In this document: piece by piece, positions 1-64,000 of the stretch
How positions within the stretch are numbered: position 1 is the first letter of the stretch
Layout: each line of letters starts with the position of its first letter
Assembly (NCBI GenBank): GCA_002104905.1
Contig: MCFE01000139.1
Span: 93,455 to 157,454 of the forward strand
DNA: 64,000 nt
Direction of reading: 5' to 3'
Origin: Basidiobolus meristosporus CBS 931.73
Lineage: Eukaryota; Basidiobolomycota; Basidiobolomycetes; Basidiobolales; Basidiobolaceae
Notes under the pieces: model-generated
Database searches by the model: none
What the model was told of the DNA's origin: nothing
What the model saw: the letters and a program-made list of their open reading frames with translations, nothing else
Translations under genes and position numbers: made by a program

Positions 1-203
1 CCTATTCTGGTAGTTCTCCTAACTGGGATAATCTGTTCTGATCTGGAACTGGTAGAAGTATCTTCCATCTCTGGCTGGATTTGGTATGTATCTTCTTCAT
101 TTGTGTTGATTGCATCATCAAGCAGCTGACCAATGATTTCTGTGGCTTTCTGATCTAAATTCTCCTCAAATACAACTTCCCTGCTCTTGATCAGCTTCTG
201 AAT

Positions 204-839
204 TTAGCCATCATACACTCTATACCCTTTAGTATCTTTACAATACCCAAGAAAGATCCTTTTTCTACTCTTTGGTTCCAACTTTGAGCGTTTTTTGTCA
301 GGGATGTGATAAAAAATATTGCTGCCAAAGATCCCAAGGTGCTGGAGATCTGGTTTTTTGCCTGTAAATGCTTCAAAGGGTGTAGAATCACGTAGTGCTG
401 TTGTTGGGCATCTGTTCTTGATGTATACAGCGGTAGCAACAGATTCAGCCCAAAACTTGTAGTCCATTCCCTTATCATGTAGCATAGATCTTCCCATCTC
501 TACTATTGTTCTATTTGCACGTTCTGCTACTCCATTTTGCTGTGGAGTATGAGGAACTGTGGTCTGTTGAAGTATACCAGTAGACAAGCAGTATTTTGCA
601 AACTCCTTTGAGCAGTATTGTCCTCCATTGTCACTTCATAGTACCTTCAATTTACACCCTGTTTGTGTTTCTGCCATGTTCTTGAAGTGCTTAAACGTCT
701 CTAAAGCTTCATCCTTTGTTTTGAGGAAGTACACCCATGTATATCTTGTCTTGTCATCAATAAACGTCATAAAGTATCTCTTGGCTCCAAAGGACAGTGT
801 TCTCATGGGGCAACATATGTCTGAGTGTACAATAGCCAA
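204..839 (-). pseudogene. Copia integrase fragments
   Basis: Two open stretches on the minus strand (839-636 and 587-204) encode successive parts of a Copia integrase. The first carries the core start (VHSDICCPM, then FMTFIDDKTRYTWVYFLK). The second carries the region around the catalytic glutamate (TPQQNGVAERANRTI) and the typical end (LEPKSRKRIFLGY). A stop or frameshift separates them near 600-636, so the integrase is broken. Confidence 0.8.
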
Positions 840-1062
840 TATTTTGGTGGTATTGATGCCTTCTGAGCTCCTGAAACGTTACCTAGCTTGTTTGCCATAT
901 GAACATCCCTTACAAACATTCAATTTGATCGGAATTGAGTATTTTAGGCCCAAAACAAGCTGATTTTTCACTAATTGGCTCATTTTCTGTTCCCCTATCT
1001 GCCCTAGCCTCCTATGCCACATCTCCCAGTTGGTTTCATCAGTTTCAGCAATGTTGACATAC

Positions 1063-2211
1063 TTAGGTACAATGATCTTGCATTGTAACTTGTATATTGT
1101 GATCTCTGATTCCCAAAGCTAATTTTTGTCCATTTTCACTCAATATTGAGCAGCTCAGCTTAGTAAAAGCAAATTTCAGTCCCTGAGTAGTTGCTTTACT
1201 GATTGAGAGTAGGTTCTTAGCTATTCCAGGTACATAGAGTACGACAGTCAGTTTTGCTGTTGTTGCCCCTGAGTTATCACTCATATTTAGTTGTATAGAC
1301 CCACTGGCGGTAGCTTCCAATGAAGAGTTATCTCCCAGATAAACCTTTCTTACGGGAATAGTCTTTATGTTGCTGAACCAATCCTTTATACCACAAATAT
1401 GCTGTGATGCTCCAGAGTCAATATACCATTCATTACTTTGGTTACTTGCACTCTCTTGTACAGTTACAAATAACTGTTCATCAATAGTTATATGGTTTGC
1501 CTGCTCTAGTTTCTGTTTTTTGTCTGCTTGTTTCTTCTTGCATTCTCTTGCCCAGTGTCCTGGCTTCTTACAGTAGATACAGCAGCCAGGTTTTCTTTGG
1601 TTTTGTTGCTTTCCCTTCTTTTCTATATGCCTTTCTGAACTGAATAAAGCATTATCTTCAATTTTCTCTGCTTGATCATTACGTCTGAGTTCTTCATGGA
1701 GAAGTCTTCCTTTGACATAGTCTAAAGTCAAGTTGTCTTCACTGCTTTCAAAAGAAAGTATGAGTGGCTCATACTTGTCAGGTAGGCTGCAAAGCAGACA
1801 GAGTATCTTTTCTTCATCATCTACACCAACATTAATACTGTAAACTTCTTCTGCAAGTGTCTCCATTCTGGTAATGAGTTGTAGCATGTCATCATCTGGC
1901 TTTTTTCTCATGTTGAAGAACTTTTGTTTCAAATGAAGCTTGCTTGATACTGACTTTGCTCTAAAGATCTTCTCTAAGGATTCCCATGCTGCTTTGGCAG
2001 TATTTGAGGCATGGATTTGTCCAATGAAGGAGTCTTGCACATTGATGCATATTGCATTGAAGGCCTTTCTCTCCTTCTCTTGAAACTTCTCCACATCTTC
2101 TGTTGTTCCTTTGGGCTCAACTTCCTTTCCTGTCACTATGTTCCCAAAGCTTTCTTTCCTCAAGGTGGATGTGCATCTTGATTCTCCAAAGTCTGTAGTT
2201 CTTCCCATCAA
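1063..2211 (-). CDS. Copia gag-protease polyprotein segment (partial)
   Basis: An open frame of 382 codons encoding the Copia nucleocapsid and protease. The N-terminal ~200 residues are the helical gag (UBN2-like) region. A CCHC zinc knuckle (CCIYCKKPGHWAREC) sits near residue 210, and the aspartic protease motif WYIDSGASQHI follows near residue 262. The frame closes shortly after the protease, where an intact Copia polyprotein would continue into integrase; the integrase pieces (204-839) are in separate frames. It is therefore a remnant of a polyprotein, not a host gene. The start at 2211 is the first ATG after the primer site. Confidence 0.8.
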   Translation of the reverse strand: MMGRTTDFGESRCTSTLRKESFGNIVTGKEVEPKGTTEDVEKFQEKERKAFNAICINVQDSFIGQIHASNTAKAAWESLEKIFRAKSVSSKLHLKQKFFNMRKKPDDDMLQLITRMETLAEEVYSINVGVDDEEKILCLLCSLPDKYEPLILSFESSEDNLTLDYVKGRLLHEELRRNDQAEKIEDNALFSSERHIEKKGKQQNQRKPGCCIYCKKPGHWARECKKKQADKKQKLEQANHITIDEQLFVTVQESASNQSNEWYIDSGASQHICGIKDWFSNIKTIPVRKVYLGDNSSLEATASGSIQLNMSDNSGATTAKLTVVLYVPGIAKNLLSISKATTQGLKFAFTKLSCSILSENGQKLALGIRDHNIQVTMQDHCT

Positions 2212-2289
2212 ACCTCTCCTTTACAGGGAAGATGTTGGTATTCTTTGTTCGCTGGTAGAAGTCATCTTTAGAATAGATTAAGGCAATTG

Positions 2290-2668
2290 GGGCTCATAAC
2301 CTGTTGCAATTTAAGAAGTGATTTGGATATAAGGAACTTATCAAGAAATAGTGATAATAGTGGAACTGTTGTTTATTCATAAAGAAGCTCAGTATTTATA
2401 CCTTTGTAGAAGTAATACAGCTGCAACACTAAGTAGGGAGGGTTTCTCAATATTCAGGAGCATTCTGTAACAGTTTCAGGGTTAGTACATAATGTTTGGT
2501 AATAGTGCTAATTTGATCCTGACTATAAAGGAATAATCATAAGATCATATATCTGGAGAAAGTGGCAAAGTTAAGGCAGTAAATGAGTCCTACAGTGACT
2601 AAGACTAGCCTAGAATTGTTAAGTAAATTTTTAGCTGCTGAATGATTCCAAATAGTCCAATATTTCAA
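2290..2668 (-). repeat. Copia LTR (5' LTR of the element at the left edge)
   Basis: On the minus strand it begins TGAAATATTGGACTATTTGG, the same start as the LTR copy at 9993 (plus strand), and ends just before the primer-site sequence. The segment holds no gene. Confidence 0.7.
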
Positions 2669-2699
2669 TAATAACAAGATTGACATATATCTACATGAG

Positions 2700-3830
2700 A
2701 TTGGGTTCTTTTGTAGCAGGGCATATCATGGTATATATGTGAAACAGCTTAAAAAGGGTGTGATCATCCTACTTCTCTATGTGAGCAACCTAATAATAGC
2801 TACAAGTGACCAGGAGGCACTTAAACTGATAAAATCAGATATATGCAGCATGTCTAGTATGGAAGATCTTAGAAAATTGGGCTAGTTTCCTGGAATTGAA
2901 GTCAAATTTGGCAAACCTATGCAGACAAATATGTTGAATCAGTCTAAGAACATTGGGGGCATTCTTAGTGGCTGTAAATTGAGAATTTTCAAGCCAGCAG
3001 GTATCCCCATGGACAATAACCTGAAACTTAGCAAATATTGGCCAGTTTTAGATGGCAAAGGCTCAAATATGGACTAAAACTATTCTATCGATCAGTGGCT
3101 GTTAGCTTGATATATTTGATGATGTCTACATGTTGAGATATTGCAGTGGTGGTTAGTACAGTCAGTCAATTCATGCATATTATGGATCAGATCTAATTAC
3201 AGCAGTTAAACAGATTTGAGGTATCCACAAGCTGCCATAAATATTGTATAGGAATACTCTGGAGCAGCTAATAAGCAAAACTTTGATGGTTACAGTGATT
3301 CAGATTGGCTTAGGGATATGATTGACAGATGCTCTACCACTAAGTATGTATTTCTTTATGCCAGTGCATCTATTACCTGAAGTTGTAAGAAACAATCAAC
3401 TGTAGCCCCATCTACAACTGAAGCTGAGTTATGGCTGCTTGTCAAGCAACTTAGGAGGCTGTATGGCTGCAAGAGCTACTCAAAGACTTATGTTTTAATT
3501 TGGATGAGTCAATATGTATTTACAAGGATAATTAAAGTTGTATATCACTAGCTGGAAATTTTACTGATCATGTCAGAGCTAAGCATATAGATATGAAACA
3601 ACACTTGCCAAAAGAAGCTGTAGAGAATACCTTTTATAGATAGTTTGCTGCCCAACCAACAAAATGGTGGCAGCTATATTGATAAACCTCTGGCTAGGCC
3701 ACAATTTGAGAGTATCAGAAAAGAATCAGGTTTAAGAAATTATTTAGTTGAGGGGGAGTGTTGAAATATTGAACTATTTCATAGCATTCAACAGCTAATG
3801 CCTTACTTAGCAATTCTGGACAAGTCTTGC
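2700..3830 (+). pseudogene. Heavily decayed Copia RT/RNase H fragment with partial LTR
   Basis: Plus-strand DNA closely resembles the better-preserved copy at 8940-9998 (for example the VKQLKKGVIILVLYV and EAIWLQEL regions), but many stops and indels leave no long frame. It ends in the polypurine tract TTGAGGGGGAG followed by the start of the Copia LTR at about 3758, which is cut at about 3830 and joined to an opposite-strand gag fragment. Confidence 0.7.
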
Positions 3831-4130
3831 CTGTAACTGACTTTGCTCTAAGGATCTTTCCCAAGGATTCCCATGCTGCCTTGGCAGTATTTGAAGCATG
3901 ATTCTACCCAATGAAGGAATCTTGCATCTGGAATTAAAGGCCTTTCTCTCATTTGCTTTAAACATCTCCACTTCTTCTGCAAATCCTTTGGGCTCAACTT
4001 CTTTTCCAGCCACTGCATTCCAAAGCTTTCCTTTGTCAAGGTGTATCTTTATCTTGATTCTCCAAACTCTGTAGTTCTTCTAGTCAAACCTCTCCTCAAC
4101 AGGGAAGATATTTATATTGTTCTGTTTGCA
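3807..4130 (-). pseudogene. Copia gag fragment
   Basis: Two overlapping minus-strand frames (4039-3848 and 4013-3807) match the start of the gag gene at 1063-2211: the motif around KEVEPKG, then ERKAFN. A frameshift divides them. This is a second copy of the same family, truncated to its 5' end and next to its own LTR. Confidence 0.65.
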
Positions 4131-4169
4131 GGTAGATGTCATCTTTAGTATTGATTAAGACAATTGGGG

Positions 4170-4740
4170 CTCATAACCTTTGCAATTTAAGAAATGATTT
4201 GTATATAAGGAACCATCAAGAAATAGTGATAATAGTTGAACTTTTGTTTACTCATAAAAAAGCTGAGTATCTGTACCTTTGTAGAAGTAATACAACTGCA
4301 ACACCAAGCAGGGAGGGCTTCTCAACACCCAGGAGCATTCTATAATAGTTTCAAGGTTAGTAAGGAATGACTGGTAAAAGTGCAAATTTGATCTTGACTA
4401 TAGAGAAATAATAATAGAGTCATAGATCTGCAGAAAGTTGCGAGTTTGGGCTGTAGGTTAGACCTACAGAGACCAAGACTAGTCCAGAATTGTTAAGTCA
4501 ATTTTTACTTTTGCTTCTCAACACTCGGGGGCATTCTGTAACAGTTTCAGGGCTAGTCATAATAGTGGGTAAAAGTGCTAATTGGATCTTGACTATAGGG
4601 AAAATAGCCTAGGATCATCAATCTGAAGAAAGTGGCAAGGTTAGGGCTGTAAATAAGTCCTACAGTGACCAAGAGTAGTCCAGAATTGTAAGCTTTGGCT
4701 GTGTAAGATCTCCTGGAATCCTTAGTTCACATCAATACAC
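4170..4740 (-). repeat. Copia LTR copies, one and a half in tandem
   Basis: About 4180-4505 repeats the LTR at 2290-2668, and 4505-4697 repeats most of the same LTR again (the motif gcattctgtaacagtttcag occurs in both). This suggests recombination or nested insertion. No gene is seen. Confidence 0.6.
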
Positions 4741-4748
4741 TCAGTAAA

Positions 4749-5830
4749 ATGGCTGCAATGGGTGGTGTTATGTACTTTAACTCTGCATGCAAAAAGTGTC
4801 TAGTCATTATAATCATCCCATCTACTGACAGCTCCATCAGCATACATGGTCAGCATTTTTCCAAAACATCCATTAAACTGCTCAGTGACTTCATGAGCAC
4901 TATGACAATATGCCAATATTTTCAAGTGTTTGCTCTGCTGCATTTCCAGGTAAGCTTCCAATTTCTTTACCATAGATTTTGCTCCTTGATTAGATAAAAT
5001 CTGTACAGGGCATTCAAACTTCATAAGGTTATCTTGTTAGATGATACTTGCAACTTCTTGTTTACTGGCCACAGGTGCAGCTTTAGCCACTGGCCATTTT
5101 GTGGCATGGTAAATTGCTACTAAATTCTGATGGTTAGATTTCATGAAGGTTGGCAGTCTTCCCATAGAGGAAATTCCCCATCTCTCAAATGGTCTAACAG
5201 GCTCCAATGGAAAGAGGTCTGCAATTCACTGTGGTTATTTGGGCATATATTCACTAGCTTCTCAATATTGTATTTCATTTTGGGCCAAGATATTGTAGCT
5301 TTTATGTTATATGTTCCTTTAATTGCAGGATATCCGGATCCATATTTTCATTGGCATTGCTTCTGATTGACCTCTTTTATAGTGATTACAACCTCTCTGA
5401 TTAGTCTTTGTGGGCTTCCTAACTCAAGTATAGCTGAGTAATAGCCAATGGTGGGACTGACCTGATCTTGTTGTGGTACCAATGTAAATCTGTACCTGCC
5501 ATGTACAAAGCTGCATAATGTAACTTACATTCTAGGGCAATTTCTTTAGACTTAAAAGCTTCTTCAATCTTCCAGAGTCAAGTTCCCATGTTCTGATTGA
5601 CTCTATCATGTTATGGGTCAATCGTCACACTCAAGTTGTTCTTGACAGGGCTTTGCAGGTTCTGCACCATGGTAGTCATTCTTTGTTGCTGCTGGCTGAG
5701 AATCTGGTGGAACTGTTAGTGTTGGACCAGGATTTACTACATAGCATTCTTGCTTTCTTGATTTTCAGACATGTTGAAGGAGGCTTCTACTTTCTTCAGA
5801 TAGGAGGTTTCTAGTTATTGCTGCTACCAA
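4749..5830 (-). pseudogene. Decayed Ty3/Gypsy fragment (integrase and flanking pol)
   Basis: The minus-strand frame 5024-4800 has the layout of a Gypsy integrase core: ILSNQGAKSM, then AYCHSAHEVTEQFN and SRWDDY. The rest, to about 5830, has only short broken frames. A primer-site-like TTGGTAGCAGC lies on the minus strand near 5825, so the LTR would begin to its right. The element is dead. Confidence 0.6.
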
Positions 5831-5837
5831 TGTTTTA

Positions 5838-7435
5838 AGTAGTGATAAAGGAATTGTAAAGGACTAGGGAATTTAACTAATGTAGTGTTCACCAAAACTT
5901 GAGCTGATTTTTATTTCAGTTCCAGTAGATTCTTATATATATCTTACCAGATTGATTGTTGACTAATTGTATTTCCTAGTGCAGGTTGTAGTTGATGATT
6001 CATTTGATTGCATCATCATAGCCCAATTAGAGCCTTCTTAATATATATCCTATTTGTATCTTGAAGAGTCCCTAATCTAGCTGTTATGGTCCCACTTTGT
6101 AAATGTCTAAGAAAAAAAGCTTATTATTACTACCATGATTCACTTGGATAATCCCTCTCCAACTGCATTATGTGTGTTGTAGTTTTTCATGAAAACCTTA
6201 TTGATTGGAATCTTACCTCTCATGCATGGGGGTGATATTTCTCATTTTCTTATACAGTAGCATTATGAGTTGTAGTTAATACTTTCAAAGGCTCTTGCAT
6301 TTCTCTTTTGGTGGTCATCATTGCCATCAGGGTATTTTCATATTCCTCCTTGTTAGAGCTTAATCTCTAACTTTCTGCCCATGAGCCTTCCACACATGTA
6401 GTTTTAGGCCAAATTCTCAGTGGTAGATAAAAGACACAATACAGGACCCTGATGCTCCTCTGTCAGGTTATTCAGGAAGGTACCCATTACATCCTCATTA
6501 GTGATCTCTGTGCCAGCCTATATCATCTCATTAGCAAAGGTAGTTCAACTAGTTAAATTTCTTATTTCTCCTCCTGGTAGCATCTTTTTTGCACATAATA
6601 TTTGCTTTGAATATATCTATTTGCAGCTAAGTGTGACCAGCAGGTCTCTTCTCATGCCATTCCGGCCAATTGAGGAGGCTCCTGAACCAAGAATTTACAT
6701 AGTAATGTGCCTTTAACATTAGAGCAAATTTAGTTAAAGCACCTTGGCTCTTTTTGCTGGTACCCCAGGGCTCCTGCTTCTTAGTCCTTAGGATGGCCTT
6801 CCCCTGCCATAGTAAAGCTCTAAAAGCCTCTGTGCTATAGCATATTAGTTGTTAGCACCTTCTAAGCTCTGAAGTAAGATTTAATGAGCTTCTTGGTAGA
6901 AGGAAAGAGTTTAGTAATTGCAATAGTGGACATCCCTAAGAATGGCAACTTGAGACGTTTGTCATGTTGGAAGAGCATTCAAGATGTTGGAAGTGATTGG
7001 GAGTTTTGTAAAATTTCTGGTAGCTCATGAGCACTTGCCTAACTAGGTCACTAGATCTCTACTTGCAAAGATTTGAGACTCCTGATCAAACTCCTTGCTA
7101 AGATTTACTTGGGGCATTATTACCAAGTGATATGGTATCAAGAATGTGATTTTGCTACTTCTGCATCCATCAAATGATTGAGCAAAAGCTATAAAATCTG
7201 CTTGTTCTCTGTTTTGCTACCAATATCTCTAAAACTGCTACAATAAGCTGTAAGCCCCATGCTGACACTCTTCAGAAAGCGTACTGGTCTACTACTAGAA
7301 TTTTGACTCAGCTGAAGTGTTATATGGATCTAGCTATCCACTTTAGTAGGTAAAGACCTCTCTCTAGCATTACTGGGTTGTGATGGTGTTTTGCAGATCA
7401 TAGTGAAAAACAAAGCTAAAAACTTGACAGTATTT
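5838..7435. other. No gene recognised; decayed repeat DNA
   Basis: There is no convincing coding region. The first part (about 5900-6100) resembles 19090-19250 and is probably a Gypsy LTR. The remainder is AT-rich with only short open frames. Confidence 0.5.
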
Positions 7436-7439
7436 TTGC

Positions 7440-8434
7440 GGTCTTTTGATAGGAATTGCACAGCATTATCTCCGTTGCAATGTGCTCTGCATTTAATTGA
7501 GCAGACCTAACCAGCCAATAAATCCAAATAGCCTTTTATGTCAAGGAGCTTGATGATGTTCCAACAGCCTCATTGCAAACCTTTATGGCAATTTCTTAGC
7601 AATACAGCAGCTTACAGGCAGCTCTGTATAATGCTACAGTACCAATTTACCAAATAGTATTTCCTTTTTCTGTTTCCCCTCACACCACTCATATTACCAC
7701 CGTAAATTAACACTTTTTACTTGCCTACCCACCACTACTTTGAGTATTCCAACTATAGTTCAAACCAAAAAAATTTGGCCTCCTACTTACTAACCTCCAC
7801 ATACCCACCCACCTGCAGCAATGGACACCCTTCTATTATGTCAGCTATATGGCTTTGGAGTATGATACTTGCAAAGTTGCCATGTATACTTTATCACCAG
7901 TAACATATAGATCTAGCAAACTTATGCTTGTTGCCACCACTGTAGCCACAAATACCTCCTGAATGTGTGCAAACAACTTACTGGTATTTAGCCAATATAT
8001 TACATCTCCCTACTGGATTCTAGTCCCCCTTGTAAGTGTGCTCTGGCTCTTGTTTATATGAGTTCCATATTGGATGGTGTAGAAACTGGCTTGTAACCAC
8101 GTTTCTTAATCCCAAAAGCATAGGTGTCTCCATGTGCACAATTGCCCTCAATATTTTTCCATTCTTGGTGTTCATCCTCCATGTGCCAACCCATTACATC
8201 CATGACAGACTTGAAGGTAATATTGTTAATGAGATTGGGATATGGTAGTACCTGCAACTTGACTTGTCTTCCTATCTCCTTACATATCCACTCCATAGAA
8301 AACACCAAAATGGTGAAGCAAGGCCCAATGTTCTCCACACTCCCAGCAAGATGGAGTAGGGAATGAATACAGTGGCAGCAGAGATCTAGGCATTCAGCTG
8401 TATGCTGGTAGTATAGCCACTCAAATTCTGTCAT
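7440..8434 (-). pseudogene. Tnp2-type DNA transposase, C-terminal fragment
   Basis: The minus-strand frame 8434-8054 (126 codons) has the motif order of the Tnp2 C-terminal (DUF4218-like) region: HSLLHLAGSVENIGPC, then FSMEWICKEIGRQVKLQVLP and YPNLINNITF. The DNA down to about 7440 matches the better-preserved copy at 12760-14200. A Copia element interrupts it at 8437. Tnp2 proteins are transposases of CACTA-like/Plavaka DNA transposons. The family call rests on remembered motif patterns. Confidence 0.6.
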
Positions 8435-8436
8435 AC

Positions 8437-9998
8437 TTGTCTAAACGCTGCAGATGGGTCATGTGGCAACAAGCCATGCAGGAGGAGTACCAATCACTGA
8501 TCAAGGCAAACATGTGGGAACTGGTATATTTACCATATGGGAGAAAGCCAATAGGATGTAGATGGGTCTACAAGATCAAGATAACTTCAAATTGTGCTGT
8601 TGATAAGTACAAGGCTAGATTGGTGGCCAAAGGCTATTCTCAAATCTGGGGACTAGATTTTAGGGAAACATTTGCTCTGGTTGCCAGGTTTAACTCCATT
8701 AGGACAGTTTTAGCCCTGGCAGCTGTACACAGTCTACATCTACACCAAATGGACGTTAAAACAGCCTTTCTAGATGGGGATTAGCAAGAAACTATATATA
8801 TGGAGCAGCCAGAAGATTCTACCAATCCAAAAGGCCCCCATAAGGTGTGTAAACTTAGAGAATCATTGTATGGGCTTAAGCAGGCACCTAGAGCATGGTA
8901 TAACAAGATTAACACATATCAAGAGGAAATTGGGTTCTCTTGTAGCACTGAAGATCACAGTACATATGTGAAGCAGCTCAAAAAGGGTGTGATCATCCTA
9001 GTTCTTTATGTGGGCAACCTATTTATAGCTACAAGTGATCAAGAGGCACTTAAACAGACAAAATCTGATCTCTTCAGTAAGTTTGAGATGAAAGAACTTG
9101 GAAAATTGGGCTGTTTTCTTGGAATTGAAGCCAAATTTGACATACCTATGCAGAAAATTGTGCTGAATCAGTATAAGTACATCAGGGACACTCTTAGATG
9201 CTTCAAAATGAAAGATTGAAAATCTACAGCTACCCCTATGGACAATAACCTGAAATTAAGCAAATTTCAGCCAGTTATAGTTGAAAACACCTCAGATATG
9301 GACCAAAACTTTCCCTATCAATCATTGGTTGGTAGCCTAGTGTACTTGATGGTGTCTACACGTCCAGATATTGCAGTGGCAGCTGGAATAGTCAGCTAAT
9401 TCATACAGAATTATGGATCAGATCAAATTGCAGCAGTTAAGCAGATTTTCAGATATCTACATGGTACCATAAATATGGTACTGGAATACTCTGGAGCAGC
9501 TAATAGACAAAATTTGATGGCTATAATGATTCAAGCTGGGGTAGGGATCTGATTGACCAATGCTCTACCACAAGCTATGTATTTCTTTATTCTGGTGCAG
9601 CTATTACTAGGAATTGCAAGAAACAACCAACTGTGGCCCTATCTACAACTGTAGCAGAGTATATGGCTGCATGTCAAGGAACTAAGGAGGCTATATGGCT
9701 ACAAGAACTATTCAAAGACATGGGCTTTAATTTAGATGAACCAACATGTAGTTACAAGCATAATAAAAGTTGTATTTCAAAAGCTAGAAATCCTATTGAT
9801 CATGACAGAACTAAGCACATTGATATACAGCATCACTTTGTGAGGGAAGCTGTAGAAAATAACTTAGTAGAGCTAGTGTACTCCCCAACTAACAAAATGG
9901 TGACAGATATATTGACAAAACCACTAGCTAGGCCACAGTTTGAGAATCTCAGGGAGAAATTAGGATCAAGAAAATGCTTAGTTGAGGGGGAGTGTTGA
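8437..9998 (+). pseudogene. Copia reverse transcriptase-RNase H, inactivated
   Basis: Plus-strand Copia RT followed by RNase H. The first frame (8437-8784) has KARLVAKGYSQ and the motif A segment QMDVKTAFLDGD, then a stop. The frame continues at 8800-9219 (LYGLKQAPRAWY). The catalytic YVDD box reads YVGN (LVLYVGNLFIA), so two acidic residues are lost, and another stop follows. RNase H ends at 9633-9998 (TKHIDIQHHFVREAVENN, then TDILTKPLARPQF). The element ends in a polypurine tract and an LTR start at 9993. The loss of the catalytic aspartates shows this copy cannot replicate itself. Confidence 0.85.
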
Positions 9999-10141
9999 AA
10001 TATTGGACTATTTGGTACCATTCTGCAGCTAAAAATTACTTAACAGTTCTGGACTAGTCTTGGTCACTGTGGGAATAATTTACAGCTCTAACTTTACCAC
10101 TTTCTTCAGATCTATGATCTTATGATTGTTCCCTTGTAGTC
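9993..10141 (+). repeat. Copia 3' LTR, truncated
   Basis: It begins TGTTGAAATATTGGAC directly after the polypurine tract GAGGGGGAG and follows the family LTR until about 10141, where Tnp2-type DNA starts. Confidence 0.7.
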
Positions 10142-11650
10142 AGCCATTCACCAGTTGCTGCTTTACCAATAATATCTTGCTAGCTGCTTGATACTTCCAT
10201 AACAGCACCTAGTCATACTTGTTACCCAGCATAAACTGAGTCAGGTGAGTTTGTGACACCTTAAGGCCCACCTTATCCTTCTGAATACAGCATGCATTGT
10301 GATAGCTCTGCAGAAGCAGGCTCACTGATTGATTGTGAGCCTATCTCCTCTAACAAAAGTACTCTGCATTAGCCTGCCAAAATCCCAGTATACAAGGGAC
10401 AACACTTGTGGAAAAAAATGCAAAGAATACTTTATGGAGTCAAGTGAGCTCAGTAATCCATCTGCTGGTGAATTAAGTGATGTTGTGGTCAGAGGAGTGG
10501 TGCATTTCCATCAATATCAGTAATAGGGGCTTTGAGGATTTACTGCTACTTCTTGCCAAAATCATCCTGAAGTGCAACTTACCATGTAAACAGTATAAAT
10601 GGACAACCATCATGTGGCTGGCAATTTATGACCTAGAGACTATCCTGATACCAGCATGTACTAACAGTTGCATAGCATTAACATCAGAAATGCCACCATT
10701 GCATGGTGTCCAACCTGTCAGGAATCCACCATCATTGGGGGAAAATATTGCTCTTATTCCAAATATAGTTCCAGTAATACCTAGTCTAAAGAAGCTCATG
10801 GAGTCCAACAAATTTGGTGAAGCTTCAAGGTACTCCATTCAGTATCAATTAAGCGCAAACTAATCCAATATTTTTGATGGCAAACAGTGCAAACAGCTAA
10901 GAAGAAAGGGTTACTATAAAGGTATGTATGACCATGCCTTTGCCTTAGGCACCTGATGATTCTCATTGAACAAGTACTCTGCCAGCAAATCCTGCAGGCC
11001 CCTGGCTCTAATCTACCTGAGTCTACCACCTATCTAACAGTATCAGGGCAGAAATCTGATGGTAGTCTCACTGGTATCTGGGCCTCAATTGCCAACCAAA
11101 CTGGATAGCTATCTGCTTATATTGCTGGAGGAATATTGTATGCTTTCTAGCAGTATAACACTAAATGGTTGTTATGTTAAAGCGCATATTACTATCTGCA
11201 TTGGAGATGCCCCAGCCATCAGCAAGATAGCTGGGTTTTTAGGGCGCAATTGACAGTATTGCTGTCAAGTGGTTGAGATCCAGGGGACTTACTCTATCAC
11301 TCACACATATTATTATTACCTAAGCACCAACACCAAGAACATCATTTTTCTGCATAGAAAATATACAGGAGTCAGCATGCAATTACAGCAGAGCTGGCAA
11401 GCTATAAGCCATTGGCCAGAAATCAAAATCAATTGGAGACCAGAAATACTTAAGCTAGATGGAATTTGTTGGAGCAAAAGCTTTTGGCCGGTAGCAAGGC
11501 ATTTGATTTTCAACAATATCTCTATACTGATGTCCCAGTTGTACATTGGGCATTTAAAGCTAAATGAGCCCTTAGAGATACTGGAGAAATTTGAACAAAT
11601 TGGTAAGATATTACAGGGTAATCTGGTGATAGAGAGTATTCCATAACTAC
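10142..11650 (+). pseudogene. Tnp2-type DNA transposase, central region
   Basis: Broken plus-strand frames carry typical Tnp2 motifs in order: IPSLKKLMESNKF, FDGKQCKQLRRKGYYKGMYD, LYLSLPPI-like, then a GDAPAISKIAGFLGRN block ending in an EIQGTYS motif (about 10780-11290). Stops occur at least at 10861 and 11250. A parallel copy with the same block order lies at 23250-24390. The following 125-codon frame (11269-11646) is open but I do not recognise it beyond its Tnp2 start. Confidence 0.6.
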
Positions 11651-11699
11651 ACTATTTCAAAATTAATATTGCAATCACTTCTTTACTTTGCTTTTGCTA

Positions 11700-12305
11700 T
11701 TGTAATACACAAGATATCAAGAAATCCCAACTTTGAGGGATAAAAGCTCCAGGCCTTGCCAAGCAATTCACCTAGGAAAATTATTTCATGCAGAACACTC
11801 TGCAGCCAATGCATGTTGCAAGTTAAAGCTCATTTGAAGCAACACTTAATGAGCTATAATCAAAAGACTCCAATTACCATAAATACTAGGCCTCTTTCCT
11901 GTTGGAAAAGTCCCCACTAATAAACCCCTGTAATCTAAAGCCCCCTGTAGAGACATCTTTGAGAAGCTCCTTCAGGCACCTCTTTAATGTACAGTCCACT
12001 CTAGAGACCACTATCAGAAGCCCCTTTACCCTAAAGGCACCCCTTTAGACATTTCTTTAGGTCCAGAGACCCTTTTAGAGACATGTACTCCACACCCCTT
12101 TAGGTTCAATGGGAATTCAGAATTACTATATCAGGATATAATTTTCAGAAATCAAATTGTCTTCCAAATAAGTAAACACTGCTCTGAAAGTAAATGAGCC
12201 CAATAGTCAACAGAAGGTCAGAACACTGCTGTGGATGTGAGAAACACTGCCTACAGTATATTTCATGCCTAAGATTGAGGATTTTAGTGAAAGATATATC
12301 TTCTA
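11700..12305. repeat. CCCCTTTAG-rich dispersed repeat, copy 1
   Basis: From about 11930 to 12110 the DNA is an irregular array of CCCCTTTAG/CTAAAGGGG-like words; a second copy lies at 18090-18340. Both are followed by the same unique stretch, which on the minus strand could encode a similar peptide (VYWEFD, then LNLR and QQCSDLL) at 12333-12145 and 18588-18247. Similarity of both words and flank shows one repeat family. Its nature is unknown. Confidence 0.5.
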
Positions 12306-12759
12306 TTGTTATATCAAACTCCCAATAAACCATTTCAGTATTATCATACTGAATATAAGATTATGCAATTTGGCCTCACCAATGCCCTAGTTGTCTTTCA
12401 ACACCTAATGAATGATGTAATCCAGGAGTACCTTGACCAATTTGTGGCTATCTACCTTAATGATATCCTAATCTACTCAAAGACTCAAGGAGAACGCAAT
12501 TCACATGTGAAGAAAGTCTTTACTAAGCTTGATGCCGCTAGTCTTTATGCCAAACTGAAAAAATGTGGACTTGACCAGAAGAAGTTGAGTTCCTAGATGA
12601 TCTTATAAGCTCAAATCAAACAAGGATGGACGCCAAGAAAATAGATGCCATCTAATCTTGGAAAACTCCTTGTTTGTAAGAGAAGTGCAATCCTTCCTTG
12701 GATTTGCCAACTTCTACCATAGGTTCATTGCCAACTACTCCAAGGTAATCACTCCCTTG
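12306..12759 (+). pseudogene. Chromovirus (Ty3/Gypsy) reverse transcriptase, left part
   Basis: The plus-strand frame 12306-12596 carries Gypsy RT motifs: YKIMQFGLTNALVVFQHLMN, then AIYLNDILIYSK, where the usual YLDD is YLND. After a frameshift the reading continues (SFLGFANFYHRFI, NYSKVITPL) to 12759. There the coding sequence is cut by a 1.87-kb insertion and resumes at 14627 with TELTQKN, exactly the residues expected next in this family. The 5' end (gag, protease, start of RT) is missing. Confidence 0.75.
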
Positions 12760-14626
12760 CCCTATGAAAATAATTTGGCCCTACAGATGGATCCAATCCA
12801 GATCAGCCATAAGTATCCCATTTGGAGACTATATTAATACCAGCAGCTGGAATTAGTGACCCTCTTGACAATCTTATGATAGGATCACAACAGCATTTTG
12901 CTAATTTTACTGCCAAATAAAGTTATAAAACTTGACAGGGTTTGAATGGTGCTGTGACAATAATGGCATGGCATTGTTGCGGTCTTGATGCACTCTACAG
13001 CTATTTAATTGTATTTAACAGGCCATGACATTTGACTGCCTTATATGGCAAATAAATTAACATTGTTTCAACAGCATCACTGCAAGACTTTGATGGTAAT
13101 ATTATGGTAGTATGGCAGCCTATAGCTAGTTTTATATATTGCTACCTCATCAATTTACCAAATGGTATTTACTTTTTCTACCTCCCATTGTGCAATCCAT
13201 ATATTCCGCTGTAGAATCACCCCTCTCTACTTGCTTACCCACTACCACCTTGGGTATTCCACATATAGTACAAGTCAAAAAAAATATGGCCTCCTGTTTA
13301 CAAACCTCTACAAAGGCACACACCTGCTGCAATTGACATACTTCTATCACCTCAACTTTACGGCTTTTTGATGTGATACTTGCAAAGTTGCCATATACCT
13401 TGCACTGCTGGTAACATATACATCTTGCAAACATATGCTTGGTTGTTGCAACTTTTGCCAAGAATACCTCCTGAATATCTGCAAAGAACTTCTTGGTACT
13501 TAGCTAGTATATTCCTTCTCTCTGCTGGACTCTAGTCCCCCTTATAGGTGTGCTCTGGCTCTACTTTATGTGAATTTTGTAATGAATGGTGTAGAAGTTG
13601 GCTTGTTACCATGAAAAATGCAGCATACCATGGTAGATTTTTCCTTATATAAACTAGTTTCTTGTTACACCTAATCCAACTTTGCATTACTTAAATTATT
13701 ACCTGCACATTGGGGCTGCTTAGCTTCTTAAGTCCATAGGCATAGGGGTCTCCATGTGCACATCTATCCTCTGTATTTTCCAACTCTTCCTGACTGTCTT
13801 CATGTGCCAAGTCATCACATCCATGACAGATTTGAAGGTAATTTTCTTGATGAGAGTGGGGTATTGTAGTACCTGCAACCTGACTTGTCTTCCTATCTCC
13901 CTACATATCTGCTCCATAGGAAACTCCCAAAGGTGAAGCAAGGCCAAATATTCTCCACACACCAATCAAGATGGAGTAGAGAAAGGATACAGTAGCCTCA
14001 GAGATTTACAGGTTCAGCTTTATGTTTGTAGTATAGCTGCTCAAACCTGCTACAAACTCCTTGTACAACAGCTGTAAATGCAGCAAGTTGGCATTGATGA
14101 TTGCTTGATTGATTCTGAGTGAGGTACTGCATAGCTTTGCAATATATATCAGACTGTATTAGCTTCTTTAGCTGGGGTATTACTGCAGTATATCTGGAAA
14201 CCAGTGACTTTCTCACAAGCCTGTTGTAAGGTACCGGGACTTGTATAGGTCAATACAATTGGCTTTTAAGATATAACTGAAGTTTCAATGGAAATAAACC
14301 AATTTGTAAGCATGAAAAGTAAGAGAAACCGTCAAGTCAGGAAGTAAGAAGTGTAAAAAAGAGGTAATATCCAATCAATGCACACAAATGTAGGAGGTGA
14401 TAGAGTGTCCAAAATCAGAAAGTGAGCACACTGGCAGACAGCCAATTTAAAGCCACTTGTATAGTATTGTGATGTGAAATTTTGGCTAAGTTTTTTGCAA
14501 TATCTGGGGTGTAATTGTTTTGCAACACTCTGGACGGTGTCCTGACAGGATCAGTACCTCTTTGTCACAGGACTTTGAGTTTGTGATGGCCTTTTGACAG
14601 GATCATTTCAATAATTTATCATGGGG
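12760..14626 (-). mobile_element. Internally deleted Tnp2-type DNA transposon nested in the chromovirus
   Basis: This insertion of about 1,867 bp interrupts the chromovirus RT/RNase H. The ends are imperfect inverted repeats: CCCTATGAAAATAATT on the left and, read in reverse complement, CCCCATGATAAATTATT on the right. It is flanked by TTG and CTG, a possible 3-bp target duplication. Inside, minus-strand frames carry the Tnp2 C-terminal region: 14216-13998, 13965-13720 (FPMEQICREIGRQVRLQVLQ, YPTLIKKITF) and 13461-13150 (CYQQCKVYGNF). Frameshifts separate them and the N-terminal half is absent, so it is a non-autonomous copy. Confidence 0.6.
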
Positions 14627-16722
14627 CTGACAGAGCTCACCCAGAAAAATCTGCCCTTTGCCTGGAATAAGGAACAGTCTGAGTCCATTGATTCTATCAA
14701 GAAATTTTTCTTGTGTGCCCCACTGCTTTCCCATCCTGACCTCAAGAGACCTTTCATCATAGAAACCAATACCTCTGACATTGCCCTTGGTGCCATCCTT
14801 TCTCAGTACAATGATAAGAATGTGCTACACCCTATTGCATTCTACTCTCAAAAATTTACTCCTGCTGAAGTCAACTATGATATATATGATAAGGAATTAC
14901 TTGCAATCTTTATTTTATCTGAACAATGGAAACACTACCTTGATGGTGCAGCCCAAAAGATAAAGATCTTCTGCAATTGCAAGAACCTCAAGTACTTTAC
15001 CACCTCAAAAGTACTGAACCAGAGACAGGCCAGATGGTCCCTCTTTCTGTTTAGCTGTGACGTTGTCATCACTTATAGACCAGGTGTGAAACAAGGAAAA
15101 CTTGATGCCCTGTTAAGAAAGATGAGGTATTCCCTTGAAAAAGGGGATGATGCTTATTGGCAAATGAGAAACCATGTACTCAACAAAAGATATTTTGAAC
15201 TCCTTGCAGCCTAGTCCTCCAGTATTATAGCACCTTTACTCCTTGAGAATGTCATGACCAGCCAAGCCACCAACTCCGCAGCAGCAACAATCAAGAAATA
15301 CCTCAAGTCTCCCACCAACCTACCACCCAAGTTCCCAAATCTCCAGCACCTACATCTAGTCAATGACATCATATATCACCAGCACCAGCTGTTTATCCCA
15401 GAACCTGATACCCAGTTGGATATCATCCATTCTTGCCATGATTCAATAACTGCAGGACATTTTTGTACTGCCAAAACCATGAGTGCAATCAAGAGAGACC
15501 TCTGGTGACAAAGATGATATCCCTTGTCATGGAGTACCTCCAATCCTATGATACATGTAATTGTGGATAATCTGCCATACACCAGCCATATGGGCTTTTT
15601 CAACCTTTACTAGTTCCTGACCTGCAATGGAAGTTAATTTCAACAAACTTCATAACCAACCCCCCAAATCCAACCAATTCAATTCAGTTCTAGTAGTGGC
15701 ATATAGACTGACATAGATGGCTCACTTCATTCCCTGCTCCAAGAATATAGACACCAAGGCAACTGCCCACCTAGTAATCAAGAGCATTTTCTGGCTCTAA
15801 GGTATCCCAAGCAACATTGTATCTGACAGAGGACCCCAGTTCATATCAAAATTCTGGAAACACTTCATGCAACATCTTGGTGTGCAAGTCAAGCTCTCAA
15901 CTGCTTTTCATCTTCAGTTAAGTGGTCAGACAGAGAGAATTAACCAGATCCTTGAACAATACCTCTGGTACTATATGAGCTATCAGCAAGACAACTGTAC
16001 TCAGCTGATACCACTTGTAGAATTTGCCTACAACAACTCATGTCTTAGTGCAGCTGGTCTCACACCATTCTATGCAAATGATGGTTTTCATCCACAATTT
16101 GATATTCAGATACTAAAAAACTCTATGAGCCCCCCAGCAGCTGAACCTGCGTCAACAATTTGAGAAATCAAAGAAACACTCATGAAAGAACAATCCCTAG
16201 CCCATGAGGGCTGCAAGAAATTTGCAGACAACAAATGGCAGCCTAGCCCCAAGCTTAATGAAGGAGATTTGGTATTGCTCTTGAGTAGAAACATTGTTAC
16301 CAGCCACCCTTGTGATAAATTAGACTACAAGAAACTGGGACCATTCAAGATCAAGAAGAGGCTTAGTCCAATGGTATACCAACCACAGTTACTGCCAAGT
16401 ATGAAATCCATGACACACTCCATGTATCCCTCATAGAACCATTCCATGAAAGTAATCTACCCAGCCAGCACCCAGCAAATCCCCCAGCCACCCAAGTAGA
16501 CAAACCCCAAGAGTTTTAAGTTCAGCAAGTATTGGATTTAAAGTACATTAAATCCAAACTTCACTATCTGATCATCTGGGTTGGTTACAGACCAAATGAT
16601 CAAACTTAGGAACCAGCAGCAAACCTCACAAACTACTAAGATCTAGTTGCACTATTTAACCAGACATACACTAACAAGCCAATGCAAAAGCTTGAGCAGA
16701 GCCCCTCAAAAGAGGAGAATAG
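14627..16722 (+). pseudogene. Chromovirus RNase H, integrase and chromodomain
   Basis: This continues the RT cut at 12759. The frame 14621-15214 holds the RT thumb and RNase H (FIIETNTSDIALGAILSQ, IAFYSQKF, YDIYDKELLAI). Then come the integrase zinc-binding linker (15254-15508, TAGHFCTAKTMSAI), the integrase core (about 15600-16163, FHLQLSGQTERINQ) and the GPY-like region (KKLGPFKIKKRL). Near 16520-16680 a chromodomain is readable (QVLDLKYIKSKLHYLIIW, VGYRPNDQTWEPAANL), interrupted by two stops. A chromodomain after integrase identifies a chromovirus, a group known to target heterochromatin. Multiple stops mark it as dead. Confidence 0.8.
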
Positions 16723-17251
16723 TGTTGTGATCTCATGACATCCCTGGTCTCCAATGCGTAAGCTAAATTACATTGGTAAAGAAATCCCAGTTCCTTCTTC
16801 AAAGACCTGCTGCACTCTAGCAACTTCTGAAAACCTCCAAGTCAACATTATGCAATGGAACATTCTATGGAGGCTCCTGTTTGGAATTTATATAGCTCAA
16901 AACCATATATGGTAATTGCATGTCACATGGCCTAGTCTCATGACCAGCTGACCCCTGACATATCTCCATGTGATATTCTAATCTGTACTTTAGTATATTT
17001 CTATCTTGGCACACTAACTGTGCCTCACCCCATAACCCCATCAGGATTAGCCAATATCTCTTGGCATCCATATTGCCAAAAAGGATATATAGTCCTATCC
17101 CCCCTTATGTATTCCTCAGTCTTATAAACACATGTCTTGAATAGACAGCCTTGCCTTGGAAATCAGCCTTGCCTTATTGATCCACACCTAAGTTCTTTCC
17201 TGGTCCTGCCTTGCCTAGCTCTACCCTTCTGCATTGTGTCTATTCACAACA
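16723..17251 (+). repeat. Chromovirus 3' LTR
   Basis: It follows a purine tract (AAAGAGGAGAATAG), starts TGTTGTGATC and ends CACAACA, so it is bounded by the inverted repeat TGTTG/CAACA over 529 bp. A TATA-like TATATAG and a TATAAAC lie near 17085 and 17125. No gene is present. Confidence 0.75.
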
Positions 17252-17960
17252 GTATCAAGTGGCTGGGAAAATATTGTTGGTGAATTAGTAACTGATGAAT
17301 GATCATATATGACTTGTGTGGCAAAACACTGGTCATGATCCTTGTAATACTTCCTATGCTGTCTGAAAGCTTTATGGCTGAGAGGCTTGCTACAATAGCC
17401 ACATGGTCTTTTTTCTCTTCTCCTACAGCATTGAATCAAAGTAGTCTTGTCCGTGGGGCAAACCATTTGGCAATCATCAATCTAATGCTATTATATCATA
17501 CTTTTGTCAATGCAAATGTGCATCAACAACAGTCTTGTATTTGAGGCATTGCACCTATATGAATGTGAGATTCAATGATGACCTGTCATAGTGAGCATTA
17601 TGAATAAAGCTGTGGAACCACATATTTATGTATACAAACACAGGTATTCAAACACAAATAAACAAAATAAATAATCTTATCTCAGGCATGAATATAACTA
17701 AATTAACTGTTAAAAATATTAGCATCGTTCTCAACCTTAAACTCTCTGTACCCTGGGACAAAAATATATTTATGGATATTATTTTAACCAACCCAAAACT
17801 AAGATATCATATTGCAATTCCAGAAACAAACAGCACCATACAATACGTTTGCTATTTCCCCTTTGGTTTGACTCACTTCAATATATATGCAGCCAAAAAA
17901 TAAAGCAAAGCTGTCAGGTTCCCAACCAAACCCCACCACAATTACAAGTTTAAAGGTTAT
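17252..17960 (-). pseudogene. Tnp2-type transposon N-terminal fragment with zinc-finger-like motif
   Basis: The minus-strand frame 17466-17221 contains a possible zinc-binding motif (CGYCSKPLSHKAFRQH, then KYYKDHDQCF). The same peptide can be read on the plus strand at 23260-23450, directly upstream of Tnp2 motifs, which ties this fragment to that transposon. The flank at 17470-17960 also matches 23040-23250 in inverse orientation. No intact gene. Confidence 0.5.
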
Positions 17961-18089
17961 GAGACTTCCCCTGCATCACTTGCACTGTTGAGTATTCTGA
18001 CTATGATTTGTACTACATCAGTAAAGAGACTGCAAAGCTCACAAGAACCCAATCTAAGTTCTACAAGAAACTACCACTTTTCTTTTGGA

Positions 18090-18600
18090 AAAGTTTCCTC
18101 TAAGAAACCCCTTTACTCCAAAGACACCCCTTTAGTCTAAAGACCCATTTAGAGATCCCTTTAAGAAACCCCTTTACTCTAAAGAAGCCCCTTTAGGCAC
18201 CCCTTTAGTGTAGATTCCACTTTAGAGACCACTACAAGAAGCCACTTTACTCTAAAGACACCCCTTTAGACACCCCTTTAGGTCTAAAGACCCCTTTAGA
18301 GACTTCTACAACAAACCCCCTTAGATTAAAGGGGAGTTTAGAATTTCCATGTTTGGAAATATTTTCATAGAAAGGAAAGCAACTTCCAAATAAGGAGAAG
18401 TTACTATAAGAGTAAATAAGCCCATTAGCTGACAGAAGGTCAGAACACTGCTGTAGAAGTGATAAACACTGCCTATAGTGTATTTTGAGCCTAAGATTGA
18501 GGAAATTAGTGAAAGTTATATCTTTTATTGGTTTATCAAACTCCCAATAAACTATTCCACTATTAGCATACTGGAAGTTGTTGTACATTGTTGATTAGCC
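18090..18600. repeat. CCCCTTTAG-rich dispersed repeat, copy 2
   Basis: From 18100 to 18330 it is dense in CCCCTTTAG and TCTAAAG words, followed by the stretch shared with 12145-12333. On the minus strand a 113-codon frame (18588-18247) spans both. Its C-terminal part is translated from the word array (SKGVF, SKGVS), so it may not be a real protein. Confidence 0.5.
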
Positions 18601-19825
18601 TCTACATTGTAGAACAAGCCCCAAACTAATCATAATACAACACAACAGATGTACTGGATTTGGATTGGAGAATTAGAAGATATATACAATACTCACTAGT
18701 TACTTTGTTGAGTTGCACAACACATCATTTGTGCTTATTGCATAACTACATCAATGTAACTACTTGGTCATAATTACAGGATTTTCAGATGTAAATGTGC
18801 CAAGCTACAGCTCATTAAGACAACTTTCAAATTTTTCTAAAATTCTGTACTTCACTAATTCATAATAAACAGCTATTCTCCTACAAAATTACTTATAAGA
18901 TAATAACCTGAGATAACTCAGTATCTGAAAGAGCTTGATTTTCTTGAAATGCACTATCTCAACTTGGTGATTAGTGCATTTATATTGTCACAGAGCAGGC
19001 ATGATACAAGTGTTCATATAACTATAGTTGAGGGACACTAAGTTTAGCTATTTTTCTATTCAATTGACATTGAACTGACTTTCATTGATTCTCCAGCAGC
19101 TCCTTGCACACATCTTGCTAGATGAATTGCTGACTGGTTGTAGCTTCCTATGTAGGTTGTGGCTGATGGTTCAATCAAGTTCATCATCATTGCTCAGATA
19201 GTCCTTATTCATCATATCAATCTCTATCTGGTAAGGATCTGACAATTCAGCTGATGACTAGTAGTACTGACTTGATAGATGATACTAACATGCCAATAGG
19301 CTAAACATGGAGCTGATGTATTAGATCAAAAACTAATCTTACTTAAATATCCAAGTAGCAGATTGTAAATTCTACCCTTCTAGAGTTGAGAGGGCTCTAT
19401 TGAGTCTCTTTTCTTGTAATACTAATATCTTGATGGTTTGGTATTGTAAGTAGGAGTTGCAAGCTTGAGTCTGTCTAGTTGAACTACTTATTTGTGGATA
19501 TTTTCTTGTTTATTCACTTGCTGTTAGGTTGCAAATGCGCGTTCGGTGATGATCTTAAATGCTTAGTATATTGTGGCCCAAACTTCTTCCAGTATTACTT
19601 CTCATCAATGCAAAGCTCCAAACTGTTGATGCTTCTGTTGGTATAATCTTATCTAATCTCTGTTCCATCAATTCTGCACCTGTGAGCACTTTAGCTTGTG
19701 CCTTCTGATGTCTTTGTAGCAGAGCTTAGCCACTGGGCTCTAAGTTCAATAGTTGATTGCTACTAGGATCTACTAGCTGCATTTACTAGTGGTTCAGTCT
19801 TGCAATGAAGTCAACAACTGCATTG
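18600..19825. other. No gene recognised; decayed repeat DNA
   Basis: AT-rich with no open frame above about 60 codons. The part around 19090-19250 resembles 5940-6100 and is probably a decayed Gypsy LTR. Confidence 0.5.
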
Positions 19826-20113
19826 TTATTCCCAGGTCAGTAGACAATCCTGCTTACTGTATACAAATATATCATCTTGGGAGATTACCACAAGCTTCAA
19901 AGTGCTCACCAAAGATGGCTTGTATTCAATTCCTGAATGCTGCAGGGGCATTAGGGAGGCTAAACTCATGACTAGGCACTTCCAGTGTCCATATCTAGTT
20001 TTGAATACTGTCTTGGGGGTATCTTCTGGTTTTGCCTCAAGTTGATCATATCTTGAAATAAGTTCAATCTTGCTGAATAGGGAGGCTACATTAGTTTGGT
20101 AAGAAAAACACAT
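19826..20113 (-). pseudogene. Ty3/Gypsy reverse transcriptase fragment
   Basis: A 95-codon minus-strand frame has the RT order LFSKIELISRYDQL, then PKTVFKTRYGHWKCLVMS, then VVISQDDIFVYSK in place of the canonical YLDDILIYS. It is short, lacks flanking domains in frame and is oriented opposite to the RNase H fragment that follows. Confidence 0.65.
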
Positions 20114-20589
20114 CAGTCTAAGATATTGGGTACTTTTTCTTCAAGGAAACTGAATTCAGAGCTTGGCAGTCAATGCACATCCTAAGTGATCCATCCTTCT
20201 TCTTCACAAAAAGCACTGGTGCACCCTAATGTGACTTTGTGGGCCTGATGTTACCTTGCTTCAGTAGCTGGTCAATGCAACTCTTCATTGCATCCAATTC
20301 TATGGATACAATTGGTATGGTGTTTAGCTTGCAGGGGGGCTATCCCCTGGGTTATTGGCATGATGCAAGTTACAGATTCTGTTTACTCAGCCATGGTACT
20401 GGTTGATCTCCACACCAAAGTTGCTGTTGACAGCACTGTGGGGATTATGGGCCATGGTAGTCATCTTGTGTTGCTGCAGGCCAAGGATCCGGATAAAGAT
20501 GCAACACTTAGGGTCACTCACCTGGAGATTCCAAGACACAAAATATATGCAACTGGCCTACTCCCACTAACTTAACCCAAGCTTGTGGC

Positions 20590-21955
20590 TTTGTGGCAGC
20601 TTGTGGGTTCTTCAGGATCTGGATACCATGGATTTCTTAAGTTGCAGAACCAATTCACTACCAACAAAGAATGACCGCCCCATCTAAATTGGAAGAAGAT
20701 CAAGAAGTGCAATGCAACCACTAAAGGAGGCCCTAGTATATCCACCAAATCTAAGACTGGAGCACTACTGGGCTAAGATGGCATAGATGGCAACCACTAT
20801 GCCAGCTGGTATGAGAGCTGCCTTTTCTCTCCTAGAGAACAAAGGTACTGTCAGATTAAGAGAGAACTGCTAGGAGTTGTGAAGTCACTAAGGAAATTGA
20901 AGTTACAGCTCTACATGACACATTTTATCCTGGAGACAGATGCCAAGCAATTTATAGGAATGATCAATAAGCCTGACTTACCTGACAATGCCAGTAACCA
21001 ATAGATGGCATAGTTGAAGATATTTGACTTTGAGGCTGGACATATCCCTGGCAAGACAAATGTTGTAGCTGATGAACTATCCAGAAAGGGATTACAACTC
21101 TCTGAGGACTTGGAACTCTACTTTGACAATATGCTTGATGCCAAGATATGGCAGATTGCCATCAAAGACCAAGATAGAACTCCCTGGAGCCTGATCATTC
21201 AGTATCTAAGGACAATAAAGAAGCCTAGCTGGATGAAACCTTGCAAGTTCAGCATCTTACTGATACAATCTGTCTATGGCCAAAGGTTGGTATTGATCTT
21301 GTGCACATGCCAACAGCAGGATCCAAGAAGTAACCAATTGTTGCTAGAGATGACCTTAGTGGATGGGAAGAAGCTCAAGCCTAGCCCAACAACAAGAGCC
21401 ATACCATATGGAGATTTATATTTCAAGACATTATCTGCAGATTTGGCTACATCCAACAGTATGTTGCTGACAGAGGAGAGATTACATCCCAAATGATTGA
21501 GGTATTGTGCTCAAAGTACAAGATACACATTGCTTTTACTACAGCTTATAATCCTCAAGCTTATGGGATGGTAGAGAGGGCATGGACCACCGGTGAACTA
21601 TTTAGTCTGGACCTGTGAGCATAATACAACACTGTGGCTACAACAGTTGCATCTTGCACTCTGGGCAGATAGGATTACTACTAAGAGAACAACTAGATTA
21701 TTGACATTTAAGCTATAGTATGAATATGACTGCATACTACCAGTTGAGTTAGGCACAGCCACTTGGAACACATTGGATTGGAAATCTAATATGTAGACTG
21801 AAGACCTCTTAGCCACTTGTACACAGCAACTTGATCACCATGACTTAAATATCAACAATTTAATCCCATTGGACTTAGTTGATCAGTACTATCTCATTAG
21901 TTGGCTAATTATCACACCTGCTTATCTTATTGAAACAAGTTATCTGTCATTCAAT
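20590..21955 (+). pseudogene. Ty3/Gypsy RNase H-integrase fragment
   Basis: Plus-strand reading gives RNase H (IKRELLGVVKSLRKLKLQ, FILETDAKQFIGM), the RNase H-integrase linker (HIPGKTNVVADELSRKG, about 21040-21085) and integrase (YVADRG, then FTTAYNPQAYGMVERA near 21530-21580). Several frameshifts and stops separate the pieces. This differs in sequence from the chromovirus at 12306-16722, so it belongs to a second Gypsy family. Confidence 0.7.
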
Positions 21956-22079
21956 GTGAGATCACCTCATTTAAGTGCCTCTATATTAGGCAGGTAGCTA
22001 CACCTGTACCCCTGACACATGACCAAACCATGTCACCATCCCTACCACTTTCATACCAGATATGGTATTCCTATGTAAC

Positions 22080-22350
22080 ACAGGTCTCAGAATACTGATT
22101 TCTGCTTGATTGGGTGTGCTGTGTTTCTTAAAACCTTTGGGCACCCACTTAGAGCATTCTTAGCTCATTCTGATGTCATTAAGATTTCTATTTGACCACC
22201 AGAACCTTCTGTAATATTATGATTAGTATTCACTTTGCCAGCAAGAAAATTATATGGGACAGGCAATCACTCAGCAATAAATCATCATCCCTTTTTATCA
22301 ATATACTAACTTGGTGATTAATGTGATCACTGCTACCTGCTGCTACCTGA
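22080..22350 (+). repeat. Probable Gypsy LTR segment
   Basis: The block beginning TTGGGTGTGCTGTG and running to the GTGATCACTG region is recognisably the same as 53160-53385 (TTGGATGTGCTGTGCCTCTTAGAACC, later GTTGATCACTGC). A dispersed non-coding segment that follows a Gypsy pol remnant is best explained as an LTR. Confidence 0.5.
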
Positions 22351-22703
22351 ACTTCCAATCACAGACCACAGGACACAAATCTTCACTGTCTTTTGGTTTT
22401 TGGGCTTTGGTATAAACACTTCAGCTTCTCCCTCCCATGCTGTGATAGGTTTCTCTATAGGCTTTATCTTTGCACATTGCTGTTGTACTTCAAAGACTGG
22501 ACAGTGCACCGATGCTCTTACACTAAGAGATGGCTCAATTCTTGTCTGTCACATTGAGCTACTTGAGTTCCTTGCTTGCAGCAACAATACTGCTTTCTTC
22601 ACCTGGGATATTAATTGGTGTACATGCATTATCCACTCATCTGATTTCTGGACTATTTCCTGATCTCTTTGGCCTAATGCATCTATCCCATCAGCCACTG
22701 CAC

Positions 22704-23045
22704 CTAAGTCTGCATTATTGATTTAGTATGAGCTGACAGCATACTTGCTAATACAGGTAGTGGGGATGTTGTGATGGCCACTTGCTTGTCTTCAACTGAA
22801 GGAACTGCTTTTGCAACATTCTCATCTGCTTCAGCAACATGGTCAGCTTGCAGCTCCGCAGAGATTCCCAATTGCCTACTTGACTGAGAGCCTGAGGAGT
22901 CCACATTGTGACCTTTGGTGGGCACACTCTCCGCAGGTCCTTTTTTGGCTGTAGCCCTGCTTGTTGCACCAAATGTCAAAGCAAGCAGCTGTCCAACTGC
23001 TCTACTGCTGCTGTCAGTGGTGGTATTTGGTTGGGAACCAGGCAA
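22704..23045 (-). pseudogene. Transposon-associated ORF of unknown function
   Basis: A 113-codon minus-strand frame starts MPGSQPNTTTDSSSRAVGQ and is rich in Ser, Ala, Thr and Glu, with no recognised domain. Its start region (TTGGTTGGGAACC, GCTTTATTTTTT) is repeated near 17900-17930. It lies head-to-head with the Tnp2-like fragment starting near 23260. It could be a gag remnant or an accessory gene of the DNA transposon. Confidence 0.35.
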
Positions 23046-23249
23046 CTTTGCTTTATTTTTTTGTGGTATATATATGGCAGTGAGTCAAACCAAAGTGGAA
23101 ATGGTGTTACATATATGTATGTATGTGGTGCCACAACTTTATTAATAATGCTTACTATGATGGTTTATCATTGTATCTTACATTCATGTATGTGCAATAT
23201 CTCAAATACAAGACTGTCTTAAATTCACATGAGTATTGACAAGAAAATG

Positions 23250-24390
23250 TAATAATATGTTATGTTGTTGAGTATCAAACTGCATGCTCCATAGAAAAGG
23301 CTACTTTGATTCAACACTGTAAGAGAAGAGAAAAAAGACCACGTGGCATTTGCATCAAGCCTCATAGCCATGAAGCATGCATACAGCATAGCAAGTATTA
23401 CAAGGATCACAGACAGTGTTTTGCCACACAAGTCATATATGACCATTCATTAGTCACTACCCTACCAACAATATCTTGCTGGTAAGTTGATACTTCTACA
23501 ACAATACCTGGCTATACTTGTTGCCTTGCACAAACTGAGTCAGGTGAGCATGTGATGTCTCAGGCTCACCTCAAACTTCTGAATATGGCATGTAGAGTGA
23601 TAGCTCTGTAGAAGCAGGCTCACCAATGGGCTGTGAGCCTATCTTCTCTAATAAAAGTACCCTGCTTGAGCCTGCCAAAATCCCATTATGCAATGAGACA
23701 ACACCTATGGAAAAAAATGTCAAGGATACTTTATGGAGTCAAGTGAGCCCAGTAATCCATCTGCTGGTGAATGATGTGATGTTGTGGCTAGAGAAGTAGT
23801 GCGGTTCCACTAATATTGGTAATGAGAGCCTTGAGGATTTACTACTACTTCTTGCCAAAACCATCCCAGGATGCCACTTACCATGAACATTGTATAAGTA
23901 AACAACTATCATATGGCTAGCAACATATGACCCAGAAACTGTCCTGATACCTGCATGCATTAACAGCTGCATGGCATTCACATCAGAAAATGCCACCATT
24001 GAAAGGTGTCCAACTTGTCAGGAGTCCACCACCATTGGGGGAAAATGTAGTTTGCTCTCTGGATATACTCTGGTAATACTCTGTCTAAAGAAGCTTATGC
24101 AGTCCAACAAATATTTCAAATCTATAAAGTACTGCACTCATTATCAATCAAGCGCAAGCATATCCAATATATTTGATGGCAAACAGTACAAACAGCTAAG
24201 AAGCAAGGGTTACTTTGCAGGTATGTATGACCATGCCTTTGCTAGGGCACTTGATGGATTCTCATTAAACAAGTACTCTACCAGCAAATTCTGCTGGCCA
24301 CTGATTCTCATCAACCCAAATCTGCCACCTATCTTACAGTATCAGAGCCAAAATCAGATAATGTGTCACTGGTATCTGGCCTAAATCACC
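23250..24390 (+). pseudogene. Tnp2-type DNA transposase, N-terminal to central region
   Basis: Plus-strand reading begins with the possible zinc-binding region also found at 17221-17466 (KYYKDH, QCFATQVIYDH) and continues into the block shared with 10142-11050. A 137-codon frame (23971-24384) has the Tnp2 motifs FDGKQYKQLRSKGYFAGMYD, then FSLNKYSTSKFCWPLILI. Frameshifts near 24000-24100 break it and the frame ends at 24384. Confidence 0.6.
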
Positions 24391-24639
24391 ATCCTACCTG
24401 ATACCAGCATATGCCAACAGTTGCATGGCATTCCCATCATGTTTCTTGCCATATAAGGCAATAGGATGCACTGGCCAGTTAGATCCACTTAAATAGCTGT
24501 AGAGCACACTAAGGCTGCAACAATGCTATGCCACCCTTGGCAAAACACTGCCCAAACACTGTAATGTTTTTTAACTTTTTTTTGCAATAAGATTAGCCAA
24601 ATGCTGTTGTAATCCCATCATAAGATTGTGTAGAGGGTC

Positions 24640-25270
24640 ATTAATTCCAAGCTGCTGGTATTATAATGGTCTCCTGACAGGATCTTGACCGCTGATCTAG
24701 ATTGGATCTACCTGCAGGACCAAATTGTTGCTTGCAGGGATTTATCTACCACAGCCTCCACATCTTCCCTTGTTGACAGAATGGAGTTCCCACTGACAGA
24801 CAAAGTTACAATGTTAAGAACTCAAAAGACTATCACAATGCCTTCTGTGGAATTTTGGAACATTAATAAGCATACCAAGAGGTTGCAGCACTTCTTCAAG
24901 AGCAATGCTCAAGAAAATGCACTTGAACATTGCAAGGATTTATTGCAAAGACTGGCAGTTGAGATAAGATGTAAATGTTACCAGCAATGCAAGACATAAG
25001 GAAACTTGGTAACTATTGCACTCATTAGCTGTAAAGTTAAGGTGATAGATATATGCCAATTGCAACAGGTGTATGTGACTGTAGAGGTTAGCAAGCAGAA
25101 GGCCTTGGTATTTTTTGATTCAAATTATATGTGGAGTATTTGTGGCTAGGTGGGTAAGTTAATAAGTGACTCTACAGTGGAGTGTATGAATGGTACAAGT
25201 GGAGGTAAAAGAATGAAATGCCATTTGGTAAAGTGGTATAGGAGCATTACATAAGACCAGCAGTAGGCCA
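24640..25270 (+). pseudogene. Tnp2-type transposon C-terminal fragment
   Basis: The frame 24685-24999 and the DNA after it (CYQQCKTYGN, CQLQQVYVTVEVSKQKA) match the minus-strand reading at 13461-13150 in the nested element. The start (TGACAGGATC) resembles that element's terminal region. It is truncated and interrupted. Confidence 0.5.
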
Positions 25271-26640
25271 TCACACAGCTGTGATAAAGCCTATGGAGGT
25301 CTGCATAATAGTGACTTAAGCATTGTCAAGTAGTTCTCCATATAAGGCAAATAGACATATTGGCCAGTTAAGCCCTCTGATATAATATTGGGCTGCAACA
25401 GAATCACTATAAGGCCATCAGAATCCTGCAATGATGCTGTCTAGGCATTTTCAAGTTTATCACTATATTTGGCATTTTAGACAGCACAGCAATGTACCAA
25501 CCCTGCCATAACATTATTTTGAGGGTGAGGAATTCAAAGCTAATGGCATTGTTATGGCCTCATTGCAGGATCATGATATTTGACCCATATTGAATCTAAG
25601 CCTGGGACCAAATTATTTTTCACAGGGACATTATGAAAATTACAAATACCACTTTACATTCTATTCATCATCAGGTTAAAACCACATAATCTACTTCCAC
25701 TCCCAGTTGCTACCAACATCTCCAAAACTCTTGCAACAACCCAGAAGAGGTAGAAGGTCCAATTTGATCTGGTAAACTAGTAGAATGGCAGATAGAGTAA
25801 AAGTAGTTGACCACCATAAGGTCATCAAAAAGCCATCAGAAGCCAATCGGAAGGCCATCAAAGCACCACCAAGTTTTCCACCATAACAGGCTATTGGGAT
25901 GTACTGACCAGTTGGTTATCATAAAAGCACCATGAAGATCATATCATAAACATGCCAAAAATGGTGGGAATTCCAATATGCGGTTGTTGTAGTAGTGCCT
26001 TGACAGAATCATGATGGCTAATCCAGATTGGATCCACCCACAAAAGCGTTTTATTTTCCATGGAGTATATCATGTTCGCCCACTCCAAGGCCTTCCTGTT
26101 TAAGAATCACTTCTGCCAAACCTGGTACTACACCATTATGCAAGTCCTGGATAAATGGCTACGCAGGGGCTATCATGACATCAACATTAGCAACTATATT
26201 TTGGGGCCACCAGTGATACTTTGGAGAACTTGCAGGTTTACAAGATACCCACTGATTGGTATACCGCTGATGTATTTACAATAGCAGGAGACCTAGAGTT
26301 GCAACATGCTGATACGAGCCTAGATGCAGCAAGTGAATCACACCTTGGAAACTTTGCGCATTCTACTTCAAGTGTACAGGCATGCTGATTCCACGGTATC
26401 TTCATGGGCAGCAGATTCCAATAGATTGATTTGGTTACGCTCCAATATCAAGCCATTCACGCACAGGAAGTGCCTGGGCAAGATTTGCCCAATACTCCAA
26501 AGAGCTTTGCAGCAAGAAGCGCTTTAGGTGGGGTGGATCTACTCCTCACAATATGACCACTCGACCGCCAGATGTTGCACACCGATAAATTAGTCAAGTA
26601 TTTATTTATATAGAAACATCAAAAAAATACAGGAATGCGT
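25270..26640. other. Decayed repeat DNA; no gene recognised
   Basis: Short blocks such as TTGACAGAATCATGATGG, near 25560 and 26010, repeat the end region of the Tnp2-type elements. Frames up to 74 codons around 26028-26527 match nothing I recognise. This is the boundary between the transposon-rich flank and the host-gene island. Confidence 0.45.
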
Positions 26641-26722
26641 GGGGAGCATAGCGGCACCCACACACGATAGTTAAATACCAACTTCACTTCAGTGTAGACT
26701 TCCCTTCGGCCTTGGGATGGGA

Positions 26723-29311
26723 TTAGGGTAGACGGCAGGGCTTGATGTTCCAGATGGAGTCGGCATATTCCTTGATGGCACGGTCCGAGGAGAACTTCGC
26801 CATTCCTGCTGTGCACATAATTGACATCTTGGCCCAGCTCTCCTTGTTCTTGTAGGCGACATCAACCCTGGCCTGAGCTTCCAAGTACGTGCGGAAGTCC
26901 ACCGAGACGAGGTAGACATCTCCGCCGTTCTGAAGAGTGTACAGCAGGGGGGCGAAGATGTTGGGGTCCCCGAAGACGCCGGAATAGATGATGTCCAGGA
27001 CATTCTGGAGTTTAGGATCCATGGGCAGCTTGCGATATCTGATGGCGTGTCGGAGGTCATCCACCTCGTGAGCAAGAACCCCAAAAGTGAAGATGTTCTC
27101 GTCGCCGATCTCCTCATTGATCTCGATGTTGGCGCCATCGACGGTGCCGAGGATGATACCTCCGTTCAACACGAATTTCATGTTGGAGGTACCGGAAGCT
27201 TCAGTACCTGCAGTGGAGATATGCTGGGAGATGTCACTGGCAGGGATGATGACTTCAGCAATGGAGACGTTGTAATCAGGAATAAAGACCACCTTCAACA
27301 AGTCGCCGATCTCCTTGTCGGCATTGACCACATCCGCAACACTATTGATGAGCTTGATGACCAGCTTGGCCACATAGTATCCAGGGGCAGCCTTTCCGCC
27401 AAAGATGACCACTCGGGAGACTTGCTTCTCTCTCTCGGCCTTGCTCATGGCTTTAAGAGAGGAGTAGCGGTAGATCACACTGAGGATGTTCATGTACTGA
27501 CGTTTGTACTCGTGGATACGCTTAACCTGGACATCGAACATCGCCTCCGGGTTCACCTTCACACCACAGCGCTCCTCAATATGTTTGGCCAATCTCTCCT
27601 TGTTCTTCTTCTTGACATCCATCCATTCCTTCTGGAACGCTTTGTCGCTGGCGAACTTCTTCAGCTTGGCAAGTTCGGTGAGTTTAGTGGTCCATTGATC
27701 ACTGCCAAGCTTTTTGGTGATGAGGTCGCTGAGAAGGGGGTTACATTGATGCAACCATCTTCTCGGGGTGACCCCGTTGGTCTTGTTCTCGAAACGCTTG
27801 GGCCCGTAGAAGTCGACAAAGTCCTTGAAGATGGTCTTTTGAATCAAGTCCGAGTGGAGCGCCGCCACTCCGTTTACCCGGTGGGAACCGACGATGGCGA
27901 GATGGGCCATGCGGACGTTCTGCGGCTGGGATTCCTCAATGATGGAGATGCGGTTTAGGAGGTCTCGGTCGCCTGGCTTTGTTTTCTCAACCTTCTGCAG
28001 GAAGAACAAATTAAGGTCGTAGATGATCATCATGTGTCTGGGTAGCACGTGCTCCAACATGGGTACCGACCATTTCTCCATGGCTTCAGGAAGAATGGTA
28101 TGGTTGGTGAAGGCGAAGGTACGGGTTACGATGTCCCAGGCCTCATCCCACTCCAGACCTTCCTCATCGATGAGGACACGTTGCAACTCCGGAATCCCGA
28201 GCGTTGGGTGAGTGTCGTTAAGCTGGATGGCCACCTGCTCAGGGAATTCCTTCCAGGGGCGCTTGGTCTTCTTGAAACGACGGATGATGTCGTAGAGAGT
28301 GGCACACACGAAGAAGTACTCCTGCTTGAGACGCAGCTCCTTTCCAACCATGTGGTTATCGTTGGGATACAACACCGAGGTGATATTCTCGGCGGATTTC
28401 TGCTCACCAACGGATTTATCGTAGTTGCCCTCATTGAAACTCTCGAGATCGAAGCTCTTCTTGGGCTTGCTGCTCCACAGACGGATGTTGATGCAATTCT
28501 TGGTATCGTATCCGGGGATAGGGATGTCGTAGGCGACAGCCTGAACGATTTGTCCACCCTCCCAGGTGTACTTCGTGTTCCCTTTGCTGTCGTAGTTCTT
28601 ATCAACATACCCGTAGAACCGGACCTCCACCGAAATGTCTAGGCGAGGAAGCTCCCAGGGGTTTCCATAGTTGAGCCAGTAATCTGGAACCTCGGTTTGG
28701 AATCCGTCGACGATCTTCTGTTGGAACATGCCGTAGTTATACCGGATTCCGTATCCCCAGGCTGGGTAATCCAGAGTAGCTAAGGAGTCCATGTAGCAGG
28801 CGGCTAGACGCCCGAGACCACCGTTTCCGAGGGCCGCGTCTTTCTCCTCCTCGATGAGATCTTCCATGGTGAAGCCGAGCTGCTTAACACCTTTATTGTA
28901 GTTTTCCTTCAAGCCAAGTGCCAACAGGGCGTTGTCCAGGGAACGACCGATCAGGAATTCCATAGAGAGGTAGTACACCCGCTTGGGATCGTTGGCAGTA
29001 TGGTATTCTTGAGTCTCGTTCCAACGTTTGATTAATCGATCGCGGACCGAGTGCGCAGTGGCAAGATACCCGGCAAAATCGTCCACATTGAATGGGGTTC
29101 TGGCCAAGGTGGTGGCCATATGACGAGCGATGGAGGTTTGGATGGAGGTGACATCTGGCTCATCAAGCTCGATCAGTTTCTGCCATAGCTTGGTCTCCTC
29201 TTCAGTGAACTTCTTTCTGGTATCTTGGTCCTTCGATTGGATCGTAGGAAGAGGAAGAACTGTCGAGCTTCTTCTTCTGGGTCTGGGTCTTTCGGGAGCA
29301 CTGGTGTTCAT
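26723..29311 (-). CDS. GPH1: Glycogen phosphorylase
   Basis: A single-exon gene of 862 residues, the usual length for this GT35 enzyme, which releases glucose-1-phosphate from glycogen in the cytosol using pyridoxal phosphate. Visible landmarks are the N-terminal basic/serine segment [11 protein letters not shown] (a plausible phosphorylation site, as in the regulated family members), [13 protein letters not shown] near residue 110, the [11 protein letters not shown] block, [19 protein letters not shown], and the PLP site EASGTSNMK with the lysine at about residue 712. No stops or frameshifts. The chosen ATG follows a TATA box by 75 nt. The antisense frames in this gene are composition shadows. 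Confidence 0.96.
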
Positions 29312-29385
29312 GTTGAACGAGGCGGTGGTTGGGTAGGGGAGGGAGATGGAAAAGATCTGAGCTCTAACTGGAGGGGAGCGGCCAG

Positions 29386-29393
29386 CTTTTATA
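29386..29393 (-). promoter_or_regulatory. TATA box of glycogen phosphorylase
   Basis: TATAAAAG on the minus strand, 75 nt upstream of the chosen start codon at 29311, a normal distance for a fungal promoter. Confidence 0.55.
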
Positions 29394-29399
29394 AAGCAA

Positions 29400-31480
29400 G
29401 TACATACGTCAACATCAAGCTAGCTGAACCATCTGGGATGCGTAACCCTGTGCTAATCAAGTAATGGATCCTGTAAAATATTCACGTTCTACTGCGAAAT
29501 TTACCATGATGTCCAAAAGAATGCTACCGTCGATAGAATCCAGTATATTTATCGATACCGGATGTACCCACTCATCAACAATACCCAGATTTCAGTATTG
29601 CCTCCCTTCATAGACCAGGATTCCAGAGCCCCGACAACCTCTGACCGAATTAAATGATGGAGAAATACTGTTACGTAACCACCTTTGACTGAGATGCGTC
29701 CGTCCATACTTCCTGGAGGTTGGCCGTGGAGGTTCCTTTTAAAGGACCAATTAGGTCGGAGATGGGTTGTGAGGCAGCAGTGCACAATCCGCGGCCATTT
29801 CTCGTCTGGCTTCGCATGTGAGGTTAGGACCGAGGGTATCCTGGGGTGGGGCTTTGATCGTTGCTGGCAGCGCTTGATATGCTGTGAGACCACATCTCGC
29901 CACGGGACAAGTGCGCAAGGGCGAGTTGGGGCTATCGATGGTAGACACACACTGGTTGGTAGGATCGGAGTCATCGATGATCAGATATTGAACTTACCAG
30001 TCCAGTCATACAGAGGATGAAGAATAAGTAAGACACCTTCATCCAGTGGGTAGATGCCGCACCTAGCCGATGAAAGTGCGTACAAATTGAAAATCCCAGA
30101 ACCCATCAGGCTTCGAGTGGCTGAAATGAGTGATCGGATGACAAGCCCCAGTACCTACTACAAGGCTGCCTGGTGGGCACACCGCTCTTGACTTTCCTTC
30201 GACGATTGCTTTGCGAGTTTCGACACGACAAGTCAAGGGAGAGTGTTACTTGAGGTTAGATGATGGAGGATAGGATACAGAACCGCCGTTGATCTGAATC
30301 TCGATTCCGCCAATCACTGATCAAGCCTGGCCATACTGGAATCACTACGCTATTTGGCTCCATACCAACTTGATCTCGGATTTGACGCATTGCAGATGAT
30401 TACACACACCGTCCAAATCCTCTTCCATAAATATGGCATTGATGGGAGCTACATCCCCACAGGGTCAGACTGATTCACTTGGATTTGATAAGAGGTTGGT
30501 ACACGGCATTCTGTGGACGAGTAGATCTGGGGCTATGCCAGATGCTACTCTCTAAGCCACGACTCTGAGTGTTCCCTTCCAACGCAGTGAAACCATAATA
30601 GGGACTTCGTTACTGTTGATTCCTCGCGCTTCGTGCCACCACTAATAGGCAAATTGACTCTTATCTGATAAGGGCATTGTTGAGGGGAGGTATGTTGTGA
30701 GTGTCAGTGGGAATGGGAATGTGAATGTGAATGTGGACAAACCTTGACTGTTACCCAAATCAGTGTCCAGTGTATTGCTCTGATTTATTCGGCATGTTCA
30801 ATCAAACTGTTGACCAAACTCGACGCTGGATTTGGCAACGTTGACGTCACTTTCGAGACATTAGATTAACTCCATGGTGACTCCAACATACCACCTGTCT
30901 GCTGTGAGCAACAGAGGACTCTTCATATAAGGTTCCAGAGCCGAAGCCTTCGTGTGTGTGCATTACCCCGTGAGTATTGAGTTGTTAAGCGAGGGAGAGA
31001 TCTACAAGCCATGCGCCAAAGACCGACGGGGCCTTCCGCATGCTGCGAACCATGCTGGAGATATCCCTGCTATGTGTGAATGGAAGGGCCGATGAAGATA
31101 ATGATGATCTTTAGCTATTGGCACGCAAGATCAGTTGCGATATAACCCCGATCAAGCCATAGCATGCCTCTTCGGGGAGAGTTGGCTTAAATGCCGACGA
31201 TTCTACTCGAATGGCATGGGTCAGAGCTTCGAAGAAAACATGGAGACAGCAGCGTATTATTTGTTGGTACTTTAGCCACCCTGATACAAGCGACACTTGG
31301 ATTCATCACCCTTAGGTGACATGATATTACTGTTCATATCACCGGGTTTCAACTGATCACTACATAGGCAAACTCCCTCCCCAGCATTACGACTAATACA
31401 ATGGGTTTATTCGGGTGTGAATCATTTGCTAGACTGCCATTACAAAAGCAAATCGCTGGAAGCCGAAAAGAACTGGTGGT
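29400..31480. other. Intergenic; no gene recognised
   Basis: Two kilobases between two minus-strand genes. Frames of 111-141 codons at 29549-30020 overlap on opposite strands and have no recognisable motifs. A short GAATGT hexamer run lies at about 30713-30735. I see no RNA gene. Confidence 0.5.
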
Positions 31481-31483
31481 TCT

Positions 31484-33324
31484 TCACGACGTGTGGGTAT
31501 TTGTACACTGGAACACAAGACATCTGTTGATATCGTGATGATCCTTATGGAACTTGATAAAGTCCCAATCATTAAACACATCCTTTACTTGGTCAGCTGT
31601 GCCGCTCCCGGCTTCCAAGACGAGGTAGCCATTTGCCGAAATGATCTTTTCTCTGACTGAGGCATGTAACATTTGATACGACGTTAAGCTGGTCTCACCA
31701 CAAAACAGTGCCTCATGGGGCTCGAACTCCGAAACCCCAAAATCCAGCTTTCTGGCTTTGTCCTCCGGTATGTACGGGGGATTGCATAGTACAATATCGA
31801 AGCTCTGCTTCAGCTCTTCGATCTCGTCCAACTTCGAGAAGTCTCCGGTCACAAAGTTCACTCGGTCGACCATATCAAGCGATTCGGCATTTTTCTTGGC
31901 AACCTCGAGCGCCTCTGGGCTGATGTCAACTCCGCACCCGGTGGAATCAGCAATCTTCTTCATGCACGACAGCAGAATGCATCCTGAGCCAGTCCCAAGA
32001 TCAAGAATCTTGATTGGAGTCTCTCTATCCTTCATTGACTCGGCTATCTCCACTGCCGCAGCCACCAAGGCCTCGGTGCTTTGACGAGGAATTAGCGTTG
32101 CGGGTGTAACATGGAATCGTAGGCCACAGAATTCCTATTTGAGGCGCTTGCAAGTTAGCAAGGACCGGTGTAGGAGGAGAGGAGGAAGATGTTACCTTGT
32201 AGCCAAGCAGATAGGCCACTGGCATCTCCGTTCCAGGATCATACTCTACTACATCAACATTGTTTTTCTGCAGCTCCTCTATATACTGAAGCTTTCGCTT
32301 TTCGAAGAAGCGAACCTCTCGTTGACGCAAAGCCTAGATATCAGGGATTAGCAAGGTCGGTCGTTTCCTCCACCGCGAATACACGGGCTCTCCCACTTTA
32401 CCTCGAATTTGTTGGGCTCTTCTCTGAAAAACCGCATCGGCTCCCCGGATACTGGGTGCGGGAACTCCAGCGCAAGTAGGGATAGAAACATCCCCTTATC
32501 TCTAGAGGTTTTTAGCTGCTTCGTGTATGAATTATTGCCAACCACAGGATGATCAAGTTGCTCGAACAGCTTTCTAAGCGTTGCGCCGCCAGAAACCCCA
32601 ACAGAGCATATGTCCACTGTGGATAGGTATCCGGCTGAATTACTCCGACAGAAAGAGACATGTGTGCACGACTCGAAATCCGCCACTTTGGAGTCGATCG
32701 GGAAATTCTCCCCCACCTCGCATTCGATTTTCCCATGGACTACCGCTCGATAGGTGCGCCGCACGAGGCCGCTCTTTAACTTTGCCTCCAGGCTATTTTG
32801 AGCCTCGATGGTTTTGGCCACGGCAACCTGGTTTGACAAGAACGAACCTTGAGTACAACAGAAAACATGGGAGAACCAAACAATCTAGGCATACTGACCC
32901 ACCCAACAGTGGCCTTCTCCAATTCATACAACGATTTCGGCTTCAGATCGGTATGGAAGCCTGCGCAGTCGGACATAGAGAAGGGCAGGGCCTCCAGAAA
33001 ACTCGTGATATTCATGCCTGGAACTTTCCAAGCGACACAGACGTCCGCATCCTCGTAAACGACCTCGATCGGGGTGGAATTCTTCGCTTTTCTTGCCTCG
33101 TACGTGTTGAACTTGAACTCGACCACGTCCCCTTCCAACAATATCCTCGGCGGGAGGACTTTTTCGTTATTGACCAGCACCTCCCCGCGCTTGAAGCTGC
33201 GGTGCACGGCCAGCCTACTTGTCACGATGTCGGGTACCTTGGCACGCACGAACACCGAGGCTCTGGAATTCGCCTCCTCCTTGGTGACTGTCCAGCAACG
33301 ATACACTATGTTCTGCTCGTCCAT
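31484..33324 (-). CDS. Pseudouridine-synthase-like (S4-RluA) / HemK methyltransferase fusion protein
   Basis: Four exons: 33324-32899, 32827-32402, 32333-32196 and 32134-31484, all joined in phase 0 by introns of 71, 68 and 61 nt (donors GTCAGT, GTAAAG, GTAACA; all acceptors AG). The product is about 546 residues. Residues ~30-85 resemble an S4 RNA-binding domain (VTSRLAVHRSFKRGEVLVNN). Residues ~90-295 resemble an RluA pseudouridine synthase, but the catalytic HRLDxxTSG block reads YELEKATVG. Residues ~310-546 are a HemK/PrmC N5-glutamine methyltransferase with PVAYLLGYKEF, TLIPRQSTEALV, motif I ILDLGTGSG (~373) and NPPY (448-451). An in-frame extension upstream to 33474 is possible. The single-gene reading rests on the spliced junction at 32402/32333. 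If that intron is wrong these are two adjacent genes. Confidence 0.75.
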
Positions 33325-33479
33325 ATTGTTGTCCCGGAAAGGTGAATTCCCAGGAGTTCGTGGAAGCGGAGCGATCGAGCCCAGTTGGTATGCCGAAGGG
33401 GCTGAAAAAAAATCGACCACATCCCAAGCAAACAGTGATTGGTGAGCATCGCCAGCTGATTGGCTTGGTCGCAACCCCG

Positions 33480-34274
33480 ATGCTACATGGTCGACGATAC
33501 GCCAGCTTTCGGCAGGGAGACACCCACTTAAATGGGCTAGTGCTAGATGATCGATACCGGCTCACACCCGCACCCACCAGACAGTTCCAGAGAAATGTTG
33601 CCAAAGTTGTCGTTTCTATGGGCATCGAGATCCGTGATGGGCACGATCTGGTGGGCTTGGTGTTCACGGTTCTATTAATAGCTGCGATGGCAACTACTCC
33701 AGTGCGCACCGTCTCATCACGTGTTGCTGGAGGAGATTAAATCGCCCTGGGCTACAAATCACTACTGACTTCGCCCGACCAGCCAATCAGTGTGACGCAG
33801 TGGAGGTACGTAAGAAGTTGGCTGCCTCAGGTATATTGGATGCACACATTCATATGGATCTTGGTATCAGCGATAAAGCCCAGAGACTCTGTGAGAGAGG
33901 GGCTGCCCTATCGAGTGGTGCGGTTCAGGATTTGGTTGGCCATGTGACTGTGCAATTAGATGTGGTTGCTATTCACTGGTTGTCACTGATGAGCTTGTAT
34001 TTGGGGCTTGACTCCTTATTAGCACTGCCGGTTCAGTGAGATTGGAGTGCAACAGATTCCATAGGTTGCTCGCCTTTTTAGGGAAAAATTCAAATTGCAT
34101 CTTACTCGGATCCAGAAGGCCTGACCGACTTAAGCTTTGGCTGGTTCAGAACCTCCTGCCAAGGCGGTATTCCTTCCAGCCTATTTTATTGAAGCGTATC
34201 TTGACGGACAAGAGAAGGAGGTTTGCCACATTCTTCTAAGACAGCTTCCCAATTATTCTTTTTACCTTTCAAGA
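33480..34274. other. Divergent promoter region between the fusion gene and myosin V
   Basis: About 800 bases without a recognised gene; frames to 132 codons on the plus strand (33342-33740) are antisense to, or run out of, the fusion gene. It should hold the promoters of both divergent genes, but I see no clear element. Confidence 0.4.
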
Positions 34275-37200
34275 ATGTCGGACACTAGTCAAGCACTGGA
34301 AGTTTATGGAAAAGTAGGCCCTTTTTATCGTCCCCTTCCTTTGCTTTCCTCATATATCAACACTCTACTCTTCGTTAGGGGGCTAGGGTTTGGTTGGCAG
34401 ATGATGTGGTCGGCTGGATTAGCGCCACAGTGAACTTCAAAGAGGTCGAAGCTAAGAGTGTCAAGCTAGGGCTTACTGATGACACTGGCAAGGTAAATCC
34501 CACAAAAATAAACCTCCCTCTCGAGAATGACAAGCTCAATGCTTCTGAACCGCACCCACATTGGTCCAACCCTTGTGCCACTCCCCATTCTAGGATGTAC
34601 AAGTGGAGCTATCCTTAACTAAGCTTCAGGCGGGAGAAGAAGAGCTCCCACCCCTTTGCAACCCAGCCATCCTAGAGGGAATCGATGATTTGACCAGTTT
34701 GTCCCACTTGCACGAGCCGGCTGGTAAGTATTTCTCGACTTTTCTGCTGCTATGTGTCCGTAGCATTAACGATCACGCTATTCTCAAGTCCTCCACAACA
34801 TCCGGACCCGTTACGAGCGACACAATATATACACATACTCGGGGATTGTGCTGATCGCCTGTAATCCGTTTCAAAAGGTCAGCGTTTACTCGGAGGATGT
34901 CATTCAGGCGTACTCCGGAAGGAACCGTGGGGAGCTGGATCCACATCTGTTCGCCATCGCTGAAGATGCGTACAGGTGTATGCTGCGAGAGAAGAAGAAC
35001 CAAACGGTCATCGTCTCCGGAGAGAGGTAGCCACCAGGGTCTGCGCTCATTCCTTAGACCCGGGATACTAAGCAGTAATTTGGCCTGTAAATATAGTGGT
35101 GCGGGAAAGACTGTCAGTGCCAAATTCGTCATGCGATATTTCGCGTCCGCCGAGCCCGACCCCACCAATCCTAGGAAGACCAAAGGCAAGTGCCCACTAG
35201 GCGGATCCGTTCATTCAACCCATGACTAACCTTCTTTCGGTGCATCAAAAGATAGCGGAAAATTAAGCCAGGTCGAGGAGCAGATTCTTGGTAATCATCG
35301 CTCATTCTTACTCCCTTTCCCCGCATCTTCGCTTTAGCTAATCCTGCTGCTGGATCACTCTAGCCACAAACCCCATCTTGGAAGGATTCGGTAACGCCAA
35401 AACCACTCGTAACGATAACAGTTCCCGGTTCGGTAAATACATGGAGATTCTGTTTGACAACAACACAAACATCGTGGGGGCTCGTATTCGAACCTACCTT
35501 CTGGAGCGCTCTCGGTTGATTTTCCAACCGGAGAGTGAGAGAAACTACCACATCTTCTATCAGGTAAGCGTGGCTTTTATCCATCTCTTTAGGTCCATGC
35601 TTAACCTTTGCACTTCTGTCAGCTGTGTGCTGGTGCACCGTCATCCGAAAGAAAGGAGCTTCGCTTGGAAGATTACTCCTATTTCCATTATTTGAATCAG
35701 GGCGCTTGTGGGGCAATTTCTGGCGTGGATGATGCCGCCGAGTTTGAGTTGACCCAGAGATCGCTCTCACTTGTCGGCATCTCGGTGCAACTTCAATGGA
35801 AGATATTCAAGGTGTTGGCCGGATTGCTTCACCTTGGGAATCTGCAGATCGGAGGCAGCGAGAAACTTGGGGCAAGCATAGATGATACTCAGGAATCGTT
35901 CGGTCTGGTTACTACCCTTCTCAGCATTAACCCGGCAGATTTCAAGAAATGGATGACCAAGAAGCAGATTGTTACTGGTCGCGACAAGATTATGAGCAAC
36001 ATGAGCCCGGTGCAGGCAACGATTGCCCGAGACGCTGTGGCCAAGTTCATCTACGCCAACCTGTTTGACTGGCTGATTAGAGTCGTGAACCAAAGCTTAT
36101 GCACCAACGAGGTTCTCGAGACTGTTCATTCGTTTATCGGCGTGCTAGATATCTACGGCTTTGAGCATTTCGCAAAGAACTCGTTCGAACAATTCTGTAT
36201 CAACTACGCCAACGAAAAACTGCAGCAAGAGGTAAGTTGGCTGTGCAGCGTCTACCCTTACCCGCCTATACATTGCTAACAGTCGCCCGTCTAGTTCAAC
36301 AAGCACGTATTCAAACTTGAGCAAGAGGTAGGGTTCATCCGGAGTGATCGCCCAGAAACCCAGCACTGATGTTAGTCCAATTTTAGGAGTATGTGCGGGA
36401 AGAAATCAACTGGCAGTTCATTGACTTCAGCGATAACCAGCCCTGTATCGAGTTGATCGAGGGCCGAATCGGCGTGCTGTCTCTACTGGACGAGGTAAAG
36501 CATGATGTATCCACTGCATTTATTGGAAGCTGATTTAACCGCCTCCAATTCGACAGGAATCACGACTTCCCTCCGGAACAGATCAAACCTACGTAACAAA
36601 GCTGTACCAGCAGTTCGATTCACCCAACTACAAGAAGTACTTCGCCAAACCCAAGTTCAGTAACAACGAGTTCACGATCAAGCATTATGCCCATGATGTC
36701 ACTTACCAGGCGGAGGGCTTCCTCGATAAGAACAAGGACACCATTCAAGACGAACTGTTGAATGTCCTATTGGCCACTGAATTTGACTTCCTGGAGGAAG
36801 TTCTACCCAAGCCCACAGACGAGCCCCCTGCCCAAGTTAAGCCTGGAAGACGTTCGATGGGCCCTGGTGCTAAGAAATCCACCCTGGGCTCCGTCTTCAA
36901 AGGCTCCCTCGTAAATCTGATGGACACCATCAGCTCTACCAATGTACATTATGTTCGCTGTATCAAGCCAAATGAGGCAAAGAAGCCATGGCTGTTTGAT
37001 CCTATTATGGTTCTGTCGCAGTTGAGAGCCTGTGGTGTGCTCGAAACCATCCGAATTAGCTGTGAAGGTTACCCGTCACGGAGAACTTTAGAGGACTTTG
37101 TGGAGCGCTTCTACCTCCTAACCAAGTCTAAAGACTGGTGTCCCCAAGATATACCAGCCTTTTGCCAAAAAATTCTCGCCGAGGCCATCAATGATCCCGA

Positions 37201-40155
37201 CAAATATCAGATTGGTAAGACCAAGGTGTTCTTCCGTGCAGGCCAGGTAAATGAGTGGATGACCCCTTGCCCCCATCAGAACTGAGTCTCAAGCGATTAC
37301 CTTTCCCCCGTGTTTAGCTCGCCTACTTGGAGAAACTTCGCTCAGAGAAACTCTATCACTACACCGTTTTGATCCAGAAGAATGTTCGTCGTTTCTTGGC
37401 TCGCAAGAATTACCTCCGACTCCGTTTCCGGGCCGTGGTTGTTCAATCGATCATACGAAAGAAATTCGCACTCCGGTTGTTGGAAAACATGCGTCGCAAG
37501 AAGGCAGCCGTCTGCATTCAAAAGAACTGGAGAGCTCACCGCGAAAGAAAGAGATACGAGGCAATGCGCGCATTGATAATCAAAGCGCAATCTTGTAAGT
37601 TGGAGCAGCATGATCTCCAGATACTTCATATATTCATCATTCGTCACACTAGATGTCAGACGGCATCTTGCCAAAACGCTGGCCCAGAAATTGCGTCAAG
37701 TCAAAGCAAGCATCAATATACAACGAGTGTACAGAGGCTGGTACGTGCTCTGCACCGCTATTGTGTGGGGTTTGCGCGTATATACATACTAATGAGCATT
37801 GAAACATCCTATCAGGCTTGTACGTAGGGAATACCGAAAAACCATCAAGTCTATCGTCTTTATTCAGGCCTGTATTCGTCGCGCATTGGCAAAGAAGGAG
37901 CTTCGTCTTCTTAAGATAGAGGCTCGTTCCGCAAATCATTTCAAGGAACAGTCCTTCCAGTTAGAGAACAAGCTTGTGACGCTCACTCAACAACTGGCCA
38001 TTCAGAAAGACGAGAACAAGTCCTTAATCGAGAAGATCAGCTCGACTGAGAACCAGGTAGGCTATTGGAAGGAGAAATACGACAAGGCCGAGCAAAAGAA
38101 CCAAGAACTTACGGAGAAGTTTGCTGGTTCCTCCGAAGAGTCCAAAGAGTACGAGGCATTGCTGAAGGAAAGGGACTCCTTGTTGGCTCGTGTGAAGAGT
38201 TTGACTGACACGTTTAAGACCAAAGAAGCCGAGTTCAATGGAATTAAGGAAGAGCTTTCCACAACCAAGAAGGAGCTATTGAAGCTTAAAACAATATCAA
38301 AAATGGTCAAAACTAAGAAAGAGGCCGATGACAAGATGGTGCTTAAGCTTCAGGAAGAGGTCAGCTCACTTAAGGCTCAGCTAGCTGTCCTGTCAAGAGG
38401 ACAGAAGGTAGACACTGCTACCCTACAAGCTCACTACAACCTCGTGTCTGCCAACTCCACTCCTGTCACTTCCTCACCAGTGCTCACCCCTAGCATTAGC
38501 AATCCGATCATCTCTGCACAGCCCATTGTTCCACCCCGCCCAGATATCGTTCAAGTGGAGAATGAAGCCAAAGAAGCCGAGTTCCAATCCCCAGCACCTG
38601 TGCAAAGCTTCAACCAGGCACCCATGCGACAGAGCGTGCCACCACACGCCTTTGCTAAGCACATGCGAAGTGGCTCTGTAGAGCCTCCCAAGGGCAGCTT
38701 TACTACCGAAAGAGATTACAAGCGCATGACTTTGGCTGGACTTCCTATGGGCAGGTCTCGACAGTCTATCCTTGGGCATATTTCGCTTCCCGACATCCAG
38801 GTATGTTTGTGATTTAATGAACTCCCCTCTGCTTTGCCAGCTAACATGCTTTCTAGAATATCTTGATCAGCGAAGGTTTGGTCAGTGAAATTGAGACGTT
38901 CCTGCGATCGGTGGCTATTCCGGTGCAAAACCAATCACGCCCCATCATGGGTGCTCACGAAATCCTGTTCCCCGCCAACATCATCAACATGTGCGTTACC
39001 CAGTTGTGGGCAAATGACTTGGGCTTGGAGTTGAAGCGGTTTTTGAACAAGGCGACGTTCACGATCGAAAAACTCGTCTCGGTATGTTTGCTTCTACGCT
39101 AGCTAGATATCAGGATGGTGGCTTAATTATTTTGTGTGTGTACCCAGAGACCCGAACGAGACTTTATCTTGCCTTTCTGGCTTGCCAACGCTTGCTACCT
39201 GCTCCTTGGGGTTACCGAAACCGAGAATCGCTATAAGCAAGATACAGTCCCCGGGTTGACTCGTCGAAACACCGACTACGTGGACCCATTGCGTGTGATT
39301 GAGAAGTGCAAACAGGACCTTGAGATGTTGATTACTAACATATACAACATTTACCTGCAAGAGCTCGGCAAGCAGGTTGGCAAGCTTGTCATCCCTGCTG
39401 TGGTTGAAAGCCAGCCGTTGAACGAATATTTCGTCAAAGAGTCTGGATTCTTCAGTAAGCTGATGGGTAACAGCAACCCACCGCCATCCAACAAGATCCT
39501 GACCGAGTGGCTCAACGAACTGATTGACACCATGAACTACTACTATGTGAGCGAGCTGCTTGCATCCAGGCTGGTCGCCGAATTGGTCAACTTCATCGGA
39601 GCCAGCGCCTTCAACCACATCATCATGAGGAAGAACTTCTGCAACTGGAAGCGAGGAACCCAGATTCAGGCAAACATAACCGCCGTGGAGGAATGGTTCA
39701 AGGCCCACATCTCACCCAAGCTGCCCACCATGATCCACTTGGAGAGACTCAAGCAGGCAGTCAAGCTGCTCACACTGCTGCATCAGGTCCGCGACGTCTC
39801 TATTCTGTTCCAGGTCTGTTATCTGCTGAATCCAGCGCAGATATCGAAGCTCGTGTCTATCTACTCGATCACGGAGTATGATGAGCCTATCGACCCCGAG
39901 GTATTAACCGAGGTTGCCAAGCAGAGTGTGGGAAGCGAGCGAGAAAGCTTGTTCTTGGCGGTGGACGACCCCCAGCAGACCCAGCTTTTCCCTGATTTAA
40001 CACTGGCCTCCCATTATTATCCAATTAGAAGGTATATTCCTGATTGGCAGAGGGTGCATCTGTTGAGAATCATTCTGGAGCACTCAGAAGAGGATACTCA
40101 GCAGGCCATTCCTACCAACCTACAACTTGATCAGATCCCTGAAACATATATTTAA
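34275..40155 (+). CDS. MYO2: Class V myosin heavy chain
   Basis: Sixteen exons give about 1,623 residues, the usual size for this actin motor that carries vesicles and organelles. Exons: 34275-34313, 34379-34492, 34594-34723, 34789-35026, 35097-35189, 35256-35290, 35364-35563, 35623-36231, 36295-36327, 36387-36494, 36557-37246, 37318-37594, 37653-37740, 37816-38800, 38857-39081, 39148-40155. The N-terminal SH3-like segment ([11 protein letters not shown]) is followed by the P-loop GESGAGKT (172-179, split by an intron), switch I NDNSSRFG, switch [10 protein letters not shown] and the actin-binding [14 protein letters not shown] motifs occupy ~764-905, coiled coil ~915-1075, and a DIL cargo-binding domain ~1213-1623. 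All exon phases join. The short-exon boundary near 35189/35256 is the least certain. Confidence 0.95.
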
Positions 40156-40875
40156 TCCGCAACCATATACTCCCATAATCCATCCATCTCCGGAACTCCA
40201 CTAGTAATAAATCAGTTGTATGGGAAGCCCATTCTCCATGAGATGCAGCCCAATAAGGCCTTCCCGAGTATGTGCACGAACGTGATTGCATACCCTTGGG
40301 GCACCACGCAAACTTGATCTTGGTGTGCGTTTGTCTGGCACCGGCCATGCATCACAAATATATGCGCGGGGGTTTCAGCCATCAATTCAAGTCTGTCCTG
40401 GTCCGGAACAGCCCTCCGATTGGGGAAGTGATGGCAGTATTACCTCGGCATATGTGCGCTTGCACCACGGATAAGCCATCCTGTCCGATGCCACCCCTCG
40501 ACTGGGGTCGGCTTCCACATGGCATGGCAATAGCCTTGTGCCTCGGGTGATGGAAAGGGCTCCCCCGTCTCCATGCATGCTGGGTGGAAGTGCTGGCATT
40601 TGCTGCTTTTGGGCTCACAAGGAACGATGCCCAATTTATCCTGCGTAGGCATCAAGATCGGCTCCCATATATCTGGTCTTGCAATTCGGAACCCCCGTCT
40701 CTCCTGTATCTCAATCGGATAGTGGTTATATTCAGGATTATGTAGAACATTTGAGGAGTGACCCTTGATCTCAGGGTGAGACACCCATAAGAGGTGCGAG
40801 GGAGGATGAAGGTTATTAAGGAGGTTCGTCTTCCTTCTCTGACCGCACTTCTGAGTCTTTTCTTCACTTCTAATC

Positions 40876-41736
40876 ATGCGCTTTGATTACCATATCAACG
40901 AGGAAACCTTAGTGAGTTTGCGGACGGAAGGGCCCCACTTCGTTATTCGGATGAGATTACAAGGGTGTCATCTGAGCCCAGAACTGCTGAACTGTCTACT
41001 ACAAGCGTTAGACCAGGTTGAAGAATGTTTGCCTGGCCGTGCGGATAATGGGCCTTGCGCGGTGATCACTACGGGTTGGGAGGAGCTCTACGCCACCGGA
41101 ATCGACCACGAGAACATCTTGAAGAACAACAAGGCCACCACGGAGATATACAAGAAGCTGCTCCTACGTCTGATCACCTTCCCTATTCCGACTGTGGCCG
41201 CCATCAATGGCAACGCATTTGGCGAAGGATTGGTATGTCCTGCGAGAGTTCTATCAGCGCCCCTCCCACATAACTAACCGATTTCACTGTGTATCACAGG
41301 TGCTAGCAATGGCTCATGACTACCGCACAATGTGCTCAGACCTGGGATATCTGTGTATGGTACTGAATCAAAGTCCGGAATTCGTTTGTAGCAGCTCTAT
41401 ACTAACCGTGTTGCACAGTACGAGGTGGACTTCCTGAATCCTCTGACGCAAGCCATGATCCCCATCGTGAAGGGAAAGCTGTCGGATGAGGTTTACCGGG
41501 AATGCTTCTGGGGGATACGTCCATTCCCCGGCGATTCGGCCTTATTGGCTGGCTTGGTTCATGGGATTGCTCCGCAAACGGAGGTTTTGGATAGTGCGAG
41601 AGCTTTGGCGAACAGGGAAATCCAGATCAGTCAGCCCATCAGGAATATCCCCCGTGCCAAGACGTGGAACGACGAAACCTACAAGGAGGCCATCTTGGCC
41701 TTGACCAGAGAGATATTCGAGAAATCCAAGTTATAG
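40876..41736 (+). CDS. Enoyl-CoA hydratase/isomerase family protein, peroxisomal
   Basis: Three exons (40876-41232, 41300-41359, 41419-41736) with phase-0 introns give 244 residues. The crotonase fold signature is visible: the oxyanion-hole stretch around GWEELYATGIDHE, then PTVAAINGNAFGEGL, then AHDYRTMCSD. The length and spacing resemble the fungal delta3,delta2-enoyl-CoA isomerases (ECI1/DCI1 type), which prepare unsaturated fatty acids for beta-oxidation. The protein ends in KSKL, so the last three residues are a canonical peroxisomal targeting signal type 1. The exact reaction cannot be told from sequence alone; another crotonase activity is possible. Confidence 0.85.
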
Positions 41737-41739
41737 CCA

Positions 41740-42776
41740 AGCGACCAGTGCCCTACTAGGGAGTACCGGAGATAAATCCTATTACCGAAGACTATATTCT
41801 AAGCCACACCTGATCTAGAGAAATGGGCAGTATTTGTACATTTATTCTATATAAAGCCATTAGTAGCAAAACGTAAACTGATCGTAAGCTGAGTTCCAAA
41901 TCAATTCTATGTTTCCCATTGGAGGCTTGACCATTATACGGCAAGACCGTAGGTTTGGAGCACACGAACACTGAGTTTGTGTGCTGGGTTTTGCATACAC
42001 CAGTTATGTCAAGCCAGTGGGAGACTCTGGCCAAGAGCTCTATAGAGATGACTAACCGATCTAGTCGCTGGTCCAGAGTTTATCGCCACTAACATATGAG
42101 CAAGCCCATTACGGGTATGTTTTTAGCCTAATGGATAGTAATGAATAGCCTGCTCTCGATTCGAAATACACGTGACTTATATGGACTAAATGTCCCTCTC
42201 TCCTGCCATCGCTCAAGTAATAACTGAGATTCAGTTGAGTAGTCCTGTTTGCTACAAACATAAATGACACTCTACACAAAATAACGTGTTCTCAAGCCTA
42301 CAAAACATCAGCCCAACTTCGACTGGCGTGGAATTACCAGTGGTTTCATTTACCAAATCTAGCCACAGCTTGTCCCAGGCCGAAATCCATTGAATGCAGC
42401 CTACGTAGCAGTTACATAACAAAGCCAGCACTATTGGTTCAACCGCAGACTACATATAGAAGGGGGAAATCGTGCTCCTTGCGAATGCAAACTTCATCGA
42501 AATCCTCCGATCACCACATCATTGTACCTAGCCATGGGCGAAACTCACAGCATTGGAATAATGGAGAGGCAACAGATGGTGCCACACTCACTCTCGAAGA
42601 GGGTAAGCTACGGAAATGTCCACTTGATCTGGAGACATACTACATCGGAGACATTACCACCTCCTGTATCTGCGCATAGATGGGCCTCTATTGTTGTTTG
42701 GACAGAAGACGCGCATCAACCGCCATTGCGAGCGTAGAGGGGACAAGCATAAGCTATGCCAAGATGGCGTGTGGCA
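41740..42776. other. Intergenic; no gene recognised
   Basis: About 1 kb with only short frames (up to ~82 codons) lacking recognisable motifs or splice support. Confidence 0.45.
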
Positions 42777-42784
42777 TATAAAGG
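42777..42784 (+). promoter_or_regulatory. TATA box of the small secreted protein gene
   Basis: TATAAAGG ends 41 nt upstream of the ATG at 42826. The spacing is short but plausible. Confidence 0.4.
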
Positions 42785-42825
42785 TGCCTGGAATGCCTGG
42801 TGTTGGCCAAATCTGCCTCGATACC

Positions 42826-43364
42826 ATGCATGGATTAAAGCTTTTCTTGGTTGTTTTGTCAGTAGCGAGTCTTGTTACAAGTAGAGTGGTCACCCCATGC
42901 AACCGTTGTGCTGTATTACCGTATGCTCACTTACTCCATAGGTTTCAGAGTCATTGAACCTGCTCCCGGAAAGGTTTTTCACCACAAAGATTTCGCTTTT
43001 GTCACCTGGAGCGACGAGGATATTGGTAAGAGTCCAATCCGGCAAACCTTGGGAAACGTCAAAAACACTCACTCCCTTCAAAGACTCCAGCGACCATGTA
43101 AACGTCGAACTTTGGAAGAATGAGCCCAATACCATGGGTTCGACAACCCCTGCTTACGTTGCGCTGTTGGGCTCTAGCATATCTGTGGGCCAAGGTCGGG
43201 CAGGACTCTACATCTACCCCGAGTATGGTGTTGGGGATCAGTTCTTCATCCTGATCCGCACAGAGGTTGGCCAAATCGAAACCCGTGGCGAGGCGTTCTC
43301 CATTCAGACAGAGCAGGAAGTCCTCAGGCGATCTCTCAAACGCTCAAGACGTAATTTGATGTAA
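42826..43364 (+). CDS. Small secreted protein with a KRE9/KNH1-like N-terminal domain
   Basis: Three exons (42826-42880, 42942-43025, 43084-43364) give 139 residues. Exon 1 encodes a signal peptide (MHGLKLFLVVLSVASLVTS), and the first intron lies right after it. The mature part reads IEPAPGKVFHHKDFAFVTW, then VNVELWKN, AYVALLGSSISVGQGR, and YGVGDQFFILI followed by GEAFSIQ. This is the pattern of the Kre9/Knh1 family N-terminal beta-sandwich found in fungal cell-wall glucan-synthesis and GPI-anchored proteins. There is no GPI signal or long Ser/Thr-rich tail; the end is basic (SLKRSRRNLM). Secretion is likely, but the exact role is unknown. Confidence 0.7.
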
Positions 43365-43369
43365 CCAGC

Positions 43370-44650
43370 CCCTCACATTGATCGTGAATTCTACGAGAAA
43401 CATCATATGTATGCATGCGGATCCCACCGCATGCTCGCAATTTCCGACTACTGTCGCTACATACGAAAGAAATAAAGGCCAGCATGATTAGCCACCGCTC
43501 AGTCTACGACCACAAGCTTGAAAGTTCTTTCGTACGACATCACCGACCAATCAACCAGAAACCAAGTGGCTTCATGGGGCTCTCTTTTTGACAGGGACTG
43601 GCCGCTATAGAGATTACGCTGTTGATAAGGGGTGTGTGGAATCCAAAGCCAGGTTGCTAGTATCCGGCGGATATCTTGGATAACTACCGCAGAATCTGGT
43701 TGCCAGTTGGCAATCGCCTTACATCTGGGCGCGACAAATGGTGCTTGGCATGCGCTGCCATCTGATCCAGCAAGCATGCGCTGGTAGTGGCTTAGCACCG
43801 ATGACAACCCCATTTTTTGAGCAGATGGTGGTGTGATAGGTGCATGATGAGTGGCTGAGAGAGGCCCATTTTGTCAGCATGAGTCCCGGCAACCAGCGAA
43901 CCATCGGAGCCAAACTCGACTGATTGCAGCTCAGGTACTGATAGATCATGGCAGGCGCTACCCGTTGGACTCGTCACATTCTCACCATCTTAATTATGGC
44001 AATAGATCTAGCAAAGACGACGGATGAGTCATATGTCGTCGCCTCTGCAATCAATTTTTTTTGAGCATTTTTGCAGTGCGGAATGGATAAAATCGCTGCT
44101 TATCAAGAGATCATTTCACGCGGACACCATCTATTTACCCGTTTAGTATTCTAACTTCCGTACTGGTCAGTTTTAGTAAGGTGTAGGTTATGCGTGACGA
44201 AAACGGGTCTTGGTGTGCCCCTGATGCCGTCTCCATAAGGAAGGAAGTCGATGTTTTCATGGTCATGAGTATTGTGAACTGTCCTAATTTGGCCTGCCCT
44301 TAGATATCTGATCCTCAATGGATTATTTATGTGCCGACTCAATTGGGTCGACTGTGTCGTGAGGAACACCCTGAGAAAATTTGTCTCGCCTCGCCATTCT
44401 TATTGATGATTCTATGCTACATGTGAGATCAACATGGGTGGCAATTGGCTTTTTTGGAGGGTAGGGTTGCCCTTCCAATAGTGATTTAGGTTTCACGATG
44501 ACCATTAGAGTAGTCATATTATATATTGTTTTCAATCAATCCAGCGACCGCCACCGATTGGCTCACGAGCATCCCAGACATTCTTTAGATATAATAAGCT
44601 AGTTACCACGTTTAAATAAACATACAGCTTGACTCTCTACCTTCGTCTCA
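43370..44650. other. Intergenic; no gene recognised
   Basis: Frames of 60-104 codons on the minus strand at 43499-43977 overlap one another in different frames and show no motif. The segment before 44651 should hold the ARG5,6 promoter. Confidence 0.45.
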
Positions 44651-47214
<2,564 letters not shown>

Positions 47215-48638
47215 GCAGTAGACAAGACACCCCATCGCTTCCCAACCCTTCTGAAGATATCCCCAATCCTCACACGGATTCATTTTCGCTGTACAAGTTA
47301 GACCACGTGGCTCAATATTTCCTATGATTCTCCGCACTAACGCATCTTCTGACAAGCTGCCTCCCATTCTCATCACCTTCGATTCACCCATTAATACAAA
47401 TCCCAAATATCCCAAATAAATCGGCGCAAACAATGATTTCGATGCAGTCATCCGGATGTTCTCCTCCGTGACCGAGTCCGTGTCCGTGTCACCAAGGGGA
47501 ATTCCAAATCGGGCCCGGATCGAGACCAGTCGTATCAGGCGGGGATCTTGAGTCGAGTGTTGCCTGATAAGGGCCAGATCCAGAGATTCCCCAGCGAAGT
47601 GGAAGTGTAGGAGAAAATTTTAATCCACCTCAGATGTGATCGATTTCATTACCAAATTGCCTGGATGCCAATACATCATGACCAAGATGGGTGCATGCTC
47701 AAATGCGGTGTCTATCCTGTTTGATGGATGCGGTTACATCTTGCGTATTAGCCTAGTGCACCTCATCGCAAGGGACTGACACTTCCCAACGATGTCTCTA
47801 CGCCCATTCTTCACTTTCTGTTCATCGTTTCAAGTGCGTTCAACTCAAAAACATCGGCGACCAGTAGCTTAGAAGTTGATAGTTCCATAGCGGTTGAGTG
47901 GTCAAGCTGAGGCAATATCCTTCTTTGTCTTGGGACCAGCTAGCATGGACATATAGAGCGCACAGTAAGTGGAGGGTGTTGACTCTCAAGCTGCAGGGCG
48001 GATAGCAGGGGAGGCTCTCAAAGCCTTTGTCGTAAGCCTGCGCAAGTAGTGGCCATATTATCGGCAGTTACGAAATTGGCATTTTTGTTCGGAAGTCTGC
48101 AATGCGAAGAAGCATCTGAAATGCAACGTGGTTCTGTGTTGCTGTAGTTGCAAGAGTTCAACGCTTCGCTACGCCCTCGAAAGGCTGTGAGCAATATGCT
48201 CGTCCGAGCTACACTATATAAATGAAGAACGTAAGGTGTCTACAGAATTCCGAACAGACTAGTCCACAGCTGCTGTTGGACGTGTAAGGGAGATTGATAC
48301 CAGGCTACTGAAATGACGCGGCTTCGGTTTGGCTGTGCCTCTGCCCATGGCAGTCTTTCGTAGTGATGCAAATTGCTAGTGTGGCTGGTGGCAAGAATGA
48401 AATGTGGTCGATCATAGTGATAAAGGTGGTCTTATTCAACCAGAGTAAATTTATTCATTCGATAGGCAGTTTAAGCCAAGAATCAAAGTGTCCTATTAGT
48501 ATGTCCAGATTAAAATTAGCCAGCATTATTCCCCAAGATGAATTGATCATTTCTTGGTTATCCAGAAAACTCCGCCTATCCTGTTAAGTGAGAGTTTTGG
48601 GTATTGCGTGGTCTCTTACTTGCGTTGAATTTCCACCC
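47215..48638. other. Intergenic; no gene recognised
   Basis: About 1.4 kb. Short frames only. A plus-strand frame at 48588 reads into SPT8 but its first 17 residues have no support beyond being open. Confidence 0.45.
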
Positions 48639-50689
48639 ATGGGCTATAACACGGAAAGCGAGGTGTCGGAGGACGAGGTAACAGAAGACATTGAAGATTT
48701 CGGTGATTCTTTACAGGACGATTCGTACTCGGTGAAACCCGAAGAGCTTGAGGATGTAGACATGATGGACCAAATCGACGAAGATGAGGAGGATGAGGAG
48801 GACGATCTGATAGATCCTGACAATGAAGAGGAAGAAATGGATGAGGACGAACTTGAAGACATGGAGGAGGGGGAGGAGGAAAAAGAGGACGTGAAGCAAG
48901 AGAAGGCGGAGACCGGCGAAGGTAAGATCTCCTCACAGAGCATCGATCTGGCAGAAGTTCCTAATTGTCTGCATAGTAACCGTTGATGAAGGCGGGATCT
49001 TTCAGAAATACTTTGATGCATCTAAAGGTACTCCTCGGCGGAAACTTCAGGACAATGCAGACACGTGCAAAACCTATGATATCATTCCATACGTATGAGC
49101 CTCTTGATTATTCCCAAACCCTTTCAGACTGAATAACCCTAGCTTGCAGGTTGCAGCGATAGAGCCCTATAATATATATTGTATGGCAAGCACACGGTGT
49201 ATGCGATGGGTTTTCACTGGGTCCGAGGACGGTTACGTGCGGAAATACGATTTCTTCGCCTCAATGAACGGGAAAACCCCGCTGGCTCAATCGCAAAGAC
49301 ACAACCACGTTGATTCAGTTACAAAAGTAGCCCAACTTCTCGAAATACTTCTATACGACGACGTGCTAACCCATCTTGGAATGCCTAGTCAGGAATCCTG
49401 TTGTCCTACTGGGAGAATGAGGAGCAAACGCCAACTGGTCGGTACTCTGTGTGGCAGAGTTGCAAGCGAGGACTAGGGGCTAACCCACTTCTCTGTAGTG
49501 AAAACCTCTCCGGAAGTCAAAGTGTCTCCTGTGTACAGTCTGGCGGTTCAGTCCGAAGCGATCTGGGGGCTCACCGGGCTCGAGGTATTTTGTTTAGCGT
49601 GTACTTGAGAACTCCACCGGGCGCTTACCTACGCGTTTCTAGAACGGAGACATCAATCTATGGACCGTGCGGCACGAAGAGGGGAATTGCCAGCATGTTT
49701 TGCGCAAACATACTGACCCAGTATCGGTGCTTCAAATCACACCAAATGAGATCGGAGTAGTCAGTGGATCCTGGGACAGATCAGTATTGGTAAGGCAGCT
49801 TGTAGTGGTGTTACCTGGCTGGATACTGAACCGAAGCAGCATTGGGATTTGAATTCAGGAGACATCGTTCGTAAATTCACCGGACACAAGTCACAGATTA
49901 GCTCGGTGGCCTTCCAATCAATACAGCCGGACGAGCAAGCCACGCAGATTCTGATGACAACAAGTATCGACGGAACTTGCTTATTTTGGGACCTACGAGA
50001 CCCAAAGGCAATCCCTAGAAAAATCACCGCGCCAGAGAAGTGCCCACCCTGGTGCCTATCGGTACGACTTGAGAAAGGATCCTTTGGCATTTGCTGCCGC
50101 CTGACTGACCCGAACCGTACACACATATAGGCGTGCTGGAGTATCAATGGGAACAACATATATTGTGGAAGACGTAATGGCACAGGTAACGATCATTTCA
50201 AGTGCGTAATGGTCATTTGTTGCTGACTGGAATTTTCCAAAAAAGTGGACGAGTGGGACTTCGGCACCGGCAAGTTTATTCGCTCGCTCAAAATGCCGTC
50301 CAATTCTGGGCCGGTCTCGTATGTCGCTTGTATGCCAAATGGGAGACATCTTGTGTGGTACGTTCGAAGGTTACTTTTAGTTTCACCCGTAGCGTGCTAA
50401 ACGACTGTAGTGCTTCCAATGACAACATACGTATGTGGAACCTTGCGATGGATGGTGCTGAGGGCAAGCTCATTCCATTCCAGATCATTCCCGGTCACCA
50501 TGGAGGCGTGGTATCTGATATACGTAAGGCTGGTGGTGTGATAGATTGCGTTTGTTCTTCTCTAATGCCTTCCAAACAGAAATCGACGAAACCTCGAAGT
50601 ACATGATTACAACCTCTGGTAATCGCGGTTGGGAAGGGACCAGCACAAACTGTGCTCTTTTCTACGACATAGTGCCCACGCTCTCGTAA
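48639..50689 (+). CDS. SPT8: SAGA complex subunit Spt8, WD40 protein
   Basis: Eleven exons with matching phases: 48639-48921, 48977-49092, 49150-49326, 49389-49437, 49499-49584, 49643-49789, 49840-50061, 50131-50185, 50246-50357, 50411-50523 and 50580-50689. The N-terminus is extremely acidic (residues ~5-90, long Glu/Asp runs), as is typical of Spt8. It is followed by TYDIIPYVAAIEPYNIYCMA and WD40 blades (GSEDGYVRKYDFF, NGDINLWTVRHEEG, SGSWDRSVL, SIDGTCLFWDLRDP, SNDNIRMWNL). It ends NRGWEGTSTNCALFYD, a Spt8 hallmark. In SAGA, Spt8 binds TBP and modulates its delivery to promoters. The acceptor of exon 7 could instead be 3 nt upstream (49837). An upstream ATG at 48588 is possible but less likely. 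Confidence 0.92.
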
Positions 50690-51280
50690 AGTGTCGCGTC
50701 ATCACGCCCTTCATTACCCCCGAACCAGCTTGTTCAATATAGATGCATCCTAATAAAATTCTATCCTTTGTGCATCACTATGCACGTAAATCGTCTCTTT
50801 TGGTGCGGCACATTTTAAGAGCCTACTTTGAAATATCCGGAAAACAAGACGAAGGCCCTGTGGTATATTTAGTACGATGCCCATGTCCGCGGTGATCTTA
50901 ATATATGGAAATTCTCCAGTGAACAATCATGGTGTACATAAAGATACTGGCAAGGCTGTGGCAACGCTGTCGAGTGCTTAAAAGAACTCGACAGACATTA
51001 TTTCAATGTACTGAGCCTTACACTACGGCAGTCTGGATTCTGGACATAGACCAAGAGAAAAGTAGTCAACGAAGGAAATACCCCGTCACAGTATATTGCA
51101 GTTTACATAAAGGCTCATGCTTCTGAATGTGATATACCCCGATGTCCTCTCGCTAGGGGCGTAGAGTAATATTCAGGATAGAGCTAACATTGACCATTTG
51201 AACAGCCTACAAAGATGATATTAGGGAAGGTTTATTAGAGATCAAAATAGCTATGTACAATATGTAGAGATCGGGTGACG
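50690..51280. other. Intergenic; no gene recognised
   Basis: About 600 bases between convergent genes with no motif-bearing frame. Confidence 0.45.
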
Positions 51281-51281
51281 C

Positions 51282-51733
51282 TTAACAAAATTGAATGGTG
51301 TAATCCCCACTACAAGTGAAGATGGATGTAGCATCATCATAGGCGTAACTGTAGCAGAAGGGACAGGCTGATTTGAACAGCTTGGAGTATTTACTTGGGT
51401 GACAGGTTTGAGGTGTGCTGTCTGGGCCAGAGCAGCAGTACTGGGGCAACCCAAAGGCGCTACAGGCGGACTCGCACCCAACTACGTCTCCATTGTGGTC
51501 GCGAATCTGGAGTGGTCCGGGGCAGATGAGATTGATGTCTTTCTTGACAGTGGGGCTTCCACAGGAGTATGGGTCTCCCCAGTTGGGAACCTTAGAGTGA
51601 GGTTGAATAGAGACGGGCAAGTTGTACCCATCCACAAGCAATACATCATAATAATCAAGATTGTTCCAGCCGTTGAAGGTGAATTTGGCTAAAGAAGCAG
51701 GTGGTCTGCTGGAGATATAGCCACAGCACTCCT
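51282..51733 (-). pseudogene. Thaumatin-like protein, 5'-truncated
   Basis: Minus-strand reading from about 51733 gives the C-terminal ~150 residues of a thaumatin-like protein: RPPASLAKFTFNGW, YYDVLLVDGYNLPVSI, then CESACSAFG, QYCCSG, CHPSKYSKLFKSACP and a final CSGDYTIQFC with the expected cysteines. These secreted beta-glucan-binding proteins normally have another 60-90 residues before this point, including a signal peptide. Here the sequence to the right becomes LINE coding sequence at about 51735-51745, so the 5' part of the gene is missing. A CTAG acceptor at 51734-51737 could also mark an intron, but no upstream exon is found. Confidence 0.75.
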
Positions 51734-51734
51734 C

Positions 51735-53024
51735 TAGTAATCTTATTGACTAAGATCTTCAAAGGATTCTTGGGTGATGCTTTTGCATAGTGCTGTCCAA
51801 ACCTGATACCTAAAGTCTAAAATCTGATTGGCACAGCCTCAATACCAGTCAGACTATGTATAAGCCTCTGATATTGCTTAGAATGGTAGTCAGAAGCATT
51901 GACTACCCAGCCAATAGCTTCTTGCTGCAGAGCTTGTAGTTCGGTAATGAGGTCATGATCAGCAGCTAAACACATCATAGGTGGAGCATACTCCAATGAC
52001 AACCTCACAAAGGCCTTGAATAGCTGTAACCTAATCAGGGGATGCCATCTGGCCCCTTTGAGCCGTAGGAATCTCAAAGTGGCAGAAGCCCTTTGAATAC
52101 ACTTTTCAGTGCAAGCTGCCCAAGAAATACCACTTTGACAGGTTGGGAGTCCAAGGTAGCTGTAAGAGGAAGGCTGAGGCAGAAGGGAGTTATAGAAGGA
52201 AATATTCCACTCTGGTGTAGGACCAATGTATGCTGATTTAGCACTATTAACTTCCATACCATTGGCAGTACACCATTGGCTGACTTTACTTAGCAAATGA
52301 TTAGCTTCTGAGAGACTCCTAGGCAGCAATTGTATGTCATCAGCAAATTACAATGCTGAGGGCACAGCAGCTCCTGAGTCATTGAAGCAGAGACTTTGAG
52401 CCAGGTCATCAATGTAGACATTGAACAGGATTGGTGAAAGCAAAGATCCCTGGAATAACCCCCTGAGCCTGGGAAATGGAGATGATATCACACCATTAAC
52501 ACTAATAGTGGAATAGCAGGCCAAGAAGAGTGAGTGTACATCCTAAGAAGCTGACTGGATACATTCAGGTTCTTTAGCTTCTTCAGGAGTATTGGGATCA
52601 CTACCCTATCATATTCTTGTTTCAGGTCAATAACAATTCTGTGTTTCCTTTCTTCATGACTAGATAGGTAAAAAGCATCATGAGATACTCCTGAATGTGT
52701 TACAGTAGAGGAGCCACCCCTAAAGCCAACTTGTGCAGGATGAAACCGGGCTAAGGGGGAGTCCTTCAGGTAGTTCAGGAGGCAGACCTCAAATATTCTT
52801 CTAAGCATTGGTGTCAAGGCAATAGGCCTGAGGTTGTCAATGGTTGAGGTAGTGGACTACTTTGGCAAAGGGTGAATATGAGAGAAATTTCACTGTGAAG
52901 GGGTAAACCTAAGCCTGAGGCACTGATGGAAGAAAATCTTCAAATCATCTATAAAAGCTGCATTTCTAGCCAAATCCTTGAGAATGCATATATGAAGAGG
53001 GTCCAGACCAGTGTGGTAGGGTAA
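51735..53024 (-). pseudogene. LINE-type non-LTR retrotransposon RT fragment (second LINE family)
   Basis: The minus-strand reading has RT motifs in order: TGLDPLHICIL (~53000), NLRPIALTPMLRRIFE (~52830), HPAQVGFRGGSS, IVIDLKQEYDRV (motif A) and FADDIQLLPRSL (motif C, ~52335). The TAA directly before FADD and the stop at HPLPK* inactivate it. The C-terminal part runs to about 51740, where it abuts the thaumatin-like gene without a 3' UTR. The sequence differs clearly from the telomeric LINE further right. Confidence 0.8.
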
Positions 53025-54511
53025 ACATACCTCCCACAGACAAGTTTATTCATATAGCTATTATCATGCACTTATCCATATTTTATCTTATCAGTATTAT
53101 CCCATTCTTCTTTTGCCCATATTTTTAGTATTTTCCCCATATGATGTTTACCCTGATTAGTTGGATGTGCTGTGCCTCTTAGAACCTTCCAGGGCCTTCT
53201 TGGAGTATTTTAGCTCATAGTGATGTCATCAAGAATTCCACTGATGCCTGGAATTTGCTAGAACCTTGTCATTAGTGATCACTTGGCAATCAGGAAAAGT
53301 ATTTAAGGGAAGTCAATCCCTCACCAATGAATCATCCCTTTGATCAGTAACACTTCTCCCTTATTGATTATCAGTTGATCACTGCACTGGCCTTCAACAG
53401 ATACATCTCAGATCTGCCATCAAGGAGCTTTTCAGGGTAGTGCACAAGACACACAGAGACTTTTGGAGACACTTGGAGCACCTAGGAAGCTAGAGAAACA
53501 GGAGCTTTTACCATAGTGACATCTTGACAAAGACATCAGCAGTTTAGAGCCAGAGGTTATTGCACCAATCAGACACTTCACTCACCTTGAGTAGTGTAGC
53601 TTTACCCAGGGGTACCTCTACACCACCATACCAGCAGACTAGGAAGAGGGATACTTGCTGATTGTAAGAAGAAGAGACTTGGTAGTGAATCATAGACTAC
53701 CAGAAAGGGTGTCTTGCATGAAAGACCCAGATGCTGGAGTCCAGCCCTCTTTAGGGCAATGAGCAGGTGGGTATGCATATACTACTTGAAAGTACTTGTA
53801 TGCATCATCCACAGCAGAGATACCAGGATCTCTGGAACTCATATTACTTCTGCCTGAGTTACCCTTTGAGTTTGCTTGAATTTCACAGCATCCTGCTGGG
53901 CAGCTTAGGCAGAGTGAAGTTGCCAAAGGGGGTCACTTCTCCTAGGACCAGATTTGGCAGCATGAACTGACTAAGTTCCCAGGTACTCCTCATATATGAT
54001 CAATACCAGGGAGTGGAAAGCAGTAAAGGCAGCATCAATAGCAGCAGAGATGGTTTCCATAGGAGAATAGGATATAAGCTCTTCTAGATGTCTCCAGGAA
54101 GCTTGCAGTATGGGGGACTCCAAAGAGTAATGGCTGCTAATGAGTGACTGAACCACTAGCTTCTCTAGTGGTAGAAGTTGCAGCTTGATTGAGTTAGAAG
54201 AAGAGGTATTCTGGGTGTTAGAGGAAGAGTGGGCCATTGGCACCACAGCAGCTATGAATATATATGGTCAGACTGGCCACACATAACATCAGACTGAAAG
54301 TACCAATGAGCTATTGTGTTGTATCTGACAAAGGCATGATCAGGAGTGCTTCCCACAACATCTATGATCCAGCAGATATGGTCTCAGGGTTCCTTGAGCT
54401 ATACATTTCTAAGATATTGAAGAATTATACTTACAGTTACAAATATTGGCTCAAAACAACACAACACATTGTAATTATGAGGTATTCAAGAGCTTTGAAA
54501 TCCACATAACT
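53025..54511. other. Retroelement debris including an LTR-like segment
   Basis: 53160-53398 matches the Gypsy LTR-like block at 22080-22350 and ends in CAACA. Just before it, AGGGTAAACAT (about 53019) is repeated inversely as ATGTTTACCCT (about 53147). Minus-strand frames at 53926-53690 and 54246-53971 are unrecognised and could be a gag or ORF1 remnant. No host gene. Confidence 0.45.
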
Positions 54512-54516
54512 GCTGC

Positions 54517-55150
54517 TTAGGGGGGGGAGACCACCAGTTGGTGTAATATTCATTGTCAATCATTGTGAAAATAAAGAAGTCAGGGATTGATTCTGCAGTC
54601 TTGTAACATATTTGTACAGACTCTTTGGGTTACTATGTAGATAGGTTGCTATTTCTTGTAGTTCCTCTGCATTGAGTAGAGTGTTGAGAGGGTGTGGTGG
54701 TAGCACTAGAAATAATAGCTTATAATCTATGTATTAAGATGTGCTTTTGCCAATTGGTGATATAAAGCAAAGAAATGGGGTTTGCTGAGTTACATACTCT
54801 TGCCATAGTTGATTAAGATACTTGCTATATGCTACTTTGGGGTTTTTACTCCCCTCTATTGCTTTGACAAATTGCTGGACTCTGGGGCACCCAATGATAA
54901 GTTGAATATGTAGTCTTGTACAGAGGTACAAAATCCTAACTGAATATGGGAGTAGTCCAAATGTTGCCAAGACTGCATGGTGATACTCTGTTGGTGGGAG
55001 CCATGGTAATAAAGTATCAATGCTGTGGGAAACAAACTTGTCCAGTTTTGTCAGATATCTTGTTGGAATAGGCATTATTGCCAATCCAAACTCCAGTATG
55101 TTGTAAGAGTCTTGGAGATATTGGAAGTGAATGGGAGGACAAGTAGATTG
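54517..55150 (-). mobile_element. Telomeric LINE, old diverged copy (E0)
   Basis: On the plus strand it starts with TTAGGGGGGGG then AGACCACCAGTTGGTG, so it has the same junction type and hairpin as the copies nearer the telomere. The minus-strand frame 55162-54734 aligns by eye with the C-terminus of the telomeric LINE ORF2: LEFGLA, KLDKFVSHSIDTLLPWLP, ATFGLLPYSVRILYLCTRL, KVAYSKYLNQLWQEYVTQQTPF. Amino acid similarity is clear but much lower than among the distal copies, so this is an older addition. A Copia LTR abuts its 5' end. Confidence 0.75.
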
Positions 55151-55783
55151 TGTGGTTTTCACTTAATGATTTATTGAATGTAGAAGTAGTATTTATACTT
55201 TTACCTGGTCTTGGCATAACAAACATGTAGAATAGATTAAGGAAGGTCCCAAGAACATGTGTGCAAAGTTTGGGGCTGTATGGACAACTTTGAGAATTTT
55301 TATGTTCTGGGTACCTGGTATTTTGGTGAAAATAATCTGAGTAAATCCCAACAAGGAATTTGGTCAGTATTCTCTAGAATTTGAGGGTAATGATTTAAGT
55401 GACCAAGTTAGGGGAATATTTAGGTGGAATTACAAACTTCTTACAACACTCCCACTCAGCTAAATGTTCACACTGACTAGTCCTAATTTAGACCTAAAAT
55501 ATTCAAACTTGACTCTAGCTAATGGTTTGGTGAACATGTCAACAATCATTTCATCTGTAGGACAGTAAACTAAGATAACTAAGTTATTCTCTATAGCTTC
55601 ACATATGAAATGGTGTCTAATATCTATGTGCTTGGTTCTAGCATGAAAAGTTGGATTTCTACCTAATTGTATACATCCTTGATTATCGTGAAATAAAGTA
55701 ATAGGTGTTTTTTGACATAGGCCTAAATCTGTAAAAAGCTTTCTTAGCCACATTGCTTCTTTTGTAGCTTCACAGGCTGCCAT
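55151..55783 (-). pseudogene. Copia 3' end (RNase H and LTR), broken
   Basis: The minus-strand frame 55783-55460 encodes the end of Copia RNase H (MAACEATKEAMWLRKLF, ARTKHIDIRHHFICEAIENN, VDMFTKPLAR). It is followed by the purine tract GAGTGGGAG and an LTR (TGTTGTAAGAAG... to ...ACCACA, 55448-55151). Toward the telomere the coding sequence is cut exactly before the expected EY codons at 55783, and retroelement E1 begins with a TAGGGG seed. Confidence 0.8.
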
Positions 55784-56216
55784 AGGGGAGGGAAAGTCAC
55801 CAAAGTAGGTGAAATCTTTATTTGATTTCAGACAAGTCTAACTACAAATAAAGAAGCCAGCTGGGAATAGAAGATTCCCAAAATAAACACTAAGTTGAAT
55901 ATGAATAAATCTAAGCTAAAGTTAAGGCAGTATCCCAGAGTACACTGGAGTTCAGGTTCATGGGGGAGTGAAGCAGATAAGCTTGAGAGATATAATAATC
56001 ATTTAAGAAGTGGGTAACAGCAGGTGAAGGGGAGTTTTTGATAAGTGAAGTGAATCTTGAGATCAGAGATTCCTCTAATGAGAAGGTTTAGTAAACTGGA
56101 GAATCAGGAAACTCTTTAAAGGCATGGTCAGTAGGTTCCCAGTAAAACTGGTCAGAGACATTTTGAGAGAATTGTTTAGCAATACTTTTGTCAAGTACAA
56201 CCTCCAGAGTGTGATG
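55783..56216 (-). mobile_element. Telomeric ORF1-only element, 5'-truncated (E1)
   Basis: The plus strand begins TAGGGGAGGGAAAGTCACC, then AAAGTAGGTGAAATCTTTATTT, the 3' end shared with E9. The coding part equals the C-terminal half of ORF1 in E9 (HHTLEVVLDKS, SDQFYWEPTDHAFKEF). A nonsense change turns the lysine after DSPVY into TAA at about 56088. Its 5' end is cut inside ORF1 at 56216. Confidence 0.85.
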
Positions 56217-57639
56217 GGTTAGGGGTTTAGGGGGGAGACAGTCACCAACAGGTGAAATTTTTATTTCAGTTGAAACAAAGAAGCCAGCAATACTGTTGTA
56301 GCTTTGATACAAGAGTGTGTAGCTGAGGGGAATTTGTAGGTAAGTTAATAAGAAGTCATGATAGTTCTTCAGTGCTCAAGACACTGTTCAGTGGGAAGGG
56401 GGGTAGCAAGAGAGGTAAGAATGACTTGTGAACAACATTAATGAGGGGAATGTGATAAGGATTGATATTCATCATAAAGGGAGTGTGCTGCTGCAGATAT
56501 TGCTGCCAAAGGTCTGTCAAGTACTTCAGGTAGGCCAGCTTGGGTTTTTCTGACTGCAGAATATAGTGAGCAAACTTCTTGACTTCTGGATCTCCAAGTA
56601 GAGTTCTCCAGCAGGAGTCAGGTGTAGTGTGGTGTGTTCTCTTCCAGGCCTTAATCAGTGGGTTGTTGCAGTTGTGAAGTCTGAGGTATAATCTGGTTCT
56701 AAGGTAGAGAAGTCTGATCTTATAGGGCATAAACCCAAAAGCACCAAGAATAGCATGTCTGTAGGGGCATTCAGGCAAATGAGGCACCAAGGAGGTAATG
56801 CACCATACTGCAAACTTGTCAAGCTTAGTGCAGTCTCTAGAAGTAAGAGAGAGATGTGGTAAGCCAAATTCCAGGACAGGGAAGACAAACTGCTTGAGTA
56901 GAAGAAGGCAGCTGGGAGCTGAAGTTGTAGGAGGAGTAACAGTCAGTAGCTTGTGGAGTGCCTGTCTTGCCAGGATAATTCTCTTCTTCAGGTGTGCTCC
57001 AGAGTCTAGTCCAGTAGGAAAGAAAGGAAAGCCAAGATATGTAGCAGAAACCTGAGCAGGTAGAGTGGAGTTCTCCAAGTTGATGGGAGAGCCCAAAGGT
57101 ACTGTCTTTGCAATGGAAAGCTGGAGATTATTCTTCTGCAGATACTGGTGGATGGTCTGAGAGTCTTGTTGCACATTGGAGGAGGATATTCTGATGTCAT
57201 CAGCAAAGAGAGTAACCAGGCAGTCAGCTGAGAGTCTTGGGAAATCATTCAGGAAGATGGCAAACAGTATAGGACCAAGCACAGAGCCTTGAACCATCCC
57301 ATTAGGAACTGAGAACACAGCTAATTGCTCACTTGGGTGCAGAATTCTTGCTTGTGGATCCAGAAACAGAGACCTGACAAGGAGGGTGAGAGAGGTACTG
57401 GAGAAGCATTGCAACTTGGACCAAAGCAGATTTCTGTCAACTGAATCAAAGGCCTTAGTAATATCAAACAGAACAGAGGGATACTTGCACTGGAGAGAGT
57501 GATCTTGGCTAAGTATGACTGCATATTCCAAGGAGAGGCCAGGAACAAAGCCAAACTGTGCAGGATGAAACTTGAGGGAGTCAGAGTAGAGCTCCTGAGC
57601 AAGCAGAAGCTCAAACACCTTTCTGCAGGTGGGCAGCAG
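56217..57639 (-). mobile_element. Telomeric LINE, 5'-truncated inside the RT (E2)
   Basis: It is seeded by GTTAGGGGTTTAGGGGGG, followed by AGACAGTCACCAACAGGTGA. The minus-strand frame 57618-56356 (420 codons) is nearly identical to the C-terminal half of ORF2 in E8, including FDITKAFDSVDRNLLW, QGSVLGPILF and LFADDIRIS. A single Ser-to-stop change (TCA to TGA) ends the protein about 23 residues early at 56356. The 5' break at 57639 lies in the RT just upstream of KVFELLLAQEL. Confidence 0.88.
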
Positions 57640-57733
57640 GGTTAGGGTTAGGGGGGAGGAAAGTCACCAAGTGGTGAAATCTTTATTTACTTATGACAAG
57701 TATCCAAAGAAGCCATGTTAATCTGAAGTAATT

Positions 57734-57852
57734 CCTAGAGAGCTAGGTCTGAGAGATATCTTCCTGGTAAGCCAGGTCTGAGAGTTGAGAAGCTGAGTGG
57801 TACTGTATTTCCTAGTTAGCTAGGTCTGAGAGAGGTTTCCTGGAAAGCCAGG
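57734..57852. repeat. Four tandem mini-hairpins in the SINE body
   Basis: Perfect 5-bp stems with 4-nt loops ending in AG: CCTAG-AGAG-CTAGG, CCTGG-TAAG-CCAGG, CCTAG-TTAG-CTAGG and CCTGG-AAAG-CCAGG, each followed by TCTGAGA or CCTGAGA. The fourth base pair alternates A-T and G-C with pairing kept. E5, E6 and E7 carry parts of the same array. Confidence 0.8.
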
Positions 57853-58110
57853 CCTGAGAAGTGAGAATCTGAGTATATCTGAGGTGAGTTGTACTGATTT
57901 GCGGTAGCTTGTTTGTGGCCAGAATGGCCAGTAGACTGGGGAAACTGAGCGGTATTCCTGGGCGATCACTGGCCAAATTTACTAGGCAAATCTGACCAAT
58001 TAGCATTTCAAGGATTTCAGCCAATCAGAGCCTTTACTTTGCCCAATGGTTGATCAAGCCATCTCCCAATGAGCACACATCAATTTATTAATCAAATTTT
58101 GCTGGATCCA

Positions 58111-58164
58111 GGATTTGAACCCACAACCATGGGTATGGAAGGGTTAGGGATAACCACAAGGCTA
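58111..58164 (-). promoter_or_regulatory. Internal Pol III promoter (A and B boxes) of the SINE
   Basis: The A box TAGCCTTGTGG is the complement of 58154-58164 and the B box GGTTCAAATCC is the complement of 58111-58121. They match the tRNA consensus except for one A-box position. E6 retains the B box (complement of 59390-59400), but its A box is cut at the junction. Confidence 0.7.
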
Positions 58165-58174
58165 AGTGTTCTTG

Positions 58175-58692
58175 GTTAGGGGGAGACAGTCACCAACAGG
58201 TGAAATCTTTATTTCAGTTGAAGCAAAGAAGCCAGCGCTACTGTTGTAGCTTTGATACAAGAGTGTGTAGCTGAGGGGAATTTGTAGGTAAGTTAATAAG
58301 AAGTGATGATAGTTCTTCAGTGCTCAAGACACTGTTCAGTGGGAAGGGGGGTAGCAAGAGAGGTAAGAATGACTTGTGAACAACATTAATGAGGGGAATG
58401 TGATAAGGATTGATATTCATCATAAAGGGAGTGTGCTGCTGCAGATATTGCTGCCAAAGGTCTGTCAAGTACTTCAGGTAGGCCAGCTTGGGTTTTTCTG
58501 ACTGCAGAATATAGTGAGCAAACTTCTTGACTTCAGGATCTCCAAGTATAGTTCTCCAGCAGGAGCCAGGTGTTGTGTGGTGTGTTCTCTTCCATGCCTT
58601 AATCAGTGGGTTGTTGCAGTTGTGAAGTCTGAGGTATAATCTGGTTCTAAGGTAGAGAAGTCTGATCTTAAAGGGCATAAACCCAAAAGCAC
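58175..58692 (-). mobile_element. Telomeric LINE 3' fragment (E4)
   Basis: It is seeded by TTAGGGGG then AGACAGTCACCAACAGGTGA. It encodes the last 146 residues of ORF2 (58678-58238, from FKIRLLYLRTRL to LVSKLQQ), intact at the end, unlike E2. It is cut at 58692. Confidence 0.85.
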
Positions 58693-58922
58693 TTAGGGTT
58701 AGGGGGGGGGGAGGAAAGTCACCAAGTGGTGAAATCTTTATTTACTTATGACAAGTATATAAGAAGCCAAGTTAATCTGAAGTTATTCCTAGAAAGCTAG
58801 GTCTGAGAGAGGTTTCCTGGAAAGCCAGGCCTGAGATGTGAGAATCTGAATATATCTGAGCTAAGTTATACTGGTTTGCGGTAGCTGAATTGTGGCCGGA
58901 ATGGCCAGTAGACTGGGGGAAC
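58693..58922 (-). mobile_element. Telomeric SINE fragment (E5)
   Basis: It is seeded by TTAGGGTTAGG and a long G run, then GAGGAAAGTCACCAAGTGGTGA. It lacks two of the four mini-hairpins found in E3 (an internal deletion) and is cut before the tRNA-like head. Confidence 0.8.
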
Positions 58923-59436
58923 TTAGGGTTAGGGGAGGAAAGTCACCAAGTGGTGAAATCTTTATTTACTTATGACAAGTATTTAAAGAAGCCAAGTTAA
59001 TCTGAAGTAATTCCTAGAAAGCTAGGTCTGAGAGATATCTTCCTGGTAAGCCAGGTCTGAGAGTTGAGAAGCTGAGTGGTACTATATTTCCTAGTTAGCT
59101 AGGTCTGAGAGAGGTTTCCTGGAAAGCCAGGCCTGAGAAGTGAGAATCTGAGTATATCTGAGGTGAGTTGTACTGATTTGCGGTAGCTTGTTTGTGGCCA
59201 GAATGGCCAGTAGACTGGGGGAACTGAGGGGTATTTCTGGGCGATCACTGGCCAAATTTACTAGGCAAATTTGACCAATTAGCATTTCAAGGATTTCAGC
59301 CAATCAGAGCCTTTACTTTGCCCGATGGTTGATCAAGCCATCTCCCAATGAGCACACATCAATTTATTGATCAAATTTTGTTGGATCCAGGATTTGAACC
59401 CACAACCATGGGTATGGAAGGGTTAGGGATAACCAC
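58923..59436 (-). mobile_element. Telomeric SINE, near full length (E6)
   Basis: Seed TTAGGGTTAGGGG. It is nearly identical to E3 over its length, including the hairpin array and B box, and lacks only about the last 20 nt of the tRNA-like 5' head, ending within the A box at ATAACCAC. Confidence 0.85.
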
Positions 59437-59551
59437 TTAGGGTTAGGGGGGAGGAAAGTCACCAAGTGGTGAAATCTTTATTTACTTATGACAAGTATCT
59501 AAAGAAGCCAAGTTAATCTGAAGTAATTCCTAGAAAGCTAGGTCTGAGAGA
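59437..59551 (-). mobile_element. Telomeric SINE 3' fragment (E7)
   Basis: Seed TTAGGGTTAGGGGGG. Only the last ~100 nt of the SINE are present, through the first mini-hairpin, before the next element begins. Confidence 0.8.
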
Positions 59552-59596
59552 GGGGGGGAGATAGTCACCAACAGGTGAAATCTTTATTCAGTTGAA
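59552..59596 (-). promoter_or_regulatory. Shared 3' terminal signal of the telomeric retroelements
   Basis: On the minus strand: AATAAAG, then TTTCACC-TGTT-GGTGA, then a short pyrimidine stretch and a C run. The same arrangement ends E0-E9 with loop variants ACTT (SINE), TACTTT (ORF1-only) and AACT (E0). It is probably the polyadenylation signal plus the RT recognition hairpin; the C run can pair with the telomeric G strand. Confidence 0.7.
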
Positions 59597-59611
59597 ACAA
59601 AGAAGCCAGCG

Positions 59612-62380
59612 CTACTGTTGTAGCTTTGATACAAGAGTGTGTAGCTGAGGGGAATTTGTAGGTAAGTTAATAAGCAGTGATGATAGTTCTTCAGTGCTCA
59701 AGACACTGTTCAGTGGGAAGGGGGGTAGCAAGAGAGGTAAGAATGACTTGTGAACAACACTAATGAGGGGAATGTGATAAGGATTGATATTCATCATAAA
59801 GGGAGTGTGCTGCTGCAGATATTGCTGCCAAAGGTCTGTCAAGTACTTCAGGTAGGCCAGCTTGGGTTTTTCTGACTGCAGAATATAGTGAGCAAGCTTC
59901 TTGACTTCAGGATCTCCAAGTATAGTTCTCCAGCAGGAGTCAGGTGTTGTGTGGTGTGTTCTCTTCCAGGCCTTAATCAGTGGGTTGTTGCAGTTGTGAA
60001 GTCTGAGGTATAATCTGGTTCTAAGGTAGAGAAGTCTGATCTTATAGGGCATAAACCCAAAAGCACCAAGAATAGCATGTCTGTAGGGGCATTCAGGCAA
60101 ATGAGGCACCAAGGAGGTAATGCACCATACTGCAAACTTGTCAAGCTTAGTGCAGTCTCTAGAAGTAAGAGAGAGAAGTGGTAAGCCAAATTCCAGGACA
60201 GGGAAGACAAACTGCTTGAGTAGAAGGAGGCAGCTGGGAGCTGAAGTTGTAGGAGGAGTAACAGCCAGTAGCTTGTGGAGTGCCTGTCTTGCCAGGATAA
60301 TTCTCTTCTTCAGGTGTGCTCCAGAGTCTAGTCCAGTAGGAAGGAAAGGAAAGCCAAGATATGTAGCAGAAACCTGAGCAGGTAGAGTGGAGTTCTCCAA
60401 GTTGATGGGAGAGCCCAAAGGTACTGTCTTTGCAATGGAAAGCTGGAGATTATTCTTCTGCAGATACTGGTGGATGGTCTGGGAGTCTTGTTGCACATTG
60501 GAGGAGGATATTCTGATGTCATCAGCAAAGAGAGTAACCAGGCAGTCAGCTGAGAGTCTTGGGAAATCATTCAGGAAGATGGCAAACAGTATAGGACCAA
60601 GCACAGAGCCTTGAACCACACCATTAGGAACTGAGAAAACAGCTGATTGCTCACTTGGGTGCAGAATTCTTGCTTGTGGATCCAGAAACAGAGACCTGAC
60701 AAGGAGGGTGAGAGAGGTACTGGAGAAGCATTGCAACTTGGACCAAAGCAGATTTCTGTCAACTGAATCAAAGGCCTTAGTAATATCAAACAGAACAGAG
60801 GGATACTTGCACTGGAGAGAGTGATCTTGGCTAAGTATGACTGCATATTCCAAGGAGAGGCCAGGAACAAAGCCAAACTGTGCAGGATGAAACTTGAGGG
60901 AGTCAGAGGAGAGCTCCTGAGCAAGCAGAAGCTCAAACACCTTTCTGCAGGTGGGCAGCAGAGATATTGGCCTGTAGGAGCTAGGATCCAGGTGCTTTCC
61001 TTTACCCTTGTACAGTGGCAGAACATTTGCAAAGGACCATTCCTCAGGAGTAGAAAGCTGGGCTGAGCATTGCTGAAACAGTGGAAGCAGAAGTGCAGAC
61101 ATGGCCTTGGTACTAGTCTTCAGAAGCTCATAGGAGATTGTGTCCACACCTGGAGCAGTAGAGTTGGGAAGCCTCTTGAGCACATTATGGATTCTCCTTT
61201 GATCAAGTGCAAGTGGGATGGGCAGAGTCTTGAAGTCAGGATGAAAGCCAGGAGTTGAGTACTGCTTTGTAGAGAAGAAGATGTTAGCCAGCTGTTCTGT
61301 TGAAGGTAACTTCCTGGAAGAGGGCCTCATTGCCCTGTAGAGTCTTGATACTGTTCTTGTTATAGAGTTGGAAGATTGCAGAGGCAAGGAACTCATAATA
61401 TGATCCCAGAGCTGAGTATGCAGAGTGTGGTGAATTGCCTTGGAGTGGTGTATTGCTGTCAGGAGGAGTTTCTCTGTTTTTGGGTTAGGGAAGCTCAGGT
61501 AGCTTTGTTGCAGGGCTGAAACAATGGATTCCCATTTTCTTGAGGTAACAGCAGTAGTCTTGCATGGCAGTGAGAGGGAGGCAGACACCAGAATAAGATG
61601 CTTCACAAAGAGCCAGGCAAAGTTGAGATCATCTGGCAGAGAAAGTAGCAAACTGGCAAGCTTCAAGTAGTTCCCAAAGTCTTTCTTCTGATTCTTGGTA
61701 GCTTTGTGGGTGAGCACAGTAAGTTTTGGCAGCTTCTTCTTCACAACTGGTTGCATAGAAAGGGACCAGGCTGGGTGGTCAGAGGCTCTCAAGGATCCTA
61801 GCTCAGCTCCAGAGAATTGCTTAACTTCATTCACAAAGTAGAGGGCAGCAGCAGAAGGGCAGATCCAGTCAACACATCTTTTCTCAGATTGAGCACCTAG
61901 TGCTAGCAGGTGGCTTTCTCTCAGGAAGTTCAGTAGGAATGTAGACCTTGGCTTCATTCTTGCCGTCAGAGTAGTCTTGTTCTCAGGATGGGGAATGTTG
62001 AGATCTCCAAGCAAGATAACAGGTGTTGATATAGACTGTTGGTATTGCTGAACCTTCTGGCATATAACTTGCACTTCCTGAAGGGCTAGACTTGGAGGCA
62101 GATAGCAGAGCACCAGACTGATAGTTGGCAACTGGAGAGCAGCACAGTAAGGGGAGTAAAGAGGAACACAGAGCTGAGGAGTATTGATGGTAGAAGAGAT
62201 GAAGCAGATAGAGGAGGTATTCTTTGTTCTAGGAGTAGAAAAGCAATATAGATTAGTCAAAAGTATAGAGGGTAGCTGGACATCAATCAAACACAGGAGG
62301 GAAAATCTTGAAAGAAGTCTCTCTAGAGTTGGTCTTGATGGCTGTATGCTGTTGCAGTTAAGCAACAGAACTTCAGGTAG
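59612..62380 (-). CDS. Telomeric LINE ORF2: endonuclease-like domain and reverse transcriptase
   Basis: About 920 residues, read from the stop at 62381 onward. The N-terminal ~220 residues form an EEP/APE-like endonuclease: EVLLLNCNSI, ILLGDLNIPH, CVDWICPS and ASDHPAWS. The usual QE catalytic glutamate position appears to read ID (LLCLIDVQL). The RT domain follows with PLYKGKGKHLDPSSYRPISL, HPAQFGFVPGLS, LFDITKAFDSVDR (motif A), QGSVLGPILFA (motif B) and LFADDIRIS (motif C). The C-terminal ~300 residues are a conserved thumb and extension with no CCHC finger and no RNase H. The frame has no canonical ATG near its start and is continuous with the upstream ORF across one TGA. Confidence 0.88.
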   Translation of the reverse strand, partial: LPEVLLLNCNSIQPSRPTLERLLSRFSLLCLIDVQLPSILLTNLYCFSTPRTKNTSSICFISSTINTPQLCVPLYSPYCAALQLPTISLVLCYLPPSLALQEVQVICQKVQQYQQSISTPVILLGDLNIPHPENKTTLTARMKPRSTFLLNFLRESHLLALGAQSEKRCVDWICPSAAALYFVNEVKQFSGAELGSLRASDHPAWSLSMQPVVKKKLPKLTVLTHKATKNQKKDFGNYLKLASLLLSLPDDLNFAWLFVKHLILVSASLSLPCKTTAVTSRKWESIVSALQQSYLSFPNPKTEKLLLTAIHHSKAIHHTLHTQLWDHIMSSLPLQSSNSITRTVSRLYRAMRPSSRKLPSTEQLANIFFSTKQYSTPGFHPDFKTLPIPLALDQRRIHNVLKRLPNSTAPGVDTISYELLKTSTKAMSALLLPLFQQCSAQLSTPEEWSFANVLPLYKGKGKHLDPSSYRPISLLPTCRKVFELLLAQELSSDSLKFHPAQFGFVPGLSLEYAVILSQDHSLQCKYPSVLFDITKAFDSVDRNLLWSKLQCFSSTSLTLLVRSLFLDPQARILHPSEQSAVFSVPNGVVQGSVLGPILFAIFLNDFPRLSADCLVTLFADDIRISSSNVQQDSQTIHQYLQKNNLQLSIAKTVPLGSPINLENSTLPAQVSATYLGFPFLPTGLDSGAHLKKRIILARQALHKLLAVTPPTTSAPSCLLLLKQFVFPVLEFGLPLLSLTSRDCTKLDKFAVWCITSLVPHLPECPYRHAILGAFGFMPYKIRLLYLRTRLYLRLHNCNNPLIKAWKRTHHTTPDSCWRTILGDPEVKKLAHYILQSEKPKLAYLKYLTDLWQQYLQQHTPFMMNINPYHIPLISVVHKSFLPLLLPPFPLNSVLSTEELSSLLINLPTNSPQLHTLVSKLQQ

Positions 62381-62665
62381 TCAGGCAGAGGTTGTAGCTT
62401 CTTCAGAGGCAGCATTAACAATGTGACCTGCAGAGTCCCAGAGCTCTTCAAATGGTGCATCACCTAAGTCAGCAAGGAGGGAAATGGCATGGTTCTTGAG
62501 GAAGTATGCCACATCATAGGAGGGGGCTTGTCTCTTGATGGCAGCAAAGAAAGACAGAATGGCAACATGGGCTGGAGGCTTGTTGAACAGTAGAGAGTCA
62601 GAGGATTCAGATTCTTCAGGCACTATCTTGAAGTCAGTTTTCAGCCAGTTAAGGTTCTTCTCCAC
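62381..62665 (-). CDS. Telomeric LINE ORF1, C-terminal end (5'-truncated)
   Basis: 94 codons open from the truncation point (first codon GTG, so not a true start) to a TGA at 62381-62383. By eye it aligns with the C-terminus of ORF1 in E9: the pattern F..IK...P...V.xFLK....IS, then LWD.A (here FFAAIKRQAPSYDVAYFLKN and LWDSAGHI). It is in the same frame as ORF2, directly downstream. The stop context is TGA CTA. Confidence 0.75.
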   Translation of the reverse strand: MEKNLNWLKTDFKIVPEESESSDSLLFNKPPAHVAILSFFAAIKRQAPSYDVAYFLKNHAISLLADLGDAPFEELWDSAGHIVNAASEEATTSA

Positions 62666-62668
62666 AAA

Positions 62669-63782
62669 GGGTTAGGGGAGGGAAAGTCACCAAAGTAGGT
62701 GAAATCTTTATTTGATTTCAGACAAGTCTAACTACAAATAAAGAAGCCAGCTGGGAATAGAAGATTCCCAAAGTAAACACTAAGTTGAATATGAATAAAT
62801 CTAAGCTAAAGTTAAGGCAGTATCCCAGAGTACACTGGAGTTCAGGTTCATGGGGGAGTGAAGTAGATAAGCTTGAGAGATATAATAATCTTTGAGGAAG
62901 TGGGTAACAGCAGGTGAAGGGGAGTTTTTGATAAGTGAAGTGAATCTTGAGATCAGAGATTCCTCTAATGAGAAGGTCTTGTAAACTGGAGAATCAGGAA
63001 ACTCTTTGAAGGCATGGTCAGTAGGTTCCCAGTAAAACTGGTCAGAGACATTTTGAGAGAATTGATTAGCAATACTTTTGTCAAGTACTACCTCCAGAGT
63101 GTGATGGTTGATAAATCTCATGTTAACAATCTTGGATAAATTGTAACCTTGTTGCTTGAGATACATCCTATGCTCAGATATAGGAATAAACTCTACATTG
63201 GCAAAGTAGCAGACAGCCCAGTCAGTAGCAGGAGGCAAATCAGAAGTGGCAGGAAACTTTCTTTTGGTCTTGGGAGGAGCAGCAGGATGTCTTGAGGAAG
63301 CAGGAACAGACTTTTTGACAACTTCAGAGTAGGAAGAGTGAGCAGGAGCAGATGATTCTTGGGGAGTCTTGTTGGCAGGAAGAGTTGGCACAGGGACAAT
63401 AGATTCTTGCAGATCAGAGAAGGCAGAAAAGAGCTTTTGAACTTGTTTCTTGAGTAGAGCATTTTCAGCTTCAACAAGTGCAAGCCTTTCCTCAAGGAAA
63501 GAAATCTGAAGGGAATGGAGTGAAGGCATAAGAAATAAGAAGAAGAGGGTAAGATGGGGTGGGTGGGTGGGAAAATTAGCAGGGAGAAGAGAAGGAAGGA
63601 GCAAAAATTCCAGAAGTCAGAATTTATAGATGGATGGACAAGGGTAGGTGGATGGATTATTCCTGGGTTAGGAAAATTAGCAGGGAGAAGAGAAGGAAGG
63701 AGCAAAAATTCCAGAAGTCAGAATTTATAGATGGATGGACAAGGGTAGGTGGATGGATTATTCCTGGGTTAGGAAAATTAGC
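62669..63782 (-). mobile_element. Telomeric ORF1-only element, terminal copy (E9)
   Basis: A 1.1-kb element next to the telomere. On the minus strand it has two 101-bp tandem repeats as its 5' region, a complete ORF1, a ~100-nt 3' UTR and the shared 3' end AATAAAGATTTCACC, then TACTTTGGTGACT and a C run into CCCTAA. It lacks ORF2, yet its 3' end is not simply that of E8, so it is a distinct family (E1 belongs to it). Its structure recalls a non-autonomous partner of the LINE. Confidence 0.85.
62801..63529 (-). CDS. ORF1 protein of the telomeric ORF1-only element
   Basis: 242 residues from the ATG at 63529; an open extension to 63604 has no ATG. Residues ~8-45 form a coiled coil/leucine zipper (SFLEERLALVEAENALLKKQ). 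A Pro/Ser/Ala/Lys-rich basic linker follows (~55-105, PKTKRKFPA). Then comes a compact domain (~110-180) with VEFIPISEHRMYLKQQGYNL, IVNMRFINHHTLEVVL and YWEPTDHAFKEF, which resembles the RNA-binding core of LINE ORF1 proteins. The C-terminal helix region (FLKDYYISQAYLL) is shared with E8. The likely role is an RNA chaperone or particle protein, possibly acting in cis or in trans. Confidence 0.75.
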   Translation of the reverse strand: MPSLHSLQISFLEERLALVEAENALLKKQVQKLFSAFSDLQESIVPVPTLPANKTPQESSAPAHSSYSEVVKKSVPASSRHPAAPPKTKRKFPATSDLPPATDWAVCYFANVEFIPISEHRMYLKQQGYNLSKIVNMRFINHHTLEVVLDKSIANQFSQNVSDQFYWEPTDHAFKEFPDSPVYKTFSLEESLISRFTSLIKNSPSPAVTHFLKDYYISQAYLLHSPMNLNSSVLWDTALTLA

Positions 63783-63786
63783 AGGG
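63571..63786. repeat. Two 101-bp direct repeats plus a partial third, next to the telomere
   Basis: GAAAATTAGCAGGGAGAAG starts at 63571 and 63672, and GAAAATTAGCAGGG again at 63773 before running into TTAGGG. The two full copies look identical. Each unit ends CCTGGGTTAGGA, which contains a telomere-like GGGTTAGG. Confidence 0.9.
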
Positions 63787-64000
63787 TTAGGGTTAGGGTT
63801 AGGGTTAGGGTTAGGGTTAGGGTTAGGGTTAGGGTTAGGGTTAGGGTTAGGGTTAGGGTTAGGGTTAGGGTTAGGGTTAGGGTTAGGGTTAGGGTTAGGG
63901 TTAGGGTTAGGGTTAGGGTTAGGGTTAGGGTTAGGGTTAGGGTTAGGGTTAGGGTTAGGGTTAGGGTTAGGGTTAGGGTTAGGGTTAGGGTTAGGGTTAG
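63783..64000 (+). repeat. Telomere, (TTAGGG)n
   Basis: About 36 uninterrupted TTAGGG units reach the window edge. The G-rich strand runs 5' to 3' toward the right, so the right edge is the chromosome end. Confidence 0.98.

What the first reader, a model, noticed from the sequence alone, without database searches (positions are those of the whole stretch)
54517..64000. Head-to-tail array of telomere-attached retroelements, added one after another at the chromosome end
Ten copies (E0-E9) all point the same way, with the 3' end toward the centromere and the 5' end toward the telomere. Nearly every copy starts, on the plus strand, with a telomeric seed (TTAGGG units or a G run) directly followed by the element's 3' end. 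Each new copy sits on the truncated 5' end of the previous one and the last is capped by a live telomere. This is the arrangement known from Drosophila HeT-A/TART and, in fungi, Magnaporthe MoTeR elements, and implies priming of reverse transcription on the telomeric 3' end. Here the RT carries an APE-type domain, unlike MoTeRs, which are described as having a restriction-like endonuclease.
Basis: partly seen in the sequence, partly recalled or inferred. Interest (0 to 1): 0.95.

Follow-up and report, generated by a model that had tools for sequence, protein, structure and literature searches.

The report
Telomere-attached LINE–SINE arrays in Basidiobolus
The chromosome ends of the fungus Basidiobolus carry head-to-tail copies of several related jumping elements, including a tiny non-coding one, that seem to be copied directly onto the bare chromosome tip and then capped by ordinary telomere repeats.

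Summary
Confirmed, and richer than reported. The window ends a 157,454-bp Basidiobolus contig. E0-E9 fall into four families, all with 5' end toward the telomere: R, a LINE (ORF1, one in-frame UGA-CUA stop, APE endonuclease + RT; a 4,561-bp copy exists elsewhere); N, coding only an ORF1/Gag-like protein under purifying selection; S, a 526-nt non-coding SINE-like element with Pol III A/B boxes; Z, a second LINE. T and U occur elsewhere. All six share one 3' RNA module: two hairpins, then a C-run. Genome-wide 1,498 exact modules exist; 86 of the first 100 listed have TTAGGG at the junction. In 65 loci with two or more copies all 222 are co-oriented; 123 of 125 placed copies lie within 20 kb of the contig end their 5' end faces (exceptions: one inverted R copy, one internal Z fragment). 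Seeds are mostly one TTAGGG unit under caps of mostly 131-246 bp; junctions without telomere repeats show A(G)n microhomology; no split parent was seen. Best reading: RNA-tail-guided priming on chromosome 3' ends, then telomerase capping (a TERT domain is present). New: a telomere-dedicated SINE-like partner and an APE-type fungal LINE guild. Nick-primed insertion at the telomere base is not excluded.

The parts
54517..55097 (-). E0: 3' part of a Z-family LINE
   Evidence: 16 genomic matches, 15 of 16 within 12 kb of the contig end they face; ORF 54734-55162 resembles the R ORF2 C-terminus by eye; Z carries the shared 3' module
55783..56226 (-). E1: N-family copy, 5'-truncated, attached to the LTR-element fragment without a TTAGGG unit
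   Evidence: 97.7% to E9; junction ccata|GGGG, parent sequence continues TACTC
56227..57641 (-). E2: R-family LINE, 5'-truncated
   Evidence: 98.4% to E8; RVT_1 1e-21
57642..58175 (-). E3: full-length S element (SINE-like)
58153..58164 (-). E3 A box, TAGCCTTGTGGT (7 of 9 defined consensus positions)
   Evidence: consensus typed from recall
58111..58121 (-). E3 B box, GGTTCAAATCC (9 of 10 defined consensus positions)
   Evidence: combined A+B score 16 of 19; 5 of 1000 shuffles reach it, 0 of 1000 with the A box in the first 20 nt
58176..58692 (-). E4: R-family copy, 5'-truncated
   Evidence: 98.2% to E8
58693..58922 (-). E5: S copy, 5'-truncated
58923..59436 (-). E6: S copy, nearly full length
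   Evidence: 94.3% to E3
59437..59551 (-). E7: S copy, truncated to about 115 bp
   Evidence: 97.4% to E3 and E6
59552..62670 (-). E8: R-family LINE, 5'-truncated inside ORF1
59612..62380 (-). E8 ORF2: N-terminal APE-type endonuclease + reverse transcriptase, 922 aa
   Evidence: RVT_1 1.7e-25; Exo_endo_phos_2 3.1e-4, below its cut-off; AF2 model pLDDT 78; matches L1 ORF2p, R1/TRAS1 EN
62381..62383 (-). single in-frame UGA stop (context GCC UGA CUA CCU) between ORF1 and ORF2; readthrough candidate
   Evidence: same context in 10 of 10 R copies found with a pattern starting after CUA, window included, and in an 11th read later
62384..62671 (-). E8 ORF1 C-terminal remnant (a 502-aa ORF1 is open in the copy on contig C518, L090)
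62671..63784 (-). E9: N-family (ORF1-only) copy, the terminal-most element
   Evidence: 484 candidates genome-wide; 40 full-length places scored, 38 on +
62801..63616 (-). E9 ORF: 271-aa open frame, 242 aa from ATG; Gag-like, homologous to R ORF1
   Evidence: BLASTP E 1e-21, 30%; 19 of 22 distinct full-length copies intact, 57 synonymous and 59 nonsynonymous distinct codon variants
62678..62770 (-). E9 3' RNA module: two hairpins + C-run
   Evidence: z -4.17; module shared by six families
63570..63785 (-). 101-bp 5' tandem repeats of the N element (two here, about eight or nine in L021)
63785..64000 (+). terminal (TTAGGG)n cap running to the contig end

Best explanation
A guild of non-LTR retroelements lives at the chromosome ends of this Basidiobolus. 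Autonomous LINEs (R; probably also Z and T) make a reverse transcriptase, in R with an APE-type endonuclease, probably by readthrough of one UGA between ORF1 and ORF2 (inferred). ORF1-only elements (N, U) and a short Pol III-type SINE-like element (S) carry the same double-hairpin 3' tail and are probably copied by that enzyme in trans (inferred from the shared tail). The RNA's 3' tail, ...CCCC(U)(A), pairs with a chromosome 3' end, normally the TTAGGG G-strand of a badly shortened telomere, occasionally another DNA end that finishes in A(G)n. The RT extends that 3' end, copying the element to its 5' end or stopping early. Telomerase then adds TTAGGG to the new tip. Erosion and repetition give the head-to-tail array with stubs of about one TTAGGG unit. 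Shown: families, shared 3' module, orientation, location at contig ends, junctions, no nested-insertion signature in the fetched loci, selection on N, TERT-domain gene. Inferred: transcription, trans-mobilisation, readthrough, end-priming as opposed to nicking.
Against: EN is retained: catalytic positions are kept apart from Glu to Asp in motif II (D33), so nicking may still matter. MoTeR work reports that tracts of three or more TTAGGG units break (PMC7367193, passages), so short seeds could be survivorship. One R copy with a neighbouring S (C726) faces away from the nearer contig end, 10 kb off, and one partial Z copy lies 164 kb inside. In L023, L050 and L051 the A before the G-run is not the parent's. 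The loci are mostly about 3 kb, so a parent resuming beyond a long insert could be missed. No RNA or protein data. S is not recognised as a tRNA, and its tail fold in the window is no better than shuffles (z -0.48).
Confidence: 0.72

Rival explanations
1. TRAS/SART- or MoTeR-like target-primed insertion: the APE endonuclease nicks the G strand near the base of the telomere tract, the element is inserted there and the distal TTAGGG array stays outside it. Longer inner tracts are later lost by breakage.
For: The EN is kept and its modelled fold resembles TRAS1 and R1 EN; distal arrays of about 35 units persist; MoTeR tracts of 3 or more units are reported to break (PMC7367193, passages).
Against: Terminal-most copies, presumably the newest, already sit on 0-3 units, though breakage could bias this too; 18 of 184 junctions have no TTAGG within 26 nt and no parent was seen to resume.
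Confidence: 0.2
2. Arrays are spread mainly by recombination between chromosome ends (break-induced replication, unequal exchange); retrotransposition is only an occasional source.
For: Reported for MoTeR arrays (PMC7367193, passages); the inverted array piece on C726 shows that ends do rearrange.
Against: Family order, truncation points and seed length differ between contigs; family-typical G-run lengths and A(G)n microhomology at junctions point to RNA-templated starts.
Confidence: 0.25
3. S is not a SINE but a deletion derivative or an unrelated short repeat carrying the LINE tail.
For: No tRNA model match; S is long for a SINE (recalled) and contains internal repeats.
Against: Common 5' end in 44 of 44 distinct fetched heads (43 identical through TTGGTT, one with a single change) and 211 exact heads genome-wide; A and B boxes at Pol III-like spacing, A box at nt 14; no DNA similarity to R or N beyond the tail in the window self-comparison; no T-run of 4 or more.
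Confidence: 0.2
4. The array is an assembly artefact of a repetitive end.
For: Repeats are near identical and the assembly is fragmented; the inverted piece on C726 might be a misjoin.
Against: The same organisation with different orders on many contigs, 23 of them seen to end in TTAGGG; diverged copies.
Confidence: 0.02

Closest known systems
MoTeR1/MoTeR2 (Magnaporthe oryzae), PMC7367193 (passages)
   Same: Fungal, head-to-tail at TTAGGG telomeres, 5' end toward the tip, an RT-coding and a non-RT member sharing terminal sequences, often short interstitial tracts, 5' truncations healed by telomere.
   Different: MoTeR1 RT carries a REL endonuclease, here APE type; MoTeR2 has an unrelated insert with no obvious function, N here codes a conserved ORF1-like protein; no SINE in the passages seen; S shares with R and N only a structured tail of about 40-70 nt.
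FoTeR (Fusarium oxysporum), PMC12857005 (abstract, passages, section 19)
   Same: Telomere-only fungal non-LTR element with upstream tandem repeats.
   Different: REL endonuclease; 3' telomeric tracts of 3-8 copies, mostly 1 here.
Drosophila HeT-A/TART/TAHRE (anatomy recalled; named in PMC10088271 passages)
   Same: Terminal head-to-tail arrays, 3' end inward, mix of gag-only and gag-pol elements.
   Different: Drosophila lacks telomerase; here a TERT-domain gene and TTAGGG caps exist, and a non-coding SINE-like partner takes part.
TRAS/SART (Bombyx; recalled, plus the PDB title of 1wdu)
   Same: APE-type endonuclease and telomeric target; close modelled EN fold.
   Different: Described as insertions within telomeric repeats; RT clade not compared here; no SINE partner appeared in the listings seen.
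LINE tail recognition, stringent-type LINEs (PMC4176376, abstract)
   Same: ORF2 recognises a 3' stem-loop of its own RNA.
   Different: Here the tail ends in a telomere-complementary C-run and the target is the chromosome end; recognition itself was not tested.

Membership tests
Telomere-attached non-LTR retrotransposon | Uniform orientation, 3' end inward, at chromosome ends | tested here: met
   222/222 co-oriented in 65 loci; 123/125 within 20 kb of the end faced
Telomere-attached non-LTR retrotransposon | 3' end directly joined to telomere repeat | tested here: met
   166/184 fetched junctions; 86/100 listed
Telomere-attached non-LTR retrotransposon | Reverse transcription primed by the chromosome 3' end | not testable with these tools
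   only junction inference
APE-type LINE | N-terminal APE endonuclease fold with catalytic residues, then RT | tested here: met
   motif II Glu is Asp here
MoTeR/FoTeR (REL type) | REL endonuclease instead of an N-terminal APE domain | tested here: not met
   APE domain at the N-terminus; Pfam gave no C-terminal domain; the REL motif itself was not searched
TRAS/SART (R1 clade) | RT phylogenetically in the R1 clade | not tested
   no labelled TRAS/SART RT sequences at hand
HeT-A/TART system | Telomerase absent, elements replace it | tested here: not met
   Telomerase_RBD over cut-off in two pieces at C880 and TTAGGG caps
SINE | Internal Pol III promoter (A and B box) near the 5' end | tested here: met
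   sequence motif only, no transcription data
SINE | 3' tail shared with a partner LINE in the genome | tested here: met
SINE | Head recognisably derived from tRNA, 5S or 7SL RNA | tested here: inconclusive
   no ARAGORN or Rfam match
UGA readthrough ORF1-ORF2 | Conserved leaky stop in one frame, no usable AUG for the second product | tested here: met
   same GCC UGA CUA context in 11 of 11 R copies read there; first Met of ORF2 at residue 142; translation not measured

The most novel reading that the evidence does not exclude
Chromosome ends of an early-diverging fungus are maintained jointly by telomerase and a cooperating guild of LINEs, Gag-only elements and a telomere-dedicated SINE. Their RNAs carry a telomere-complementary 3' tail and act as long, telomerase-like templates on bare ends, the LINE enzyme being made by stop-codon readthrough.
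Probability: 0.45. Interest if true: 0.92.

Novelty: new variant of a known kind. Interest (0 to 1): 0.86.

Why it matters
A SINE specialised for telomeres, if confirmed, would be a class that the paper searches made here did not turn up (0 papers for six exact phrases; listings only). An APE-type telomeric LINE in a fungus, with Gag-only partners and a telomerase gene, gives an independent parallel to the Drosophila HeT-A/TART system. It makes testable how an RT chooses a chromosome end over a nick, and whether retroelements and telomerase can share end maintenance. The shared minimal 3' tail (about 65 nt) is a ready substrate for biochemical tests of end priming.

Tried and rejected
Single-family array: rejected, four families in the window, six in the fetched loci. 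Simple nested insertion: no resumed parent among 235 matched copies of R, N, S and Z, within loci of mostly about 3 kb. Telomerase loss: rejected. tRNA identity of the S head: ARAGORN and Rfam negative (at the laxest ARAGORN setting one call, on the other strand and away from the head); only the A/B-box claim is kept. RT clade: two homologue searches gave five relatives at 48-80% identity, all unnamed sequences on contigs of 3.9-5.7 kb, then only about 30% identity to other LINE-type RTs; no labelled references, so no clade is claimed. The ORF1 model was of low confidence (pLDDT 46; about 150-212, a coiled coil, is the reliable part) and was not used further. Papers: two searches combining Basidiobolus (meristosporus) with telomere (and retrotransposon) listed three papers, none about telomeric retroelements by title (listings only).

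Counter-examples found on checking: R copy C726:56456-59221 with a full-length S beside it points its 5' end to the left, 59 kb from that end, and lies 10 kb from the right end of a 69.6-kb contig; its 5' side joins Ty1/copia-like sequence. I read it as an internalised or misjoined array piece, untested.

Sampling limits: the DNA searches scored 40 of 484 (N), 40 of 510 (S) and 16 of 16 (Z) candidates, the protein search 49 of 1,389, chosen by best score. Distances: the 30 of 42 N rows and 30 of 45 S rows that had loci, all 16 Z rows, all 49 R rows. In the first 100 modules most contigs are under 20 kb, where the 20-kb test says nothing; the 37 on contigs over 60 kb are the informative ones. 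Fetched loci were chosen by 3'-end probes, which favours copies with intact 3' ends. Duplicate loci were left out by skip lists, but three overlapping locus pairs (C130, C1202, C897) remain, so the 235/222 copy counts hold a few copies twice. Searches counted some copies twice; the distinct counts are those. One search counts some junctions twice (98 listed rows = 86 distinct places). One search printed 17 rows, of which L009 and the window are the same end; two of its three zero-unit ends (L053, L057) have variant telomere-like repeats.
Full report
What the window is. The window is G000:C357:93455-157454, the right end of a 157,454-bp contig in an 89.0-Mb, 1,311-contig genome. An ArgB/ArgC fusion protein from the window matches at 100% a protein on a contig of exactly 157,454 bp named 'Basidiobolus m...' (the name is cut off there, I read it as B. 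meristosporus). TTAGGGx3 occurs 8,002 times forward and 103 reverse.

Anatomy. Self-comparison and genome searches split the ten copies into R (E2, E4, E8), S (E3, E5, E6, E7), N (E1, E9) and Z (E0). All read toward the centromere (3' end left, 5' end right). A natural full-length R copy on contig C518 is 4,561 bp. It has a 502-aa ORF1 with a zinc-ribbon-like N-terminus (by eye; only weak Pfam matches) and a coiled coil, then one UGA, then a 922-aa ORF2 in the same frame. The context GCC UGA CUA CCU is the same in 10 of 10 R copies found with a pattern that starts after CUA and in an 11th. The first Met of ORF2 is residue 142, behind most of the endonuclease motifs, so the endonuclease has no AUG of its own. 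UGA-CUA is known to me as a leaky context (recalled). Among the 49 best-scored ORF2 copies 45 have no stop and 4 have one.

N and U. N codes a 242-aa protein homologous to R ORF1 (30%, E 1e-21), intact in 19 of 22 distinct full-length copies. Against the window copy these show 158 synonymous and 129 nonsynonymous codon differences, 57 and 59 if each variant is counted once, where random changes would be 77% nonsynonymous: purifying selection. U carries a similar ORF1-like frame in the one copy read (similarity by eye). These are ORF1-only elements, comparable with HeT-A (recalled). T, seen in one locus, codes an RT C-terminus like that of P0005 (by eye).

S. S is 526 nt in sense, non-coding, with no T-run of four or more. 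An A box (TAGCCTTGTGGT, 7 of 9) starts at nt 14 and a B box (GGTTCAAATCC, 9 of 10) at nt 57. The combined score is 16 of 19: 5 of 1,000 dinucleotide shuffles reach it, none with the A box in the first 20 nt. Its 5' end is constant: 44 of 44 distinct fetched heads continue TC(T/A)TGGTT, one of them with A. Genome-wide there are 211 exact heads, 169 of them followed by TTAGGG. ARAGORN and Rfam do not call it a tRNA, so 'SINE-like' rests on the Pol III-type boxes, the absence of coding and the shared tail.

Shared 3' module. Six families (S, R, N, T, U, Z) share TGRCTTCTTTATTT...AAATAAAGATT(T/A)CACC-loop-GGTG, then a pyrimidine stretch ending in a C-run. Ten representatives fold as two hairpins (mononucleotide z -1.8 to -4.3; with dinucleotide shuffles in the window R -2.6, N -4.2, but S only -0.5). 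The tenth pair of stem I is C-G in R, G-C in N and T, A-U in U, a compensatory change; in S and Z the uninterrupted stem is shorter. Stringent LINE proteins bind such 3' stem-loops (PMC4176376, abstract), hence trans-mobilisation is likely, not shown.

How it attaches. (1) Seeds are short: one TTAGGG unit in 108 of 155 TTA-attached junctions, two in 32, three to six in 15. At 16 independent contig ends the last element sits on 0 (3), 1 (10), 2 (2) or 3 (1) units while its cap is mostly 131-246 bp (one cap was parsed as 61 bp because the pattern broke). Random insertion into a tract of about 35 units would give about 18 on average. (2) The base before the G-run is A in 174 of 175 junctions, 27 of 28 where it is not part of TTA. 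Of 18 junctions without TTAGG, nine have a parent element aligning up to the junction; there the A belongs to the parent in 9 of 9, and a parent continues with G or GG in 6 (in one of them only one of two parents does). For three of the nine other possible parents stop 2-3 nt short. I estimate a chance of about 2e-4 for nine of nine, taking A as 38% of non-G bases (my arithmetic). In three further junctions the A is not parental; three had no parent; the rest align poorly. So the RNA tail ...CCCCU(A) seems to pair with the 3' end it primes on. (3) In no fetched locus did a parent element resume beyond the new copy, as nested insertion would give; loci are short, so long inserts are not well tested. 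(4) G-run length has a family mode, 4 for N, 5-6 for S, 6-7 for R, so part of the C-run is probably encoded in the RNA and the rest is slippage or register.

Against. MoTeR tracts of three or more units are reported to break (PMC7367193, passages), so short seeds could be what survives; and the endonuclease is conserved. I therefore leave 0.2 for nick-primed insertion at the telomere base. A TERT RNA-binding domain lies at C880:173109-173423 in two pieces, both over the family cut-off, one with a stop inside the matched stretch that may be an intron edge; telomerase probably caps the ends.

Comparison. MoTeR and FoTeR are the nearest in life style but have REL endonucleases (PMC7367193 passages; PMC12857005 abstract, passages and section 19). 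A 2023 survey names SART/TRAS, GilM/GilT, Zepp1, MoTeR1, Tx1, Athena and the Drosophila elements as telomeric retroelements; 'SINE' does not occur in its main text (PMC10088271, passages). Searches for telomeric SINEs returned nothing on point (none; listings only). The closest relatives of ORF2 are five unnamed sequences (48-80% identity), so the lineage extends beyond this genome.

Verdict. Real, recently active by its near-identical copies, and a new variant of a known kind: an APE-type LINE community with a telomere-dedicated SINE-like partner, most likely end-primed.

Noticed in passing
55098-55782: 3' LTR (TGTTG...CAACA, by eye) and RNase H end of a Ty1/copia-like element (by eye) inserted in E0 and cut at the point where E1 attached: an LTR element caught in the array and then terminally truncated.
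   Followed up: partly
G000:C726:54700-60700 (L091, L092): An R copy with a full-length S beside it runs against the nearer contig end and joins Ty1/copia-like sequence on its 5' side: an internalised, inverted or misjoined array piece.
   Followed up: partly
51817-52347 (-): Fragment of another reverse transcriptase (RVT_1 6.5e-6, below its cut-off), not part of the array.
   Followed up: no
51282-51749 (-): Cysteine-rich open frame that looks thaumatin-like (recalled pattern, no call made).
   Followed up: no
about 26000; 54001-64000: G+C steps from about 0.40 to 0.50 at 26 kb; the array has strong positive GC skew, 0.19-0.42, i.e. G-rich on the telomeric G strand.
   Followed up: no
L020:802-815; L067:1237-1250: A telomere-like TTAGGGTTAGGGTT lies inside the 5' UTR of two R elements, away from any junction; possible protein-binding or promoter site.
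   Followed up: no
G000:C370:152366-152984 and nine other contigs: R elements end in roughly 100-bp 5' tandem repeats (up to 7 hits of the 5' end spaced about 100 bp), as N does with a 101-bp unit; origin unexplained.
   Followed up: partly
genome-wide: TTAGGGx3 is 8,002 forward to 103 reverse: most telomeric contig ends seem to be on the right, an odd orientation bias of the assembly.
   Followed up: no
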